A DNA stretch of 64,000 bases from Bordetella petrii (GTDB lineage: Bacteria; Pseudomonadota; Gammaproteobacteria; Burkholderiales; Burkholderiaceae_B). The notes beneath the pieces were generated by a model. The model saw nothing but the letters and a program-made list of their open reading frames with translations. It searched no databases and was not told the origin of the DNA. This document shows, piece after piece, positions 1 to 64,000 of this stretch (within the stretch, counting starts at the first letter, position 1; every line of letters begins with the position of its first letter). A program made the translations under genes and the position numbers. The stretch lies in the NCBI RefSeq assembly GCF_017356245.1, contig NZ_JAFMZZ010000001.1, forward strand, positions 2,366,196 to 2,430,195, in the 5' to 3' direction.

Positions 1-804
1 GAGCGCATGGTGTATTTCGTGCTGTTCCCGGCCATGCTGTTCCAGGCGATCCTGCGCACCCCCATCAGCGCCGGCAGCGCCCTGGCGCTGCTGCAGGCCA
101 CGGCCGCCGTGGTGGTGGCCGGGGTGGCGCTGGCCTGGCTGGGCGGCCGCGCCCTGCGCGCGCAACCGCTGGCGCTGGCCTCGGCGGCGCAGTGCGGCTA
201 CCGCTTCAATACCTACATCGGGCTGGCACTGTCGGCCAGCCTGGGCGGCGCGCACGGCCAGACCACCATGGCGCTGATCGTCGGCTTCGCCGTGCCCATC
301 GCCAACGTCGCGGCGGTGTACGGCCTGGCGCGCCACGGCGGCAGCAGCCTGCTGCGCGAGCTGCTGCGCAATCCCCTGCTCATGGCCACCCTGCTCGGCC
401 TGGCCGGCAACCTGGCGGGCCTGCAGCTGCCCGGCCCCATCGACGCCGTGCTGGCGCGCCTGGGTGCGGCCTCGCTGGCGCTGGGCATCCTGTGCGTGGG
501 CGCCAGCCTGTCCTGGCAGGGCGGCCAGGGCCAGGGCCGGCTGATCGCCTGGATCCTGACGGTAAAACTGCTGCTGCTGCCCCTGGCCGCCCTGGCCGCG
601 GCCAGCCTGTTCGGCCTGCCCCCCGCCGAATCGCGCATGCTGCTGCTGTTCGCCGCCCTGCCCACCGCGTCAGCCGCCTACGTGCTGGCCATGCGGATGG
701 GCGGCGACGGGCGCATGGTGGCGCTGCTGATCTCGCTGGGCACGCTGCTGTCGGTAGCAACGATCCCCGCCTGGGTAGCCGTGACCGGCGGAGCCGGTAG
801 CTGA
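1..804 (+). CDS. AEC-family (auxin efflux carrier-like) permease, 5' end outside window
   Basis: The reading frame is open from the first base, so the true start lies upstream; about 267 codons are visible, against roughly 300-320 for the family. The protein is almost wholly hydrophobic, with about eight predicted membrane spans. It carries the AEC features of a polar break in a central helix (CGYRFNTYIGLAL) and a C-terminal half repeating the N-terminal topology (GILCVGASLSW, LFAALPTASAAYVLA). AEC proteins are inner-membrane transporters, in bacteria usually of small carboxylates. The substrate cannot be read from the sequence. The gene converges on fumC, with a long repeat-filled gap between them. 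Confidence 0.8.
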   Translation, partial: ERMVYFVLFPAMLFQAILRTPISAGSALALLQATAAVVVAGVALAWLGGRALRAQPLALASAAQCGYRFNTYIGLALSASLGGAHGQTTMALIVGFAVPIANVAAVYGLARHGGSSLLRELLRNPLLMATLLGLAGNLAGLQLPGPIDAVLARLGAASLALGILCVGASLSWQGGQGQGRLIAWILTVKLLLLPLAALAAASLFGLPPAESRMLLLFAALPTASAAYVLAMRMGGDGRMVALLISLGTLLSVATIPAWVAVTGGAGS

Positions 805-897
805 GAAGGATTCCTGGCTATTGATTGCCAGGCACCGTGCTCTTGAGACAGCCTTTGCACACTTCGGTGTCTGACACCCTGCGGGAGTCAGACACCT
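805..897 (-). repeat. Paired GGTGTC/GACACC palindrome (REP-like), copy 1
   Basis: A near-perfect palindrome at 866-897 (AGGTGTCTGACTCCCGCAGG on the minus strand, closing with TGTCAGACACC) is followed on that strand by a linker containing GGCTGTCTCAAGAGCAC and a degenerate second palindrome reaching the stop codon of the AEC gene. It matches the intact copies at 5863-5956 and 9022-9112. It lies directly beside the larger hairpin element at 931-1188. It may act as a bidirectional terminator for the convergent genes, but no U-tract is obvious. Confidence 0.7.
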
Positions 898-930
898 GTT
901 TCATACTCAGCAACCATGGCAAGCCACCAC

Positions 931-1188
931 CCGAATGTCCCTGAACGCCGCGCAGGGCGGCGTTCAGGGACGGCCCCGCAAGATTTTCTTCTTCCAGACC
1001 AACGCCCCCACGAAGCAGAAGAACCCCGCCCGCCCCAGCCATGCAGCGGGACGGCACCATTGCGAGCCGGCGCGTGGTGTGCGGGGTGGCCGAGGCGCCT
1101 CGGGGCCGGGCCCGGGCGCGCGGGGCGCCCGGACGGCACCGTGAAGCCGAGGCCACCCCGCACACCACGCGCCGGCGGCACAAGAACC
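931..1188 (+). repeat. Two-hairpin element, copy A (conserved loops, variable stems)
   Basis: Hairpin 1 has 13-bp arms at 937-949 and 959-971 around the 9-nt loop GCGCAGGGC. A linker of about 95 nt follows, containing a T-rich tract and AAGAACCCCGC. Hairpin 2 has perfect 26-bp arms at 1066-1091 and 1151-1176 around a 59-nt, extremely GC-rich core (1092-1150) ending in ACGGCACCGTGAAGCC. Copies B (22017-22272) and C (22451-22708) share both loops, the spacing and the total length, but the stem sequences differ. The element fills the gap between the convergent AEC permease and fumC genes. I do not recognise it as a named repeat or RNA family, and the reading frames crossing it look incidental. 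Confidence 0.85.
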
Positions 1189-1224
1189 ACCCCCGCCGCC
1201 AAGCAAGAAAGAAAGGCGAACCAG

Positions 1225-2616
1225 CTACCTCCCCGCGTTAGTCATCTCCGCAGGCACCACCCATTGGGCGAACTGGTCTTCCGTCACATACCCCAGGGCC
1301 AGGGCCGCGTCTTTCAGCGACAGGTTTTCTTTGTGGGCTTTCTTGGCGATCTGGGCGGCCTTGTCGTAGCCGATGTGGGGGTTCAGCGCGGTTACCAGCA
1401 TCAGCGAGCGGTCGACCAGTTCGGCGATGCGTTCGCGGTTGGGCTCGATGCCGGCCGCGCAGTGCTGGTCGAAGCTGGCCATGCCGTCGGCCAGCAGGCG
1501 CACCGACTGCAGGAAATTGTGGATCACCAGCGGCTTGAACACGTTCAGTTCAAAATTGCCGCTGGCGCCGCCGATGTTGATGGCCACGTCGTTGCCCATG
1601 ACCTGGGCCGCCAGCATGGTGACGGCCTCGCACTGCGTGGGGTTGACCTTGCCCGGCATGATCGAGCTGCCCGGCTCGTTCTCGGGAATGCGGATCTCGC
1701 CCAGGCCCGAACGCGGCCCGCTGGCCAGCCAGCGCACGTCGTTGGCGATCTTCATCAGCCCGGCCGCCAGCGCCTTCAGGGCGCCGTGCGCGAACAGCAG
1801 GGCTTCGTGCGACGCCAGGGCCTGGAATTTGTTGGGGGCCGACGCAAAGGCCGAGCCCGTGTCGTGCGCCAGCTCGGCGCAGACCTTGGCGCTGAAGGCG
1901 GGATGGGCGTTCAGCCCGGTGCCCACCGCGGTGCCGCCGATGGCCAGCTGGTGCAGGCCCGGCAGCGTGGCGCGGATCTGCTGCTCGGCCAGGTCCAGCT
2001 GCGCCACGTGGCCGGACAGTTCCTGGCCCAGCGTCAGCGGCGTGGCGTCCTGCAAATGCGTGCGGCCGATTTTCACGATGTCGTAGAACTCGGCGCTCTT
2101 GGCCGCCAAGGTAGCGCGCAGCGCCTTCAGGGCCGGAAGCAGGTGATGTTCGACCTGCAGCGCGGCGGCCACGTGCATGGCGGTGGGAAACGTATCGTTC
2201 GACGACTGGCCGCGGTTGACGTGGTCGTTCGGGTGGACCTTGCGCTCTTCGCCGCGCACGCCGCCCAGCAGTTCCGAGGCGCGGTTGGCCAGCACCTCGT
2301 TCATGTTCATGTTGCTTTGCGTGCCCGACCCCGTCTGCCAGACCGACAGCGGGAATTCGTCGGGCCATTTGCCGGCGATGACCTCGTCGGCCGCGCGCAC
2401 GACGGCATCGGCGATCTTGCCGTCCAGCTCGCCCAGCTCGGCGTTGACCTTCGCGGCCGCGCGCTTCAGGCGTGCCATGGCCGCCACCAGGGGCACCGGC
2501 ATGCGCTCGGTCGAAATGGCGAAGAACTGCAGCGAACGCTGCGTCTGCGCGCCCCATAAATGATCGGCAGGTACCTCGATGGGGCCGAAAGTATCTTTTT
2601 CGGTGCGGGTTTTCAT
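1225..2616 (-). CDS. fumC: Class II fumarate hydratase
   Basis: FumC interconverts fumarate and L-malate in the TCA cycle as an iron-independent cytosolic homotetramer. The 463-residue product matches the family length (about 460-467). It carries the substrate-site segment [13 protein letters not shown] near residue 100 and the superfamily signature [11 protein letters not shown] near residue 317. The start at [10 protein letters not shown] was chosen because the upstream in-frame extension ([10 protein letters not shown]...) is unlike FumC N-termini. The gene is divergent from tsaE and convergent with the AEC permease. A second, unrelated iron-sulfur fumarase lies at 57.6 kb, so this may be the oxidant-resistant isozyme. 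Confidence 0.95.
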
Positions 2617-2715
2617 GGCGGGGAATGTCCTGGACAGAGCCCGGGCCGGCGCGGCCGCAGGCATGGCTTAAACGAGAATAAAAATCAGTACGATGATAGC
2701 AGACGGGCTGCTTCC

Positions 2716-2721
2716 TATAAT
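2716..2721 (+). promoter_or_regulatory. Consensus -10 hexamer upstream of tsaE
   Basis: A perfect TATAAT stands 40 bases before the tsaE start in the fumC/tsaE divergent gap, where local base composition turns AT-rich. The hexamer 17 bases upstream (ATGATA) is a poor -35, so this is only a candidate sigma-70 promoter. Confidence 0.45.
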
Positions 2722-2761
2722 CCGGGCACGTTCATCCTGTTTTACCACTCGATTCCCCGCC

Positions 2762-3298
2762 ATGTCCGTCCCGCTGCGCAGCCTGACCCTGTCCCTGCCC
2801 GACGAAGCCGCCACCGAGGCGCTGGCCCGCCGGTTCGCCCCGCTGGTCAGCGGCGCCGATGGGCGCCCGGCGGGCGGCCGCATCCACCTGCAGGGCGAGC
2901 TGGGGGCCGGAAAAACGGCTTTTACGCGGGCGTTGTTGCGCGAATGCGGCATAACGGGCCGAATCAAAAGCCCCAGCTATGCGCTGCTTGAATCTTATAA
3001 AGTTTCTAACTTATACTTCTATCACTTTGATTTTTATAGATTTAGTGATTCGCGTGAATGGCTGGACGCGGGATTCCGAGATTTACTGCGTGATGACGCA
3101 GTCGTCCTGATCGAATGGCCCGAGCGTGCCGAGGGGGTTTTGCCCCCTCCGGATATGCAGATTTCCCTGGCCTATGCCGGCCCGGGCCGCGAGGTCACCC
3201 TGACTGCCTATACCGCACGAGGACAAACATGGTTGAACGCGATTGTCCCTCCGCCCCAGGTGCCCTCTCCGCCAGCGGCACCCAGCGCCGACGCCTGA
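2762..3298 (+). CDS. tsaE: tRNA N6-threonylcarbamoyladenosine biosynthesis ATPase TsaE
   Basis: TsaE is the ATPase partner of TsaB/TsaD in making the t6A37 modification of ANN-decoding tRNAs. The 178-residue product has a Walker A motif GELGAGKT at residues 45-52, the following SPSYALLESY segment, and the family's HFDFYR/WLDAGF/IEWPER signatures. The start MSVPLRS follows an AT-rich leader; upstream in-frame codons do not resemble the family. A stretch at about 2990-3055, encoding YKVSNLYFYHFDFYRFSDS, is strikingly AT-rich and uses codons rare in the rest of the window. The 3' end overlaps amiC by 70 bases, as in the common tsaE-amiC pair. Confidence 0.93.
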   Translation: MSVPLRSLTLSLPDEAATEALARRFAPLVSGADGRPAGGRIHLQGELGAGKTAFTRALLRECGITGRIKSPSYALLESYKVSNLYFYHFDFYRFSDSREWLDAGFRDLLRDDAVVLIEWPERAEGVLPPPDMQISLAYAGPGREVTLTAYTARGQTWLNAIVPPPQVPSPPAAPSADA

Positions 3299-4605
3299 TC
3301 AGCGTCGCCACCACCCTGCTCGTCCTGCCGGTTCTTCCCCGGCTGGCGCACGCCGCCACCATCCTGGCCGTGCGTACCTGGCCGGCCGATGAATACACAC
3401 GCGTCACGCTCGAACTCGACAGCGAGCTCAAGGCCGAGCATTTCACGCTCGACAACCCGCACCGCCTGGTGGTCGACATCGAAGGCCTGCAGGTCAGCAC
3501 CGCGCTGAACCAGCTGGTGTCCAAGGTGCGCCCCGACGACCCGTACATCCAGGCGCTGCGGGTGGCGCAGAACCGCCCCAATGTCGTGCGCCTGGTGTTC
3601 GACCTGAAGCAGGCCGTGGCGCCCCAGGTGTTCACGCTGAAGCCGGTGGCCGACTACCAGTACCGCCTGGTGCTGGACCTGTATCCCAAGGTGGCGCAAG
3701 ACCCGCTCATGGCCATGCTGAACAAGCAGGCCGGGCCCGACGTCGACGACCCGCTGGCGCGCATCCTGGAAGACATCGCCCGCAATCCCGTCACGCCCAC
3801 CGCCCCCGCGCCGCAGGCCCAGGGGCAAGAGCCGCCGCCGGCCATCGCCATGCCCAAGCCGGCCCCCGAGCCGTCGCGGCCCTCGCGGCGCAAGCGCATG
3901 GTCACCATCGCGCTCGACCCGGGCCACGGCGGCGAAGACCCGGGCGCCATCGGCGGCAGCGGGCTGCGCGAAAAAGATGTGGTGCTGCGCATTGCCCGGC
4001 GCCTGAAGGCGCTGATCGACGACCAGCCCAACATGCGCGCCTACCTGACGCGCGACGACGACTACTTCGTGCCGCTGCACGTGCGCGTGCAGAAGGCGCG
4101 CCGGGTGCGCGCCGACCTGTTCATTTCCATTCACGCCGATGCCTGGATCAAGCCCAGCGCCAGCGGCTCGTCGGTGTTCGCGCTGTCGCAGCGCGGCGCC
4201 TCCAGCGCCCAGGCGCGCTGGCTGGCCAAAAAAGAAAACGCGGCCGACCTGATCGGCGGCGTCAACATCGGCAGCCATGACAAGCAAGTGGCCAAGGTGC
4301 TGCTCGACCTGTCCACCACCGCGCAGATCAACGATTCCCTGCGGCTGGGCGCGGCCTTCCTGGACGAGATCAAGAAAATCAACCGCCTGCACAAGCGCGA
4401 TGTCGAGCAGGCCGGCTTCGCGGTGCTGAAAGCGCCCGACATCCCGTCGATCCTGGTGGAAACGGCGTTCATCAGCAATCCGCGCGAAGAAAAGCTGCTG
4501 CGCTCGAGCAGCCACCAGCAGAAACTGGCCCTGGCCATGATGACCGGCATCCAGCAGTACTTTGTCGCGAATCCTCCGCTGGCGCACATTGCCGACGCCA
4601 GCTGA
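3229..4605 (+). CDS. amiC: N-acetylmuramoyl-L-alanine amidase AmiC, Tat-exported
   Basis: This periplasmic zinc amidase removes stem peptides from peptidoglycan at the septum during daughter-cell separation. The 458-residue product starts with a Tat-like signal (RRRL at 20-23, hydrophobic stretch, then AHA). An AMIN targeting domain follows (about 45-140), then a Pro-rich linker and an Amidase_3 domain from about 224. Expected zinc and catalytic residues are visible: His in DPGHGG (near 233), Glu in LREKD (near 248), His in SIHADA (near 303) and Glu in VETAF (near 411). The start at 3229 has GAGGA upstream and lies inside the end of tsaE, suggesting translational coupling. Confidence 0.93.
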   Translation: MVERDCPSAPGALSASGTQRRRLISVATTLLVLPVLPRLAHAATILAVRTWPADEYTRVTLELDSELKAEHFTLDNPHRLVVDIEGLQVSTALNQLVSKVRPDDPYIQALRVAQNRPNVVRLVFDLKQAVAPQVFTLKPVADYQYRLVLDLYPKVAQDPLMAMLNKQAGPDVDDPLARILEDIARNPVTPTAPAPQAQGQEPPPAIAMPKPAPEPSRPSRRKRMVTIALDPGHGGEDPGAIGGSGLREKDVVLRIARRLKALIDDQPNMRAYLTRDDDYFVPLHVRVQKARRVRADLFISIHADAWIKPSASGSSVFALSQRGASSAQARWLAKKENAADLIGGVNIGSHDKQVAKVLLDLSTTAQINDSLRLGAAFLDEIKKINRLHKRDVEQAGFAVLKAPDIPSILVETAFISNPREEKLLRSSSHQQKLALAMMTGIQQYFVANPPLAHIADAS

Positions 4606-4702
4606 GCCGGCGCGGCAGGGGTAACAATTATTCAAAGTCCGGCGCCAGCCGGCTTTGCTGCTTCTATGATGGGGGCTCCAACCGCCAGGAAGGAGCATCC
4701 CC

Positions 4703-5137
4703 ATGAACACCAACACCGCCGGCGAGCCGCCGCGCCTGTTTCCCACCCTGCGCTGCCACGACGCCGAAGCGATGATCCGCTGGCTGATCGACACCTACGG
4801 CTTTACCGAGCGCGTCGTCTATCGGCATGCGGGCGAAGTGCAGCACGCCGAGCTGGCGATGGGATCGTCGATTCTGATGCTGGGCCAGCACCGCGATGAC
4901 GCCTACGGCAAGATGGTGGGCAGCCTGGATGGCCGCCGCACCGACTCGCTGTACGTGGCCGTGGACGACCCCGACGCGCTGTACGAGCGGGTCAAGGCGG
5001 CCGGCGCCCAGATCGAATCGGAACCCGCCGACACCAGCTACGGCAGCCGCGAATTCTCGTGCCGCGATCCGGAACTGAATTTATGGGTCTTCGGCACGTA
5101 CTGGCCGAAGGCCGGCACCCCGCCCGACCAGGGCTGA
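4703..5137 (+). CDS. VOC-superfamily (glyoxalase/PhnB-like) protein
   Basis: The 144-residue protein has one vicinal-oxygen-chelate unit pair: LRCHDAEAMIRWLIDTYGF near the N-terminus, VAVDDPDALYERVKAAGA in the middle and the terminal DPELNLWVFGTY. VOC proteins bind metals and include glyoxalases, dioxygenases and resistance proteins; no specific substrate can be assigned. An AAGGAGCATCCCC sequence just before the ATG is a strong ribosome-binding site. It is a single gene between amiC and the convergent DedA gene. Confidence 0.85.
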   Translation: MNTNTAGEPPRLFPTLRCHDAEAMIRWLIDTYGFTERVVYRHAGEVQHAELAMGSSILMLGQHRDDAYGKMVGSLDGRRTDSLYVAVDDPDALYERVKAAGAQIESEPADTSYGSREFSCRDPELNLWVFGTYWPKAGTPPDQG

Positions 5138-5156
5138 CCGGCGCGGCCGGCCGAGC

Positions 5157-5813
5157 TCAGGGCCGCGGGCCCTTGCCGCCGCGCAGGCGCCCGCGCGCCA
5201 GCTTCACCAGGCCGGCCGCCACCAGCGGCACGATGGCGGCCGCCAGGCCGATCAGCACGATGGTGTTCAGGTGTTCTTTCACCAGCGGAATGTTGCCGAA
5301 GAAATAGCCGGCCGTGATCAGGCCCGCCACCCACAGCACCGCGCCGCTCAGGTTGAACAGCTGGAAGCGCAGCAGGTTCATCTCGGCCACGCCGGCCACG
5401 AACGGCGCGAAGGTGCGGAAAATGGGCAGGAAGCGCGACATCACGATGGTCTTGCCGCCGTGCTTTTCGTAGAACAGGTGCGTACGCAGCAGCGCCGCGC
5501 GGTCCAGGAAGCGCACGTTCATGGTGAACACGCGCGGCCCGATGGCGCGGCCGATGGCGTAGTTGACGGTATTGCCCGTAACGGCCGCCACGATCAGCAG
5601 CACGCCCAGCAGTACCGGATCCAGGCTGCCGGTGGCGCCGAACGCGCCCGCGATGAACAGCAGCGAATCGCCGGGCAGGAAAGGCAGCACCACCAGCCCG
5701 GTTTCGGCGAAGATGATCAAGAACAGGACCAGATAGACCCACGACCCATATTGTTCGACCCAGACGCCCAGCGTCTGGTCGATATGCAACACCATCTGGA
5801 AAAATTCGAGCAT
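5157..5813 (-). CDS. DedA-family (SNARE-associated/VTT domain) membrane protein
   Basis: The 218-residue integral membrane protein carries the DedA hallmarks: ETGLVVLPFLPGDSLLF near residue 35, the GRAIG segment, SRFLPIFRTFAPFVAGVAEM in the middle and hydrophobic C-terminal helices. DedA proteins are inner-membrane proteins proposed to be lipid flippases or scramblases. They are needed for envelope integrity and resistance to cationic compounds. The start MLEFFQMVLH was preferred because in-frame upstream codons run into a palindromic repeat (5863-5956). It converges on the VOC gene and is divergent from mutL. Confidence 0.9.
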   Translation of the reverse strand: MLEFFQMVLHIDQTLGVWVEQYGSWVYLVLFLIIFAETGLVVLPFLPGDSLLFIAGAFGATGSLDPVLLGVLLIVAAVTGNTVNYAIGRAIGPRVFTMNVRFLDRAALLRTHLFYEKHGGKTIVMSRFLPIFRTFAPFVAGVAEMNLLRFQLFNLSGAVLWVAGLITAGYFFGNIPLVKEHLNTIVLIGLAAAIVPLVAAGLVKLARGRLRGGKGPRP

Positions 5814-5862
5814 GCAATAACCATGTGAAATAAGCGGCGGCGCGGCGCCAGGCTGCGCATCC

Positions 5863-5956
5863 AGGTGCCTGGCTCCGCAGGTGCCGGACACCGAAGCGGC
5901 CAGAGGCTGCCTCAATGGCACGGTGCCAGGCGCCCCGGCGGGAGCCTGACACCTGG
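5863..5956 (+). repeat. Paired GGTGTC/GACACC palindrome (REP-like), copy 2
   Basis: Two hairpins of type AGGTGCCTGGCTCC...GACACC and GGTGCCAGG...CCTGACACC flank a 29-nt linker containing GAGGCTGCCTCAATGGCAC. Architecture and linker match the copy at 9022-9112. It sits in the divergent gap between the DedA gene and mutL, so here it cannot be a simple terminator. Confidence 0.75.
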
Positions 5957-6066
5957 CAATACCTGGCAAATACCGAACCGGCTTCGACTATAGCGCACCG
6001 GGCTTGCCGCCCGCAGCGCCGCGGGCTGCTTCCGGTGCGGGCTGGCCGGGGGGCTAAAATCGCCAC

Positions 6067-7980
6067 ATGCCTGATTCCATCCAGCCGCCTGCCATGTCCG
6101 ACCGCCGCGCCATCGCCGCCCTGCCCGACCTGCTGATCAGCCAGATCGCCGCGGGCGAGGTCATCGAGCGGCCCGCATCCGTGCTGAAAGAAGTGCTCGA
6201 GAACGCCATCGATGCCGGCGCGCGCGCCATCGAAGTGCGCCTGGAAGGCGGCGGCATCCGGCGCATCGCCGTATCCGACGACGGCGTGGGCATTCCGCCC
6301 GAAGAATTGCCGCTGGCCCTGGCGCGCCACGCCACCAGCAAGATCCGCTCGCTGGGCGAACTGGAATCGGTGGCTTCCATGGGATTCCGCGGCGAGGCCC
6401 TGGCGTCCATCGCTTCGGTGGCGCGGGTCACCCTGATCTCGCGCACCCGCGAGGCCGACCACGCCTGGCAGATCGACGGCGGCAGCCTGCAGGTGGCGCC
6501 GGCATCCGGCCCGCCGGGTACCACGGTCGACGTGCGCCAGTTGTTCGACTCGGTGCCCGCGCGCCGCAAGTTCCTGCGCGCCGAGGCCACCGAATTCGGC
6601 CATTGCGTCGACGCCCTGGAGCGCATCGCGCTGGCGCATCCCGATATCGCATTCCGCCTGTTCCATCACGACCGCGCGCAGCGCCAGTGGCTGCCGGCCG
6701 ACCCGGGGCAGCGCATCCGCGACGTGCTGGGCGCCGAATTCACCGAACACGGCCTGCCGGTCGACGCCTCGGCCGGCGCCATCGGCCTGTCGGGCATGAT
6801 CACGCGGCCCACCGCCGCCCGCGCGCGGGCCGACCGCCAATACCTGTACGTCAATGGCCGCTATGTGCGCGACCGCACGGTCAGCCATGCGCTGCGCGCC
6901 GCCTATGCCGATGTGCTGCACGGCGACCGCCAGCCGGCCTATGTGCTGTACCTGGACATCGATCCCGGCGCGGTGGACGTCAACGTGCATCCAGCCAAGC
7001 ACGAGGTGCGCTTCCGCGACAGCGGCGCCGTGCACCGGTTCGTGTCGCAGGTGGTCGGCCAGGCGCTGGCGCAGACCGGCGGCGCATCCGCCGTGCCGGC
7101 GTCGGCCGGCCTGGCGCCAGCCGCGGCTCCCGCCGCGAACCCGGCCGCGCTGGCGGACACAGCCGCGCCGGCCACCGGCGGCGGCGGTCCCGCCGTGTCC
7201 TGGCCCGCCACCGCGCCCGAGCGCGCCGCGCGGCCGCACGCGCAAATGCCGTTCCGCCTGCACGCCGAGCCGGCGGGCATTCCCGCCGCCGACTGGCGCT
7301 CGCTGTACCGCCCGCTGGACAACACCGCGCCCGCGCCGGCCGCCATGCTGCGCGAACCCGCGCCCGCGCCTGCCCCCGTCCTGCCCGCCGATGAAGAACA
7401 CCCGCTGGGCATGGCCCTGGCGCAATTGCACGGCATCTACATCCTGGCCCAGAACCGGCGCGGGCTGGTGCTGGTCGACATGCACGCCGCGCACGAACGG
7501 GTGGTGTACGAGCAGCTGAAGCACGCCCTGGACGCGCGCGACCTGCCGCGCCAGGACCTGCTGGTGCCGGTGGTGTTCCACGCCCAGGAAAAAGACGTGG
7601 CCCTGGCCGAAGAGCACCAGGAACAACTGGCCGGCCTGGGCTTCGACCTGCGTCCGGCCGGCCCCGCGTCGATCGCGGTACGCTCGGTGCCCGCCCTGCT
7701 GGCGCGCGGCGACATCGAAACCATGGCGCGCGCCGTGCTGCGCGACCTGGGCGCGGTGGGCGTATCGCGCCTGCTGACCGAGCAGCGCAACGAACTGCTG
7801 TCCACCATGGCCTGCCATGGCTCGGTGCGCGCCAACCGGCGCCTGAGCATCGAAGAAATGAACGCGCTGCTGCGCCAGATGGAAGTCACCGAACGCGCCG
7901 ACCAATGCAACCACGGCCGCCCCACCTGGGTACAGTGGTCGGTGTCCGACCTGGACAAGCTCTTCCTGCGCGGGCAATAG
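6067..7980 (+). CDS. mutL: DNA mismatch repair protein MutL
   Basis: MutL couples mismatch recognition by MutS to strand incision. The 637-residue product has the GHKL ATPase motifs ENAIDAGA (about 45), DDGVGI (about 72) and GFRGEA (about 106). A Pro/Ala-rich linker (about 335-440) precedes a C-terminal dimerisation domain. The C-terminal domain contains [12 protein letters not shown] near 472, a one-residue variant of the metal-binding endonuclease motif DQHAxxExxxxE, and CNHGRP near 614. MutL itself may therefore be the nicking enzyme. A second possible start lies nine codons downstream. It is followed closely by miaA. Confidence 0.95.
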
Positions 7981-8026
7981 CCATCATGCGCGTATCGTCT
8001 TGCGGGCGCGCCGCGCCCCGTCCGGC

Positions 8027-8971
8027 ATGAGCCCCGCACTTCCCGTCATCTGCCTGGCCGGCCCCACCGCGGCCGGCAAGAGCGCCGCCACGCTGGCGCT
8101 GGCGCAGCGCTGGCCGCTGGAAGTGGTGAACGTCGATTCCGCCACCATCTACCGGGGCATGGACATCGGCACGGCCAAGCCGTCGCCCGCCGAACAGGCC
8201 CGCGTGCCGCAGCACCTGCTGGACATCCGCGATCCGGCGCAGGCCTATTCGGCCGCCGAATTCCGCGCCGACGCGCTGCGCCTCATCGACGAGATCCGCG
8301 CGCGCGGCCGCATGCCGCTGCTGGCCGGCGGCACCATGCTGTACTACAAGGCCTTGCGCGACGGCCTGGACGACCTGCCGCGGGCCGACCCGGCGCTGCG
8401 CGCCGAGCTGGAAGCGCGCGCCGCGCGCCTGGGCTGGCCGGCCCTGCATGCCGAACTGGCGGCGCTGGATCCCGCCACCGCGGCGCGGCTGGCGCCCAAC
8501 GACAGCCAGCGCATCCAGCGCGCCCTGGAAATCTGCACCCTCAGCGGCCGGCCCATGTCGGCGCTGCTGCTGGGCCGCCAGCGCGCGGCCGGCGACGCAA
8601 GCCACCGCTATGTCACCCTGAGCCTGGAGCCTTCCGCTCGCGCCGCCCTGCATGCCCGCATCGAACAACGCTTCGATGCCATGCTGGCCCACGGCCTGCT
8701 GGACGAAGTGCGCGCCCTGCATGCGCGCGGCGACCTGCACCCGGGCCTGCCGTCGGTGCGCTGCGTGGGCTACCGGCAGATGTGGGCGCACCTGGACGGC
8801 GCCCTCGACCTGCCCACCGCGCGCGAACAGGCCATCGCGGCAACGCGGCAGCTGGCCAAGCGGCAGCTGACCTGGCTGCGGGCGCAGCCGGAACGCCTGG
8901 TGGTGGATTGCCTGGCGGGGAATGCCAGCGGGCGGGTTGTTGACCGAGTGGCCGAGATACTGGCGGACTGA
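8027..8971 (+). CDS. miaA: tRNA dimethylallyltransferase MiaA
   Basis: MiaA transfers a dimethylallyl group from DMAPP to A37 of UNN-decoding tRNAs, the first step towards ms2i6A. The 314-residue product has the P-loop GPTAAGKS at 12-19, the [15 protein letters not shown] segment, [12 protein letters not shown], the [12 protein letters not shown] region and the [12 protein letters not shown] segment near the C-terminus. The start MSPALP was chosen over an upstream in-frame ATG (MRARRAPSG) because it fits family N-termini. It begins 46 bases after mutL, reproducing the common mutL-miaA operon. Confidence 0.95.
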
Positions 8972-9021
8972 CCATTGCCATGCGTCTTTGCCTGCGGCGC
9001 CTGGCAAGGGCCGATTGAGCC

Positions 9022-9112
9022 AGGTGTCTGGCTCCGAAGGTGCCAGACACCGAAGTGGGCAGCGGCTGTCTCAACAGCACGGTGTCAGGCACCTGGCGGA
9101 GCCTGACACCTA
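9022..9112 (+). repeat. Paired GGTGTC/GACACC palindrome (REP-like), copy 3
   Basis: This is the cleanest copy: AGGTGTCTGGCTCC...GCCAGACACC, linker GAAGTGGGCAGCGGCTGTCT + CAACAGCAC, then GGTGTCAGGCACC...GCCTGACACC. It occupies the gap between the convergent miaA and purM genes, where a bidirectional terminator role is plausible. Confidence 0.8.
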
Positions 9113-9131
9113 TACGCAGGCAGGCCGCCGA

Positions 9132-10181
9132 CTAGACGACGACCGTCTGTGCCTCGCCGTCCTTCCGGGCAGTGATCTCGCCGATGCGGCTGACGGTCTC
9201 GCCCTGGGCCGCCAGGGTGGCCGCCACCGCATCCGCCTGCGCGGCATCGACCACGATCACCATGCCGATGCCGCAGTTGAAGACGCGGTGCATTTCGTTG
9301 TCGGCCACGCCGCCCTGCTGCTGCAGCCACTGGAACAGCTGCGGCATCTGCCAGGCGTCGCGGTGCAGGCGGGCCGACAGGCCGGACTGCAGGATGCGCG
9401 GCACGTTGTCGAGCAGGCCGCCGCCGGTAATGTGCGCCAGGCCCTTGATGGCGCCCGTGTGCGCCGCCAGCGCGGCCAGCACCTGCTTCACGTAGATGCG
9501 CGTGGGCGCCATCACCACGTCGACCAGCGGCTGGCCGTGGAAGTCCTGGTCGGGACGCGCGCCGGCGCGTTCCAGGATCTTGCGCACCAGCGAATAGCCG
9601 TTGGAATGCGCGCCGCTGGAAGCCAGGCCCAGCACCACGTCGCCCGGCTGGATCGACTTGCCGTCGAGAATGGCGGATTTTTCCACCGCGCCCACCGCGA
9701 AACCGGCCAGGTCGTATTCGCCGTCGGGGTACATGCCGGGCATTTCGGCGGTTTCGCCGCCGATCAGGGCGCAGCCGGCCAGCTCGCAGCCGTGCGCGAT
9801 GCCGCCCACCACCGCGGCCGCCGTATCCACCGACAGCTTGCCGCAGGCGAAGTAATCCAGGAAGAACAGCGGTTCGGCGCCCTGCACCAGGATGTCGTTG
9901 ACGCTCATGGCGACCAGGTCGACGCCCACCGTATCGTGGCGGTTCCATTCGAACGCCAGGCGCAGTTTGGTGCCCACGCCGTCGGTGCCCGACACCAGCA
10001 CGGGCTCGCGATACTTCCCGGGCACCTGGAACAGGGCGCCGAACCCGCCGATGCCGGCCAGCACGCCGGGACGCATGGTGCGCGCAGCCAAAGGCTTGAT
10101 GCGGTCGACCAGGGCGTCGCCCGCGTCGATGTCGACGCCGGCGTCGCGGTACGTCAGGGGGGCGGAAGGTTGAGTAGTCAT
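9132..10181 (-). CDS. purM: Phosphoribosylformylglycinamidine cyclo-ligase (AIR synthetase)
   Basis: PurM makes aminoimidazole ribotide from FGAM using ATP, the fifth step of purine synthesis in the cytosol. The 349-residue product matches the family. It shows [12 protein letters not shown] at the N-terminus, [26 protein letters not shown] and the [13 protein letters not shown] segment, typical of the PurM/ThiL/HypE/SelD ATP-binding fold. The start MTTQPSAP was preferred over an upstream in-frame methionine. It is divergent from hda. Confidence 0.96.
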
Positions 10182-10318
10182 GAGAAAAACCGTGGGGTAT
10201 GTAACAATTGCAGGGTTTACGGGGTGCCGCGCCAGCATTTTACGATGCCCGGGCGCCTGCTATCGTTCAGCCCGGCCCGCAAGGGCCGCGCCACCCCGCC
10301 CTGTACAGATCGTCACCC

Positions 10319-11020
10319 ATGAATCGCCAGCTGCTGCTCGACGTACTTCCCGCGCCCGCCCCCACGCTGCAGAACTACATCGCCGGATCCAACGGCGAAG
10401 CGCTGGCCGCCGCGCGCGCGCTGGCGCCAGGCCGGGCCCTGTACCTGTGGGGCGCCGCCGGCTGCGGCCGCAGCCACCTGCTGCGCGGGCTGGCCGCCGG
10501 CCCGGGCGCCGTGTATATCGACGCGGCGCAAGGCGCCCAGGCCCTGCGCCGGCTGGCCGACGCCGACTCCGACGCGCCCATGCCGCCGGTGGTGGCCGTG
10601 GACGACGTGCACCGCATGGACGACGCCCGGCAGGCCGGCCTGTTCGCCTTGTACAATCGGTGGCGCGAATGCGCGGCCACCAGCCGCGCATTCGCCTTGG
10701 CAGTGGCCGGCGACCGCGCGCCCCTGTCCATGCCGTTGCGCGAAGACCTGCGCACCCGCCTGGGCTGGGACCTGGTCTTCCGGCTGGAGCCGCTGTCCGA
10801 CGCCGACAAGCGCGCCGCGCTGGCGGCGCAGGCCGCCGAACGCGGCCTGCAGCTGGCGCCCGAAGTCATTCAGTGGATGCTGACCCATCGCGAACGCGAC
10901 ATCCGCAAGCTTGCCGCCCTGCTCGATGCACTAGACCGCTATTCCCTGGCCACCGGCCGGCCCATTACGATTCCGCTGCTGCGCGCCATGCTGGCAGACC
11001 CCGATACACAAACGCCATGA
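10319..11020 (+). CDS. hda: DnaA regulatory inactivator Hda
   Basis: Hda is a DnaA-like AAA+ protein that, with the DNA-loaded beta clamp, promotes hydrolysis of DnaA-ATP and so prevents re-initiation of replication. The 233-residue product starts MNRQLLLDVLPAP, matching the hydrophobic clamp-binding N-terminus of the family. It has a nucleotide-binding segment LWGAAGCGRSHLL (about 42-54, Lys replaced by Arg as in other Hda proteins), a Walker B AVDDVHRM and the ERDIRKLAALLDALD helix. Its stop overlaps the next start (ATGA). Confidence 0.9.
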   Translation: MNRQLLLDVLPAPAPTLQNYIAGSNGEALAAARALAPGRALYLWGAAGCGRSHLLRGLAAGPGAVYIDAAQGAQALRRLADADSDAPMPPVVAVDDVHRMDDARQAGLFALYNRWRECAATSRAFALAVAGDRAPLSMPLREDLRTRLGWDLVFRLEPLSDADKRAALAAQAAERGLQLAPEVIQWMLTHRERDIRKLAALLDALDRYSLATGRPITIPLLRAMLADPDTQTP

Positions 11021-11715
11021 CGCCCCGACGACTCGCGCTGTTCGACCTGGACCACACGCTGCTGCCTCTGGACAGCGACTACCAGTGGGCCGATTTCCTG
11101 GCGCGAACCGGGCGCGCCGGCGACCCCGACGAAGCGCGCCGCCGCAACGACGACCTGATGGTGCGCTACAACCAGGGCCAGCTTACGGCGGACCAGGCGG
11201 CCGAGTTCATGCTGGGCCTGCTGGCCGCGCACACGCCGTTCGACCTGGCCGCCTGGCACGAAGAATTCATGGCGCAGGTCGTGCGCCCCGACATCACCCC
11301 GCAAGCCCTGCGGCTGGTCGAACAGCACCTGGCGGCCGGCGACCTGTGCGCGCTGGTCACGGCCACCAACAGCTTCGTCACCGCGCCCATCGCACGCGCC
11401 TTCGGCGTGCCGCACCTGATCGCCACCAACCCCGAATACCGCAACGGCCGCTACACCGGCCGCATCGACGGCACGCCCAGCTTCAAAGAAGGCAAGGTCG
11501 TGCGCGTCAACCAGTGGCTGGCCGGCATGGGGCTGGCCCTTGCGGATTTCTCCGAATCGTTCTTTTATAGCGATTCGGTCAACGACGTACCGCTGCTCGA
11601 GGCCGTCAGCCGGCCGGTGGCGGCCAATCCCAGCCCGTCGCTGCGCGAAATCGCGCGCGCGCGCGGCTGGCAGGTGCTCGACCTGTTCGAGCACATGGAA
11701 GACGCAAAATCCTAA
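11017..11715 (+). CDS. HAD-superfamily hydrolase, subfamily IB (phosphoserine phosphatase-like)
   Basis: The 232-residue protein has the HAD motifs LFDLDHTLL (nucleophile Asp, residues 8-16), VTATNSFVTAPIA (motif II Thr), a conserved Lys in FKEGKVVRVN, and FFYSDSVNDVPLLE (motif IV Asp pair). This is the HAD-IB pattern also found in SerB. The natural substrate is unknown and a phosphomonoesterase role is inferred. It overlaps hda by four bases and abuts pcnB, so all three are probably cotranscribed. Confidence 0.88.
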   Translation: MTPRRLALFDLDHTLLPLDSDYQWADFLARTGRAGDPDEARRRNDDLMVRYNQGQLTADQAAEFMLGLLAAHTPFDLAAWHEEFMAQVVRPDITPQALRLVEQHLAAGDLCALVTATNSFVTAPIARAFGVPHLIATNPEYRNGRYTGRIDGTPSFKEGKVVRVNQWLAGMGLALADFSESFFYSDSVNDVPLLEAVSRPVAANPSPSLREIARARGWQVLDLFEHMEDAKS

Positions 11716-13071
11716 ATGATCACCGACACCATAAAAAAATTCGTCGGCCGGCTGTTCATGCCGGCTGCCCGGGGACCCCAGCGCATTCCGCGCGACAAGC
11801 ACGGCATCGACCGCCGCAACGTTTCGCGCCATGCCATCAAGGTCTGTGAAGTGCTGCGCCAGCACGGCTATTCGGCCTACATCGTGGGCGGCGCCGTGCG
11901 CGACCTGATCGTGGGCCTGGAGCCCAAGGATTTCGACGTGGCCACCAATGCCACGCCCGAGCAGATCCGCCCGCTGTTCCGGCGCGCCCGCATCATCGGC
12001 CGGCGCTTCCAGCTGGTGCACGTGGTGTTCGGCCAGGAAATCATCGAAACCTCCACCTTCCGGGCCCCCGCCTCGCAAGACCAGGAAACCGACGAGCACG
12101 GCCGCATCCTGCGCGACAACGTGTTCGGCAGCCACGAAGAAGATGCCGCGCGGCGCGATTTCACCATGAACGCGCTGTACTACGATCCGCACACCGAAGA
12201 AGTCATCGACTACCACCAGGGCGTGCAAGACCTGAAAAAACGCCAGGTGCGCATCATCGGCGACCCGGTCCAGCGCTACCGCGAAGACCCGGTGCGCATG
12301 CTGCGCGCCGTGCGTTTCGCGGCCAAGCTCAACGGCAGCATCGACCCGGCCACGCGCAAGCCCATCGGCACCATGGCATCGCTGATCGAGAACGTGCCGG
12401 CCTCGCGCCTGTTCGACGAAATGCTCAAGCTGCTGACCTGCGGCCACGCCATGGACTGCCTGCGCCAGCTGCGCGCCGACGGCCTGCACCACGGCCTGCT
12501 GCCGCTGCTGGACGTGGTGCTGGAACAGCCCGGCGGCGAGCACTTCGTGGAACTGGCGCTGGAACGCACCGACTCGCGCGTGCGCGCCGGCAAGAGCATC
12601 AGCCCCAGCTTCCTGTTCGCGTCGCTGCTGTGGCAGCAAGTGGAATCGCGCTGGAAGCAGCTGCGCGCACAGGGCGAGCATTCCGTCCCCGCCCTGGTGC
12701 ACGCCGCCGATTCGGTGCTGGACGAACAAACCGAGAAACTGGCCATCCAGCGCCGGTTTTCATCGGACATGCGTGAAATCTGGTTCATGCAGCCGCGCTT
12801 CGAGCGCCGCATGGGCAAGACTATCTACCGCATGATCGAACAGCCGCGTTTCCGCGCGGCCTGCGACTTCCTGCAGTTGCGCGCCGCCGCGGGCGAGTTC
12901 GACAGCGTGCTGGCCCAGTGGTGGATGGACCTGGCCAACGGCGACGACGCCACCCGCGCCGACATGATCGAAGAACTGGCCCGCCTGCCGCGCGATCCGG
13001 CCGAAGCCAGCGCCCCGCGCAAGCGCCGCCGCCGTCCGCGCCGCCCCGCCGCGCCGCACGCAGCCGAATGA
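11716..13071 (+). CDS. pcnB: Poly(A) polymerase PcnB
   Basis: PcnB adds 3' poly(A) tails that tag RNAs for decay. The 451-residue protein has the class II nucleotidyltransferase head: GGAVRDL (about 58), the catalytic DFDVATNA (about 73), GRRFQLVHV and RRDFTMNAL. The tRNA-NT-like body follows, and then an Arg/Pro-rich tail (PRKRRRRPRRP) typical of poly(A) polymerases rather than CCA enzymes. The ATG directly follows the TAA of the HAD gene, with no spacer. The stop overlaps the folK start. Confidence 0.93.
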   Translation: MITDTIKKFVGRLFMPAARGPQRIPRDKHGIDRRNVSRHAIKVCEVLRQHGYSAYIVGGAVRDLIVGLEPKDFDVATNATPEQIRPLFRRARIIGRRFQLVHVVFGQEIIETSTFRAPASQDQETDEHGRILRDNVFGSHEEDAARRDFTMNALYYDPHTEEVIDYHQGVQDLKKRQVRIIGDPVQRYREDPVRMLRAVRFAAKLNGSIDPATRKPIGTMASLIENVPASRLFDEMLKLLTCGHAMDCLRQLRADGLHHGLLPLLDVVLEQPGGEHFVELALERTDSRVRAGKSISPSFLFASLLWQQVESRWKQLRAQGEHSVPALVHAADSVLDEQTEKLAIQRRFSSDMREIWFMQPRFERRMGKTIYRMIEQPRFRAACDFLQLRAAAGEFDSVLAQWWMDLANGDDATRADMIEELARLPRDPAEASAPRKRRRRPRRPAAPHAAE

Positions 13072-13553
13072 TGCCGGCGGTGCGCGCCTACGTCGGCCTG
13101 GGCGCCAATCTGGGCGACGCGCCGGCCACGCTGCGCACCGTACTGCAAGAACTGGCCGCCACGCCGGGCATCCTGGCCTGCCGGCCTTCCGGTTTTTACC
13201 GCAGCGCGCCGGTCGATGCCGCCGGCCCGGATTTCATCAATGCGGTGGCAGCCGTCGACACCACTCTGGCGCCGCTGGCCCTGCTGGACGCACTGCAGGA
13301 ACTGGAAAACCGCCACGGCCGCCTGCGCCCCTACAAGAACGCCCCGCGCACGCTCGACCTGGACCTGCTGCTGTACGGCGACACAGTCATGGATACGCCG
13401 CGGCTGATCCTGCCCCATCCGCGCATGCACCAGCGCGCTTTCGTGCTGGCGCCGCTGGGCGAACTGGCGCCCGGCCTGGCGCTGCCGCAAGGACCGCTGC
13501 GCACGCTGCTGGCGCAGCTGGCAGACCAGACGATCGAACGGCTGCCCGATTGA
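13068..13553 (+). CDS. folK: 2-amino-4-hydroxy-6-hydroxymethyldihydropteridine diphosphokinase
   Basis: HPPK transfers pyrophosphate from ATP to the pterin in folate synthesis. The 161-residue product shows YVGLGANLGD near the N-terminus, FYRSAPVD, the NAPRTLDLDLLLYGD catalytic region with the metal-binding DxD, and HPRMHQRAFVLAPL. Two adjacent ATG codons (13068 and 13071) overlap the pcnB stop. pcnB-folK is a conserved proteobacterial pair. The gene is followed at once by a palindrome at 13565-13597. Confidence 0.95.
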   Translation: MMPAVRAYVGLGANLGDAPATLRTVLQELAATPGILACRPSGFYRSAPVDAAGPDFINAVAAVDTTLAPLALLDALQELENRHGRLRPYKNAPRTLDLDLLLYGDTVMDTPRLILPHPRMHQRAFVLAPLGELAPGLALPQGPLRTLLAQLADQTIERLPD

Positions 13554-13564
13554 AATTGCCGACA

Positions 13565-13597
13565 AGGTGTCTGACTCCCGCAGGGTGTCAGACACCT
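13565..13597. repeat. Single GGTGTC/GACACC palindrome between folK and the lyase gene
   Basis: AGGTGTCTGACTCCCGCAGG closes with GTGTCAGACACCT, a 13-bp stem identical in sequence to the one at 866-897. It lies between the convergent folK and CitE-like genes, consistent with a bidirectional terminator, although no T-run follows. Confidence 0.7.
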
Positions 13598-13609
13598 GAA
13601 ACTGGCGGC

Positions 13610-14443
13610 CTAGGATTGTTCGCCGGCGCGCTGCAGCAGCTGGCGGGCCCGTGCGATGACGGGCGCGTCGACCATCTTGCCTTCCAGCATGAAGGTGCCG
13701 GCGCCGCTGTCGCGGTGCACGGCCACCACCCGGCGCGCCCATTCGAGGTCGGCCGCCGGCGGCGCGAAGGCGCCGTGGATGATGCCCACCTGGGTGGGAT
13801 GGATGCACAGCATGCCGCCAAACCCCATGTCGCGCGCGCGCAGGGCGGCCGCCCGCATGCCGGCGGTGTCTTGCACGCCCGGGAACACGCCGTCGAGCGC
13901 CGGCGCCAGGCCGGCGGCGCGGCTGCGCAGCAGCACCTGCACGCGGGCGTGGTCCAGCACCACCCCGGCGCCTTCGGAATCGGTGGTCAGGCCGAGGTCG
14001 AGCCCGTAGTCGAGACTGCCGAACGCCAGGCGCTGCACGCCCGGCGTGGCGGCGATTTCGGCCGTATTGAGGATGCCTTCGGCGGTTTCCAGGATGGGCA
14101 CGATGTCGATGCCGGTTTGCGCGGCATGCCGCACGTGCGCCTGGGTTTCGGCCTTGGGCAGCACGATGGCCGCCACGCCCGGGTGGTTGCGGCAGGCCTT
14201 GAGGTCGTCGTCGTGCCAGGCGGTGGAGGCATCGTTGATGCGCACCCACAGGCGCGCGTCGGGGTGGGTGCCCAGGAAATCGCACAGGGCTTCGCGGGCG
14301 CTGTCTTTGGCCAGGTGCTCGACCGCGTCTTCGAGGTCGACGATGACGGTATCGGCGCCGCTGGCCAGCGCCTTGGGAATGCGCTCGGGCCGGCTGGCCG
14401 GCACGAACAGGGCAGTACGGACGGTACGGGCTATGGCTTGCAT
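13610..14443 (-). CDS. CitE-like CoA-ester lyase (candidate (S)-citramalyl-CoA lyase)
   Basis: The 277-residue protein is a CitE/HpcH-type TIM barrel: RTALFVPASRPERI at the N-terminus, DTVIVDLEDAV (metal-binding Glu/Asp), LWVRIND, IVLPKAE, PILETAEGIL (second metal Glu) and GMLCIHPTQV. The family cleaves malyl-, citramalyl- or citryl-CoA type esters. Its stop is 3' and its start overlaps the CoA-transferase stop by one base. The MaoC/HTD2-like hydratase is next to that. The set matches the Ict-Ich-Ccl itaconate pathway, which would make this the lyase yielding acetyl-CoA and pyruvate. The substrate is inferred. Confidence 0.85.
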   Translation of the reverse strand: MQAIARTVRTALFVPASRPERIPKALASGADTVIVDLEDAVEHLAKDSAREALCDFLGTHPDARLWVRINDASTAWHDDDLKACRNHPGVAAIVLPKAETQAHVRHAAQTGIDIVPILETAEGILNTAEIAATPGVQRLAFGSLDYGLDLGLTTDSEGAGVVLDHARVQVLLRSRAAGLAPALDGVFPGVQDTAGMRAAALRARDMGFGGMLCIHPTQVGIIHGAFAPPAADLEWARRVVAVHRDSGAGTFMLEGKMVDAPVIARARQLLQRAGEQS

Positions 14444-15639
14444 TACACGACCTCGGCGGCACGCAGGCGCGCCACGTCTTCGGGCGCGTACCCCAACGAT
14501 GCTAGCACCGCATCGGTGTTTTCGCCCACTGCCGGCACCGGACCCATGCGCGGCGCGAAGGCGTTGCTGGAAGCCGGCGGCAGCAGCGCGGGCAGCGTGC
14601 CGGCCGGGCTGTCGATTTCGCGCCAGCGCTGGCGCGCCTGCAGCTGCGGGTGGGCCCAGACGTCTTTCATTTCGTTGACGCGGGCATTGGCGATTTGCGC
14701 GGTTTCGAGGCGGTCGGTGACCTGGTCGATGGTCAGCCCGGCGAAGGCCTGCACGATCAGGGCGCGCAGCGCGTCGCGGTTGGCGGCGCGGCGCGAATTG
14801 GACGAGAAGCGTTCGTCGTCGGCCAGTTCGGGCTGGCCCAGCACGCGGTCGCAGAACACGCGCCATTCGCGTTCGTTCTGCAGGCCCAGCATGATGGTGG
14901 CGCCGTCGCCCACCGGGAACGGGCCGTACGGATAGATGCTGGCATGCGCCGCGCCCGCGCGCATGGGCGGGGAGGCGCCGTCGAAGGCGTAGTACAGCGG
15001 ATAGCCCATCCATTCGACCATGCTTTCGAGCATGGAGACGTCGAGCCGGCTGCCCAGGCCGGTGCGCTGGCGCAGCAGCAGCGCGTTCAGGATGGACGAA
15101 TAGGCGTACATGCCGGCGGCGATGTCGGAAATGGAGCAGCCGGCCTTGGCGGGCTCTTGCCCCGAGCCGGTAACGGACACGAAGCCGCTTTCGCTCTGGA
15201 TGAGCAGGTCGTAGGCCTTTTTGCGCTCGTACGGGCCGCCCAGGCCGTAGCCGGAGATGTCGCACACGATCAGGCGCGGATGCCTGGCATGCAGGGTGTC
15301 GAACGACAGGCCCAGGCGGTCGGCGGCGCCGGGGGCCAGGTTCTGCACCAGGACGTCGGCCGATTCGAGCAGGCGCTGCATGACTTCGGCGGCCTGGGGG
15401 TGCTTCAGGTCGAGGGTAAGGCTTTCTTTCGAGCGGTTGGTCCAGACGAAATGCGAGGACAGGCCCCGCACGCGCTCGTCGTAGCCGCGGGCGAAGTCGC
15501 CCGCGCCGGGGCGTTCGATCTTGATGACGCGCGCGCCCATGTCGGCAAGCTGGCGCGTGCAGAACGGGGCGGCGATGGCATGTTCGAGGCTGACGACGGT
15601 GATGCCGTCGAGCGGGCGGACAGACGTGGGCGCGCTCAT
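14443..15639 (-). CDS. CaiB/BaiF (class III) CoA-transferase, candidate itaconate CoA-transferase
   Basis: The 398-residue product has the class III CoA-transferase pattern: LDGITVVSLEHAIAAPFCTRQLADMGARVIKIE at the N-terminus, NRSKESLTLDLK, the FG-rich SGYGLGGPY region and AKAGCSISDIAAGMYAY, whose Asp is expected to form the covalent acyl intermediate. It moves CoA between two carboxylates in the cytosol. Its stop overlaps the CitE-like lyase start and its start overlaps the hydratase stop by four bases. Acting before a hydratase and a citramalyl-CoA-type lyase, it would plausibly activate itaconate or a related C5 diacid. Confidence 0.86.
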   Translation of the reverse strand: MSAPTSVRPLDGITVVSLEHAIAAPFCTRQLADMGARVIKIERPGAGDFARGYDERVRGLSSHFVWTNRSKESLTLDLKHPQAAEVMQRLLESADVLVQNLAPGAADRLGLSFDTLHARHPRLIVCDISGYGLGGPYERKKAYDLLIQSESGFVSVTGSGQEPAKAGCSISDIAAGMYAYSSILNALLLRQRTGLGSRLDVSMLESMVEWMGYPLYYAFDGASPPMRAGAAHASIYPYGPFPVGDGATIMLGLQNEREWRVFCDRVLGQPELADDERFSSNSRRAANRDALRALIVQAFAGLTIDQVTDRLETAQIANARVNEMKDVWAHPQLQARQRWREIDSPAGTLPALLPPASSNAFAPRMGPVPAVGENTDAVLASLGYAPEDVARLRAAEVV

Positions 15640-16466
15640 GCGGAAAACCTCAGCTGCGCCTGGTGCGCCAGGGTGCCGTCTTGTTCGGCCCACAACTGGG
15701 CCAGGCCGGCTTCGTCGATGCGGCCGGCCACGTCGAAGGGCTTGGGCGCGATCAGGGGCCGCAGGCCGCGGTACGACAGGTGTTCGAGCCGCGCCGACGG
15801 ATGGGCGCCGCGGAACGCGGCGACCATCAGGGTGGCGATCATGGGGCCGTGCACCACCAGGCCCGGATAGCCTTCGGTGCCCGTGACGTAGGGGTGGTCG
15901 TAGTGGATGCGGTGGCCGTTGAAGGTAACGGCCGAATAGCGGAACAGCAGGACCGGCGACGGGTCGACCGGCTGGCGCCACTGCGAGGCGGGCGGCGCGT
16001 CGGTGCCCGCCAGCTTGGGCGGCGACGGCTGGCGGTAGACGATGTCTTGTTCTTCCTGGATGGCCAGCACGCCGTCCTGGTGGTATTCGTGGCGCACGGT
16101 GACGAACAGCAGCGCGCCGGTGCGGCCGGTTTTCTCGCGCACGTCGGCCACCGTGGAACGGCGTTCGGCCGGCACGCCCACGCGCAGCGGCGCATGGAAG
16201 GCCACGCGGCCGCCCGCCCACATGCGGTTGCGGTCGTCGGCGGGCGGCAGGAAGCCGCCGCGCGCCGGGTGGCCGTCGGCGCCCACGCCTTCCATGCCCA
16301 CCGGGGTGATGAAGAAGGCCCAGTGCCACAGCGGCGGCAGGGGCGCCCCGGCGGCCGGCGCGGGCTCGCCCAGGGTGGCGGCGATGCGCGCGGCGTGGCC
16401 GGCGTCGAGGTTGTCGGCCACGGACTCGCCGCGGCCGATCCAGGCCGCGGGGTTGGAAGACGTCAT
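15636..16466 (-). CDS. MaoC/HTD2-like acyl-CoA hydratase (candidate itaconyl-CoA hydratase)
   Basis: The 276-residue protein has an FAS1-type N-terminal hot-dog domain (LPPLWHWAFFITPVGMEGVGADGHPARGGF as spaced motifs) and a C-terminal half with NGHRIHYDHPYVTGTEGYPGLVVHGP. That is the hydratase signature with the catalytic Asp/His pair. Relatives include mesaconyl-C4-CoA hydratase and RipB/Ich of the itaconate pathway. It overlaps the CoA-transferase by four bases. The role of hydrating itaconyl- or mesaconyl-CoA to citramalyl-CoA is inferred from the operon. A gap of 118 bases separates it from the enoyl-CoA hydratase gene upstream. Confidence 0.84.
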   Translation of the reverse strand: MTSSNPAAWIGRGESVADNLDAGHAARIAATLGEPAPAAGAPLPPLWHWAFFITPVGMEGVGADGHPARGGFLPPADDRNRMWAGGRVAFHAPLRVGVPAERRSTVADVREKTGRTGALLFVTVRHEYHQDGVLAIQEEQDIVYRQPSPPKLAGTDAPPASQWRQPVDPSPVLLFRYSAVTFNGHRIHYDHPYVTGTEGYPGLVVHGPMIATLMVAAFRGAHPSARLEHLSYRGLRPLIAPKPFDVAGRIDEAGLAQLWAEQDGTLAHQAQLRFSA

Positions 16467-16584
16467 GTTGGGTTCCTTGGCAGTGTCGTTGCAGCCGCAA
16501 GAATGCCTCGCCCCTCCGGATTTGTGAATTCGTATTTCTACAAGACCGGGTTCAAGAGGCCGGAATCCACCCCGCCCGGCCGCC

Positions 16585-17382
16585 CTATTTGCCCTGGAAC
16601 GCCGGCGGCCGCTTCTCGGCGAAGGCGCGCATGCCTTCCAGGTAGTCGTCGGTATAGCCCAGCTGCTGCTGCAGGTCGCATTCCAGGTCGAACTGCTGCG
16701 CCAGGGTATTGCCGCTGGAGGCCTGCAGGGCCTGCTTGGTGGCGGCATAGGCCCGCGTGGGCCCGCCGGCCAGCGTGGCCACCACCTGGGCCCGGGTGGC
16801 GTCGAACTCGGCATCGGGTATGCAGCGCCAGATCAGGCCCCACTGCTCGGCCTGGCGCGCCGATACCGTATCGCCGAACAGGGCCGCCCCCATGGCGCGC
16901 GCCGAACCCACCAGGCGCGGCAGGAACCAGGTTCCGCCGGCATCGGGCAGCAGGCCGATCTTGCTGAAGGCCTGGATGAAGCGCGCCGATTCCACCGCAT
17001 AGACCACGTCGCAGGCGAATACCAGGCTGGCGCCCGCCCCCGCCGCCACGCCATTGACCAGGCAGACCACCGGCACCGGCAGCGCCCGCAGGCGCAGGAT
17101 CAGCGGGCGGTAGAAATTGCGCAGCCCTTCGCTGAGATCGCGGCGCTGGCCGGCCGGCAGCGGCTTGCGCTCGCCCAGGTCCTGGCCGGCGCAGAAACCG
17201 CGCCCGGCCCCGGTCAGCACCAGGCCGCGCAGCCCGTCGCAGGCTTCGAGCGTATCCAGGGCGCGCGCCAGCTCGGCGTGCATGGCGGCCGTGAAGCTGT
17301 TGAGCCGGTCGGGGCGGTTCAGGGTGATGATGCCCACGCCGTCTTCCAGCGTGAAGCGGATCTGTTCGTATGCCTGGGTCAT
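16585..17382 (-). CDS. Enoyl-CoA hydratase/isomerase, PaaG-like
   Basis: The 265-residue crotonase-fold protein closely resembles PaaG: LNRPDRLNSFTAAMH, LTGAGRGFCAGQDL (oxyanion hole), NGVAAGAGASL, FSKIGLLPDAGGTWFLPRLVG with the catalytic Asp position, and a C-terminal FAEKRPPAFQGK. PaaG isomerises a ring-epoxide CoA ester in phenylacetate degradation. No other paa gene lies nearby, so here it may act on another enoyl-CoA. It overlaps the upstream acyl-CoA dehydrogenase by four bases, in the same operon. Confidence 0.88.
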   Translation of the reverse strand: MTQAYEQIRFTLEDGVGIITLNRPDRLNSFTAAMHAELARALDTLEACDGLRGLVLTGAGRGFCAGQDLGERKPLPAGQRRDLSEGLRNFYRPLILRLRALPVPVVCLVNGVAAGAGASLVFACDVVYAVESARFIQAFSKIGLLPDAGGTWFLPRLVGSARAMGAALFGDTVSARQAEQWGLIWRCIPDAEFDATRAQVVATLAGGPTRAYAATKQALQASSGNTLAQQFDLECDLQQQLGYTDDYLEGMRAFAEKRPPAFQGK

Positions 17383-18497
17383 GCCAGTTCCTCGAGCGTG
17401 GCCAGTTGTTCGGCGCTGTCGCCCAGCAGCGGGGCGATCATGGTCAGCCGCTTGAAATAGTCGCCCACTTCCAGTTCGTCGGTCATGCCCATGCCTCCAT
17501 GCAGCTGCACCGCGCTCTGGGCCACGAAGCGCCCGGCGCGCGCGGCCTCGAGCTTGGCGGCGGCCAGCATGCGGCGGCGCTGCGCGGCGTCGGGCTCGCT
17601 GAGCGCGGCGGCCGCCACATAGGCCATGGACAGAGCCATTTCCTTGGCCACCAGCATGTCGGCCATGCGATGCTGCAGCACCTGGAAGGCGGCCAGCGGC
17701 TGGCCGAACTGGCGCCGCGTCTTGAGGTAGTCGATGGTGATTTCCAGCAGGCGTTCCATGGCGCCGGCGGCATGCGCGCACAGGGCGGCGGAGCCCCATT
17801 CAATGGCCGTAGCCAGGGCGTCGCGCGCTGCCTGGCCCTGTGCCAGGATGGCCTCGGCGCCCAGCGGCGTGCGGTCGAAATCGATGCGGGCGCAGCGCGC
17901 GCGGTCGAGCGTGGGCGTGTCCAGCACCGCGGCGCCCTGCGCGTCGGCCGGCACCCGCAGCAGCACGGGCTCGTCATCGATATCGCGGGCCGACACGATC
18001 CAGGCGTGCGCGGCCGCGCCATGCCACACCAGGTGCTTGGCGCCCGACAATTCCAGAATGCGGTCGGCCGCGGGCCGCACCCGGCACAGCTCGGGCTCGG
18101 TGTCGTAGCGCCGGCCCGGCTCTTGCCAGGCCAGCGCCGCGATGGCCTGGCCCGAGGCCAGCGCCGGCAGCCATTCGCGCTGCGTGGCGGCATCGGCGCA
18201 GGCCGCGATCAGGGCCGCGCCCATCACGGCGCTGGGGATCACCGGCTCGGACACCAGGCCGCGGCCCAGTTCCAGGTGCACCGGCAGCAGGCTGGCGGGC
18301 GCTTCGCCGAAGCCGCCGTGCTCGGCGGCGATGTTCAGGCCCAGCACGCCCAGCTCGGCCAGCCGGCCCCAGGCGCGCGCGTCCAGCCCCGGCTGCGCGG
18401 CGCGCGCGCGGCGCGCCGCGAATCCCCATTCGTCTTGCACCAGGCGCCGCAGGCTGTCGGCCAGCATGCGCTGTTCTTCGGTATACGCGAAATCCAT
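17379..18497 (-). CDS. Acyl-CoA dehydrogenase, small-subunit (PimD-like)
   Basis: The 372-residue flavoenzyme opens MDFAYTEEQRMLADSLRRLVQDEW. It contains the GFGEAPASLLPVHLELGRGLVSEPV region and the C-terminal TRRQFGQPLAAFQVLQHRMADM and QLHGGMGMTDE FAD/acyl-binding motifs. With the next gene it forms a pair like pimeloyl-CoA dehydrogenase PimC/PimD, in which two related subunits oxidise acyl-CoA to 2-enoyl-CoA. Its start follows the larger subunit by 27 bases. The substrate is unknown. Confidence 0.86.
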   Translation of the reverse strand: MDFAYTEEQRMLADSLRRLVQDEWGFAARRARAAQPGLDARAWGRLAELGVLGLNIAAEHGGFGEAPASLLPVHLELGRGLVSEPVIPSAVMGAALIAACADAATQREWLPALASGQAIAALAWQEPGRRYDTEPELCRVRPAADRILELSGAKHLVWHGAAAHAWIVSARDIDDEPVLLRVPADAQGAAVLDTPTLDRARCARIDFDRTPLGAEAILAQGQAARDALATAIEWGSAALCAHAAGAMERLLEITIDYLKTRRQFGQPLAAFQVLQHRMADMLVAKEMALSMAYVAAAALSEPDAAQRRRMLAAAKLEAARAGRFVAQSAVQLHGGMGMTDELEVGDYFKRLTMIAPLLGDSAEQLATLEELA

Positions 18498-18524
18498 AGT
18501 CGTGTTCCGTTGCGATGGCGGGCC

Positions 18525-19715
18525 TTACAGGCCCAGCATCATGCGGGCGATGATGCCCTTCTGCACCTCGGTGGTGCCGCCATAGATGGTGGTCTTGCGC
18601 ATGTCGGCATAGCCGGCGCCGGCCGCGGCCGTCATGTCGGGCCCCGGCCCGTGGAAAGCCGCGTCGGCCTGCATCCAGTCGGGATCGTAGGGCCAGGCGT
18701 CGGGGCCGGCGATTTCCATCTGCAGCATGGCCAGATCTTGCTGGATTTCCGAGCCGCGGATCTTCAGCACCGAGGCTTCCGGCCCCGGCGCGTCGCCGCG
18801 CGCCGCCGCCACGCGCAGCAGCAGCATTTCAAGCGCCATGATGTCGACTTCGACGCGCGAAATGCGGTCGCGCATGCGGCTGTCTTCCAGGATGGGGCGG
18901 CCGCCCCGCTGAGTGCGCGCGGCCAGGTCTTTCAAGATGCCCAGTTCGCGGTGGCAATGGCCCAGGCCGGCGATGCCGGTGCGTTCGTGGCCCAGCAAGT
19001 ACTTGGCGTAGGTCCAGCCCTGGCCGGCTTCGCCCACGCGGTTGGCCACGGGCACGCGCACGTTTTCCAGCCACACCTCGTTGACATCGTGCCCGCCGTC
19101 CAGCGTGCGAATGGGGCGCACGGTGACGCCGGGCGTGCGCATGTCGATCAGCAGCATCGAGATGCCGCGCTGCGCCTTGGCGTCGGGGTCGGTGCGCACC
19201 AGGCAGAACATCCAGTCGGCGTACTGCGCCAGCGTGGTCCAGGTTTTCTGGCCATTGACCACGTAATGGTCGCCCTCGACCTCGGCGCGCGTCTTCAGCG
19301 AGGCCAGGTCGGATCCCGAGCCCGGCTCGGAATAGCCCTGGCACCACCAGTCGTCGACGCGGATGATGCGCGGCAGCAGGCGCTGCTGCTGCTCGGCGCT
19401 GCCGTATTTCATGAGCACCGGACCGATCATGCTCAGGCCGAAAGGCAGCAGGCGCGGCGCGCCCGCCTTGAAACATTCGACCTCGAAAATCAGGCGCTGG
19501 ATGGCGTTCCAGCCGGTGCCGCCGAACTCTTTGGGCCAGGTGGGCGCGCCCCAGCCCCGGCCGTCGAGGATGCGGTGCCAGCGGATGTAGTCGTCGCGTT
19601 CCAGGCGCTGATGGCGCAGCACCTTGTCGCGTATGTCGCTCGGCAGTTTTTCTTGCGCGAACGCGCGTACGGTTTCGCGGAAGCTGCGTTCTTCCGGTGT
19701 CCAGCTCAGGTCCAT
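18525..19715 (-). CDS. Acyl-CoA dehydrogenase, large-subunit (PimC-like)
   Basis: The 396-residue product opens MDLSWTPEERSFRETVRAFAQEKLP. It shows the FAD-binding QGYSEPGSGSDLASLKTRA, the NGQKTWTTLAQYADW strand, the GHERTGIAGLGHCHREL segment and a C-terminal YGGTTEVQKGIIARMMLGL. This is the family of acyl-CoA dehydrogenases paired with a smaller partner. It is the first gene of the minus-strand operon running to 13.6 kb, so its promoter should lie in the 311-base gap towards the Bug gene. Confidence 0.88.
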   Translation of the reverse strand: MDLSWTPEERSFRETVRAFAQEKLPSDIRDKVLRHQRLERDDYIRWHRILDGRGWGAPTWPKEFGGTGWNAIQRLIFEVECFKAGAPRLLPFGLSMIGPVLMKYGSAEQQQRLLPRIIRVDDWWCQGYSEPGSGSDLASLKTRAEVEGDHYVVNGQKTWTTLAQYADWMFCLVRTDPDAKAQRGISMLLIDMRTPGVTVRPIRTLDGGHDVNEVWLENVRVPVANRVGEAGQGWTYAKYLLGHERTGIAGLGHCHRELGILKDLAARTQRGGRPILEDSRMRDRISRVEVDIMALEMLLLRVAAARGDAPGPEASVLKIRGSEIQQDLAMLQMEIAGPDAWPYDPDWMQADAAFHGPGPDMTAAAGAGYADMRKTTIYGGTTEVQKGIIARMMLGL

Positions 19716-19778
19716 GTGCGGTCTCCTTCTGCCCGTAATCTAGCCGCGGCCCGGCCGCCAGGGCAATCTGCCTCTGTG

Positions 19779-19869
19779 GAAGCGGGGGTTTTGTGCAAAC
19801 GAAGCGCCGCCGTGCGCGGCCCGCGCGCCGCGCACGCCCCAGCGTACCGCCCGGCAAAACCCCTGCTTC
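19779..19869. repeat. Long inverted repeat in the divergent acyl-CoA dehydrogenase/Bug gap
   Basis: GAAGCGGGGGTTTTG (19779-19793) pairs with CAAAACCCCTGCTTC (19855-19869) over 15 positions with one mismatch. The enclosed 61 bases contain a second GC-rich palindrome (CGTGCGCGG...CCGCGCACG). It lies in the 311-base region between the divergent genes starting at 19715 and 20027. The rest of that gap shows no gene. A regulatory or structured-leader role is possible but unproven. Confidence 0.6.
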
Positions 19870-20026
19870 GGCAATGAAGAATGGTCAAGCGCGCCGCCGC
19901 GCCGGACACTGCCTGCAGCATCGTCCGTCGATGTATCCGGACGGCGCCGGCCGCCGCGGGAGCGACCGGAATCAGACAGGCACACCCGCGAAAAAGCACA
20001 CACACATAAAACAACGGAGACAATCC

Positions 20027-21004
20027 ATGCAGATCAAATCTTTGTTGCGCACCAGCGCCCTGGCCCTGGCCCTGTGCGCCACCGGTGCCGCCCAGGCCGA
20101 CGGCAGCTACCCCAACCGGCCGCTGCGCCTGCTGGTGGGCTACGCGCCCGGCGGGCCGGTCGACACCACCGCGCGCGTGTTCGCCAAATACCTGGGCGAC
20201 AAGCTGGGCCAGACCGTGGTGGTGGAAAACCGCGCCGGCGCCAGCGGCATGATTGCGTCCGACGCCACCGCCAAGGCGGCGCCCGACGGCTACCTGCTGG
20301 GCTTCGCGGCCAGCCCCTCGCTGACCATCTCGCCGCTGGTGCAGAACAGCAAGCTGTTCGACCCGCACAAAGACTTCACTCCCATCGGCATGGTGGTCGA
20401 CTACACCAATGTGCTGCTGATCGGCCCGCAGATCCCGGCCAAGAGCGTGGGCGAACTGATCTCGTACGCCAAGGCGCACCCCGAGGCGGTCAGTTTCGGC
20501 TCGGCGGGCGTGGGCGCCTCGAACCACCTGTCGGCCGAACTGCTCAAGCTGCAGGCGCAGGCCCCGATGCTGCACGTGCCGTACCGCGGCAACTCGCCGG
20601 CCATGATGGACGTGGTCAGCGGCAAGATCACTTTCATGTTCGACATCACCAGCACGGCCATCCCGTTCATCAAGAGCGGCAAGGCGCGCGCGCTGGCGGT
20701 AACCTCGCGCGAGCGCAACCCCGAACTGCCGGACGTGCCCACCATGATCGAGGCCGGCCTGAAAGACTACGAAGTGGTCGGCTGGTACGCGCTGATGGCC
20801 CCGCCCAGGCTGCCCGAGACGGTCAAGACCAAACTGGCCAAGGCGCTGTCGGCCGTGTCGCAGGATCCGGCGTTCCGCAAGGCCATGGTCGACGGCGGCT
20901 ATACCGTCGACGCGGGCGACGGCAAGGCGGTGCAGGCGCGCATCGACCGCGAATACGCCATGTGGGCCAACGTCATCAAGTCGGCCCGCATCCAGACCAA
21001 CTGA
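20027..21004 (+). CDS. Bug-family (TctC-like) periplasmic substrate-binding receptor
   Basis: The 325-residue protein has a Sec signal (MQIKSLLRTSALALALCATGAAQAD). The Bug fold follows: YPNRPLRLLVGYAPGGPVDTTAR, VVVENRAGASGMIA, the PDGY segment and MLHVPYRGNSPAMMDVVSG. Bug receptors bind small carboxylates for tripartite tricarboxylate transporters or signalling. No TctA/TctB partner is adjacent. An ACGGAGACAATCC ribosome-binding site supports the start. It is divergent from the acyl-CoA operon and followed 18 bases later by the nitronate-monooxygenase-like gene. Confidence 0.93.
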   Translation: MQIKSLLRTSALALALCATGAAQADGSYPNRPLRLLVGYAPGGPVDTTARVFAKYLGDKLGQTVVVENRAGASGMIASDATAKAAPDGYLLGFAASPSLTISPLVQNSKLFDPHKDFTPIGMVVDYTNVLLIGPQIPAKSVGELISYAKAHPEAVSFGSAGVGASNHLSAELLKLQAQAPMLHVPYRGNSPAMMDVVSGKITFMFDITSTAIPFIKSGKARALAVTSRERNPELPDVPTMIEAGLKDYEVVGWYALMAPPRLPETVKTKLAKALSAVSQDPAFRKAMVDGGYTVDAGDGKAVQARIDREYAMWANVIKSARIQTN

Positions 21005-21022
21005 CCCCGGAGCACACTGCCG

Positions 21023-21979
21023 ATGCCCGCTTTGCAATTCCTGCGTTCGACCACCCGCCTGCCGGTGATCGGCGCACCCATGTTCCTGGTGTCGGGCCCT
21101 GACCTGGTGATCGCCCAATGCGCCGCGGGCATCGTCGGCACGTTCCCGTCGCTGAATGCGCGCCCCCAGGAAGCCCTGGACGACTGGCTGACGCGCATCG
21201 AAGCCGGCCTGGCCGCCTACCGCCAGGCCCATCCCGGCGCCGTGGTGGCGCCCTATGGCGTCAACCTGATCGTGCATCCCACCAATGCGCGCTGGCAGGG
21301 CGACCTGGACATCTGCGTGGCGCACCGGGTGCCGCTGGTGGTGACCTCGCTGCACGCGCCCGATGCCGTGGTCGCGGCGGTGCGGCCGTACGGCGGCCTG
21401 GTGTTCCACGACGTGACCACGGTACGCCATGCGCGGCGCGCGCTGGATGCCGGCGTGGACGGACTGATCCTGGTGGCCGCCGGCGCGGGCGGGCACGCGG
21501 GCGCCATCAACCCGATCGCCCTGGTCAATGAAATCCGCGCTTTCTACGACGGCCCGCTGGCGCTGTCGGGCTGTATCAGCCACGGCAAGGATGTGCTGGC
21601 GGCCCAGGCGCTGGGCTGCGATTTCGCCTACATGGGCACGCGCTTCATCGCCACGCACGAATCGCTGGCGCCCGACCGCTACCGCGAGATGGTGCTGCAG
21701 GCCGGCGTGGACGATGTGCTGTACACGCCGTTTTTCTCGGGCGTGCCGGCCAATTACCTGATCCCCAGCATCGCCGCCGCTGGCCTGGACCCGGCCCTGC
21801 TGGACAGCATGGAAGCCAACCCCGTCGACCTGGACAAACGGAACCGCCCCAAGGCCTGGAAAGATGTCTGGAGCGCCGGCCAGGGGGTGGGGGCTACGCA
21901 GGAACTGCTGTCGACCCAGGCGTTGGTGGAGCAGCTGGCGCGCGAGTACGAGGAGGCTCGGCGGGCGCTGTTGCAGTGA
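21023..21979 (+). CDS. Nitronate monooxygenase-like FMN enzyme
   Basis: The 318-residue TIM-barrel protein belongs to the NMO/2-nitropropane dioxygenase family: TRLPVIGAPMFLVSGPDLVIAQCAAGIVGTFPS, VVTSLHAP, DGLILVAAGAGGHAGAINP (phosphate/FMN-binding glycines), LSGCISHGKDVLAAQALGCDFAYMGTRFIAT. The family uses FMN to oxidise nitronates or related acyl compounds. The substrate is not evident here. It is probably cotranscribed with the Bug receptor just upstream. Its 3' end abuts hairpin element B. Confidence 0.87.
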   Translation: MPALQFLRSTTRLPVIGAPMFLVSGPDLVIAQCAAGIVGTFPSLNARPQEALDDWLTRIEAGLAAYRQAHPGAVVAPYGVNLIVHPTNARWQGDLDICVAHRVPLVVTSLHAPDAVVAAVRPYGGLVFHDVTTVRHARRALDAGVDGLILVAAGAGGHAGAINPIALVNEIRAFYDGPLALSGCISHGKDVLAAQALGCDFAYMGTRFIATHESLAPDRYREMVLQAGVDDVLYTPFFSGVPANYLIPSIAAAGLDPALLDSMEANPVDLDKRNRPKAWKDVWSAGQGVGATQELLSTQALVEQLAREYEEARRALLQ

Positions 21980-22016
21980 AGGGTGCTTCAGACTGGGCGT
22001 ACGAGGATCAGACAGT

Positions 22017-22272
22017 GATTCTTCTGGCGTCGCGGCGGGTGGGGGTGAGCGCCTTGGCTTCACGGTGCCGTCCGGGCGCCCCGCGCGCCCGGGCCCGGCC
22101 CCGAGGCGCCGCGGCACTCACCCCCACCCACCGCGACTCGCGTCAAATGACGTTTGCCATGGTGCCGGGACGAGCGGGGTTCTTGCGTTCCTGGGCCGCA
22201 TCCGGGGAAAGAAAAAGATCTTGCAGGGCCGCTGTTCGGCGCCGCCCTGCGCGGCGCCGAGCAGCATTCGCT
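22017..22272 (-). repeat. Two-hairpin element, copy B
   Basis: Read on the minus strand, hairpin 1 has 13-bp arms (22253-22265 and 22231-22243) around the loop GCGCAGGGC (22244-22252). Hairpin 2 has 23-bp arms (22113-22135 and 22031-22053) around the 59-nt core (22054-22112). The core is identical to that of copy C and differs from copy A at two positions. Both mismatches in hairpin 2 are G-U wobbles on the minus-strand transcript. Hairpin 1 has a single A-C mismatch on that strand. The U-rich tract and AAGAACCCCGC of the linker are present. It follows the nitronate-monooxygenase-like gene. Confidence 0.85.
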
Positions 22273-22305
22273 CAAGGGCTGGCGGGCGCATCATTTCAGT
22301 GTTTC

Positions 22306-22397
22306 AGGTGTCAGGCTCCTGACAGGGTGCCTGACACCGCATGACTGAGATAGCTGTGGCTCACAACGGTGTCGGGCACCTGCGGAGCCCGACACCT
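22306..22397 (+). repeat. Paired GGTGTC/GACACC palindrome (REP-like), copy 4
   Basis: Two hairpins, AGGTGTCAGGC...GCCTGACACC and GGTGTCGGGC...GCCCGACACC, are separated by a 29-nt linker with AGCTGTGGCTCACAAC. The copy lies exactly between hairpin elements B and C, which point away from each other, repeating the adjacency seen at 805-1188. Confidence 0.75.
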
Positions 22398-22450
22398 GGG
22401 TACATCACCTGACCATTCCAGACAAAAAAAACGCCCTTCGCATGCCGCCA

Positions 22451-22708
22451 CCCGAACGGCTATTCCAGCCGCGCAGGGCGGCTGGAATAGCCGGCCCCGA
22501 ACGATTTTTTTCTTTTCCCCGGATGCGGCCCAAGCACGCAAGAACCCCGCGCGCCCCGGCAACGCCGGTATCCTGATTTACTGCGAGTCGCGGGGTGGTG
22601 GCGCGAGCGCCGCGGCGCCTCGGGGCCGGGCCCGGGCGCGCGGGGCGCCCGGACGGCACCGTGAAGCCAAGGCGCTCGCGCCACCGCCCCGCGGCGCCAG
22701 AAGAACCC
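22451..22708 (+). repeat. Two-hairpin element, copy C
   Basis: Hairpin 1 has perfect arms at 22457-22470 and 22480-22493 around GCGCAGGGC (22471-22479). Hairpin 2 has 23-bp arms at 22589-22611 and 22671-22693 around the 59-nt core (22612-22670), with a single U-G wobble on the plus-strand transcript. The T-rich linker tract (GATTTTTTTCTTTTCCCCGG) and AAGAACCCCGC are as in copy B. It precedes the 3' end of the minus-strand Bug gene at 22741, so B and C together fill a convergent gap. Confidence 0.85.
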
Positions 22709-22740
22709 GTAACCCCGCCGCCAGCACACCCCCCGACGCA

Positions 22741-23724
22741 TCATTCCACTTTGATCCCCGCCGCCTTGATCACCTTGTTCCACTTGGCGATCTCGGCCTG
22801 CAGGAACGCGCCGAATTCTTCGGGCGTGCCGGGCTTGGGCTCGGCGCCGGCGTCCAGCAGGCCCTTGGCCGTGGCCGGGTCTTTCAGCGCGCGCACCATG
22901 TCGGCATTGACCTGCTTGACGATGGCGGCCGGCGTGCCTGCCGGCGCCAGCAGGCCGCTCCATGAATAGGCCTCGTAGCCCGGCACGCCCGACGCGGCAA
23001 TGGTGGGAATGCCCGGGAACAGCGCCGAGGGTTCGGGGTTGCCCACGCCCAGCGGACGGATCTTGCCGCCTTCCAGGTGGGGCCGGGCCGACGGGCCGTC
23101 GGCGAACATCACCTGCACCTGGCCGCCCAGCAAATCCTGCATGGCCGGGGCGCTGCCGCGGTACGGCACGTGCTGGATATGGGTGCCGGTCATGCTGTTG
23201 AACAGTTCGCCCGCCAGGTGCGTGCCGCCGCCCGTGCCCGACGAGCCGAACGACAGCTTGCCGGGATGCTGCTTCGCGTAGGCGATCAGTTCCTTTACCG
23301 TCTTTACCGGCAGCGATTCGTGCACCACCAGCACAATCGGAAACACCGCCGCCATGCCGACCGGCACGAAATCGGTGGTGACGTCGTAGCTGAGGTTGGC
23401 GCGCAGGCTGGGCAGCACCGCATGATGGATAGACGCAAAAAAATAGTGGTAGCCGTCGGCCTCGGCCTTGGCCGCCGCCTGCGCGCCCACGATGCCGCCG
23501 GCGCCGGCTTTGTTGTCGACCACCACGGGCACCTTCCAGGCCTCGCCCATCGGCTGGGTGGTAAAGCGCGCGGTGGTATCCACCGGCCCGCCGGGCGGGA
23601 ACGGCACAATGAAATTGACGGGGCGCTCGGGCCACTTGGCCGCGCGGGCCTGCAAAGGCAAAGCAGCGGCCGCCCAGGCGGCGCCCAGCCCCGCCATCAG
23701 GCGGCGGCGTTGCGGATCGTGCAT
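22741..23724 (-). CDS. Bug-family (TctC-like) periplasmic substrate-binding receptor
   Basis: The 327-residue product starts MHDPQRRRLMAGLGAAWAA, a Tat-like signal ending near QARA. It continues with the Bug signatures WPERPVNFIVPFPPGGPVDTTAR, VVVDNKAGAGGIVGAQ, IQHVPYRGSAPAMQDLLGGQV and a C-terminal lobe. The start was taken at the signal peptide; an upstream in-frame extension overlaps the regulator gap. It lies downstream of the LysR gene on the same strand and may be its target, but no transporter membrane subunits accompany it. Confidence 0.92.
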   Translation of the reverse strand: MHDPQRRRLMAGLGAAWAAAALPLQARAAKWPERPVNFIVPFPPGGPVDTTARFTTQPMGEAWKVPVVVDNKAGAGGIVGAQAAAKAEADGYHYFFASIHHAVLPSLRANLSYDVTTDFVPVGMAAVFPIVLVVHESLPVKTVKELIAYAKQHPGKLSFGSSGTGGGTHLAGELFNSMTGTHIQHVPYRGSAPAMQDLLGGQVQVMFADGPSARPHLEGGKIRPLGVGNPEPSALFPGIPTIAASGVPGYEAYSWSGLLAPAGTPAAIVKQVNADMVRALKDPATAKGLLDAGAEPKPGTPEEFGAFLQAEIAKWNKVIKAAGIKVE

Positions 23725-23830
23725 AGGTGTGTCTCCGGTTTTCTTGTTGCCGCGCGCGAACGCGGTGCCCGGCGCGGTGTGCGTATTATTTGCGCGCCCG
23801 CGGCCGCTTGCCGATTCTTTTTTGCCGAAC

Positions 23831-23858
23831 CCCCTGTTCAGCACGAACAGAACAGGGG
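23831..23858. repeat. 9-bp inverted repeat between the Bug and LysR genes
   Basis: CCCCTGTTC (23831-23839) and GAACAGGGG (23850-23858) are perfect arms around a 10-nt loop, just 3' of the LysR stop. No U-run follows on the minus strand, so it is at best a weak terminator or an RNA-stability hairpin. Confidence 0.5.
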
Positions 23859-23871
23859 CGAAGCGCCGCGG

Positions 23872-24771
23872 CTACGCCGCCCGCGCGGCCGTGCGCACGT
23901 GCTCGATGAAGTCTTCGACGAAGCGCGGCAGGTCGCGCCCGCGCTGGCGGCACAGCAAGCGGTCGCGCTGCGCCCAGCTGTCTTGCAGGCGCAGCACATG
24001 CAGCGCCTGCGGACGGCTGTAGCGCGCCGCGCAGGCGCGCGGCACCACGGCGATGCCCGCGCCGGCCTCGACCATGCGGCACACCGCTTCGAAGCTGCCC
24101 ACGTGCACCCGCTGGCACAGGCGCTTGCCCAGGCCCGAGGCGATGTCTTCCAGGAAGGTCTGGATGGCGCTGTTGGGATGGATGCCCACGAATTGGTAGG
24201 CGTCGATGACGTCGACGAAGCGCGCCGACTCCAGTTGCGCCAGCGGATGGCTCAGCGAGGTCACGATGGCCAGCTCGTCGCGGAACAGCGGCATGACGTC
24301 CAGCCCCTCGACGTCGATATTGCCTGCCACAATGCCCAGGTCGGCCGCGCCGGCGCGGATGGCCAGCACGATGTCGCCCGAGATCTTCTCTTCGAGCTCG
24401 ATGTCCACGTCGGGATTTTCGGCCAGGAAGGTGGACATGGCGTCGGCCAGGAACGAATTGGTGGCGGTAGTATTGGCCAGCAGGCGCAGGCGGCCCTTGA
24501 TGCCGCTGGAATACGGCTGCAGGTCGGCGTTCAGGCATTCCAGCTGGCGGAACACGGCGTGGGCATGCTTGAGCAGCACCTCGCCGGCCGGCGTCAGGGC
24601 CACGCCGGTGGCCTGGCGCACCAGCAGGCGGGCCTTGAAGGCCTCTTCCATGTTCTTGATGCGGGCGCTGGCCGCGGGCAGCGACAGGAAGGTACGTTCG
24701 GCCGCGCGCGTCAGGTTCAGGGTTTCGCCTACGTTCACGAACAAACGCAGGTCGGTCAGATCGTGTCTCAT
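23872..24771 (-). CDS. LysR-family transcriptional regulator
   Basis: The 299-residue protein has an N-terminal winged HTH (LTDLRLFVNVGETLNLTRAAERTFLSLPAASARIKNMEE) and a periplasmic-binding-like effector domain (GRLRLLANTTATNSFLADAM, ELAIVTSLSHPLA, VEAGAGIAVVPRA). It is divergent from the SDR gene across 109 bases containing AATTTTGAATT at 24801-24811. Control of the plus-strand catabolic cluster, the Bug gene, or both is plausible from position only. Confidence 0.9.
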   Translation of the reverse strand: MRHDLTDLRLFVNVGETLNLTRAAERTFLSLPAASARIKNMEEAFKARLLVRQATGVALTPAGEVLLKHAHAVFRQLECLNADLQPYSSGIKGRLRLLANTTATNSFLADAMSTFLAENPDVDIELEEKISGDIVLAIRAGAADLGIVAGNIDVEGLDVMPLFRDELAIVTSLSHPLAQLESARFVDVIDAYQFVGIHPNSAIQTFLEDIASGLGKRLCQRVHVGSFEAVCRMVEAGAGIAVVPRACAARYSRPQALHVLRLQDSWAQRDRLLCRQRGRDLPRFVEDFIEHVRTAARAA

Positions 24772-24880
24772 GTTCCGCCACGCAAAAGGGGGGTGTCTTT
24801 AATTTTGAATTCCGCTGCCCTGCCCTGAAATCTACCATGCAGAGAGTCGGGGCCGGTGCGGCCCCCAAGGAGGAATCATC

Positions 24881-25795
24881 ATGAGCGGTATCGTTGCAGG
24901 AAAGGTCGTGGTTGTAACAGGCGCCGGCGGCGGCATCGGGCGCGGTGTCGCGCTGGCGATGGCCGCGGCGGGGGCCAAGGTGGTGGTCAACGACATCGGC
25001 GTGTCGCTGCAGGGCGAAGGCGGCGGCGACGGCCCGGCGCAGGCGGTGGTGCAGGAAATCCTGGCCGCCGGCGGCCAGGCCTGCGCCAATACCGACAGCG
25101 TGGCCAGCTACGAGGGCGCCCACAGCATCATCAAGACCGCGGTCGATGCCTTCGGGCGCATCGATGCCGTGGTCAACAACGCCGGCAACCTGCGCGACCG
25201 GGTCTTCCACAAAATGAGCGAAGAAGAATGGCGCCAGGTGCTCGACGTGCACCTGAACGGCACCTTCTTCATGAGCCGCGCCGCCGCGCCGTATTTCCGC
25301 GAACAGGAATCCGGCGCCTTCGTGCACATGACGTCCACTTCGGGCCTGATCGGCAACTTCGGCCAGGCCAACTACTCGGCCGCCAAACTGGGCATCGTGG
25401 CCCTGTCCAAGTCCATCGCGCTCGACATGGCGCGTTACCACGTGCGCTCGAACTGCATCGCGCCCTTCGCCTGGAGCCGCATGACCAGCTCGATCCCGGC
25501 CGAGACCGAGGCCGAGAAGGCGCGCGTCGAGAAACTGAAGAAAATGGAAGCCGGCAAGGTCGCGCCCCTGGCGGTGTTCCTGGCCAGCGACGCCGCCAGC
25601 GAAGTCAACGCCCAGATCTTCGCCGTGCGCGCCAACGAAATCATGCTGATGAGCCAGCCGCGGCCCGTGCGCAGCGTGCACTACAGCGAAGGCTGGACGC
25701 CCGAGCTGATCGGCGAGATCGCCATTCCCGCCATGCGCAAGCAGTTCTACGCGCTGGAACGATCGCCCGACGTCATCGACTGGGACCCGATCTGA
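24881..25795 (+). CDS. SDR-family 3-hydroxyacyl-CoA dehydrogenase-like oxidoreductase
   Basis: The 304-residue short-chain dehydrogenase has the Rossmann motif TGAGGGIGRG (13-22), NNAGNLRD, a catalytic Ser in MTSTSG, and Tyr165/Lys169 in YSAAKLG. The C-terminal region resembles the hydroxyacyl-CoA dehydrogenase domain of peroxisomal multifunctional enzyme type 2. With the hydratase-2-like gene that follows, this fits the hydration and oxidation steps of beta-oxidation. A strong AAGGAGGAATCATC ribosome-binding site precedes the start. It is the first gene of the plus-strand cluster. Confidence 0.88.
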   Translation: MSGIVAGKVVVVTGAGGGIGRGVALAMAAAGAKVVVNDIGVSLQGEGGGDGPAQAVVQEILAAGGQACANTDSVASYEGAHSIIKTAVDAFGRIDAVVNNAGNLRDRVFHKMSEEEWRQVLDVHLNGTFFMSRAAAPYFREQESGAFVHMTSTSGLIGNFGQANYSAAKLGIVALSKSIALDMARYHVRSNCIAPFAWSRMTSSIPAETEAEKARVEKLKKMEAGKVAPLAVFLASDAASEVNAQIFAVRANEIMLMSQPRPVRSVHYSEGWTPELIGEIAIPAMRKQFYALERSPDVIDWDPI

Positions 25796-25802
25796 GGCCG
25801 CC

Positions 25803-26657
25803 ATGGACTACGACACCATCAAGAACTGGCGCTTCGACGACGTACACCACCGCTACGACGAGAAAGACACCATGCTGTACGCCCTGGGCATCGGCCTGGG
25901 GCACGACCCGCTCGACGCCGGCCAGCTGCGCTACGTGTACGAACAGGGCCTGCAGGCCTTTCCCACCCAGGCCACGGTGCTGGGCTATCCCGGCTTCTGG
26001 ATGAGCGACCCGCGCGCCGGCATCGACTGGGTGCGGCTGGTGCACGGCGAACAGCGCCTGGCCCTGCACGCTCCGCTGCCCGCCAGCGGCACCGTCGTCG
26101 GAAAAAGCCGCATCACGCACGTGATCGACAAAGGCGCCGACAAGGGCGCGCTGGTGATCACCGAGCGCACGCTGCACGATGACGCCGGGGCCTGTCTGGC
26201 CACCCTGCAGCACACCACGTTCTGCCGTGGCGACGGCGGCTTCGGACGCGGCGACGACGCGCCGCCGCCCTTGCCCGCGGCGCCCACGCGCGCGCCCGAT
26301 CAAACCTGCACCCTGACGGTGGCGCCCAATGCCGCGCTGCTGTACAGGCTGAACGCCGACCGCAACCCCCTGCACGCCGATCCCGCGATCGCGCGCCAGG
26401 CCGGCTATCCGCAACCCATCCTGCACGGCCTGTGCACCTACGGCATGGCGGCGCACGCCATCGTCAAGACCTGCTGCGGCTATGACGCGACGCGGCTGGC
26501 CAGCCTGAACGCGCGCTTCTCGTCGCCGGTGTACCCGGGCGAAACGCTGCAATTCGACATATGGCGCGGCCCAGACAATGCGCTGCAGTTCGTGGTGCGC
26601 GCGGTGGCGCGCGGTATCGTCGTCATGAGCCACGGCACGGCCACGGTCAACTCCTAG
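25803..26657 (+). CDS. MaoC-type 2-enoyl-CoA hydratase (hydratase 2)
   Basis: The 284-residue protein has two hot-dog halves. The C-terminal one carries the hydratase-2 motif LYRLNADRNPLHADPAIA followed by GYPQPILHGLCTYG, with the catalytic Asp/His. The N-terminal half includes MLYALGIGLGHDP, as in double-hot-dog MFE-2-like hydratases. It would hydrate trans-2-enoyl-CoA to the (R)-3-hydroxy form. It starts eight bases after the SDR stop and the two are functionally matched. Confidence 0.88.
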   Translation: MDYDTIKNWRFDDVHHRYDEKDTMLYALGIGLGHDPLDAGQLRYVYEQGLQAFPTQATVLGYPGFWMSDPRAGIDWVRLVHGEQRLALHAPLPASGTVVGKSRITHVIDKGADKGALVITERTLHDDAGACLATLQHTTFCRGDGGFGRGDDAPPPLPAAPTRAPDQTCTLTVAPNAALLYRLNADRNPLHADPAIARQAGYPQPILHGLCTYGMAAHAIVKTCCGYDATRLASLNARFSSPVYPGETLQFDIWRGPDNALQFVVRAVARGIVVMSHGTATVNS

Positions 26658-26675
26658 CAAAGAGCAGCCATCTTC

Positions 26676-27899
26676 ATGGATTCACGACTCCCGCCCCTCG
26701 AGGGCATCCGCGTACTCGACCTGAGCCGCATCCTGGCCGGCCCCTGGTGCACCCAGAACCTGGCCGACCTGGGCGCCGACGTCATCAAGGTCGAGCGGCC
26801 CGGCACCGGCGACGACACGCGGCACTGGGGCCCGCCCTACCTGAAAGACGGCCAGGGCCGCGACACGGCCGAGGCCGCCTACTACCTGAGCGCCAACCGC
26901 AACAAGCGCTCGCTGGAAGCCGACATGGCCACGCCCGAAGGCGCGGCGCTGATCCGCGAGCTGGCCGCGCACTGCGACATCCTGGTCGAGAACTTCAAGG
27001 TGGGCGGCCTGCGCAAGTACGGGCTGGACTACGACAGCCTGCGCGAACTCAACCCGCGCCTGATCTACTGCTCGGTCACCGGCTTCGGCCAGGACGGCCC
27101 CTGCGCCCAGCTGCCCGGCTACGATTTCATGATCCAGGGCCTGGGCGGCCTGATGAGCATTACCGGCGAACGCGACGACCTGCCGGGCGGCGGCCCGCAG
27201 AAGGCGGGCGTGGCCGTCACCGACATCATCACCGGCATGTACGCCAGCGTGGCCATTCTGGCGGCGCTGCAGGAACGCCACCGCAGCGGGCTGGGCCAGC
27301 ACCTGGACATCGCCCTGCTGGACTGCCACGTGGCGCTGCTGGCCAACCAGAATTCCAATTACTTCGCCTCGGGCGTGGCGCCCACGCGCGCGGGCAACGC
27401 CCACCAGAATGTGGTGCCGTACCAGGTGTTCGCCGCCAGCGACGGCCACCTGATCGTGGCCACCGGCAACGAATCGCAGTACCGGGCCTATTGCAAGGCC
27501 ATCGGCGCGCCCGAGCTGGGCGACGACCCGCGCTTTGCCACCAACCGGCAGCGGGTCACCAACCGCGAGGTACTGATCGCGCTGCTGTCCGACATCATGA
27601 AACAAGGACGGCGCGACGACTGGATCGCCAGGCTGGAAGCGGTGGGCGTGCCCTGCGGGCCCATCAACAACATCGCGCAGGCCTTCGCCCATCCGCAGGT
27701 GCAGGCGCGCCAGCTGCGGCGCGAGCTGCCCCACCCCCAGGGCGGCACGGCCGCCGTCACGGCCAGCCCACTGCGGTTCTCGGCATCGCCCGTCGTGTAC
27801 CGCCGGGCGCCGCCGCTGCTGGGCCAGCACACGGCAGAGATCCTGCGCGAAGTGCTGGGCAAGAGCGATGCGGAAATAGCTGCCGCCACGCGCCGCTGA
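26676..27899 (+). CDS. CaiB/BaiF (class III) CoA-transferase
   Basis: The 407-residue product begins LEGIRVLDLSRILAGPWCTQNLADLGADVIKVERP and includes SANRNKRSLEADM, SVTGFGQDGP and QKAGVAVTDIITGMYA, where the Asp is the expected acyl acceptor. The C-terminal PCGPINNIAQAFAHPQVQAR region is intact. It would exchange CoA between carboxylic acids and could prime the cluster's substrate alongside the AMP-dependent ligase at 32.8 kb. It starts 18 bases after the hydratase gene. Confidence 0.9.
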   Translation: MDSRLPPLEGIRVLDLSRILAGPWCTQNLADLGADVIKVERPGTGDDTRHWGPPYLKDGQGRDTAEAAYYLSANRNKRSLEADMATPEGAALIRELAAHCDILVENFKVGGLRKYGLDYDSLRELNPRLIYCSVTGFGQDGPCAQLPGYDFMIQGLGGLMSITGERDDLPGGGPQKAGVAVTDIITGMYASVAILAALQERHRSGLGQHLDIALLDCHVALLANQNSNYFASGVAPTRAGNAHQNVVPYQVFAASDGHLIVATGNESQYRAYCKAIGAPELGDDPRFATNRQRVTNREVLIALLSDIMKQGRRDDWIARLEAVGVPCGPINNIAQAFAHPQVQARQLRRELPHPQGGTAAVTASPLRFSASPVVYRRAPPLLGQHTAEILREVLGKSDAEIAAATRR

Positions 27900-27953
27900 C
27901 GCGCGGCCGGCGGCGGGCATGGCCTGTGCCCGGGGGCCGCCGCGCCGCCCGGA

Positions 27954-28127
27954 TCAGCCGCGCCGCCATTCGCGCAGCCACCCGCCCAGCCATGCGCGGC
28001 CGAGCCTGTACGCGGCGCGGCAGCCGCCCAGCAGGTACTTGTCCAGGGCATAGGCCAGCAGCCCCGTCAGCACGGGCAGCGCCGCGACAGCTACAACGGC
28101 CAACAAGAGTCCCAGTACAAGCCGCAT
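27954..28127 (-). CDS. Small hypothetical membrane protein (57 aa)
   Basis: On the minus strand an ATG preceded by AAGGAAGAGGAC (a good ribosome-binding site) opens a 57-codon frame. The product has one N-terminal hydrophobic segment (LVLGLLLAVVAVAALPVLTG) and a basic, Trp-rich tail (WLGGWLREWRRG). It fills most of the otherwise empty gap between the CoA-transferase and the ABC transporter genes, running against both. No family is recognised. The good start signal and the membrane-like composition are the support. Confidence 0.5.
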   Translation of the reverse strand: MRLVLGLLLAVVAVAALPVLTGLLAYALDKYLLGGCRAAYRLGRAWLGGWLREWRRG

Positions 28128-28357
28128 GTCCTCTTCCTTGTTCGGCCTTCGTGGTGCCGGCCGCCACGGTTATTTGACCAACAAAATCATGTAGCCGTCC
28201 TGAAGGCCGCCAGGCCGGCCTGCTGCGCGGGAAAACCCGCAGTTAAGTAAATCCGAATAGGTCGCATCATGCAGACTGGCTAGCATTTTCGTAGCCGCCA
28301 GCCGGCCGTCCTGACGCTGCGGCGCACAATAACCTCGACACCGTGCGGAGACATTCG

Positions 28358-29479
28358 ATGAAGAAGCTGCTTGCCGGCCTGGCGCTGTGCCAAGGCCTGA
28401 CCCTGACATCGCTGGCCACAGCGGCTGACCTTACCATTGGCGGCCTGCTTCCCATGAGCGGCAGCAACGCCGAATACGGCCAGATCTTCAGCTCGGGCGC
28501 CAACCTGGCGGTCGAGCACATCAATGCATCCAAGATGCTGTCGGGCAAGCTGTCTATCGTGTACGAAGACAGCCAGGCCCTGCCCATGCAGGGCGTCATC
28601 GGCATGAACAAGCTGGTCAACGTGGCCAAGGTGCCCTTCGTGCTCAGTGCGTTCACCGGGGTATCCAAGGCCATCGCCCCCATCGGCACGCGCAGCAAGA
28701 CGGTCATGGTCAACGGCGGCGGCGTGGGCCCCGATCTGGCCGAACTGGGCGAATATTTCTGGAACACGATTCCCCTGGTCGACTTCGAGGTGCGCGCCAT
28801 GGTGCCGTACCTGGTCAAGCAGCGCGGCCTGAAGCGCATCGCCCTGGTGTACGTCGACGATCCGCTGGGCCAGTCGGTGGTCAAGGAACTGAAAACCGAG
28901 CTGGGCAAGGCCGGCGGCGAACTGGCCGGCAGCTTCTCGGTGCCGGCCACGGCACAGCAGTTCTCGGGCATTGCCGCGCGCGTGCGCGACGTGAAGCCGG
29001 ATGCCGTCTATATCGCCTCGTACGGCAGCCAGCAGGGCCAGATCGTCAAGCAGCTGCGCGACAACGGCGTATCGCAGCAGATCGCCAGCTATTCGGCGTT
29101 TGCCATTCCGTCCACCCTGTCGCTGCCCGAATCCCGGGGCGCGATCTTCACCAGCCAGAAGGTCGATTGGGACAAGGCCGACGACATCACCCGCCGCATG
29201 CTGGACGACTACAAGAAAAAGTACGGCAAAGCACCCAGCATGTACGTGCTGAATTACTACAACGCCGTGCGCGCCTTCGGCGTGCTGGCCGCCGCGCTGG
29301 AAAAAGCCGGCAAGCCCGTCACCGGCGAAAACCTGTTGGCGCAGCGCAAGGCCACCAAGACCTTCGACTTCGTCGGCGCCACCGTATCGTTCGCGGAAAA
29401 CGGCACCATCCAGGCCCCGATCCAGATCAACGAAATCGGCGACAAGGGCGCCAAGCCCATCGCCGACGCCGCCCGCTGA
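28358..29479 (+). CDS. Branched-chain amino acid-type ABC transporter substrate-binding protein
   Basis: The 373-residue protein has a Sec signal (MKKLLAGLALCQGLTLTSLATAAD) and a Peripla_BP_6 fold: LTIGGLLPMSGSNAEYGQIFSSG, KLSIVYEDSQALPMQGV, VNGGGVGPDLAELGEYFWNT, and YNAVRAFGVLAAALEKAGKP. It should capture the solute in the periplasm for the permease genes directly downstream. An upstream in-frame ATG five codons earlier is less likely; GGAG precedes the chosen start. In this cluster the ligand is probably a carboxylic acid rather than an amino acid. Confidence 0.9.
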   Translation: MKKLLAGLALCQGLTLTSLATAADLTIGGLLPMSGSNAEYGQIFSSGANLAVEHINASKMLSGKLSIVYEDSQALPMQGVIGMNKLVNVAKVPFVLSAFTGVSKAIAPIGTRSKTVMVNGGGVGPDLAELGEYFWNTIPLVDFEVRAMVPYLVKQRGLKRIALVYVDDPLGQSVVKELKTELGKAGGELAGSFSVPATAQQFSGIAARVRDVKPDAVYIASYGSQQGQIVKQLRDNGVSQQIASYSAFAIPSTLSLPESRGAIFTSQKVDWDKADDITRRMLDDYKKKYGKAPSMYVLNYYNAVRAFGVLAAALEKAGKPVTGENLLAQRKATKTFDFVGATVSFAENGTIQAPIQINEIGDKGAKPIADAAR

Positions 29480-29501
29480 CAGACCGGACTACGCCCCGGC
29501 C

Positions 29502-30374
29502 ATGCTGTTCGCCCAGCTTTTCGTCAACGGGATACAGACCGGTGCCCTGTATGCCCTGATCGCAGCGGGGTTCTCGCTGATCTTCGGCACCACCCGGGTG
29601 TTCCACGTTGCGCACGGGGCCACCTTCACCCTGGCCGGCTTCGTGTTCTACGAGCTGTACACGGTGCTGGCCTGGGCCTGGCCGCTGGCGGCGCTGGGCG
29701 CGGGCGTGGCGGCGGCCGTGTTCGGCATGCTGGTCGACCGCTATGTGTATTCGGTCATCCAGCGCCACGAGGCCGCCTTCTTCACGGTGTTCGTGGCCTC
29801 GTTCGGGCTGGCCATCGTGGTGCAGAACCTGATCACCATCGGCTTCGGGCGCGGGCTGGTCACGGTGCCCACCCCGCTGAGCAAAAGCCTGGAACTGCTG
29901 CCCGGCCTGTACGTGGCGCCCATGGCGGCCGTGGCGGTGCTGTGCGCCATCGTGGCCTTCGGCCTGCTGCACTGGCTGCTGACGCATACCAACCTGGGCC
30001 TGGCGCTGCGCGCCCTGGGCGAAAACCCGGACCTGGTGCGCGTGTACGGCCTGACGCCGCGCCGGCTGTCGCAATACGTGTTCCTGATCGGCTCGCTGCT
30101 GGCGGTGCCGGCGGCGATTTTGACGGCGGCGACTTCGGGGCTGAACCCGTCCATGGGCCATCACATCATGCTGATCAGCATCGCCGCCACTATCGTGGGC
30201 GGCGTGGGCAGCCTGCGCGGCGCGGCCGTGGCGGGCCTGCTGCTGGGCATGGCCGAGAACCTGTCGCTGGCGTGGATCGACCCGCAATGGAGCGAGGCCG
30301 TCACCTTCGTGGTGCTGTTCCTGTTCATCCTGTTCCGCCCCGGCGGCGTATTCGGCCGCGCCGTGGCGTCTTAG
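29502..30374 (+). CDS. ABC transporter permease, LivH type
   Basis: The 290-residue inner-membrane protein shows the LivH pattern: NGIQTGALYALIAAGFSLIFGTTRVFHVAHGA at the N-terminus, about eight membrane helices, LRALGENPDLVRVYGL (the cytoplasmic coupling loop for the ATPase) and ISIAATIVGGVGSLRGA near the C-terminus. It begins 22 bases after the binding-protein gene and pairs with the LivM-type permease that follows. Confidence 0.92.
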   Translation: MLFAQLFVNGIQTGALYALIAAGFSLIFGTTRVFHVAHGATFTLAGFVFYELYTVLAWAWPLAALGAGVAAAVFGMLVDRYVYSVIQRHEAAFFTVFVASFGLAIVVQNLITIGFGRGLVTVPTPLSKSLELLPGLYVAPMAAVAVLCAIVAFGLLHWLLTHTNLGLALRALGENPDLVRVYGLTPRRLSQYVFLIGSLLAVPAAILTAATSGLNPSMGHHIMLISIAATIVGGVGSLRGAAVAGLLLGMAENLSLAWIDPQWSEAVTFVVLFLFILFRPGGVFGRAVAS

Positions 30375-30407
30375 CAAATCAGGCCCTGGTGTCCGACGAG
30401 GCAACAC

Positions 30408-31288
30408 ATGCTGGCTTATCTGCAAAACATTGCCGTGCTCTTCTGCGTGAACGCCATGCTGGCGGTCACGCTGAACTTCATCATGGGCTACGCCGGCATC
30501 TTCTCGCTGGCGCACGCCATATTCTTCGGCGTGGGCGCCTACGTGGCCGCCAACATCGCCATGCACTTCAGCGATTCGCTGCTGCTGTGCGTGGCCGGCG
30601 CGGTGCTGGTGTCGGGCGCGCTGTCGATGGTGCTGGCCCTGCCGGCGCTGCGCGTGCGCGGCGAATACTTCGTGGCGGCCTCGCTGGGCCTGCAGGTCAT
30701 CGGCGTTACGGTGTTTTCCGAATGGAAAGGCGTAACCGGCGGCCTGGGCGGGCTGGTGGGAATCCCGCCGCCCACCGTGTTCGGCCATGCGCTGGCCACG
30801 CCCGGCGAATTCCTGGGCCTGGCGGTGGCCGGGCTGGCCGCCGTGCTGCTGATCACCACCGCCCTGCTGCGCGGCAGCTTCGGCCGCAGCCTGATGGCCA
30901 TCCGCGACAGTGAATCGGCCGCGCAGGCCGCGGGCAAGTGGGTAGCCGCCATCAAGACGCTGTCGGTGGCCGTGTCGGCCGGCCTGGCCGGCGTGGCCGG
31001 CGCCATCTACGCGTTCTACATGAGCTTCGTCAACGTCGAAGGCTTCATGCTGGAAACCTCCATCCTGCTGATGGCCATGGTGATCATCGGCGGCACCGGC
31101 ACCGTATTCGGACCCATTATCGGCGCGGCCCTGCTGATGCTGCTGCCGGCCGCCCTGACCTACCTGCCGTTCCTGCCGCCCTCGGAACTGGGCACCGTAC
31201 AGCAGATCGTGTACGGCGCCATCATGGTGCTGCTGATGATGTACCGCCCCGGCGGCCTGGTGGGCGGGCGCCGCAAAGGAGGCCGGAC

Positions 31289-31292
<4 letters not shown>
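30408..31292 (+). CDS. ABC transporter permease, LivM type
   Basis: The 294-residue hydrophobic protein has LAVTLNFIMGYAGIFSLAHAIFFGVGAYVA, the coupling segment SFGRSLMAIRDSESAAQAAGK and IGGTGTVFGPIIGAALLMLLP, all typical of LivM-type permeases. Its stop overlaps the next ATG (ATGA), indicating translational coupling with the ATPase gene. Confidence 0.92.
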
Positions 31293-32088
<796 letters not shown>

Positions 32089-32092
<4 letters not shown>

Positions 32093-32811
32093 CCGCTGCC
32101 CCGCCCCCGGTGCTGGAAGCGCGCGGCCTGCGCGCGGGCTACGGCGAACGGCCGGTGCTCGACGGGCTGGACGTGCGCCTGGACGCCAACGAAGTGCTGT
32201 GCCTGATCGGCCACAACGGCGCCGGCAAGTCCACCCTGCTGAAAGCCCTGTTCGGCCTGATCGCCCCCGAAGGCGGCAGCGTGCTGCTGGACGGCCGGGC
32301 CGTGGCCCGCCCCGACCCGCGCCGCCTGGCCGCCGCCGGCATCTCGATGGTGCCCGAAGGGCGCGGCATTTTCCCTGGCCTGACGGTGGCCGAGACCATG
32401 CGCCTGGGCCTGTGGTCGGCCGGCGTGCCCAAGGCCGAGCACGCCGCGCGCCTGGACTGGGTCATGCAGGTGCTGCCGGCCCTGCGCAAGTTCTACGGCC
32501 AGCGCGCCGGCACCCTGTCGGGCGGCCAGCAGCAGATGGTGTCGCTGGGCCGGGCCCTGCTCAGCCAGCCGCGCTGCCTGCTGCTGGACGAGCCCTCGAT
32601 CGGCCTGGCGCCCAAGCTGTTCCAGGACCTGATGGGCCCCGTCCGCGCCCTGCAGCAGCAGCGCGGCATGTCGATACTGATCGTGGAACAGAACGTGCGC
32701 GAAGCCCTGAAAATCGCCGACCGCGTGATCGTGATGAAGTCCGGCGCGCTGATCCGTTCCGGCGTGCCGGCCGACTTTGCCGACAACGCCGAGCTGATGG
32801 AGCTGTACTGA
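32089..32811 (+). CDS. ABC transporter ATP-binding protein, LivF type
   Basis: The 240-residue ATPase has Walker A GHNGAGKST, the LivF-type SMVPEGRGIFPGLTV Q-loop, a canonical signature LSGGQQQMVSLGRAL and Walker B CLLLDEPSIGLAP. It completes the KHMGF transporter set. It overlaps the LivG-type gene by four bases and its TGA shares one base with the ATG of the ligase gene, so import and activation are transcribed together. Confidence 0.93.
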
Positions 32812-34424
32812 TGCCGGCCGATGCCGCGCCGGGGCCCGCGGCCCTGGCGGATTTGTATGCCGCGCACCTGCGCGCGCGCCCCGACGATACCGCCCTGGTC
32901 GACGAAACCGGGCCGCTGAGCTACCGCGATTTCGACGCCCTGTGCGCCGGCACGGCCCGCTGGCTGGCGGCGCAGGGCATCGCCGCCGGCGACCGGGTGG
33001 CGGTGTGGCTGCCCAACCGCCGCGAATGGCTGGCCTTGCTGTTCGGCCTGGCGCGCCTGGGCGCCACGCTGGTCGCCATCAACACCCGCTACCGCAGCGC
33101 CGAACTGGAATACATTCTGGCGCGTTCGCGGGCGCGCATGCTGGTCATGCAGCCCTCGTTCCGCAAGATCGACTTCCCGGCGGTGCTGGCCGGCGTGGCG
33201 CAAGACGCCCTGCCCGACCTGCAGGCCATCGCCCTGGTCGATGCCGGCCGCGGCGAGCCCGGCGCGGTGTTCGGCCGCCGCACCGTCGCCTGCCGGCCCG
33301 CGGCCGAAGCCGGCGCGGCGCCGGCCGCCTTGGGGCCGGCCGACGCCGCGCAGCCGGTCATCCTGTTCACGACCTCGGGCACTACCTCGGGCCCCAAGCT
33401 GGTCATGCACAGCGCGGCCACCCTGCTGGCCCACAACCGGCAGGTGGCCGGGGCATACGGCCTGTGCGAACCCGGCGCGCGCCTGCTGGCCGCCCTGCCC
33501 CTGTGCGGCGTATTCGGGCTGAACGGTGCGCTGGCCGCCCTGCACGGCGGCGCGCCCGTGGTCATGATGGACTTGTTCGATGCGCCGCGCGCCGCGCGGC
33601 TGCTGCGCGACGAGCGCATCACCCACACCTTCGGCAGCGACGAAATGATGCGCCGCATCGCCGACCAGGCCCGCGGCGACCGCCCCTTTCCGCACGCCCG
33701 CGTGTTCGGCTTCGCCAGCTTCAGCCCGGGCGCGGCCGAGCTGGTGGACAGCCTGCGCCGGCGCGGCTTTCCGCTGCGCGGCCTGTATGGGTCGAGTGAA
33801 GTGCAGGCCCTGTTTTCGCTGCAGGACGCCGCCCTGCCGGTGGCCGAGCGCGCCCTGGGCGGCGGCACTCCGGCCGCGCCCCAGGCCAGCGTGCGCGCGC
33901 GCGATCCGGCCAGCCTGGAACTGTGCGCGCCCGGCGTGCCGGGCGAGATCGAGATCCGCGCGCCGGGCAATTTCATCGGCTACCTGGACAACCCCGACGC
34001 CACCGCGCGGGCCCTGACCCCCGATGGCTACTTCCGCACCGGCGATCTGGGCTACCTGCGCCCCGACGGCAGCTTCGTCTACCTGGCGCGCATGGGCGAC
34101 ACCCTGCGCCTGGGCGGCTTCCTGGTCGACCCGGCCGAAATCGAACATGCGCTGGCCGCCCAGCCGGGCGTGCACAACGCACAGGTGGTGGGCATCACCC
34201 TCGACGGCCAGCCGCGCGCCGCGGCCTTCGTCATCGCCGGCGCGGGCGTCGATGCCGACAGCCTGCTGGCGCCGCTGCGCGCCTCGCTGGCGCCTTTCAA
34301 GGTGCCGGCGCGCCTGTGGCTGGTAGACGAATTTCCCACCGCGGCCAGCGCCAACGGTTTCAAGATCCAGCGGGCCAGGCTGCGCCAGATGGCCGAAGAA
34401 CGCCTGCGGCAGGAACAAGAATGA
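32811..34424 (+). CDS. AMP-dependent acyl-CoA synthetase/ligase
   Basis: The 537-residue adenylate-forming enzyme has the P-loop-like LFTTSGTTSGPKLV (about 184-197), FGFASFSPGA, LYGSSEVQALFS (A5), the DGYFRTGDLGYLRPDG motif (A7) and the C-terminal hinge RMGDTLRLGGFLVDPAEIE. A Lys in NGFKIQRARLRQ matches the A10 catalytic lysine. It would convert the imported acid to its CoA ester with ATP. The substrate class cannot be fixed from sequence. It is translationally coupled to the transporter. Confidence 0.9.
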   Translation: MPADAAPGPAALADLYAAHLRARPDDTALVDETGPLSYRDFDALCAGTARWLAAQGIAAGDRVAVWLPNRREWLALLFGLARLGATLVAINTRYRSAELEYILARSRARMLVMQPSFRKIDFPAVLAGVAQDALPDLQAIALVDAGRGEPGAVFGRRTVACRPAAEAGAAPAALGPADAAQPVILFTTSGTTSGPKLVMHSAATLLAHNRQVAGAYGLCEPGARLLAALPLCGVFGLNGALAALHGGAPVVMMDLFDAPRAARLLRDERITHTFGSDEMMRRIADQARGDRPFPHARVFGFASFSPGAAELVDSLRRRGFPLRGLYGSSEVQALFSLQDAALPVAERALGGGTPAAPQASVRARDPASLELCAPGVPGEIEIRAPGNFIGYLDNPDATARALTPDGYFRTGDLGYLRPDGSFVYLARMGDTLRLGGFLVDPAEIEHALAAQPGVHNAQVVGITLDGQPRAAAFVIAGAGVDADSLLAPLRASLAPFKVPARLWLVDEFPTAASANGFKIQRARLRQMAEERLRQEQE

Positions 34425-34497
34425 AGCGAAAGCCCCGCGGCATCCCCGATCGGGCTGCACCTGTTTTCATCCCGGGCGGATCCCATCCTTACACCAA

Positions 34498-34971
34498 ATG
34501 TCCATGACAGACCATTCCTTGTACTTCGAAGACTTCCAGCCCGGCCAGACATTCGAAAGCGGCGGACGCACCATTACCGAAGCCGACCTGACGATGTTCT
34601 CGATGCTGTCGGGCGACTGGAATCCCATCCATGCCGACGCGGTCTATGCGGCGGGCACGAAATTCGGCCAGCGGCTGGTGCACGGCACCCTGGGCATCGC
34701 GATTGCCACGGGAATGATGCATGAGCTGGGTATCTTCCACCGCTCGGTGGTGGCCATGCTGTCGATACGGGACTGGAAATTCGCCAAGCCCATCCTGGTG
34801 GGCGACACGCTGCATCTGGTGCTGGACATTCTGCAGGTCAAGCCAGGCGCCAGCGCGCGCGTGGGCGCGGTGGACCGCCGGCTGCGGCTGCTGAACCAGC
34901 ACGGCGAAACCGTGCAGGACGGCAGCAGCGAAGTGCTGGTGCTGAAGAAGGCGGGCCTGGCGGCGCCCTGA
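34498..34971 (+). CDS. MaoC-domain acyl-CoA hydratase/dehydratase
   Basis: The 157-residue single hot-dog protein has LYFEDFQPGQTFESGGRTITEADLTMF, DWNPIHADAVYA with the catalytic Asp/His, and GQRLVHGTLGIAIATGM. It is the last gene of the plus-strand catabolic cluster, 73 bases after the ligase. It likely hydrates an enoyl-CoA intermediate or proofreads thioesters. A second ATG two codons in could be the true start. Confidence 0.87.
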   Translation: MSMTDHSLYFEDFQPGQTFESGGRTITEADLTMFSMLSGDWNPIHADAVYAAGTKFGQRLVHGTLGIAIATGMMHELGIFHRSVVAMLSIRDWKFAKPILVGDTLHLVLDILQVKPGASARVGAVDRRLRLLNQHGETVQDGSSEVLVLKKAGLAAP

Positions 34972-35011
34972 CCGGCACGGCCGGCGCCTTCCGGCAACGG
35001 CGGCGGCAAGC

Positions 35012-35089
35012 TCACCAGGGAGGCAGCGACAGCACGACGAAGACCGCTACCAACAGGGCAAGGACCACTAGAATGTGCTTGGTGCGCAT
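35012..35089 (-). CDS. Very small single-span membrane peptide (25 aa)
   Basis: A 25-codon minus-strand frame encodes MRTKHILVVLALLVAVFVVL followed by SLPPW: a basic start, one strongly hydrophobic segment and a short tail. GGAA stands about nine bases before the ATG. It lies in the gap between the MaoC gene and the unknown protein gene. Such short spans are real in many genomes, but support here is composition and start signal only. Confidence 0.4.
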   Translation of the reverse strand: MRTKHILVVLALLVAVFVVLSLPPW

Positions 35090-35184
35090 GGCGGGTTCCG
35101 GTGCGTTGGACACTGGCCCGCATGCCGCAATTACCATGCCGGCCCCGGCATCTGCGCGGCGCCCGCCCTTTTTCCCCGGTATCG

Positions 35185-36573
35185 ATGGAAGACCGTTTCC
35201 CGTCCAGCCCGTCTTTTCTGCTGGCTCAGGCCCTGCGCACGGTGCCGCGCCCCTATTGCCTGTCACCGGCCCTGCACGCCCCGCTCGACTGGCGCGAAAC
35301 CGGCACGGCCACGGCGCTGGCGGCGTGCATCGAACAGGCGCGCCTGGCCCTCGCCCGCGATGAAGCGCCCGGCCCGGCGCTCAAGCGCCATTTCACCGCC
35401 GCGCTGGGGCAGTTGGTCCGCGAAGCCATGCGGCCCGGCCAAGGCGACCCGGCATTCCAGGCGATGGTGCTGCGGCACGGCGCGGCGCACGTGCGCGAAT
35501 ATGCCTCATTGGCCGCCCATGCCGGCCGCGACCGCCGAGCCATACGCACGGCGGTCGATGCGATGGCGCACCCGGCCCGCCAGCAGCGCGTTGCGCAGCC
35601 GGCCCTGCGCCAGGCGCTGGCCCGGCTGCATGGCGCGGCATCCTGGCCGGCGCTGGCCGATGCCGCGCGGCAATTGCACGGCATGCCGGAAGCGGCGGCC
35701 CAGCCCGCATTGCGGCCCGGCCTCGACCGGCTGCTGCAAGACCCGGCGCTGGCGCGCCTGCAGCGCCTCGATGCTCTGCAGAACGATGCGCTGGTGCGGC
35801 AGTATCAAGCCCTGTGGGACCGGCAGGGCCCGCGCCAGGGCAGCCCCGGCGCCATCGCGGCAGGCTCGGCCGCGAAACAGCGCGGCGACGCCGTGGAAGC
35901 ACTGGCCGCGCAGGCGCTGCAGGCGCTGGCGCGGCGGCTCAACCAGGCCGGCGGCGCCGGCCAGGCATACCGCGTTGCCACCTCGCTGCGGGTGCCGGCG
36001 GCCCTGTCGGCCGGCGCCGGGCGGGCCAAGAGCGAATGGGACGCGGCGCTGCTTCGGCAGGGCCGCGCAGACGGCCCCGAGCCCGGCTGGGATGTCTGTC
36101 TGCTGGTGGAAGCCAAGGCGTCCGCGGATGCCGCCATCACCGATCTGCCGCGGCTGCTGCGCGGCCTGCGCCTGCTGGTCCAGGCCGACCCCGGCCGGCT
36201 TTATGCGTTCCAGACAGAACACGACACCGTGTCGCTGCGCGGCGCGTCACTGCATGCGCTGGACACCGGCGAAGACAGCCTGGCAGGCACCGTGCTGTAT
36301 TGCTGCGATGCGCCCGTCGAAGCAGCCCCGCGCCTGCTCGGCGCGGCCAGCCGCATGCAGTTGCTGTCCGCGCCGCCCAGCCTGGACTACGCCGGCATCC
36401 TGGCCCAGGGGCGCGACGCCGACGATGCCTGCCTGGAGCCGGTCTGGGAAACGCTGCTGGCCGCGCCCGGCTGGCGGGCCGTGCTGCACCAGTACCCCAC
36501 ACTGCGCCAGGTGCGCGCACTGATGGTGCGTCCCGCCGATCTGCTGGCCGCGGCCGGCGCGCGTCAGCCCTGA
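35185..36573 (+). CDS. Hypothetical protein with a possible PD-(D/E)xK nuclease core
   Basis: The 462-residue protein (start MEDRFPSSPS) is not recognised. It is Ala/Arg/Leu-rich and largely helical up to about residue 230. A more conserved-looking segment KSEWDAALLRQ...WDVCLLVEAKAS lies near 278-316, in which the spaced Glu/Asp and ExK resemble the catalytic strand of restriction-like nucleases. A Leu-rich helix follows. Nuclease activity is only a hypothesis. The last three codons and the stop lie inside a 60-bp direct repeat (36564-36623) shared with the 3' end of the phospholipase gene. Confidence 0.7.
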   Translation: MEDRFPSSPSFLLAQALRTVPRPYCLSPALHAPLDWRETGTATALAACIEQARLALARDEAPGPALKRHFTAALGQLVREAMRPGQGDPAFQAMVLRHGAAHVREYASLAAHAGRDRRAIRTAVDAMAHPARQQRVAQPALRQALARLHGAASWPALADAARQLHGMPEAAAQPALRPGLDRLLQDPALARLQRLDALQNDALVRQYQALWDRQGPRQGSPGAIAAGSAAKQRGDAVEALAAQALQALARRLNQAGGAGQAYRVATSLRVPAALSAGAGRAKSEWDAALLRQGRADGPEPGWDVCLLVEAKASADAAITDLPRLLRGLRLLVQADPGRLYAFQTEHDTVSLRGASLHALDTGEDSLAGTVLYCCDAPVEAAPRLLGAASRMQLLSAPPSLDYAGILAQGRDADDACLEPVWETLLAAPGWRAVLHQYPTLRQVRALMVRPADLLAAAGARQP

Positions 36574-36623
36574 CCCATCGCCGGATCGGATACCGAGTCC
36601 CGGCCGCTTTCGACGCGCCCGGC
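36564..36623. repeat. 60-bp direct repeat, left copy
   Basis: This stretch matches 39253-39312 at 58 of 60 positions in the same orientation (differences only near positions 10 and 51). The right copy encodes the last 19 codons and stop of the phospholipase C gene; here it is an orphan fragment. It overlaps the end of the preceding gene and the start of the two-component promoter region. The two repeats bracket about 2.6 kb holding the regulator, sensor and BOF genes. Confidence 0.9.
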
Positions 36624-36639
36624 TTAAGATTCGCTTCAT
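36623..36639 (+). promoter_or_regulatory. PmrA/QseB-type direct-repeat box before the response regulator
   Basis: CTTAAG-N5-CTTCAT matches the tandem half-site pattern bound by PmrA/QseB-type OmpR regulators. It stands 22 bases upstream of the regulator ATG, overlapping the likely promoter (TATAGT at about 36650). A related box lies at 38722-38738 before the BOF gene, sharing AGATTC-CTT-A-CTTC, so autoregulation is plausible. Confidence 0.5.
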
Positions 36640-36660
36640 CTTCTGGCGTATAGTCTGCGC

Positions 36661-37317
36661 ATGCGCATCCTGTTGGCCGAAGATGATGTCTCGCTGGGCG
36701 AATCGATCGAAGCGTGGCTGACGCTCGACGGCTATGTTGTCGACCGGGTGGAACGCGGCGATCTCGCGCAAACCGCGCTGGCCACGCACGATTACCAATG
36801 CCTGTTGCTGGACCGCGGCCTGCCGGGGCTGACCGGCGATGCGCTGCTGCGCTCGCTGCGCACCCGGCGCGATACCCTGCCCGTCATCATGATCACGGCG
36901 CGCGACGCCGTGCGCGACCGCATCGAGGGCCTGGACCTGGGCGCTGACGATTACCTGGTCAAGCCCTTCGACCTGGAAGAACTGTCGGCGCGAATCCGGG
37001 CGGCCGTGCGCCGCCACGACGGACGCCCTGACACCGCGCTCAGGCATGGCGCGCTGACGCTGGACCAGGCGGCCAAGCAGGTCGCCTTTCACGGCCGGGC
37101 CGTCGAGTTGACGGCGCACGAATTCGCCGTGCTGCACGCGCTGATGCGGCGCCCCGGCCACGTCGTCTCGCGCGACCAGCTGGAAGAAGCGCTGTATGGC
37201 TGGGGCGACGAGGTAGAAAGCAACACCATCGAAGTCCATATCTACAACCTGCGCCGCAAGCTCTCGCCGGACACCATCAAGACGATCCGCCGCCAGGGCT
37301 ACCGGCTGGCCGACTGA
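36661..37317 (+). CDS. OmpR-family response regulator (QseB/PmrA-like)
   Basis: The 218-residue protein has a receiver domain with acidic pocket Glu7-Asp8-Asp9, phosphoacceptor Asp51 in LLLDRGLPG, Thr in MITARDA and Lys in YLVKPFDLEEL. A winged-helix DNA-binding domain follows, with VVSRDQLEEALYGW and IEVHIYNLRRKL...RRQGYRL. It is followed one base later by the sensor kinase gene. The downstream BOF/YgiW gene parallels the ygiW-qseBC neighbourhood of enterobacteria, supporting a QseB-like assignment. The signal is unknown. Confidence 0.92.
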   Translation: MRILLAEDDVSLGESIEAWLTLDGYVVDRVERGDLAQTALATHDYQCLLLDRGLPGLTGDALLRSLRTRRDTLPVIMITARDAVRDRIEGLDLGADDYLVKPFDLEELSARIRAAVRRHDGRPDTALRHGALTLDQAAKQVAFHGRAVELTAHEFAVLHALMRRPGHVVSRDQLEEALYGWGDEVESNTIEVHIYNLRRKLSPDTIKTIRRQGYRLAD

Positions 37318-37318
37318 C

Positions 37319-38707
37319 ATGCGCTGGCGCCGCCGCACGCCCGACCGCGCGGGCTATTCCATTCACCGCAGGCTGGTCACGACCACCCTGGGGTCGAGCA
37401 TCGCCGTGGGCCTGATCAGCACGGCCATCGTGCTGGCGCTGGCCTGGAAAGAAGTCAGCGACACCTTCGACGACACGCTCGAAGAAGGCGCCCGGCTGGT
37501 GCTGGCGCTGGGCGAAGGCACCGCCATGGACAACATGCCGGCGCGCGATCGCGACAATGCCGAGCCCGCGCTGCGGCTCGACTACCAGATCGTGGCGCGC
37601 GACGGCACCGTGCTGGGCCGCGGCGAAGACGCCCCCAGGCGCCCGTTCGTGTTCCCCCAGCCTCGCGACGACCACTTCTACGATGTGCGCATCGACGGCG
37701 AACGCTGGCGCGTCTATGTGCGCAATCACGAGCGCCGGGATTTTTCCGTGCAGATCGGCCAGGAATGGGACGATCGCACCGACCTCATCGTCGATATGCT
37801 GGAATCCCTGGCCTGGCCCCTGGCCGGGCTGTGGGCATTGCTGGGGCTGGTCAACTGGTGGCTGATCCGCCGGCTGGTGGCGCCGCTGGGCCGCATGGCC
37901 CGTGGCATCGAGGCAAAATCGCCCGCCGACCTGTCGCCCCTGGCCTACGACGGCAGGGCCCGCGAAGTGCGCACCGTGGTCACGGCGCTGAACCGGCTGC
38001 TGGGCCGCCTGGCCCACACCCTGGAAAGCGAACGCCGCTTCACCGCCGACGCCGCGCACGAACTGCGCACGCCGCTGGCGGCCCTGGCCTCGCGCATCCA
38101 GCTGATGCAGCGCGGGCTGCCCGCGCAAGACGCCGACGCCAGCGCCGCCCATCTGCGGCGCCTGCGCGACGACGTGGCGCGCACCACGGCCCTGGTGGAA
38201 AGCCTGCTGCAATTGGCGCGCCTGGACCCCCAGTCCGCCGACGCCCTGGTTGCCGAGCCGGTCGATATCCGGGCGCTGCTGGACGAAGTCGTGCGCGCCT
38301 GCGCCCCCGACGCGGCCGCCAAGAACGTTGCCGTGTCGGTGGACTGCCGCGTGGACAGCATCGTTGCCAACCGGGACGGCTTGCTGACCGCGATGCGCAA
38401 CCTTGTGCACAACGCCATCCACTACGGCCGGCCGGGCGGCAGGGTGGAAATCTCGGCTGCCTGGCAAGGCCGCGACATCGCCCTGGCCGTGCGCGACGAC
38501 GGCGACGGTGTCGCGCCGGCCGACCTGGAGCGGCTGACGCAACGCTTCTTTCGCGCGCTGGGCAGCAAGGTGCCGGGCAGCGGCCTGGGCCTGTCGATCG
38601 TGGCGCGGGTGGCGGAACTGCACCGCGGCAGCCTGCGTTTCGGCCCGGGGCTGGCAGAACGCGGCCTGGGCGTGGTATTGATATTGCCTGACGCGCCGGC
38701 ACGCTGA
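37319..38707 (+). CDS. Sensor histidine kinase (QseC/PmrB-like)
   Basis: The 462-residue inner-membrane kinase has an N-terminal span (TTTLGSSIAVGLISTAIVLALAW), a periplasmic sensor of about 115 residues (2CSK_N-like), a second span near 165-185, HAMP, and a HisKA domain with phosphoacceptor His247 in DAAHELRTPLAAL. The ATPase has the N box NLVHNAIHYG, DDGDGV and GSGLGLSIV. It autophosphorylates and passes phosphate to the adjacent regulator. It is tightly coupled to the regulator gene. Confidence 0.93.
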   Translation: MRWRRRTPDRAGYSIHRRLVTTTLGSSIAVGLISTAIVLALAWKEVSDTFDDTLEEGARLVLALGEGTAMDNMPARDRDNAEPALRLDYQIVARDGTVLGRGEDAPRRPFVFPQPRDDHFYDVRIDGERWRVYVRNHERRDFSVQIGQEWDDRTDLIVDMLESLAWPLAGLWALLGLVNWWLIRRLVAPLGRMARGIEAKSPADLSPLAYDGRAREVRTVVTALNRLLGRLAHTLESERRFTADAAHELRTPLAALASRIQLMQRGLPAQDADASAAHLRRLRDDVARTTALVESLLQLARLDPQSADALVAEPVDIRALLDEVVRACAPDAAAKNVAVSVDCRVDSIVANRDGLLTAMRNLVHNAIHYGRPGGRVEISAAWQGRDIALAVRDDGDGVAPADLERLTQRFFRALGSKVPGSGLGLSIVARVAELHRGSLRFGPGLAERGLGVVLILPDAPAR

Positions 38708-38721
38708 ACACGCGGGCCCCG

Positions 38722-38738
38722 CCTCAGATTCACTTAAG
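38722..38738 (+). promoter_or_regulatory. PmrA/QseB-type box before the BOF gene
   Basis: CCTCAG-ATTCA-CTTAAG repeats the tandem half-site layout of the box at 36623-36639, 63 bases before the BOF start. This suggests the BOF gene is a target of the adjacent regulator. Confidence 0.45.
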
Positions 38739-38800
38739 CTTCGCCGGTTCAAATGGTGCTGTGTTCAACCCATAGCGCAATTCGCGCAAGGAGCAATACC

Positions 38801-39214
38801 ATGACCAAGACCTTTTCCCGCACGACCCTGGCCCGCGGCCTGATCGCCGGCACCGCCCTGGCGGGCGCGCTGATCGCCGGCGGCGTCCAGGCCCAGGGCT
38901 ACGTGGGCCCCGGCGCCGCCCAGCAACAAGGCTATAGCGGGCCGAGCACCATCCCGGTGATGTCGGTGAAAGAGGTCATCGAGCAAGGCCGCGACGATCA
39001 GAACGCCATCTTGCGCGGCCGCATCGTCTCGCGCGATGGCGACGATCACTACACTTTCGACGATGGCACAGGCCGCATCCGCGTCGACATCGACAATGAC
39101 GATTTTCCCGCCGGCGTGAAAATCGACGACAAGACCAAGGTCGAATTGCGCGGCGAAATCGACCGCGACCGCCAGGGCATCGAGTTCGACGTGGACGAAG
39201 TGCGGGTGATGTAA
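38801..39214 (+). CDS. YgiW/VisP-type BOF (bacterial OB-fold) periplasmic protein
   Basis: The 137-residue protein has a signal peptide (LARGLIAGTALAGALIAGGVQAQG), a short Gln/Gly-rich linker (GYVGPGAAQQQGYSGPS) and a BOF domain: VMSVKEVIEQGRDDQNAILRGRIVSRDGDDHYTFDDGTG and a run of acidic strands ending FDVDEVRVM. YgiW relatives are stress-induced periplasmic small-ligand-binding proteins and often sit next to qseBC. AAGGAGCAATACC precedes the ATG; an upstream in-frame ATG (38753) is less likely. Confidence 0.9.
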   Translation: MTKTFSRTTLARGLIAGTALAGALIAGGVQAQGYVGPGAAQQQGYSGPSTIPVMSVKEVIEQGRDDQNAILRGRIVSRDGDDHYTFDDGTGRIRVDIDNDDFPAGVKIDDKTKVELRGEIDRDRQGIEFDVDEVRVM

Positions 39215-39252
39215 GCGCGGGCGAAGCGCGGCCGCGCTTCGCCCCCTGGGCA

Positions 39253-39312
39253 TCAGCCCTGGCCCATCGCCGGATCGGATACCGAGTCCCGGCCGCTTTC
39301 GATGCGCCCGGC
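39253..39312. repeat. 60-bp direct repeat, right copy (3' end of the phospholipase gene)
   Basis: These bases encode the last 19 codons and stop of the phospholipase and match 36564-36623 at 58 of 60 positions. A functional gene end with a displaced copy on the far side of a gene cassette resembles the outcome of insertion at, or duplication of, a gene's 3' end. Confidence 0.9.
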
Positions 39313-41442
39313 AAAGCGGCGCGACCAGGCAGCCGAATCGTCCGACCTGACTTCGTAGTCGTACCAGTTGCCGCTGCCGCCCAGCGTCCAGCTCAGCTCG
39401 CCCACCTGTCCGGCTTCGACCAGGCGGGTCCAGGGGCCGTCATCGCGATAGGCCAGCGCGGCCACCGAGAACGTGGCCGCGCTGCTGCCCCGGTTGTACA
39501 GCCTGGCCTGCACCTCCGGCGGTTCGCACAGCCGGTAGCACACCTGTACTTCCAGGCCCGCCGTGGCGGCGTCGCCCAGGTCGCCCACGAACTCGCGGTG
39601 GTAGCCATTGGGACCGATCACCCACAAGTGATAGCGGCCGCCATCCGCGCTCACGTCGAAGGCATCGTCGAGCTCTTTGCCCGCCTCGACCATATAGCGG
39701 CGCGGAATCGCATCCAGGTGGAGTTTGTCGTACACATGGAACACCGCGCCCGCCTGGCCGCTGTTGGCGAATACCAGCGTGACGATGCCCGCGCCGGCGT
39801 CGGCCCGCGCGGTGGTGTGCAGCTCGTACGGCAGCGCGCGCGACGGCCGCGTGCCGGCCTGCTGGCCCGGCAGCTCGGCCGAGGCGGGCACCGGGATGGG
39901 CGCGGCGGCCTCTTGCTGCGCAATCAGCTGGTCGGCGGCATCTTTGGTGGTGCGGCCTTCCAGCGTGGGCAGCACCTCGCCATTCGGGTTGGCGAAGTTG
40001 AAGGCCGAGGAGAGGTCGCCGCAGATCGCGCGCCGGTAGGCGCTGATGTTGGGCTCGCGCACGCCGAAGCGCTTTTCCAGGAACATCAGCGTCGAGTTGT
40101 GATCGAACACCTGCGAATTCACCCAGCCGCCCCGGCTCCAGGGCGACACCACCCACAGCGGCACGCGCGGCCCGGGGCCGTACGGCCGGCCGTCGGGCGG
40201 CGTGTGCTTGGGCGAAGCCGGCGCGTAGTCGTGGTATTCGAACGCCATCGCGGCTGCGTCCAGCGTGGTCTTGCCGGCCAGGCTGCCGTCGTCGCGCCGC
40301 GACGGCGCCGACGGCGGCGGCAGATGGTCGAAGAAACCGTCGTTTTCGTCGTAATTCACCAGCAGCACCGTGCTGGCCCATACCTCGGGGTTCGAGGTCA
40401 GCGCATCCAGCACTGCCTGCACGTACCAGCCGCCCTGGGCCGGGCTGGACGGGCCGGGGTGCTCGCTGTAGGTGGATGGCGGGATGATCCACGACACCGA
40501 CGGCAGCGAACCGTTCTTCACATCGTCGCGCAGGCTTTGCAGAAAGCCGTCGGGCATGGTGTTGCCAAAGCCCTTGGCCAGCGGACTGAGCGGATCGTCG
40601 ATGGCCGGATCATAGGCCGGCGACACGGCTGGCAACGCCAGCGGCCGGCGATCGGCCGGCATCGCCTCCATTGCCGCGCGCCAGTGGCGAAACGACATCA
40701 TCTCGTTGCAGCCGAAGTTGTCCGCCAGGCTTTGATAAACCTTCCAGCTGACGCCGGCCTGCTCCAGGCGGTCGGCATAGGTGGTCCAGGTCCAGCCTTC
40801 GCTGGACGGGCCGACGTCGTTGCCGCCGTTGTACTCGTTGACGATGGCCGCATAGTTGTCGCCCGACGGCCCGTTGGTGCCGGTCCAGTAGAACAGCCGG
40901 TTCGGGATGGTGCCGGTGTGCATCGAGCAGTGGTAGGCGTCGCACAAGGTAAAGGCTTCGGCCAGCGCGCGCTGGAACGGCACCTCGGCCTCTTCCATGT
41001 ACCCCATCGACAGCAGCTGCTTGGCCACCGGCCAGCGGTTCATGCGGCCGTGATCCCAGGCGGCCTGGGCATCGGTCCACACGTGGGGCGTGCCGCCGGC
41101 ACGCTGGGCATTGCCCTTGCTGCTGTCCAGGTGGTACGGAGTTTCGGTGTTGCCGTCGGCATCGGTCTGGTAGAACACGTTCTTGCCGTTGGCCAGCGGA
41201 ATCGGATGGCGATCGCCGTAGCCCCGCACGCCGCGGAAGGTGCCGAAATAGCTGTCGAACGAGCGGTTCTCCAGCATCAGCAGCACGACGTGCTTGACGT
41301 CCTGGATGGTGCCGGTGGCGTTGTTGGCCTCAATGGCCAGCGCGCGGCGGATCGACAGCGGCAGGCTCGACAGCGCGGTCAGCGCGGCGGTGGTGCCCAG
41401 CGAGGCGCGCAGGAACCCGCGCTTGGAAGGATCAAAGGACAT
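39253..41442 (-). CDS. Phospholipase C (phosphocholine-preferring, PlcN-like)
   Basis: The 729-residue protein belongs to the bacterial PLC family of the alkaline phosphatase superfamily: VKHVVLLMLENRSFDSYFGT (metal/nucleophile region), HCSMHTGTIPNRLFYWTG, VLLVNYDENDGFFDHLPPP, GPGPRVPLWVVSPWSRGGWV and two C-terminal DUF756 domains (about 525-725). The signal peptide is Tat-like but reads SKRGFLRASLG, with Lys-Arg rather than two Arg. It would hydrolyse phospholipids outside the cytoplasm, for phosphate scavenging or host damage. The 3' end is duplicated at 36564. A small lipoprotein gene precedes it. Confidence 0.9.
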   Translation of the reverse strand: MSFDPSKRGFLRASLGTTAALTALSSLPLSIRRALAIEANNATGTIQDVKHVVLLMLENRSFDSYFGTFRGVRGYGDRHPIPLANGKNVFYQTDADGNTETPYHLDSSKGNAQRAGGTPHVWTDAQAAWDHGRMNRWPVAKQLLSMGYMEEAEVPFQRALAEAFTLCDAYHCSMHTGTIPNRLFYWTGTNGPSGDNYAAIVNEYNGGNDVGPSSEGWTWTTYADRLEQAGVSWKVYQSLADNFGCNEMMSFRHWRAAMEAMPADRRPLALPAVSPAYDPAIDDPLSPLAKGFGNTMPDGFLQSLRDDVKNGSLPSVSWIIPPSTYSEHPGPSSPAQGGWYVQAVLDALTSNPEVWASTVLLVNYDENDGFFDHLPPPSAPSRRDDGSLAGKTTLDAAAMAFEYHDYAPASPKHTPPDGRPYGPGPRVPLWVVSPWSRGGWVNSQVFDHNSTLMFLEKRFGVREPNISAYRRAICGDLSSAFNFANPNGEVLPTLEGRTTKDAADQLIAQQEAAAPIPVPASAELPGQQAGTRPSRALPYELHTTARADAGAGIVTLVFANSGQAGAVFHVYDKLHLDAIPRRYMVEAGKELDDAFDVSADGGRYHLWVIGPNGYHREFVGDLGDAATAGLEVQVCYRLCEPPEVQARLYNRGSSAATFSVAALAYRDDGPWTRLVEAGQVGELSWTLGGSGNWYDYEVRSDDSAAWSRRFAGRIESGRDSVSDPAMGQG

Positions 41443-41473
41443 GTCGGTTCGATGAGATCTGGGGTTGAAGGAA

Positions 41474-41653
41474 TCAGGGCGCGGGCGCGCAGTGCGCGTC
41501 GGCCGTGCATTCAGTGCCGCCGGACGGCGGAGCGCCGGCATCGTCGTCATCGGAATCGCTGCCGCAAGCGGACAGCAGCAAGGCCAGCGACAGGCCCAGC
41601 GCCCACGCCAGCTTGCGCGTGGCGGGCCAACCCTCGGAACAGCTCTGCATCAT
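41474..41653 (-). CDS. Small lipoprotein (59 aa) upstream of the phospholipase
   Basis: A minus-strand frame too short for most gene callers encodes a lipoprotein signal: KLAWALGLSLALLLSACGS, with lipobox LSAC at residues 27-30. A short Asp-rich segment (SDSDDDD) and a Cys-containing tail (TECTADAHCAPAP) follow. Asp at +2/+3 is not present (Gly-Ser), suggesting outer-membrane sorting. It ends 31 bases before the phospholipase start on the same strand and is probably cotranscribed. A chaperone or anchoring role is speculative. Confidence 0.65.
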   Translation of the reverse strand: MMQSCSEGWPATRKLAWALGLSLALLLSACGSDSDDDDAGAPPSGGTECTADAHCAPAP

Positions 41654-41836
41654 CGTTGTATCGCCTGGAAAGGTGCGCGGCAGCCCTTGGCCGGCCGCGC
41701 AAGTTGATAGACCATGAAGAATGGGCCAGCGACCTGCACAGGTAAAAACCTGCGGCGCAATCCTAGGCGTGCAAAAGCGATTTTTCTTGACAGCCGGCGC
41801 CGCAACGCGCCAGCGCGGCGCTGCCGAGGCGGGCGG

Positions 41837-41854
41837 CTGTCATGATTCCGTCAT
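41837..41854 (+). promoter_or_regulatory. Pho-box-like direct repeat
   Basis: CTGTCAT-GATT-CCGTCAT has the 7-bp direct repeats with 4-bp spacer of a PhoB box. It lies in the 318-base gap between the phospholipase/lipoprotein genes and the YkvA gene. The plus orientation faces away from the phospholipase operon, which weakens the link. Phospholipase C genes are often phosphate-starvation controlled. Nothing else is seen in the gap apart from a GC-rich palindrome near 41795-41825. Confidence 0.35.
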
Positions 41855-41971
41855 GGCCAATCGCGTTTCCCCACGGACGGCGGGCGCGCCGCGTGCGGCG
41901 CACCGAACGTCTACTAACGCTAGAAAACAAGTTTTACACGGCTTGCACAGGCACCCTCGCAAGCGCCCGGC

Positions 41972-42364
41972 CTATGCGCGCGGCCACAGCCACCACCCCG
42001 CCGCGGCGGCAATGGCCAGCCACAACAGCACCACCAGCGCCGCCCCGGCGCGGCTGCGCGGCTTCGAGCCCTTGGCCTGCATCCAGGCATCCGCCTGGCC
42101 CCGGCATTCGGCCAGCACCTGGGGCGGCAGCAGCCGGATGGCCAGCCATATCAGGCCGGGCAGCAGCAGCACATCATCGAGATAGCCCAGCACCGGCACG
42201 AAATCCGGAATCAGGTCGATCGGGCTCAGCGCGTAAGCCACCACGAACACCGCGATGGCCTTGGCGTACCACGGCGTGCCGGGATGCCGGCCGGCAAACC
42301 ACAGCGTCATCCCGTCACGCTTGATCCGGCGGGCCCAGGTTCTGAGGTTGTCGAAGATGCGCAT
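41972..42364 (-). CDS. YkvA-family (DUF1232) membrane protein
   Basis: The 130-residue protein (start MRIFDNLRTWARRIKRDG) carries the DUF1232 core PWYAKAIAVFVVAYALSPIDLIPDFVPVLGYLDD. A second hydrophobic segment and a C-terminal span (ALVVLLWLAIAAAAGWWLW) follow. The family is widespread and of unknown function. It ends eight bases before the 2H phosphoesterase stop-side region, on the same strand, so the two may be cotranscribed. Confidence 0.85.
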   Translation of the reverse strand: MRIFDNLRTWARRIKRDGMTLWFAGRHPGTPWYAKAIAVFVVAYALSPIDLIPDFVPVLGYLDDVLLLPGLIWLAIRLLPPQVLAECRGQADAWMQAKGSKPRSRAGAALVVLLWLAIAAAAGWWLWPRA

Positions 42365-42372
42365 GGCGTTTG

Positions 42373-42915
42373 TCAGAGGCGAGGGGTGGGCTGGCCGGGA
42401 CGGGCCAATTCGAAGACGTGCATGTCTTGCCAACGGCCGGACGAGTTTTCCATCAGGGAAACGGCGTTGCACTCGGCCTGGATTGGCGGGCCGGCGCAAA
42501 GCCGCTTTTCCAGTTCCAATGCCGCAAGCCGCGAATTTTCAACGTCTCCGTGCGCGACAGTCAGGTGGGGGATGGTTCCATCGTGCTGCCCGCCATAGGG
42601 AGGAAAATCGGGAAACTGCCTGGCCACGGATGCCGTCAACAACACGAACGGCTCGGCGGGAACCGGTGCAAGAAAAGCGGTTGCGTCAAAACGTCCCACC
42701 GATTCCAGCGAGTAAGCGAACGCAGGCACGGCATCCAGCGCCACCTGCAAACGCTGTAGCACCGTTGGCGTCACCCGGTCTGGCGGCATGAAAGGGAACA
42801 GAATCGTGATGTGCGCGGGCACCCTCAACTGCGACACGGCATCGAATCGCGCGCGCAATGCGCCTACCGCGGCTTCCGCCTCTGGCACCTTGACTATAAG
42901 CGCAGTAATTGCCAT
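42373..42915 (-). CDS. 2'-5' RNA ligase-like (2H phosphoesterase) protein
   Basis: The 180-residue protein has the paired HxT motifs that define the 2H family: HIT at residues 35-37 (VPAHITILFPF) and HLT at 117-119 (IPHLTVAHG). Family members hydrolyse or ligate cyclic or 2'-5' phosphodiesters in RNA or small nucleotides. The natural substrate is unknown. It lies just upstream of the YkvA gene. Confidence 0.85.
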   Translation of the reverse strand: MAITALIVKVPEAEAAVGALRARFDAVSQLRVPAHITILFPFMPPDRVTPTVLQRLQVALDAVPAFAYSLESVGRFDATAFLAPVPAEPFVLLTASVARQFPDFPPYGGQHDGTIPHLTVAHGDVENSRLAALELEKRLCAGPPIQAECNAVSLMENSSGRWQDMHVFELARPGQPTPRL

Positions 42916-42990
42916 TCGTCACCTCAGCCGAATTTCCGCAGCGATGCGGTGTCTCCAAGCTGCTAGAACCAGACGCGCATCCCCTACCCA

Positions 42991-43515
42991 TCAGATTGAC
43001 TGCCCACGAACAAGCGTGGCCAGCTCATCAGCCTCTTTCAGCAGTGCCATGACTTCTTTTTTTATCTCCAACAGGCGAAGATATTGCGCTGATTTTTGGG
43101 GCAAATCATCCACCACGCCATACTTTTCCAAATACGCTTCGATGCGTACACGTTGTTCAGCACTGTTGGGCAGGGACAGTTTCTCGATATAGGAACGCCA
43201 GTGCTTGTTTCCTTTCGCTGAATTGCATGGTTTACAGCATGGCAGCAGATTTCCCAGCCTGTGGCCATGCCCGCTGAAATTCGAAGCCTTGACCGTAGCA
43301 AACACGTGGTCCCATGTTTCGGCATGAGTGCCACAGTATGCGCATTGAAGATTTTCCGGGTCTTGCCCCAGATCGATCATTGCAGTCCGCACGCGATCCA
43401 CAGAGTATTCATCATTGGGCGCAATAGCCGCTGCGAAAGCGTGGTTTATCGTCGTTTTCCGGCGTGCGACGATCCCATAGGGCTTCAGATGGTGCTTAAT
43501 GGTCGAGTAATCCAT
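42991..43515 (-). CDS. Stand-alone HNH endonuclease
   Basis: The product (174 residues from MDYSTIKHHLKPYG; 16 more if the upstream ATG at 43563 is used) has a zinc-bound HNH fold: Cys58/Cys61 in CAYC, Asp69-His70 in TWDHVFAT, Asn89 in GNLLPCCKPCNSAKGNKHW with the second CxxC. A helical tail follows. Base composition is clearly more AT-rich than its neighbours, suggesting recent acquisition. No methylase or phage gene is adjacent. It may be a defence or homing-type nuclease. Confidence 0.8.
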   Translation of the reverse strand: MDYSTIKHHLKPYGIVARRKTTINHAFAAAIAPNDEYSVDRVRTAMIDLGQDPENLQCAYCGTHAETWDHVFATVKASNFSGHGHRLGNLLPCCKPCNSAKGNKHWRSYIEKLSLPNSAEQRVRIEAYLEKYGVVDDLPQKSAQYLRLLEIKKEVMALLKEADELATLVRGQSI

Positions 43516-43664
43516 ATAGGAAATCCGGCTCAGTCGGTCGCAAGCATATCGGGTACATTCCATGAGCGGCGCCAGCAGCGGGATACCGTTGCGCCACGGC
43601 GGCCTGCGCCGATTATCGCAGCATCGCTGCCGCCGGCCCCCCTCAACCTTCCAAATGGCACGGC

Positions 43665-44282
43665 ATGTCGACGCGTATTGAAGGCACCCTCAAGACCTGG
43701 AACGACGAGCGCGGCTTCGGTTTCATCGCGCCGGACCAGGGAGGGCCAGAGGTTTTTGTCCATATCAAGGCCTTCAAGGGCCTGCGCGAGCGCCCCCAAG
43801 AACGCCAGCGCGTCAGGTTCCGGGCCGCCACCGAACCGGGCGGAAAACCGCGCGCCTACCATGCCGAACTGATCGACGCCGCCGGCAGGGCCATGCGCAG
43901 GCCTGCAACCCTGAAAGGCACGGCCAGCCTGTTTTCCGCGGCCTTGTTCGTGGCCGTGATCGTGGCTGCCGGCATCCTGGGCCAGCCGCCGCTGTGGGCC
44001 TTGTGGATCTATCCGGCCGCCGGCGTGCTGACCTTCCTGGTGTACGCCATCGACAAATCGGCCGCCCGCGCGGGCGCCTGGCGCATTCCGGAAAACACGC
44101 TGCACGGACTTGCGCTGGCCGGCGGCTGGCCCGGCGCCTGGGTGGCCCAGCAAGTGCTGCGGCACAAATCCTCCAAGACAGCATTTCTGGCCGTATTCTG
44201 GTGCACCGTGCTGGCCAACGTCGCCGCCTTCGTGTTCCTGGCCTTTCCGGCCGCACTGCCGTTGCTGAGGTCTTGGCTTTAG
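43665..44282 (+). CDS. Cold-shock-domain protein fused to DUF1294 membrane domain
   Basis: The 205-residue protein joins an N-terminal cold-shock OB fold (EGTLKTWNDERGFGFIAPD with RNP1-like GFGFI, then VFVHIKAF as RNP2, residues 6-35) to three or four membrane helices of DUF1294 (about 88-205), including VYAIDKSAARAGAWRIPE and LHGLALAGGWPGAWVAQQ. It is an inner-membrane protein that would hold a nucleic-acid-binding domain in the cytosol. Its function is unknown; the domain pair is found in many proteobacteria. Confidence 0.88.
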   Translation: MSTRIEGTLKTWNDERGFGFIAPDQGGPEVFVHIKAFKGLRERPQERQRVRFRAATEPGGKPRAYHAELIDAAGRAMRRPATLKGTASLFSAALFVAVIVAAGILGQPPLWALWIYPAAGVLTFLVYAIDKSAARAGAWRIPENTLHGLALAGGWPGAWVAQQVLRHKSSKTAFLAVFWCTVLANVAAFVFLAFPAALPLLRSWL

Positions 44283-44518
44283 GCAAAGCGATTCACGGCA
44301 ACTCACCGTGGCTCGCGGCGGCCTGCCGCGCACGCGCGATACCCGGTCTACATGACACGGCCATGCATCCATTGCCCTTTGTACATGGAAGATGCTTTCC
44401 CGCCACACCGTAATAATCCCGATCGACGTCGCCTTCTAGACTGCTCCCGTACTGGTGTTCGTGGCTCGAAACCATGAAGCCGCAACGCCGGTGCCGTTTG
44501 TAAACACAGGAGCATTAC

Positions 44519-45622
44519 ATGAAGAAGACTCTGCTCGCTGCCGCCCTGGCAACGGGATTCGTTGGCGCCGCGCACGCGGCCGGCACCAACGTCACGCTGT
44601 ACGGCCTGATCGATTCGGGTATCGGCTATGAACAGGTCAAGGGCCCCAACGGCTTCAAGGAAAGCCGGGTCGGCTCGACCTCTGGCGTCAGCGGCGGTTC
44701 GCGCTGGGGCCTGAAGGGCACCGAAGACCTGGGCGATGGCCTGAAGGCCATCTTCACGCTGGAATCCGGCTTCGACAGCCAGAACGGCACCTCGTCGCAA
44801 AGCGGCCGCCTGTTCGGCCGCCAGGCCACGGTGGGCCTGGCCAACGACGGCTGGGGCAAGCTGGAATTCGGCCGCCAGACCAACATGGCCTCGAAATACA
44901 TCGGCGGCATCAGCCCGTTCGGCACCGACTACGGCATCGCCGGCATCGGCAGCGCGTTCGGCTCGGCCAAGTCGCTGCGCTTGGACAACATGGTGATGTA
45001 CCAGTCACCCAGCCTGTCGGGCTTCAGCTTCGGCATCGGCTATTCGTTCAACGCCGACGACGAGAAAGAAAGCCACTTCGCCACCGGCGACAACAACCGC
45101 GTCATCACGCTGGGCGCCAAGTACAGCAGCGGCCCGCTGACGGTGGCCGCCAGCTACGACCGCCTGAACCCCACCAACGCCGTGTCCGACGAGCAGGACA
45201 CCAGCCTGCAGGAATACATCATCGGCGCCGAGTACGACTTCGAAGTCGTGGCGCTGCATGCGGCGTGGGGCCAGACCTACGATGGCTGGTTCTCGGGCAT
45301 CAGCATGGGCACCAGCCCCGACGACTACAACTCGCTGGGCAGCCTGCGGGTGGTGGACGGCGCGCGCGTGAACTCGATGATGCTGGGCGTGACGGTACCC
45401 CTGGGCGCCACCAAGGTGTTCGGCGGCTGGCAGCGCGCCGATCCGAAGAACAGCAAGCTTACCGGCGACGACGAAGCGTTCAACGTTTTCGCCCTGGGCA
45501 TGACCTACGACCTGAGCAAGCGCACCAACCTGTATGCCTACGGCGCATACGGCGACAACTTCGCTTTCCAGGAAGACGTGAAGAACACGGCCGTGGCCGT
45601 GGGCATTCGCCACCGGTTCTGA
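44519..45622 (+). CDS. Outer-membrane general porin (OmpC/Porin_4 family)
   Basis: The 367-residue protein has a signal peptide (MKKTLLAAALATGFVGAAHA), then ATNVTLYGLIDSGIGYEQ-like first strand. It carries SGSRWGLKGTEDLGDGLKAIFTLE, FGRQATVGLANDGWGKLEFGRQ and the C-terminal AVGIRHRF ending in Phe as required for outer-membrane insertion. It forms a trimeric diffusion pore. CAGGAGCATTAC precedes the ATG. The 236-base region upstream shows no other gene and should hold its promoter. Confidence 0.93.
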   Translation: MKKTLLAAALATGFVGAAHAAGTNVTLYGLIDSGIGYEQVKGPNGFKESRVGSTSGVSGGSRWGLKGTEDLGDGLKAIFTLESGFDSQNGTSSQSGRLFGRQATVGLANDGWGKLEFGRQTNMASKYIGGISPFGTDYGIAGIGSAFGSAKSLRLDNMVMYQSPSLSGFSFGIGYSFNADDEKESHFATGDNNRVITLGAKYSSGPLTVAASYDRLNPTNAVSDEQDTSLQEYIIGAEYDFEVVALHAAWGQTYDGWFSGISMGTSPDDYNSLGSLRVVDGARVNSMMLGVTVPLGATKVFGGWQRADPKNSKLTGDDEAFNVFALGMTYDLSKRTNLYAYGAYGDNFAFQEDVKNTAVAVGIRHRF

Positions 45623-45633
45623 TCGACCGGAAA

Positions 45634-45666
45634 GCGGGGCGGCCTTACGGAACGAGGCGGCCCCGC
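45634..45666. terminator. GC hairpin between convergent porin and VOC genes
   Basis: GCGGGGCGGCC (45634-45644) and GGCGGCCCCGC (45656-45666) pair at ten of eleven positions around an 11-nt loop, 12 bases after the porin stop. No clear T-run follows, so it is a possible bidirectional terminator. Confidence 0.45.
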
Positions 45667-45682
45667 TGGCCCGGCGGCAGGA

Positions 45683-46108
45683 TCAGGCCGGACGGACGCC
45701 GATCCTGGCCGAGAAGCGCAGCAGGTAGCCATCGGGGTCCTGCACCAGGAACTGGCGCACGCCCAGTTCGGTGGCATTGCTGCGATACCAGCGCTCTTGC
45801 GGTTCACGGTACAAGGGCCATGCCGCGGCCGCCAGCCGCTGCAGAATCGGCTCGATCGACACGACATTGATCTCGAAATTGATTCCCCGGCCCAATGGGG
45901 CGTCCAGCGGCCCGGTGATCCAGTAATCATCGCCCCGCACTTCCTCCAGCATGAACTGCGCGCCGTCCCGGTCCAGGTATACGAAACCTTCGGCCTCGCG
46001 CCGGTATGCGATATTGAAACCGCACAGGTCGGTCCAGAATGCCAGGCTGCGGGACAGATCGGTGACCAGTAGTTCGGGGACCATCTGGGCGCGGTGTAGG
46101 GATTCCAT
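45683..46108 (-). CDS. VOC-family (bleomycin-resistance/glyoxalase-like) protein
   Basis: The 141-residue protein contains VPELLVTDLSRSLAFWTDLCGFNIAYR and GAQFMLEEV, with a C-terminal RQFLVQDPDGYLLRFSARIG that carries the typical metal-ligand region. Such proteins bind or chemically modify small molecules. The ligand is unknown. It is convergent with the porin gene and is the last GC-rich gene before the AT-rich patch. Confidence 0.87.
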   Translation of the reverse strand: MESLHRAQMVPELLVTDLSRSLAFWTDLCGFNIAYRREAEGFVYLDRDGAQFMLEEVRGDDYWITGPLDAPLGRGINFEINVVSIEPILQRLAAAAWPLYREPQERWYRSNATELGVRQFLVQDPDGYLLRFSARIGVRPA

Positions 46109-46379
46109 GGGGGATTCTTTCTTTTTGTGGGGGAAGCGGGCAATAGTATCCCTTGGGGGGTTACGCTAATGAAAGGGTCGCAATAAGCAGGTTCGGTTCA
46201 CGACCACAGTCAATCGGCACGTTCATTGCACAGCCGACATTGCAAAATGACGTCGCTCACTCTCTTAAACCGGATCCACTTGCCAGTTATCAAATTGAAC
46301 GCGCCGCCACTGGCGAATGGCCTCTCTTAGCCGAAGCACGCTGCTGTCGATGTCTCTTTTCAACCCGAAGTGGCGCAGT

Positions 46380-47062
46380 TCAGTGCCTACGCGGCCTACG
46401 GGGCTTAGGGGCAATCGAATCGGACGTATTTTTCGGACCTATGTTAGGTCTATCAGATAAAGATTGCGCGAACTGCGCCAACGTGACGGATTGACCTATG
46501 GGTTCATCCATGGAGTTGGTGCCGGCGGCAAGCACATATATATCTCTCTCCTGACCAGTTATGACCTTCGTTAACCAAGTAACGTACTTGATGAATTCAT
46601 TTGCTTGCACACAATAGCCTGGAGGCTTTCCGAAAAATACGTCCGCAAACTTACTCAGCTCCAAAGCGCCTTCACTTAACCTCGTCTCTCCTGTGCAAGT
46701 CTGAGGAAAGAACGTCTTGCACACCGCTTCGCGATAACTCTGGATACGTAATTCTCCGGTGGCTTGCTTCCAGGCGATCCGATGGCAGCGCGCATGAATT
46801 TCGGCCATTCGAGGATTGTTCTGCAGAGCCGAGCAAAGGGCTTCCAGCCGCCAAGTCTTTTTTAATTCGTCTTTGATCTGTTTTTCGCCTGCTTTGGATT
46901 CGATGATCGCGAAATGATCGTGGGTAACAAAAAATCGTCCGCGAGCAGGAACCGATCCTGCCCGCCAAGCGGCAAGTCGTCGAAATGTCCACCGCGAGCT
47001 CTCGCTTGCGAGGCGAGGTATTTTTTGATGATGCTAATAGTGCCGGCTTCGTTCTGACTCAC
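46380..47062 (-). pseudogene. Nuclease-like gene split by a -1 frame change (pseudogene or programmed frameshift)
   Basis: A GTG-started frame (47062 down) encodes MSQNEAGTISIIKKYLASQA...FLLADDFL, then runs into a stop at 46862. The -1 frame continues without a stop to 46380 as VTHDHFAIIESKAGEKQIKD...FGKPPGYCVQANEF...PRRPRRH. The change falls on T TTT TTG (minus strand, 46934-46928), phased exactly as a -1 slippery heptamer. The joined product would have about 227 residues. HFAIIESKAG resembles the D...ExK strand of PD-(D/E)xK nucleases. No family is recognised. Composition is AT-rich relative to the window. Loss of one T from a run of seven would give the same picture. Confidence 0.6.
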
Positions 47063-47258
47063 TGTATCAGCCTCAATACTATAGAACTGTTTTTTATTTG
47101 CTCTCTACGCTCTTAGCGCTATCAAACAGCGATACCTCAGATAGAGGTAGCGAACAGTCATTTTTTAGCGATTTAATGGCTACTTAGACTCGACTAGACC
47201 GATGTCCTCGTCTGACCAGGAAGACCACTTCCGTGCACCCCTGAAGGCACCAAATTTT

Positions 47259-48473
47259 TCATACGCAGAGTGCCGATTTGATTTGTGCCACTGTTAACCA
47301 TTGACGTCTCGAGTGAACGACCCGGTGACAGTTTGAGCACAGTAGTACTAAATCCGCCACTTTCGTCTTCTCTCCCGGCCGCATTGTATGGACGGGCTTT
47401 GTGTGGTGAACGTCAATGATCCCCTTGCCGGTTATGCCATAGCTCTGCGAAAAGTCAAAGTTGCACGCAGCACAAACTAGCCGTCCATGCCTTTTTAATG
47501 CCCGAGCTTTCGCTTCTTTCACAAGCCGTGGATCTCGCTCCCTGTATCGGTGAATACGGGTAGCAACTCTGCCTTCTTCAGCTTCTTCGATCTCTGATTC
47601 GTCCCGCTCTGCGATACCCACATCTTTGGAGTACCCGAGAACACCATTCCGGATGAACTCCGCTACCTCGGCTAGGTGTACCGGGTCATGCGCAAAGAGT
47701 TTCCACACGCGCACCTCATCGCTATTCCCTCGTGTGAGCCCGCTTCGCCCTGAAGCCGTATAGTCTGGATCCAAACGCCTGAAGTTCATCAACTTCATAT
47801 AAACGCCATTGGTGTTTCGATATGTCCTGCTGTTACTCGTTCCTAACATGATGCCCAGCTCATTCAATACCTGAGAGAGCTCTTCGATCACTGGCGCGTC
47901 TTTCGCCAGTGATGTACCGCGATGTCGAATATATAAATCAAGGGCAAGGATCAATTCGTCTCGAGACCAAATGGCATTGCGCGAGAATTCCTTCGAGGAA
48001 GAATCTTGTATTGGGAGCCCGCTGAGGTAAGACAGATCGATCCGCTGTGCGTCCGCGCCGATACTCCCACCCCTTGTATCTAGTCTGAGCCAAAAGGCCG
48101 AACCATCCTCCTCATACCGCACATCCACAATATGAAAAATGTGATGAATTGAACATCGCGCAGTCTCTCGATCTTTCAGAATCGCGAGTTTAGGAAGGCT
48201 AAACTCCTGCGCAATGCTCATCCCATTCCATAGAGCGGTACGGTGGCCCGGATGAGATTCCTTAATGGTACGAGGGACCCTATACCAATAGGATCCCGTG
48301 GCGATGTCCATACGAATCCCTGAGTTCCACACGGTCATTGCAAACAGCTTGGCTTCCCCGCGCCTGGCGGCAGGCATCAAGACGTCGAATGCAAACCATC
48401 CTTGGCCCGGAGGATGTGCTCCCACATGTCTATATGCTTCGTTTGAGCGTGTTTCGAACGCTAGGCTTGTCAT
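47259..48473 (-). CDS. HNH endonuclease-domain protein (restriction/defence-like)
   Basis: The 404-residue protein (from MTSLAFETRSN; an in-frame ATG 24 codons upstream is possible) has an unrecognised N-terminal region with RGEAKLFAMTVWNSG. A middle region follows (WSRDELILALDLYIRHRG), then a C-terminal HNH module: CAAC at 334-337, DVHHTKPVH near 354 and LCSNCHRVVHSRR near 379. The layout resembles McrA-like or YDG/HNH-type restriction nucleases that cut modified or foreign DNA. GC is lower than in neighbouring genes. It lies 196 bases from the split nuclease-like gene. Confidence 0.78.
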   Translation of the reverse strand: MTSLAFETRSNEAYRHVGAHPPGQGWFAFDVLMPAARRGEAKLFAMTVWNSGIRMDIATGSYWYRVPRTIKESHPGHRTALWNGMSIAQEFSLPKLAILKDRETARCSIHHIFHIVDVRYEEDGSAFWLRLDTRGGSIGADAQRIDLSYLSGLPIQDSSSKEFSRNAIWSRDELILALDLYIRHRGTSLAKDAPVIEELSQVLNELGIMLGTSNSRTYRNTNGVYMKLMNFRRLDPDYTASGRSGLTRGNSDEVRVWKLFAHDPVHLAEVAEFIRNGVLGYSKDVGIAERDESEIEEAEEGRVATRIHRYRERDPRLVKEAKARALKRHGRLVCAACNFDFSQSYGITGKGIIDVHHTKPVHTMRPGEKTKVADLVLLCSNCHRVVHSRRQWLTVAQIKSALCV

Positions 48474-48722
48474 CTTATGTCCAAAAAAATTGCGATGTAA
48501 CTTGATATTACGCAATTTACTGATCCAGTGACACGGGAATAGCACTTAAGAAAACACCGTCAGTCTAGGCACGGTGTCAAATGGCTCTTCTTTGCGCATT
48601 GATTGATTGCACAAACAACCGCTCCTGACCGGAAGCGGACATTGCCTCGATAGCCTACAAAACCTGAAGGTGTTTATGCAGACAGAAGCGCCAAAGCATT
48701 CCTGAACCGGGCGCTCAACCCC

Positions 48723-49094
48723 TCACAAGGCCAGGTAAAAATCCATAGGAATAAGCTCGACGGCCCATCCCCCTTCTTCGCCTAGCGTGGCGGCCGGGTG
48801 CATGGACGCAATGCGCAGCGCCTCGTCATGGCTATCCGCTTCAATAATGAACAGGCCGCCCACCACTTCCTTCGATTCGGTGTAAGGCCCGTCGGTGATG
48901 CGCGTCTTGCCACTGTGCGGGCGAAGGGTCTTCCAGCTTTCGATGTCGCCCAGCGACGCGGAAACCAGAACCTTGCCGGTGGCGCGCATCTTCTCGTCCA
49001 AAGGCGGGCATTGGCTGGCCAACTCCTTGACGTCGTCTGGCGCCATGGCGGCGAATTTTTCGGGGGTGAAGTAGGCCAGGCCGAGATATTTCAT
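48723..49094 (-). CDS. YCII/DGPF-domain protein
   Basis: The 123-residue protein carries the YciI-like dimeric alpha-beta fold: MKYLGLAYFTPEKFAAM, LVSASLGDIESWKTLRP, the family hallmark TDGPYTESKEVVGGLFIIEADSHDEAL and IASMHPAA. Proteins with DGPF are often encoded beside ECF sigma factors, but none is present here. The biochemical role is unknown. Confidence 0.87.
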   Translation of the reverse strand: MKYLGLAYFTPEKFAAMAPDDVKELASQCPPLDEKMRATGKVLVSASLGDIESWKTLRPHSGKTRITDGPYTESKEVVGGLFIIEADSHDEALRIASMHPAATLGEEGGWAVELIPMDFYLAL

Positions 49095-49232
49095 GGAACA
49101 TCCTTTGGGTGGTAATGCACCAACGACGAATCTGACGGCCGGAAATCGACATGCGCAGGGAAGAGTTTGCAGCGACTCTCGCCGGCCTGCCCGCCTTCGG
49201 TGGAACGCATCACCCAGGCTTGCGAAGCCTGG

Positions 49233-49685
49233 TCACCCCCTTGCGGCAGTCTTCCCGGCGCTTTTCCTGGCCGGCCCGGCAGGCTTGGCCAGGTTCATCT
49301 CCACGGCCGCCCGAATCAGGGCTTTCAAGGCGGTTTCGTCGATTTCATCGCCTTCATGAATATCGATGGCGCGCCGCGTACCACCCGCCAGGCTGGCGTT
49401 GAACAGGCCCGACGGATCATCCAGCGCCGCGCCCTTGGGAAACGTCATTTTCACCGCGCTTTTGTAGGTTTCACCGGTGCAGATGATGCCGCCGTGCGAC
49501 CACACCGGCACGCGCCATTTCCATTCTTCGATCACGCCGGGATCGGCCTGCTTGATCAGCGCGCGGATGCGCGCCAGCGTGCGGCCCCGCCAGTCGGCCA
49601 GTTCGTCGATGCGGGCATCGATCAGCACAGAGGGATCCTGAGCCCGCTCTTCCGGCGTGCTGCGCTTGGTGGCATTCATGATCAT
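49233..49685 (-). CDS. DUF1801-domain protein (first of two)
   Basis: The 150-residue protein has RIDELADWRGRTLARIRALIKQADPGVIEEWKWRVPVWSHGGIICTGETYKSAVKMTF and FNASLAGGTRRAIDIHEGDEIDETALKALIRAAVEMN, the DUF1801/YdhG-like fold. A basic Ala/Lys tail closes it. Function is unknown. The adjacent gene upstream encodes a second DUF1801 protein on the same strand, 35 bases away. Two methionines two codons apart could start it. Confidence 0.83.
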   Translation of the reverse strand: MIMNATKRSTPEERAQDPSVLIDARIDELADWRGRTLARIRALIKQADPGVIEEWKWRVPVWSHGGIICTGETYKSAVKMTFPKGAALDDPSGLFNASLAGGTRRAIDIHEGDEIDETALKALIRAAVEMNLAKPAGPARKSAGKTAARG

Positions 49686-49720
49686 TTCCTGTTTATTTTC
49701 TGGCGCGCGGCCCGGCGCGC

Positions 49721-50188
49721 CTACATGCGTTCGCCCGGCAGCTGGCAGGCTTGCCGCACCCAGTCGGCGAACTGCGCTTCGTCCAGCGGTTTGTCTTCAT
49801 GGATATGAAGATACCGCGTTTCCGCCGTTTTCGACTCAACCGGCGGCACCGGGCGCAGCGACGTGCCGCGAAAGAATGCCACCTTGATGTACTTGTCGAA
49901 GCAGTGCAGGCTTAGAAACCAGCTCTGGTCTTCCATGCCATACAGCGGCGAATTCCACTTGACCGCCTTGTGCACGCCGGGAACGGTTTGCATGATCAGC
50001 GCATCCAGGCGGCGGCCGACGGCGCTTTTCCAGCCCGGCATGGCGGCGATATAAGCCTGCACGGGCGCGTCGCCGTAGCCTTTCGGGATTTGCGGATTAC
50101 CGCCCGACAGCAGCTTGGGCTGGCCGGTGGCCGGCCTGGCGGCTTTCTTTGCGACGTTCTCTGGCGGCTTGGAGGTACTGTCGGCCAT
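49721..50188 (-). CDS. DUF1801-domain protein (second of two)
   Basis: The 155-residue protein has a Lys/Pro-rich N-terminus and the DUF1801 core VQAYIAAMPGWKSAVGRRLDALIMQTVPGVHKAVKWNSPLYGM, WFLSLHCFDKYIKVAFFRGTSL and YLHIHEDKPLDEAQFADWVRQAC. It differs clearly in sequence from its neighbour at 49233-49685, so the pair is an old duplication or independent recruitment. Function is unknown. Confidence 0.83.
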   Translation of the reverse strand: MADSTSKPPENVAKKAARPATGQPKLLSGGNPQIPKGYGDAPVQAYIAAMPGWKSAVGRRLDALIMQTVPGVHKAVKWNSPLYGMEDQSWFLSLHCFDKYIKVAFFRGTSLRPVPPVESKTAETRYLHIHEDKPLDEAQFADWVRQACQLPGERM

Positions 50189-50310
50189 GGTGTTCGCTCC
50201 GGTTGACGTGCTTCGTTGGCCGGGCCGGTAACGCGGCGCGGCCAGTCGTGCCTTTTTACACCAGGGGGGCGATGCCAGTCCTGTTCCGGCAGCCGGTGAT
50301 CCTGGCCGGC

Positions 50311-51036
50311 TCAGCGCAGGCAATAGGCAAGCAATGGCGCCATCAGCACGTTGAACAGCCCGGCCAAGACCATCATCAGGCCGGCCACGGAGCCTTCCAG
50401 CGCGCCGAGCTCGTGCGCCCGCGCCGTGCCGATCCCGTGAGCGCCGGTTCCGAACAGCGCTCCGCGGGCCAGCGGCGAACGAATCGGCAGCCGCGCCAGC
50501 ATGCAATCGCCGACGACCGCGCCCAGCACGCCGGTCAGCACCACGAAGATCGCGGTCAGGTCGGGAACCCCGCCGATATCGCCCGACACGGCCATGGCGA
50601 ACGGCGTGCTGACCGAACGCGGCAGCAAGCTGAGCCGCAAGGCGCCGTCCAGGCCCAGCGCCGTCGCCAGCCCCCAGCCCGTCAGCACGGCCGTGGCGCT
50701 GCCGGCGATCACCCCTGCCGCCAACACGGGCCAATGTTGTCGAATGCGCGCGCGCTGCTCGTAGATGGGCACGGCGAACGCGACCATCGCGGGGCCAAGC
50801 AAGGTCAGCAGCCAGCCCGTGGCGCGCAGGTAGTCGGCATAACTGGCGTGCAGCGCCAGCAACGCGGCGGCCAGCATGATGGGCGTAACCGCCATCGGCA
50901 TCGACCACCAGCGCGGCCAGCGGCGGTACAGGCGCTTGGCGCCCAGGTAGCACCCGATAGTCAGCGCCGACCACAGCAGCATGCCGGCCAGCGGCTCAAG
51001 GGCGGGCGGCATGGCCACGGGCCCTCCAGCGGTCAT
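50311..51036 (-). CDS. lrgB: LrgB/CidB-family membrane protein
   Basis: The 241-residue polytopic protein has SALTIGCYLGAKRLYRR, MVAFAVPIYEQRARIRQHW, LSLLPRSVSTPFAMAVSGDIGGVPDLTAIFVVLTGVLGAV and FGTGAHGIGTARAHELG, the LrgB signatures. LrgAB/CidAB proteins resemble holin/antiholin systems and also transport pyruvate or small acids in some bacteria. The start may be the ATG at 51012 rather than 51036. Either way it overlaps the lrgA 3' end, so the two genes are coupled. Confidence 0.9.
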   Translation of the reverse strand: MTAGGPVAMPPALEPLAGMLLWSALTIGCYLGAKRLYRRWPRWWSMPMAVTPIMLAAALLALHASYADYLRATGWLLTLLGPAMVAFAVPIYEQRARIRQHWPVLAAGVIAGSATAVLTGWGLATALGLDGALRLSLLPRSVSTPFAMAVSGDIGGVPDLTAIFVVLTGVLGAVVGDCMLARLPIRSPLARGALFGTGAHGIGTARAHELGALEGSVAGLMMVLAGLFNVLMAPLLAYCLR

Positions 51037-51409
51037 ACAGGCCGACCGTCAGCGCCGTTACGCCCATGACGGCGACCAGGCCGGCCAGAATGACGCACAG
51101 CACTTTCAACCCCAGCACGCCAAACAATTCGCGGTGTTCGACAACAGCCAGCACGGCCGGCACAAAGAACAGCAGCATGTCGCCCAGCAGCCATTCGGCG
51201 CCGCGGCGCGCGCTGGCGGGATGGAGCCGGCGGCTGAGCAGGACGGCCAGCAGCAGCGCCATGCCGATGATGCCGCCCGGCAAGGGGATGCCGCCCCGAC
51301 GGGCAAGCATTTCGCCCGCCAGCCAGAACATCATGATCAGGGCCGTCTGCGCCAGGCGGCTGGCCTGCAGGCGGCGCCGCAATGCGGCAGTAAGGGTATG
51401 CAAAGACAT
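50996..51409 (-). CDS. lrgA: LrgA/CidA-family holin-like membrane protein
   Basis: The 137-residue protein has four predicted spans with the CidA/LrgA motifs TALIMMFWLAGEMLARRGGIPLPGGIIGMALLLAVL, EWLLGDMLLFFVPAVLAVVEH and VLGLKVLCVILAGLVAVMGVTALTVG. It forms the first gene of a two-gene unit with lrgB and is divergent from a LysR regulator, as in cidR-cidAB. The 90-base gap contains two palindromes. Confidence 0.9.
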   Translation of the reverse strand: MSLHTLTAALRRRLQASRLAQTALIMMFWLAGEMLARRGGIPLPGGIIGMALLLAVLLSRRLHPASARRGAEWLLGDMLLFFVPAVLAVVEHRELFGVLGLKVLCVILAGLVAVMGVTALTVGLYDRWRARGHAARP

Positions 51410-51422
51410 AAGGAATGCTTCC

Positions 51423-51445
51423 GGCGGCCACTATAAATGGCCGCC
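51423..51445. promoter_or_regulatory. Palindrome in the lrgA/lysR gap
   Basis: GGCGGCCA-CTATAAA-TGGCCGCC is a perfect 8-bp inverted repeat 14 bases upstream of lrgA, with TATAAA in its centre. It could be a regulator site overlapping the lrgA -10 region. Confidence 0.45.
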
Positions 51446-51480
51446 CCGGATGCATAAAATGAATTATTTGACTAATTTCA

Positions 51481-51495
51481 ATTCCATTTTGGAAT
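51481..51495. promoter_or_regulatory. LysR-type operator candidate before cidR-like gene
   Basis: ATTCCA-TTT-TGGAAT is a perfect 6-bp inverted repeat ending four bases before the LysR ATG in an AT-rich stretch. It fits autoregulation of a LysR gene. Confidence 0.45.
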
Positions 51496-51499
51496 CCAT

Positions 51500-52390
51500 A
51501 TGGAACTGCGCAATTTGCGGGCGCTCGTCGAAGTCGTTCGCCAGGGCGGCTTCTCGCAGGCCGCCAAAGTGCTATTCGCCACCCAGTCCACTGTCAGCAA
51601 GGCGGTCAAGCAGCTCGAAGACGAGCTGGGCCTGTCCTTACTGGATCGCATCGGCCACCGCAGCACCCTGACCGCCGCGGGCGAGATCGTGTATCAGCGC
51701 GCGCTCGACATGCTGGCGCAGCGCGACGATCTGCTGATCGAGCTTGACGACCTGCGCGGCCTGCGCCGGGGCACCCTGCGGCTGGGCCTGCCGCCGGTGG
51801 GGTCCAGCACGCTGTTCGCTCCGCTCTTTGCGCTGTACAGGCAGCGCCACCCGGCCATCGAGATCCGCCTCACCGAGCATGGCAGCGACCGGCTGGAAGA
51901 GATCCTGCGCGCCAACGAGATCGACCTGGCCGGGTCGCTGTTGCCGGTAGCCGGCGAATTCGAGTGGCAGGCGGTGCGCCGCGACCCGCTGACCGCCCTG
52001 CTGCACAGCCAGCACCCGCTGGCACGCGCCCGGCGCCTGACGCTGGCGGACCTGAAGGCGGTGCCGTTCATTCTGTTCGAAACCGGCTTCGCGCTGAATC
52101 GGATCATTCTCGACGCTTGCCGGCGCCACGGCTTCGAACCCGAGATCGCGGCGCGCAGCAGCCAGATCGAGTTCATTGTCGAGCTGGCGGCCGCGGGGCT
52201 GGGCGTGGCGTTCCTGCCGCGCATGATCGCGGCGCAACGCCTTCATGCGGGCGTGGCCAGGGTCTCGCTGGCCGAGCCGTCCACCGACTGGCACATGGCG
52301 ATGGTGTGGCGCCGCGGCGCCTATTTGTCGCACGCTGCCCGTGCCTGGCTGGAACTGGTGCGCGAACAGCACGGCGCGCGGCGCCGGTGA
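51500..52390 (+). CDS. LysR-family regulator, CidR-like
   Basis: The 296-residue protein has an HTH (MELRNLRALVEVVRQGGFSQAAKVLFATQSTVSKAVKQLEDELG) and an effector domain (GTLRLGLPPVGSSTLFAPLF, FEWQAVRRDPLTALLHSQHPLA, AAAGLGVAFLPRM). Divergent placement beside lrgAB matches CidR, which activates cidAB in response to acetate or carbon overflow. It converges on the next LysR gene with a three-base gap. Confidence 0.9.
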   Translation: MELRNLRALVEVVRQGGFSQAAKVLFATQSTVSKAVKQLEDELGLSLLDRIGHRSTLTAAGEIVYQRALDMLAQRDDLLIELDDLRGLRRGTLRLGLPPVGSSTLFAPLFALYRQRHPAIEIRLTEHGSDRLEEILRANEIDLAGSLLPVAGEFEWQAVRRDPLTALLHSQHPLARARRLTLADLKAVPFILFETGFALNRIILDACRRHGFEPEIAARSSQIEFIVELAAAGLGVAFLPRMIAAQRLHAGVARVSLAEPSTDWHMAMVWRRGAYLSHAARAWLELVREQHGARRR

Positions 52391-52392
52391 TG

Positions 52393-53319
52393 CTAGGCCT
52401 GGCCTCGGGACAGGAAATCGGCAAATAGCGCGGCGGCGCCATCGGCCCCCAGCGTGGGCAGCAACATGCCGATGCCCTCGCAGGCCACGGGCAGGTCAAC
52501 GTCCAGACGAACCAGTTGGCGGGCTTCGAGCGCCTGGCGAATCATGCATTCCGGCAGGATCGTCACCAGCGGTTCCACCTGCAGCAAATGCTGGATGATC
52601 GTCAGCGAGCGCGTGCCGATCGGCTTGATGGCCGGTTCGCCGCCCATGCCGGCCATCAACTCGTCGAAAGCCCGGCGCGGGTCGCTGGGCGCGGGAATCA
52701 ATATCCAGGTCTCGGACAACAGCGCCCGCATGTCCAGGCGGCGGCGTTTCGCCAGCGGATGCCTCGGGCCGGCCGCGACGACATAGCGGTCGACGGTCAG
52801 CGGCAGGAACTGCCAGCCTTCCGGCACGACCGCGGGACGGCGGCACAACGCGATATCGACGCTGCCTTCAGCCACCAATTCGCCGATCTCGTGTATGCCG
52901 GCCTCGGTAATCGTCAGCCAGACATCTGCATGCTGCCGGCAGAAAGCCGGCAGCATGGGGTTGATGACTCCGGAAATTGCGCTGGCGATAGACGCCACGC
53001 GCACCACCGCATTCGCCTTGGTTGTCATGGCGGAGGCAACCTCGGCGCATTCATAGATGCCCACCAGGATGCGCCGCGCATAAGGCAGCAACGCCAGGCC
53101 GATCGGGGTGGGCAGCACACCGCGCGAGTGCCGGTGAAACAGCGTGCAGCCCAGCAGCGCTTCCAGGTCTGCCAGCACATGAGTAACCGACGGCTGGGCC
53201 ATGCCCAGGGCATCGGCGGCGCGTTTCACGCTGCCCAGCTCGGCCAGTTTCACCAATGCCTGAATGTGACGCAGCCGGGCCCGCAACAGCAGCCGGTTGG
53301 CGAGCACGGTGGTGTCCAT
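52393..53319 (-). CDS. LysR-family regulator of the adjacent Bug-dehydratase operon
   Basis: The 308-residue protein has the LysR HTH (LRHIQALVKLAELGSVKRAADALGMAQPSVTHVLADLEALLG) and an effector domain (VVRVASIASAISGVINPMLPAF, EGSVDIALCRRPAVVPEGW, LLQVEPLVTILPECM). It is divergent from the Bug receptor gene across 133 AT-rich bases with a perfect palindrome. Control of the Bug/enolase-superfamily genes is therefore likely. Confidence 0.9.
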   Translation of the reverse strand: MDTTVLANRLLLRARLRHIQALVKLAELGSVKRAADALGMAQPSVTHVLADLEALLGCTLFHRHSRGVLPTPIGLALLPYARRILVGIYECAEVASAMTTKANAVVRVASIASAISGVINPMLPAFCRQHADVWLTITEAGIHEIGELVAEGSVDIALCRRPAVVPEGWQFLPLTVDRYVVAAGPRHPLAKRRRLDMRALLSETWILIPAPSDPRRAFDELMAGMGGEPAIKPIGTRSLTIIQHLLQVEPLVTILPECMIRQALEARQLVRLDVDLPVACEGIGMLLPTLGADGAAALFADFLSRGQA

Positions 53320-53326
53320 TGGTATT

Positions 53327-53346
53327 CCTGTTTTCTATTGAACAGG
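53327..53346. promoter_or_regulatory. LysR operator candidate
   Basis: CCTGTT-TTCTATTG-AACAGG is a perfect 6-bp inverted repeat seven bases upstream of the LysR start, inside the divergent LysR/Bug gap. Its size and position suit a LysR autoregulatory site. Confidence 0.45.
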
Positions 53347-53452
53347 CATTAATTCTATTAGATTCAAATATCGAGTCTGCCTATGATTTGCCACACCCGA
53401 TTACGGCGCCGGCACTCGCTTCGCGCGCTTTGAAACAGACAAGGAGACAACC

Positions 53453-54439
53453 ATGGACAGGCGAATGCTCTTGAAAACGCTTGCGGCGCTCGGCGCGGGG
53501 CCCGTGATGCCCGCCCGCGCGGCGCAGAACGGGTATCCGGCCCGCCCGGTGCGGGTGCTGGTGGGCACGGCGCCGGGTGGCATCACCGATTTCATGGCGC
53601 GGCTGTTCAGCCAGCATGTGGGCAAGGCGCTGGGCCAGAGCTTCGTGGTCGAAAACCACGGTGGCGCCAGCGGCACGCTGGCCGCCGCGCAGGCCGCGCA
53701 CGCTGCGCCCGATGGCTATACCCTGCTGGCCACTACGCCGACTGTGTCGATCGTCGCCCCCTACCTGTTCAAGAACCTGAGCTTCTCGCCGTCTCGCGAC
53801 CTCGAGCCCGTCTGCCTGCTTGGCGCCGGCCCCATGGTTCTGGTCGTCAACGCCGCCCTGCCCGTGCACGACCTGGCCGAACTCATCGCCTACGCGCGCA
53901 AGCGCCCCGGGCAGCTGGCATACGCATCCGGCGGCGCCGGCTCGGCCGCCCACCTGACGGGCGCGCTATTTGCTTCGGCCGCCGGCCTGGACTTGATCCA
54001 CGTGCCATACAAGGGGGACGGCGAAGGCGTGCTGGATGTCATCGGCGGCCACGTGCCGATGATGTTCTCGGTAATGAGCGTACTGGAGCCGCACATCAAG
54101 TCCGGGGCATTGCGGGCATTGGGCGTGGCCAGCGATACCCGCCTGGCCGCATGGCCCGACATCCCGACGCTTGCCGAGGCGGGGGTGGCCGGCGTGGATT
54201 CATTGGCCTGGGTGGCGATTTATGCGCCGCGCGGTACCCCGGCGAATGTGGTCGGGCAGCTTAATGCGGCCTGGCAAGCCGCGCGCCAGCAGCCTGGCGT
54301 TTCCGCGCAGATCGCGGCCATTTCCATGGCGCACCGCACCGTTTCGCAACCCGCGGAGCTGGCCGCATTCCAGCAACAGGAAGCGCGCCGCTGGGACGGC
54401 ATCATCCGCAGCGCCCACATCGGAACAACGGCAGAATAA
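53453..54439 (+). CDS. Bug-family (TctC-like) periplasmic substrate-binding receptor
   Basis: The 328-residue protein has a signal peptide (MDRRMLLKTLAALGAGPVMPARA), YPARPVRVLVGTAPGGITDFMAR, FVVENHGGASGTLAAAQ, APDGYTLLATTPT and LIHVPYKGDGEGVLDVIGG. AAGGAGACAACC precedes the ATG. It is followed nine bases later by an enolase-superfamily sugar-acid dehydratase, suggesting the ligand is an aldonate or similar acid. Confidence 0.92.
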   Translation: MDRRMLLKTLAALGAGPVMPARAAQNGYPARPVRVLVGTAPGGITDFMARLFSQHVGKALGQSFVVENHGGASGTLAAAQAAHAAPDGYTLLATTPTVSIVAPYLFKNLSFSPSRDLEPVCLLGAGPMVLVVNAALPVHDLAELIAYARKRPGQLAYASGGAGSAAHLTGALFASAAGLDLIHVPYKGDGEGVLDVIGGHVPMMFSVMSVLEPHIKSGALRALGVASDTRLAAWPDIPTLAEAGVAGVDSLAWVAIYAPRGTPANVVGQLNAAWQAARQQPGVSAQIAAISMAHRTVSQPAELAAFQQQEARRWDGIIRSAHIGTTAE

Positions 54440-54448
54440 GGCAGCGGC

Positions 54449-55582
54449 ATGCGGCGCAACCCCATCGAAAAAATCGAAACCTATCTGGTGGACCGCTGGT
54501 GCATCGTGCGCGTGATCTGCGCGGATGGCACCAGCGGCATTGGCGAGGCCGGCGTGCACGCCTGGCCGGGCCCCACGGCCGCCATGGTGCGGGCCATGTC
54601 GGCCTATCTGGTCGGCAAGGATCCGGCTCTGATCGAGCACCATGCCCAGTACCTGTTGCGCAACCTGCACTTCGGCGGCGCGGTGATCGCCGGCGCGATC
54701 TCGGCATTGGACATCGCGCTGTGGGACATCAAGGGCAAGCAGCTGCAAGCCCCCATCCACGATCTCATGGGCGGCAGCACGCGCGACAAGGTGCGCTGCT
54801 ACATCCATATTCATGGCGACAGCACCGAGGCGCTGGTGCAGGCAGCGCTGGCGCGGCGCGGGGAAGGCTTCACCGCGGTGCGGTTTTCTCCGTTCGCCCC
54901 CCGCCACTACCGGCATCGCTCGTTCGAAGGCTGGGCCGCCGAGGCCCGCCAGCGAGTGGGCGCCGTGCACGAAGCGGTCGGCAAAGACATGGACCTGTGC
55001 ATCGAATTGCACCGGCAGATGGATCCGGCGCAATCCATCGCGCTGGCGCAGCGGCTGCGGCAGTTCCACCCCTACTTTTACGAAGACCCCATGCTGCCTG
55101 GCAGCCCCTCGCGCATGGCCGAGGTACAGGCGCGCGGCGGCCTGCCGGTGGCCACGGGGGAACGGTTTACGTCGATCCACCAATTCCAGCAAGTGCTGGC
55201 CCATGCGGCGTGCGATTTCATCCGCCCGGACGTCTGCATGTGCCTCGGGCTCACCGGAGCCAAAAAGGTGGCCGCGCTGGGCGAAGCGCATCATGTGAAG
55301 ATCATTCCACACAACCCCCTGTCGCCGATTTCCACCGCCGCCTGCGTGCAGCTCGACGCGTGCATCCCCAATTTCGCGTTGCAGGAATACACCGGCGAAG
55401 ACCAGCCTCCCAAGCGCGACCTGGTCAAGCGCCCGCTGGTCTTGCGCGACGGCTACCTCGAGGTGCCGCAGGCGCCGGGCCTGGGCATCGAACTGAACCT
55501 CGAGGCAATCGCGCAGCTGCCGGCCAGCCCCTGCGAGCCTGCGGTGCCCATCGGGCTGGACGGCTCGGTACAGGACTGGTGA
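54449..55582 (+). CDS. Enolase-superfamily (mandelate racemase-type) sugar-acid dehydratase
   Basis: The 377-residue protein has the MR/MLE capping domain (IEKIETYLVDRWCIVRVICADGTSGIGEAG) and barrel motifs. Expected second and third metal ligands are seen in FYEDPMLP and ATGERFTS, and a His-containing IIPHNPLSPIS near the C-terminus resembles the galactonate/mannonate dehydratase acid. At the first ligand strand it reads MDLCIELHRQMDP, with Glu where DgoD-like enzymes have Asp. It probably dehydrates a sugar acid imported with the upstream Bug protein. The substrate is unknown. Confidence 0.85.
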   Translation: MRRNPIEKIETYLVDRWCIVRVICADGTSGIGEAGVHAWPGPTAAMVRAMSAYLVGKDPALIEHHAQYLLRNLHFGGAVIAGAISALDIALWDIKGKQLQAPIHDLMGGSTRDKVRCYIHIHGDSTEALVQAALARRGEGFTAVRFSPFAPRHYRHRSFEGWAAEARQRVGAVHEAVGKDMDLCIELHRQMDPAQSIALAQRLRQFHPYFYEDPMLPGSPSRMAEVQARGGLPVATGERFTSIHQFQQVLAHAACDFIRPDVCMCLGLTGAKKVAALGEAHHVKIIPHNPLSPISTAACVQLDACIPNFALQEYTGEDQPPKRDLVKRPLVLRDGYLEVPQAPGLGIELNLEAIAQLPASPCEPAVPIGLDGSVQDW

Positions 55583-55667
55583 ACCCGCGTCGGCATGGCC
55601 GGTTCATGGATGAATACGGATTGCGCTTGCGTTTTTTCGCAAGCCGCGGGATGCTGCCACCGTCGTC

Positions 55668-56270
55668 GTGCCGACCTCATCATCCACCATGCCATCAACA
55701 TCCACCAACCCGCCGCCGTTTCCACTGCGGCGCCTGCGCGGCGCCGACGCCGCCCCCTACCGGGACCTGCGGCTCGAATCGCTGCAGGCCTCGCCCACGG
55801 CCTATGGCAGTTCCTGGGAAGAAGAAAGCGCGCAGCCGCTGGAATGGTTTGCCCACCGCCTGGAACACAGCTGGACGCTGGGCGGCTGGCTGGGCGAGCG
55901 CCTGTGCGGCACTGCCGCCGTCATTGCGCACGAACAGCTCAAGATGCGGCACAAAGGCATTATTGTTGGCGTGTATGTACACCCGGATGCCCGTGGGCTG
56001 GGCATGGGGCAAGCCTTGATACGCGGGCTGATCGCGCATGCCGGCGGCCGGCTGGACACGCTGTTGATAAGTGCCGAAGCGTCCAATACTCCCGCCCGCC
56101 GGCTATACCAGAAGCTGGGGTTCAAGGAATACGGGCGCGAGCCGCGCGCCATGAAAATCGATGGCCGCTTCTACGATGAAGTACTGATGGCGCTGCAGCT
56201 GCTGGCCGCTACTCCGGCCGCGGGCCGGCCGGCGCCGCCACCGGCGGGGGAACCGACGCCGAACGGGTAA
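55668..56270 (+). CDS. GNAT-family N-acetyltransferase
   Basis: The 200-residue protein has FPLRRLRGADAAPYRDLRLESLQ at the N-terminus, the acetyl-CoA pyrophosphate-binding region GVYVHPDARGLGMGQALI and the ASNTPARRLYQKLGFKEYG motif. A Pro/Ala-rich tail follows, absent from typical GNATs. The tail overlaps the convergent CorC-like gene by 62 bases. A second ATG seven codons in may be the start. The acceptor substrate is unknown. Confidence 0.85.
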   Translation: MPTSSSTMPSTSTNPPPFPLRRLRGADAAPYRDLRLESLQASPTAYGSSWEEESAQPLEWFAHRLEHSWTLGGWLGERLCGTAAVIAHEQLKMRHKGIIVGVYVHPDARGLGMGQALIRGLIAHAGGRLDTLLISAEASNTPARRLYQKLGFKEYGREPRAMKIDGRFYDEVLMALQLLAATPAAGRPAPPPAGEPTPNG

Positions 56271-57570
56271 CCAGCACCTGGTCGACCCGGTAAGTGTCCA
56301 CATCCAGCACCTCGAACTGGTAGCCGCCCAGGGCGACCACGTCGGTGCGGCGCGGTACGCGGCGCAGCGCGTCCATCAGGAAGCCCGCCAGCGTTTCGTA
56401 TTCTTCGCCGTGCAGGTGCTCTTCGATGCCCAGCACGCGGCCCACGTCCTGGATAGGCGTGGCGCCGTCGATCAGCCACGAGTTGTCGTCGCGCTGGATG
56501 ATGAGTTCTTCGTCCCAGGGCGACACCAGTTCGCCCATCACGGTGCTCATGACGTCATTCAGCGTGACCAGCCCCACGACCAGGCTGTATTCGTTGACGA
56601 TCATGGCGAAATCTTCGCCCACCTGGCGGAACTGCTCCAGCACTTCGGCCAGGGTCAGCCTGTCGGGCACCACCAGCACCTTGTGAATCAGCTTGCTGTC
56701 GGTCAGGGCGATGGACTGGCCGTTCAGCAGCCGCTGGTACAGGTCGCGCGTGTCCACGTAGCCGACCACGTGGTCGATGTCGCCCTTGCAGACCGGATAG
56801 GTGGAAAACGGCTCTTCGGCGATGCGGGCCCGGATGATGTCTTCGGGGTCGTCCTGCAGGAACCAGGCGATGCGGTCGCGCTGCGTCATGGCGCTGGACA
56901 CGGTGCGCGTATCGAGCTCGAAGATGTTTTCGATGATGCGCTGCTCGCCGCGCGCCAGCACGCCCGAGCGCGTGCCGGCTTCGGCCAGCGCCAGAATGTC
57001 GTCCGAGGTGATGCGCTCATCGCGCCGCGTGGGCAGCCGCAGCAGGCGCATCAGTTGTTCGGCCGTGTGCGAATACACCCAGACCAGCGGCGAGAAAATG
57101 CGCACCAGCACGCGCATGGGGCCGATCACCGCCAGGGCGAAGCGCTCGGGCTCGGCCATGCCCGCCTGCTTGGGAATCAGGTCGGTCAGGATGATGAACA
57201 GCGACGTGACCAGCACGAACGAGCCCAGGAACCCCAGCGACGCGGCCAGGTCGGCGGAAAGCCAGTTGCCCAGGAAGCGCGAGAACGTCGGGCTGAAAAT
57301 GCCTTCGCCCACGATGCCGCCCAGTATCGCCAGCGCGTTGACGCCGATCTGGATGGCCGTGAAGTAATGCCCCGGCTGCTGCTGCACGCGCAACACTTCT
57401 TCGGCGCGCGCGTCGCCGTCTTCGGCAAGCTGCCGCAGGCGCAGGCGGCGCGAGGCGGCGATGGCGATCTCGGCGACAGAGAAAAATGCCGCCGCGACAA
57501 GCAGCGCCAGCAGCAGCAATAGATTCTGGCCGAGCGTCATCAAGGAAAGCGGGCGTGGCGCCGCCCGCAA
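56209..57570 (-). CDS. CNNM/CBS/CorC-domain membrane protein (hemolysin-family, YtfL-like)
   Basis: The 453-residue protein has an N-terminal CNNM domain with four spans (LLLLALLVAAAFFSVAEIAIAASRRLRLRQLAEDGD, NALAILGGIVGEGIF, ITDLIPKQAGM). Two CBS domains follow (VSSAMTQRDRIAWFLQDD, HKVLVVPDRLTLAEVLEQF with IVNEYSLVVGLVTLNDVMS) and a CorC_HlyC domain (SWLIDGATPIQDVGRVLGI). The family is linked to Mg/Co efflux and, for YtfL, to polyamine export. A downstream ATG (57540, MTLGQN) is an equally good start. Confidence 0.9.
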   Translation of the reverse strand: MRAAPRPLSLMTLGQNLLLLLALLVAAAFFSVAEIAIAASRRLRLRQLAEDGDARAEEVLRVQQQPGHYFTAIQIGVNALAILGGIVGEGIFSPTFSRFLGNWLSADLAASLGFLGSFVLVTSLFIILTDLIPKQAGMAEPERFALAVIGPMRVLVRIFSPLVWVYSHTAEQLMRLLRLPTRRDERITSDDILALAEAGTRSGVLARGEQRIIENIFELDTRTVSSAMTQRDRIAWFLQDDPEDIIRARIAEEPFSTYPVCKGDIDHVVGYVDTRDLYQRLLNGQSIALTDSKLIHKVLVVPDRLTLAEVLEQFRQVGEDFAMIVNEYSLVVGLVTLNDVMSTVMGELVSPWDEELIIQRDDNSWLIDGATPIQDVGRVLGIEEHLHGEEYETLAGFLMDALRRVPRRTDVVALGGYQFEVLDVDTYRVDQVLVTRSASVPPPVAAPAGPRPE

Positions 57571-57617
57571 GAGCGAGAGATGCTACAGATTCTACCCGCC
57601 CTGCCGGGTTGCCGCGC

Positions 57618-59141
57618 TCAAGCCACGGCTACCGGGATTTTCCCGATGCGCGCCTGCCATTCTTTCGGGCCAGTGGTGTGCACCGAGGTGCCCTGCGAGT
57701 CGACCGCCACGGTTACCGGCATGTCTTTTACGTCGAACTCGTAGATGGCTTCCATGCCCAGGTCTTCGAAGGCCAGCACACGGGCCTGGCGGATGGCCTT
57801 GGACACCAGGTAGGCCGCGCCGCCCACGGCCATCAGGTAGGCCGACTTGTGGTTGCGGATGGCCTCGATGGCCACCGGGCCGCGCTCGGACTTGCCGATC
57901 ATGGCGATCAGGCCGGTTTTGGCCAGCATCATGTCGGTGAACTTGTCCATGCGGGTGGCGGTGGTGGGGCCGGCCGGGCCGACCACTTCGTCGCGCACCG
58001 GATCGACCGGGCCCACGTAGTAGATGACACGGTTGGTGAAGTCCACCGGCAGGGGCTCGCCCTTGGCCAGCATGTCTTGAATGCGCTTGTGGGCGGCGTC
58101 GCGGCCGGTCAGCATCTTGCCCGACAGCAGCAGGGTCTGGCCGGGCTTCCAGCCGGCCACTTCTTCAGGCGTGAGCGTGTCCAGGTTGACCTGCTTGGAC
58201 TTGTTGTAGTCGGGCGCCCAGTGCACCTCGGGCCATTCGGACAGCGAAGGCGGATCGAGGCGCGCGGCGCCAGAGCCGTCGAGCACGAAGTGCGCGTGGC
58301 GCGTGGCGGCGCAGTTGGGGATCATGGCCACGGGCTTGGACGCCGCGTGCGTGGGGAAGGTGTTGATCTTGACGTCGAGCACGGTGGTCAGGCCGCCCAG
58401 GCCCTGCGCGCCGATGCCCAGCGCGTTGACCTTTTCGTAGAGCTCGATGCGCAGCTCTTCCAGCTTGTTCTGCGGGCCGCGGGCCAGCAGTTCGTACATG
58501 TCGATGTCGTCCATCAGCGACTGCTTGGCCATCAGCATGGCCTTTTCGGCCGTGCCGCCCACGCCGATGCCCAGCATGCCCGGCGGGCACCAGCCCGCGC
58601 CCATGGTGGGCACGGTTTTCAGCACCCAGTCGACCAGCGAATCGCTGGGGTTCAGCATGGCGAACTTGGATTTGTTTTCAGAGCCGCCGCCCTTCGAGGC
58701 GATCTGCACGTCGACCTTGTCGCCCGGGACGAGTTCGACGTGCAGGATACAGGGCGTGTTGTCGCGGGTGTTCTTGCGGGCGAAGATCGGGTCGTCGAGC
58801 ACCGAGGCGCGCAGCGGGTTGTCGGGGTTGGTGTAGCCGCGGCGCACGCCTTCGTCGCACAGTTCTTGCAGGGTGCGTTTGGTATCGAAGCGCACGTCCA
58901 TGCCGACCTTCAGGAAGACGTTGACGATGCCGGTGTCCTGGCACAGCGGGCGCTTGCCTTCGGCGCACATGCGCGAATTGGTCAGGATCTGCGCCATCGC
59001 GTCGCGCGCGGCCGGGCTTTCTTCGCGCTCGTAGGCGCGGGCCAGGTGGCGGATGTAGTCGACGGGATGGTAGTAGCTGATGAACTGGATGCCATCGGCA
59101 ATAGACTGGACGAAGTCTTCTTCTTTGATGAGGACGGACAT
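57618..59141 (-). CDS. fumA: Class I iron-sulfur fumarate hydratase
   Basis: The 507-residue enzyme is a single-chain class I fumarase: LCQDTGIVNVFLKVG with an iron-sulfur Cys, KGGGSENKSKFAMLNPSD, GAGWCPPGMLGIGVGGTAEKAMLMAKQ, NCAATRHAHFVLDG, and a C-terminal domain with GPTTATRMDKFTDMML. It interconverts fumarate and malate using an oxygen-sensitive 4Fe-4S cluster. The start MSVLIKEEDF was preferred to an upstream in-frame ATG (59207). With fumC at 1.2 kb the organism has both fumarase types. Confidence 0.94.
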   Translation of the reverse strand: MSVLIKEEDFVQSIADGIQFISYYHPVDYIRHLARAYEREESPAARDAMAQILTNSRMCAEGKRPLCQDTGIVNVFLKVGMDVRFDTKRTLQELCDEGVRRGYTNPDNPLRASVLDDPIFARKNTRDNTPCILHVELVPGDKVDVQIASKGGGSENKSKFAMLNPSDSLVDWVLKTVPTMGAGWCPPGMLGIGVGGTAEKAMLMAKQSLMDDIDMYELLARGPQNKLEELRIELYEKVNALGIGAQGLGGLTTVLDVKINTFPTHAASKPVAMIPNCAATRHAHFVLDGSGAARLDPPSLSEWPEVHWAPDYNKSKQVNLDTLTPEEVAGWKPGQTLLLSGKMLTGRDAAHKRIQDMLAKGEPLPVDFTNRVIYYVGPVDPVRDEVVGPAGPTTATRMDKFTDMMLAKTGLIAMIGKSERGPVAIEAIRNHKSAYLMAVGGAAYLVSKAIRQARVLAFEDLGMEAIYEFDVKDMPVTVAVDSQGTSVHTTGPKEWQARIGKIPVAVA

Positions 59142-59238
59142 GGCGGTATGGGCAGAAGCGGAAAAAAGGGAAACGCGCGGCCAGGCGGGCGGGCCGCGCG
59201 CGGTCAACAGCTTATTTTATGACCGGTGCGGGAAAGGC

Positions 59239-60006
59239 TTATTTGCCCTGCCACACGGGTTTGCGCTTTTCGGCGAAAGCGGTGGCGCCTTCCTTGGCGT
59301 CGGCCGAGGTGAAAATGTGCGCGATCAGGGGGCGCTGGCGGTCGAACATGCCGTCTTGTTCCCAGTCGGTGGCCTGGGCCACGATGCTCTTGGCGGTCTG
59401 CACCGCCAGCGGGCCGTTTTCCACAATGACGCGGGCCAGTTCCAGGGCGCCTTCCAGGGCCTTGCCCGGCTCGGTCAGGCGGTTGACCAGCCCGTAGCCG
59501 TGGGCGCGCTCGGCGCTGAGCATGTCGCCCGTAAGAATGATTTCCATGGCAATGTGGTACGGCAGGCGGCGCGGCAGGCGCAGCATGCCGCCCGAGCCCG
59601 CCACCAGCCCGCGCTTGACTTCGGGCAGGCCGAACTTGGCATTGCTGGCGGCCACGATCAGGTCGGCGGCCAGGGCCATTTCGCAGCCGCCGGCCAGGGC
59701 ATAGCCTTCGACGGCGGCGATCAGGGGCTTGCGCGGCGGCCGCTCGTTCAGGCCGGCAAAGCCGCGGCCTTCGACCAGCGGGCGCTGGCGGCTTTGCGCA
59801 AAGGCCTTCAGGTCCATGCCCGACGAAAACGTGCCGCCCGCGCCGGTCAGGATGCCGATGCGGATGTCGTCGCGGCTGTCCAGCTGGTCCAGCGCGGCGG
59901 CCATGGCCTGCGCGGTTTCCAGGTTGATGGCGTTCTTGGCTTCGGGGCGGTTGACGGTAATGATCTGGATACCGTCGACCACTTCGACTTTGATCAGGTC
60001 GGACAT
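59239..60006 (-). CDS. Enoyl-CoA hydratase/isomerase family protein
   Basis: The 255-residue crotonase-fold protein has IITVNRPEAKNAINLETA, LTGAGGTFSSGMDLKAFAQ (oxyanion hole), AVEGYALAGGCEMALAADLIVAA, KFGLPEVKRGLVAGSGGMLRLPRRLP with the catalytic Glu, and the C-terminal FAEKRKPVWQGK. It would hydrate or isomerise an enoyl-CoA. No partner genes identify the pathway. It lies upstream of the class I fumarase on the same strand, 97 bases apart. Confidence 0.9.
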   Translation of the reverse strand: MSDLIKVEVVDGIQIITVNRPEAKNAINLETAQAMAAALDQLDSRDDIRIGILTGAGGTFSSGMDLKAFAQSRQRPLVEGRGFAGLNERPPRKPLIAAVEGYALAGGCEMALAADLIVAASNAKFGLPEVKRGLVAGSGGMLRLPRRLPYHIAMEIILTGDMLSAERAHGYGLVNRLTEPGKALEGALELARVIVENGPLAVQTAKSIVAQATDWEQDGMFDRQRPLIAHIFTSADAKEGATAFAEKRKPVWQGK

Positions 60007-60134
60007 GCGGGGCTCCTGGGCGGGCGCGCGGGCCCGCGGTTATCTATAAGACTTGGGGGATACCGAATCATACGACTATCCGGGGAATGGGGCGGGCGGT
60101 CACTATATTGAACGGGGCAGAGCGTGCTTGAACC

Positions 60135-60166
60135 AGGTGTCTGGCTTCCTGCGGGAGCCAGACACC
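60135..60166. repeat. Single GGTGTC/GACACC palindrome after the aminotransferase gene
   Basis: AGGTGTCTGGCTTCC...GGGAGCCAGACACC ends two bases before the TAG of the class V aminotransferase (minus strand). It belongs to the family at 866, 5863, 9022, 13565 and 22306 and could terminate the aminotransferase transcript. Confidence 0.7.
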
Positions 60167-60168
60167 GC

Positions 60169-61377
60169 CTACGAATGCCGCGCCAGTTGCGTCACGGCCG
60201 CGACCAGCCGGTCGAGCTCCGCCCCCGAGGTCAGGTAGCTGACCGAGGCCCGCGCCACGCTGTCCAGGCCGCGCGTCCGCATGTCCAGCGGCGTGTAGGG
60301 CACGCCGTTGGCGGTGATGTTGATGCCTTGCCGCGCCAGCGCCTGGCGCACGTCGGCGGCGGGCATGCCGTCCAGGTTGAACGACACCAGGGCCGAGCAG
60401 GCCTCGCCCAGGTCGTGCAGGGTGACGCCGGGAATGCGCGCCAGGCGGTTGCGCAGCGCGCCGGCATTGGCGTCGATGCGGGCGCGGATCGCCTCGATGC
60501 CCAGGTCCAGCGCTTCCTGCAGGGCGTTGGCCAGCCCGCACAGCAGCGCCGCGGGCTGTTCGCTGGTTTCCAGGCACTGCGCCCCCGCACGCAGCACCGA
60601 GGCGCCGCCGTCGGCGCCGATCGGGGCGGACGAGGTGTCCACGAAAGCCGGCGCCAGGCGCCCGGCGAAACCGTTGCGCACGTACAGCAGCGACAGCCCG
60701 CGCGGCCCGCGCAGGTGCTTGCGCACCGGCGCCACCAGCACATCGCAGCCCACGCTGCCCACATCGATGGGCAGCTGCCCCAGCGCCTGGGCGGCGTCAA
60801 TGATGTAGGGAATGCCGTGGCGGCGCGCAATGGCGCCGATGGCGGCGGCGGGGTTGATCAGGCCGCCGTTGGCGGGCAGCCAGGTCAGCGACACCAGCCT
60901 GACCCGGTCGTCCAGCATGGCCTGCAGCGCCGCGGGGTCGGCGCGGCCGTCGGCGTCGCAGGGAATGGGCTCGATGCGGGCGCCGGTCCGGCCGGCCACC
61001 TGCTGCATGGTGGCCAGGTTGCCGCCCCATTCGTGCCGGCCCACCAGGATGCGGTCGCCCGGCCCCCATGGCCCCAGCGCGGCGAAGGCGCGGCCCCAGG
61101 CGTCGGAACAGCCCGAGGCGAAGGCGATTTCGCCCGGCTGGGCGCCGATCAGCCTGGCCGCCCGCTGGCGGGCCGCGGCCAGGGTGTCCTGGGCCGCCTG
61201 GGCGGCTTCCATGGGGCCCAGCGCGGCTTCGCGGTGCAGGTGGTCGATCACCGCCTGCACCGTGGCGGCCGACGGCAGCGAGGCGCCGGCGTGATTGAAG
61301 TGCACGATCTGCGCCACGCCGGGCGTGGCCCGGCGCAGGCGCTCGACGTCGGCATCGGATAGGGCGGCTTGGGGCAT
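60169..61377 (-). CDS. Class V aminotransferase (PLP-dependent, CsdA/isopenicillin epimerase-like)
   Basis: The 402-residue fold-type I PLP enzyme shows IVHFNHAGASLPSAATVQAV, the cofactor region ASGCSDAWGRAFAAL, LVSLTWLPANGGLINPAAAIGAIARRHGIPYIIDAAQALGQLPID with the PLP-binding Asp, and VAPVRKHLRGPRGLSLLYV with the Schiff-base Lys. The cysteine loop of cysteine desulfurases is not apparent. The reaction is unknown. It is preceded by a truncated RidA-like coding fragment and is divergent from the HisD paralogue. Confidence 0.86.
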   Translation of the reverse strand: MPQAALSDADVERLRRATPGVAQIVHFNHAGASLPSAATVQAVIDHLHREAALGPMEAAQAAQDTLAAARQRAARLIGAQPGEIAFASGCSDAWGRAFAALGPWGPGDRILVGRHEWGGNLATMQQVAGRTGARIEPIPCDADGRADPAALQAMLDDRVRLVSLTWLPANGGLINPAAAIGAIARRHGIPYIIDAAQALGQLPIDVGSVGCDVLVAPVRKHLRGPRGLSLLYVRNGFAGRLAPAFVDTSSAPIGADGGASVLRAGAQCLETSEQPAALLCGLANALQEALDLGIEAIRARIDANAGALRNRLARIPGVTLHDLGEACSALVSFNLDGMPAADVRQALARQGINITANGVPYTPLDMRTRGLDSVARASVSYLTSGAELDRLVAAVTQLARHS

Positions 61378-61485
61378 GGCGGTTCCTGGGGTTTGATCTG
61401 GAGGATGGCCTCGGCCTCGACCGCCACGCCGCGCGGCAGCGGCGCCACGCCCAGCGTGGCCTGGCGAGCGGCCCAAGGGATCATG
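61378..61485 (-). pseudogene. RidA/YjgF C-terminal fragment
   Basis: A minus-strand frame reads IPWAARQATLGVAPLPRGVAVEAEAILQIKP, matching the C-terminal strand pattern of RidA enamine/imine deaminases (P-R-x-V-A-LPRGV-VEVEA). About 75% of a RidA protein is missing. There is no N-terminal part before the HisD-paralogue promoter. It ends at the aminotransferase start in another frame. It looks like the remnant of a gene truncated by a rearrangement. Confidence 0.6.
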
Positions 61486-61590
61486 GTAGCGCGTTCAATA
61501 TCTTTACCACCCGCCGGCGGGCATGAAATTCCCGCGCATGGCGCTCTTATAGTGACCGGAACCGCAGCCCCTTCGTCATCGAGAGACTTC

Positions 61591-62856
61591 ATGCCCAGCA
61601 CTACCGCCGTTCCCGCCTTCATCAAATCGCCTGCCGCCCGCGCCCAGGACAGCGTCGGCGCGATCGAGGACACCGTCCGCGAGATCATTGCGCAGGTGCG
61701 CGCCCGCGGCGACGCCGCCGTGCGCGAATATTCCCTGAAATTCGACCGCCAGGACACGCCTGTGCTGGAAGTGGGCATGGAGGCCCGCCTGCACGCCGTG
61801 GCCGGCCTGGACGACCAGACGCGCCAGGACACCGAGTTCGCCATCGAGCGCGTGCGCGCCTTCGCCCAGGCCCAGCTGGCCACCATGCTGCCCCTGGAAA
61901 TCGAGGCCCTGCCCGGCCTGCACCTGGGCCACCGCGTCATTCCGGTGCAGCGCATCGGCGCTTATGTGCCGGGCGGCCGCTATCCCATTCTGTCGGCGCC
62001 TGTCATGACCATCGTGCCGGCCAAGGTGGCCGGCTGCGAAGAAGTGATCGCCTGCCTGCCGCCGGGCGCGCACCCGGCCATGATCGCCGGCTGCCATCTG
62101 GCGGGCGCCGACCGCATTTTCCTGGTGGGCGGGGCGCAGGCGATTGCCGCCATGGCCTGCGGCACCGAGTCGATTCCCGCGGTGGACAAGATCGTGGGGC
62201 CGGGCAATGCCTACGTCAATGAAGCCAAGCGGCAAGTGTTCGGCGAAGTCGGCATCGACCAGTTGGCGGGCCCCAGCGAGATTTTCGTGGTGGCCGACGA
62301 GACGGGCGACGCGGACATGATCGCCACCGACCTGCTGGCCCAGGCCGAGCACGACGTGCGCACCCGTGTCGGCCTGATCACCACCAGCGAGCCGCTGGCG
62401 CGCGCCACGCTGGCCGCGGTCGAGCGCCAGCTGCAAGACCTGCCCACGGCCGACGTGGCCGGGCGCGCCTGGCACGACTACGGCGAAATCGCCCTGTGCG
62501 CCGACGAAGCCGCGATGCTGGCCTATTCCGATCAGGTGGCCGCCGAGCACCTGCAAGTGCACACGCGCGACCCGCACGCCACCGGCCAGAAGCTGCGCAA
62601 CTACGGATCGCTGTTCATCGGCCCGCTGGCCAGCGTGGTGTATTCGGACAAGTGCTGCGGCACCAACCACACGCTGCCCACCATGGGCGCCGGCCGCTAC
62701 ACCGGCGGCTTGTGGGTCGGGTCGTTCGTGAAGATCTGCACGCACCAATGGCTGGACCCGCGCGGCGTGGCCGCCGTGGCCCCGCCCGCCGTGCGCCAGA
62801 GCGCCACCGAAGGCATGGAAGGCCATCGCCGCGCCGCCGCGCTGCGCCTGGGCTGA
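61591..62856 (+). CDS. HisD-family NAD-dependent dehydrogenase (histidinol dehydrogenase paralogue)
   Basis: The 421-residue protein has the HisD architecture: VQRIGAYVPGGRYPILSAPVMTIVPAKVAGC, DKIVGPGNAYVNEAKRQVFG, LAGPSEIFVVADE, LAQAEHD (zinc ligands), AAEHLQVHT (catalytic Glu-His) and CCGTNHTLPTMGAGRYTGGLWV. It lacks his-operon neighbours and precedes a Bug receptor and an M81 peptidase, so it is probably a catabolic relative such as the sulfopropanediol dehydrogenase HpsN. The substrate is inferred only. The start at 61591 follows GAGAGACTTC. Confidence 0.88.
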   Translation: MPSTTAVPAFIKSPAARAQDSVGAIEDTVREIIAQVRARGDAAVREYSLKFDRQDTPVLEVGMEARLHAVAGLDDQTRQDTEFAIERVRAFAQAQLATMLPLEIEALPGLHLGHRVIPVQRIGAYVPGGRYPILSAPVMTIVPAKVAGCEEVIACLPPGAHPAMIAGCHLAGADRIFLVGGAQAIAAMACGTESIPAVDKIVGPGNAYVNEAKRQVFGEVGIDQLAGPSEIFVVADETGDADMIATDLLAQAEHDVRTRVGLITTSEPLARATLAAVERQLQDLPTADVAGRAWHDYGEIALCADEAAMLAYSDQVAAEHLQVHTRDPHATGQKLRNYGSLFIGPLASVVYSDKCCGTNHTLPTMGAGRYTGGLWVGSFVKICTHQWLDPRGVAAVAPPAVRQSATEGMEGHRRAAALRLG

Positions 62857-62897
62857 CCTCGCCGCAACGCCTACTATTCACACTCAAGGGGAACAAC

Positions 62898-63872
62898 ATG
62901 ACATTCCGCACATCCGCCGCCGCGCTGGCCATGGCCGCCTGCTTCATCGCGCCGCAGGCCCAGGCCGAATCGCCGTATCCGTCGCGGCCCATCAAGCTGG
63001 TCGTGCCGTTTCCGCCGGGCGGCACTACCGATGTCCTGGCGCGCACCATCGCCGATCCGCTGGGCAAGCTGCTCAAGCAGACCGTGGTGGTGGAAAACCG
63101 CAGCGGCGCGGCCGGCCGCATCGGCAGCGAATATGTGATCCGCGCCGAACCCGACGGCTATACGCTGGGCATCGCCACGGTCAGCTCGCACGCCGTCACG
63201 CCGGTGGTGTACGACAACATCACGTACGACGTCACTACCGACCTGGTGCCCATCACCCGGTTGGCGTCGGTGCCCAATGTGCTGACCATCAGCCCCAAGG
63301 TGCCCGCCACCGACATGAAATCCTTCATCGCCCTGCTCAAGAGCCGGCCCAACCATTACACCTATGGGTCCGCCGGCGCCGGTTCCGAGGCCAACATGAT
63401 GGGCGAGCTGTTCAAGCTGAGCACGGGCACCCAGATGATGCATGTGCCCTACCGCGGCTCGGGCCCGGCCTTGCAGGATGCCCTGGGCGGCCAGATCGCG
63501 GCGGTGTTCGACAACCTGCCCTCGTCGCTGCCTTTCATCCGCAACGGCGACCTGAAAGCGCTGGCCATTGCCTACCCGCAGCGCATCGACGCCCTGCCCG
63601 ACGTGCCCACGTTCGCCGAAGTCGGGTTGCCGGAAGTGAACGACGCGTCGTGGTTCGGCTTGGTGGCGCCCAAGGACACGCCGCCCGAGATCGTGCAGCG
63701 CATTTACGAAGCCACCCGCGAAGTCCTGGCCATGCCCGACGTCCGGCAACGGCTGGCGGGCTTTTCGGCGGTGCCGGTAGGCAACCCGCCGGCCGAGTTC
63801 GCCGCCGAACTCAAGGCCGAGATCGACAAGCAGCGCAAGACGGCCGAGCGCGCCCACATCAACCTGAAATAA
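62898..63872 (+). CDS. Bug-family (TctC-like) periplasmic substrate-binding receptor
   Basis: The 324-residue protein has a signal peptide (MTFRTSAAALAMAACFIAPQAQAE), YPSRPIKLVVPFPPGGTTDVLAR, VVVENRSGAAGRIGSE, MMHVPYRGSGPALQDALGGQI and the DALPDVPTFAEVG segment. AAGGGGAACAAC precedes the ATG. It sits between the HisD paralogue (41 bases) and the M81 gene, suggesting uptake of the acid that this operon degrades. Confidence 0.93.
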   Translation: MTFRTSAAALAMAACFIAPQAQAESPYPSRPIKLVVPFPPGGTTDVLARTIADPLGKLLKQTVVVENRSGAAGRIGSEYVIRAEPDGYTLGIATVSSHAVTPVVYDNITYDVTTDLVPITRLASVPNVLTISPKVPATDMKSFIALLKSRPNHYTYGSAGAGSEANMMGELFKLSTGTQMMHVPYRGSGPALQDALGGQIAAVFDNLPSSLPFIRNGDLKALAIAYPQRIDALPDVPTFAEVGLPEVNDASWFGLVAPKDTPPEIVQRIYEATREVLAMPDVRQRLAGFSAVPVGNPPAEFAAELKAEIDKQRKTAERAHINLK

Positions 63873-63898
63873 ACGGGCAGGCGCCCGCGGAGACCGCC

Positions 63899-64000
63899 AT
63901 GGCCACTTCCTACCGCATCCTGGTGGCGCAGTTGTTCCAGGAAACGCACGGCTTCACGCCCGTGGCCACGCCGCTGTCGGCCTTCGAGATCGAGGAAGGC
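63899..64000 (+). CDS. M81-family metallopeptidase (MlrC-like), 3' end outside window
   Basis: Thirty-four codons are visible: YRILVAQLFQETHGFTPVAT followed by PLSAFEIEEG. The F-QET--F-P pattern is typical of the N-terminus of M81/microcystinase C (DUF1485) proteins. GCGGAGACCGCC precedes the ATG. M81 genes commonly accompany Bug receptors and dehydrogenases in beta-proteobacteria. The assignment rests on a short stretch. Confidence 0.65.
   Translation, partial: MATSYRILVAQLFQETHGFTPVATPLSAFEIEEG

Follow-up and report, generated by a model that had tools for sequence, protein, structure and literature searches.

A hairpin whose loop is kept while both sides of its stem change raises the question of what holds the two arms together: selection on a folded molecule or the way in which the DNA is copied. 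This question is posed by a two-hairpin element found in three copies (A, B, and C) in a stretch of 64,000 nucleotides of the Bordetella petrii genome (contig NZ_JAFMZZ010000001.1, positions 2,366,196 to 2,430,195), which is referred to here as the window. In a preliminary description of this DNA, the covarying stems were taken to imply selection on a folded RNA or single-stranded DNA, and a noncoding RNA, a mobile palindromic unit handled by a transposase-like enzyme, and a protein-binding module were put forward as possible identities.

Architecture of the Element

Direct reading of the sequence confirmed the three copies at the positions and in the orientations first given. A 19-nt piece of the core, searched with up to three mismatches allowed, occurs three times in the window, each time exactly, against 0.06 occurrences expected. 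Read along the core-bearing strand, each arm begins with hairpin 1, continues through a pyrimidine tract into a C-rich linker, and ends with hairpin 2 followed by an A+C-rich tail (Table 1). The pyrimidine tract begins approx. 12 nt past hairpin 1, and the linkers of the window's own genome, approx. 90 nt long on average, contain AAGAACCCC. Copy A stands alone, with the end of its hairpin 2 directed at the 3' end of a fumarase C gene; copies B and C are arranged as a head-to-head pair, flanked by convergent genes that a domain search assigned to the NMO and TctC families. Separate short GGTGTC...GACACC palindromes adjoin the elements at 866-896, 22307-22338, and 22368-22396 of the window.

Table 1. 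Parts of copies A, B, and C, in window positions
Feature	Position	Strand	Remarks
Copy A hairpin 1	937..971	+	15 bp, loop GCAGG
Copy A linker	972..1065	+	pyrimidine tract, then C-rich with AAGAACCCC
Copy A hairpin 2	1066..1176	+	outer stem 26 bp, plus conserved core
Copy A tail	1177..1222	+	A+C-rich, reaches fumarase C stop
Copy B tail	21980..22028	-	reads toward NMO-family gene 3' end
Copy B hairpin 2	22029..22137	-	outer stem 25 bp
Copy B linker and pyrimidine tract	22138..22230	-	
Copy B hairpin 1	22231..22265	-	
B/C spacer	22266..22457	none	between hairpin-1 ends of the inverted pair
Copy C hairpin 1	22458..22492	+	
Copy C pyrimidine tract and linker	22493..22586	+	
Copy C hairpin 2	22587..22695	+	outer stem 25 bp
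Copy C tail	22696..22740	+	extends to TctC-family gene

Hairpin 2 folds stably on the core strand, with z values of -9.7 (A), -6.9 (B), and -6.9 (C). Its outer stem is perfect in copy A and contains two imperfect pairs in each of copies B and C, all four of them G-U on the core strand, as the earlier statement has it for every mismatch; the number given there, three, would omit the second pair from the base in copy C. The 59-nt core is, as described, the same in B and C, and copy A departs from it at two positions, which oppose each other within one internal loop (GC/AA to GA/GA). The core had been regarded as an enclosed loop; according to the folds, it is instead a continuation of the helix with internal loops, which are asymmetric and conserved, and its tip repeats the motif of hairpin 1.

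Hairpin 1 comprises 15 pairs and a GCAGG loop, with one C-A mismatch in copy B, whose hairpin 1 rests on the alignment of own-genome copies, the single fold (z = 0.04) having covered a partial stretch. The loop had been called constant, which holds for the window copies but not for the family, in which it varies and the tip is also found inverted. In all 19 full copies of the own genome, the hairpin-1 tip reads GCGCDGGGC. Among 104 rows collected from Achromobacter and Bordetella genomosp. 4, a CCGC-type tip was found in the hairpin 1 upstream of hairpin 2 in 74 and a GCDGG tip in 11; one row had both, 14 had neither, and four were too short. The sequence preceding hairpin 1 is variable (GAATG, GATCG, GTATG, GTAAG), and AAGAACC motifs recur outside the hairpins. 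Moreover, a longer form of the element exists, which has a branched arm where the short form has its hairpin-2 tip.

Distribution of the Family

The own genome yields 28 BLAST matches to a 60-nt stretch of the core; 19 were taken as full copies, and the other nine, being fragments or cut by N letters, were dropped before the covariation work. Eleven matches to the long form are also present. A covariance-model search, suggested in the preliminary description, revealed many more copies in related genomes when carried out with one model of the short form (R1) and one of the long form (R2). R1 matches nine of nine genomes of the window's genus; judged by match length, six of these contain the short form and three (G004, G006, and G007) the long form only. 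R2 matches all 12 genomes, from four genera, that had been preselected for R1 or R2 matches (18, 9, 10, 3, 79, 2, 11, 7, 4, 23, 17, and 6 matches); it scores short forms too, and the weak matches of G003 and G008 (best E values 2.7e-5 and 3.7e-4) are possibly short forms alone. The long form is present in the window's genus, three further genera, and many Achromobacter species. When representatives of named species were scanned with a sequence pattern, 98 stretches were returned, and the 80 listed comprise 74 from Achromobacter and six from B. genomosp. 4. In wider draws, R1 matched 10 of 200 genomes of the family, and R2 matched four of 399 genomes of the order, all within the same family, and one of 299 genomes of the phylum, the window's own; since just 8-18 candidates were scored per genome in these draws, absence outside the family is provisional.

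In agreement with the earlier remark that no known family has this form, the window contains no Rfam match at the gathering threshold. A permissive Rfam search of 10 loci gave three matches (E 2.6-3.6), all far under the gathering scores and none credible. On contig C1 of the single-contig genome G001, all matches listed fall into two regions, 0.47-0.93 Mb and 3.84-4.95 Mb, with none between, and in the single-contig genome G013, they are spread out. Single N letters occur in or near the copies at five loci (L013, L021, L022, L024, and L026), as do several contig ends in G004. Assemblies therefore seem to break at the elements, and copy numbers in draft genomes may be underestimates.

Covariation and Proposed Concerted Rewriting of the Stems

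The fold is kept as the stems change. All 19 full own-genome copies have distinct 5' arms, and mean identity is 63% in the stem arms vs. 95% in the core. In the own-genome alignment of hairpin 2 (17 of the 19 copies; copy A of the window, with its 26-bp stem, and L016 were omitted on grounds of register), 97.9% of 765 cells are paired and both sides have changed in 24 of 45 pairs; none of 500 shuffles reaches the observed values, and sliding the partners lowers pairing to 34-43%. For hairpin 1 (18 of 19 copies, L020 omitted), 98.5% of cells are paired, with two-sided changes in 11 of 15 pairs; four of 500 shuffles match the pair count, two the pair types, and none the remaining measures. The long form, in an alignment of 17 rows hand-picked among the fetched loci, shows 96.6% pairing and two-sided changes in 27 of 41 pairs, which no shuffle equals. 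In the set from Achromobacter and B. genomosp. 4 (104 matches, 96 of them distinct, from 80 loci, in an alignment fitted to the structure), the corresponding values are 95.5% and 28 of 41 pairs, again reached by no shuffle. The proposed covariation of the stems is thus borne out for both hairpins of the own genome, the long form, and the 96-row set.

Close relatives suggest how these changes may arise. Orthologous sites with flanks of 88-96% identity were compared in 26 cases, which are mutually non-independent; with the arms aligned before counting, 106 two-sided changes were found vs. 36 one-sided changes with G-U, and a further 126 cells counted as pairs missing from one partner, partly via alternative folds. 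Loci L145 and L149 differ by one additional base that is present in both arms, which speaks against coding. Across seven inverted pairs from B. genomosp. 4, the hairpin-2 tip occurs in both orientations, with its length shifted by one base. The stems are also biased in the orientation of their pairs (5' base first): G-C outnumbers C-G by 735 to 301, and U-A outnumbers A-U by 145 to 58. The described footprints of replication template switching include changes on both sides of a stem with hardly any half-way states, insertions mirrored in the two arms, and inversion of the loop, and intrastrand switching is predicted to give an excess of G-C and U-A (PMC8794818); the asymmetry observed here is the one so predicted, while loop inversions are rare in the ribosomal RNA data of that study (PMC8794818). 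Template switching during DNA replication would copy one arm onto the other and thereby rewrite the stems in concert. Because two-sided changes exceed half-way states, as replication template switching yields, covariation of the stems alone cannot prove selection. The claim that covariation implies selection is accordingly upheld in part: signs of selection on one folded strand exist, but covariation by itself is no proof of it.

Better evidence for selection is the excess of G-U over A-C in the outer stem, together with the conserved internal loops. On the core strand of own-genome hairpin 2, 23 G-U cells are found vs. two A-C cells (p = 2e-5, one mostly non-standard column omitted). In the outer 14 pairs of the 96-row set, which were selected after the table had been viewed, the counts are 24 vs. 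two (p = 1e-5), with 26 other mismatches. When all 41 pairs of this larger set are included, G-U and A-C number 97 vs. 75; in distinct rows, 67 of 70 A-C cells fall at three inner positions and 51 of 89 G-U cells at two, and at the inner positions the Bordetella-based pairing model may misfit Achromobacter. Hairpin 1 alone shows no strand asymmetry (G-U:A-C 3:2), and the asymmetry of the long-form set is weaker (16:6). The balance of wobble counts, a sign read from sequence, favors folding, either in RNA or in single-stranded DNA, of the strand running from hairpin 1 to hairpin 2. Alternatively, the G-U excess could result from strand-biased C-to-T mutation.

Placement at Gene Ends

The elements often occur as head-to-head pairs. 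Counted by units, a gene's 3' end lies opposite the hairpin-2 end in 86 of 105 cases (p = 2e-11 vs. one half): 41 of 49 among single elements and 45 of 56 among the ends of pairs. The count by rows is 74 of 94, excluding 10 of the 104 hairpin-2 ends that have no called neighbor, with a median distance of 89 nt and six ends beyond 300 nt. Of 77 units, a number that includes at least one pair twice (L006/L007), 48 lie between convergent genes, 25 between tandem genes, and four between divergent genes. The placement counts and those for the tail below use rough, heuristic gene calls from a simple script based on GC content by codon position.

The composition of the element is also directional. 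C exceeds G in the linkers of all 19 own copies and of 94 of 96 others (eight of 104 near locus ends were left out). On the antisense strand of the 45 nt that follow a stop codon, C exceeds G at 58 of 61 sites next to elements vs. 60 of 185 elsewhere, from which the A+C-rich tail seems to be part of the element.

Related species differ in the presence and form of the element at identical junctions. The fumarase junction contains it in five of nine genomes of the genus, single or paired, short or long, and once facing the other gene; the NMO junction contains it in three of the eight genomes with a close ortholog. As several genomes do without it at the same junctions, the element is dispensable there. 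At the fumarase junction of G008 (L285), a second hairpin 2 is without most of one arm and keeps the other end of the core; it is possibly a deletion remnant.

A Possible Barrier to Transcripts

The direction of hairpin 2 toward the stop codon, the composition of linker and tail on the same strand, and the stability of the hairpins together suggest a barrier to transcripts. In the account that best covers the whole, template switching would rewrite the stems of a dispersed, apparently non-coding palindromic element that is under selection for its folded strand and probably acts as a transcript barrier at gene 3' ends; this account is put forward tentatively, as a reading with somewhat less than even chances. 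Selection would hold the fold of the strand from hairpin 1 to hairpin 2, for which RNA is the most likely form. The folded RNA would be a 3' extension of the transcript of the opposing gene. The C-rich linker, the tail, and the two very stable hairpins would stop that transcript, perhaps with the help of Rho, and cap it before it enters, in antisense, the gene faced by hairpin 2. A single copy would guard one gene, and a pair would guard both. The involvement of Rho is a guess, as a C/G ratio of 1.8 or more is found in just 13 of 96 linkers. It counts against a guard that only 48 of the 77 units are located between convergent genes, that several genomes do without the element at the same junctions, and that the two intergenic stretches scanned showed no sigma-70-like promoter.

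An intrinsic terminator was also considered and rejected: in the window, no hairpin of the element scores as one, and no U run directly follows a hairpin. One terminator-like site was detected at 1209-1190, within copy A's tail, vs. 0.4 in shuffled sequences. The more specific proposal of a structured RNA with stems rewritten by template switching and an inner core of non-canonical internal loops held by selection on one strand, serving as a directional guard against antisense at the gene 3' end and copied up to dozens of times per genome, is regarded as rather unlikely.

Mobility and Other Explanations

The element might instead be mobile but non-autonomous, akin to a MITE or a giant BIME, and moved by an enzyme that recognizes the folded single strand; transposition would then be what preserves the structure, and gene 3' ends would be sites that are simply tolerated or targeted. 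Such spread is suggested by B. genomosp. 4: whole inverted pairs of approx. 770-925 bp are 89-97% identical between sites with unrelated flanks, their identity stops near the outer ends of hairpin 2, and the genome holds 79 R2 matches. Presence or absence at the same junctions points the same way. In view of the pairs in B. genomosp. 4, the mobile palindromic unit of the preliminary description is plausible, with a hypothetical enzyme. No target duplication is visible in the seven aligned B. genomosp. 4 units, and their near-identity could also result from gene conversion. None of the wide pairs checked contains a transposase gene of the element's own: the 2-kb pair of G004 holds no convincing gene, and the 1.7-kb inverted pair of the own genome (contig C1, copies at 85521 and 87278) has an IS110-family transposase gene in its spacer (L064, 1484-2539; Pfam DEDD_Tnp_IS110 and Transposase_20). 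Genes of the Y1 (RAYT) transposase family, searched genome-wide (PF01797, E 0.001), were not found in six of the 12 element-bearing genomes, including B. genomosp. 4, which has the most matches; where present and inspected, they lie among GGTGTC palindromes and are not flanked by this element, so that RAYT/Y1 was rejected as the mobilizing enzyme. Weak R2 matches near Y1 genes (L256 and L257) proved to be hairpins of that palindrome and not of this element. The GGTGTC...GACACC palindromes (also at L253-L258), which surround IS200-like Y1 genes in related genomes, resemble a REP family that has its own RAYT. No copy of the element was found on plasmids with three query regions, the six plasmid matches lying under flanking RidA-family genes, or on phages with one query region. 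On balance, a mobile element of this kind is possible but unlikely.

Two further explanations place the function elsewhere. Near-perfect Watson-Crick stems, a tip found in either orientation, and a multi-copy chromosomal spread would suit a site that acts as DNA, with palindromes extruded as cruciforms or bound as such by a protein in chromosome organization, replication, or supercoil control and no role for RNA; the wobble asymmetry of the outer stem of hairpin 2, the strand-specific composition of linker and tail, and the asymmetric conserved internal loops argue against it and make it improbable. The complex conserved fold and the recurring AAGAACC motifs could also belong to a multicopy trans-acting noncoding RNA with its own promoter. 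This explanation is the most improbable, for no sigma-70-like promoter was found in the two intergenic stretches scanned, little similarity is seen by eye upstream of hairpin 1 among the own copies, and the element is usually associated with gene ends.

If the transcript barrier at gene 3' ends is real, it would be a directional and portable insulator for gene ends and would account for the large hairpins found there in these genera. As many stems differ on both sides between close relatives, the crossing of mismatch valleys by RNA stems can be tested directly by strain-level sequencing. The family also serves as a warning that covariation alone may arise from a DNA-copying mechanism.

Comparison with Known Repeat Families

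Among the titles listed in a literature search, no publication describing this element was seen. REP sequences and BIMEs are 20-40 bp units with a GTAG/CGTC tag, often tied to RAYT genes, and are thought to be transcribed (PMC3733652). Like them, the element consists of intergenic palindromes that form inverted dimers and often lie by 3' ends between convergent genes (PMC3733652). Unlike the 20-40 bp REPs described there (PMC3733652), it has a hairpin 1 of 35 nt, a hairpin 2 of approx. 110-200 nt, and no constant tag; each arm carries two hairpins, all 19 full own copies differ in their stem arms, and no linked or flanked RAYT gene was found. The inverted dimers near gene 3' ends are therefore what it has in common with REP/BIME, while tag, size, and RAYT set it apart.

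The element resembles the TIR families of TIRtrons in its long, partly self-complementary inverted repeats dispersed in the genome (PMC3733652); TIRtron TIRs, as described, flank a tyrosine transposase (PMC3733652), and none was found flanked by the present element. It is also like the MITEs ERIC, NEMIS, and RUP, which have no known coding capacity, are dispersed and foldable, and lie near genes (PMC3733652). Its inverted pairs, apparently non-coding, correspond to the inverted terminal repeats of a MITE, and single copies exist as well. It differs from those MITEs in that no matching transposase ends or target duplication were seen, and in a conserved inner fold combined with strong stem turnover.

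Among repeats of Bordetella and its relatives, the Beta-proteobacterial repeat element (BRE) is comparable, and its first member lies within an expressed small RNA (PMC3110155). BRE is approx. 90 bp long, often tandem, and present in several beta-proteobacterial families (PMC3110155), whereas the arms considered here measure approx. 260-330 bp and occur singly or as inverted pairs; judged from the description in PMC3110155 and not by sequence, the element does not belong to BRE. The Bor repeats of 2006, likewise intergenic and structured, are at 26-30 bp REP-sized (PMC1590033) and in this respect unlike the present element. The Bor-1 and Bor-2 repeats of B. bronchiseptica are, like it, intergenic and structured (PMC2267715). 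Bor-2 is 167 nt long and has 17 members (PMC2267715), and by this description, the only basis of the comparison, the present family is possibly identical to Bor-2. Given its differences from REP/BIME and BRE, the element, with Bor-1 and Bor-2 judged by their description only (PMC2267715), is filed as a structured intergenic repeat outside REP/BIME and BRE.
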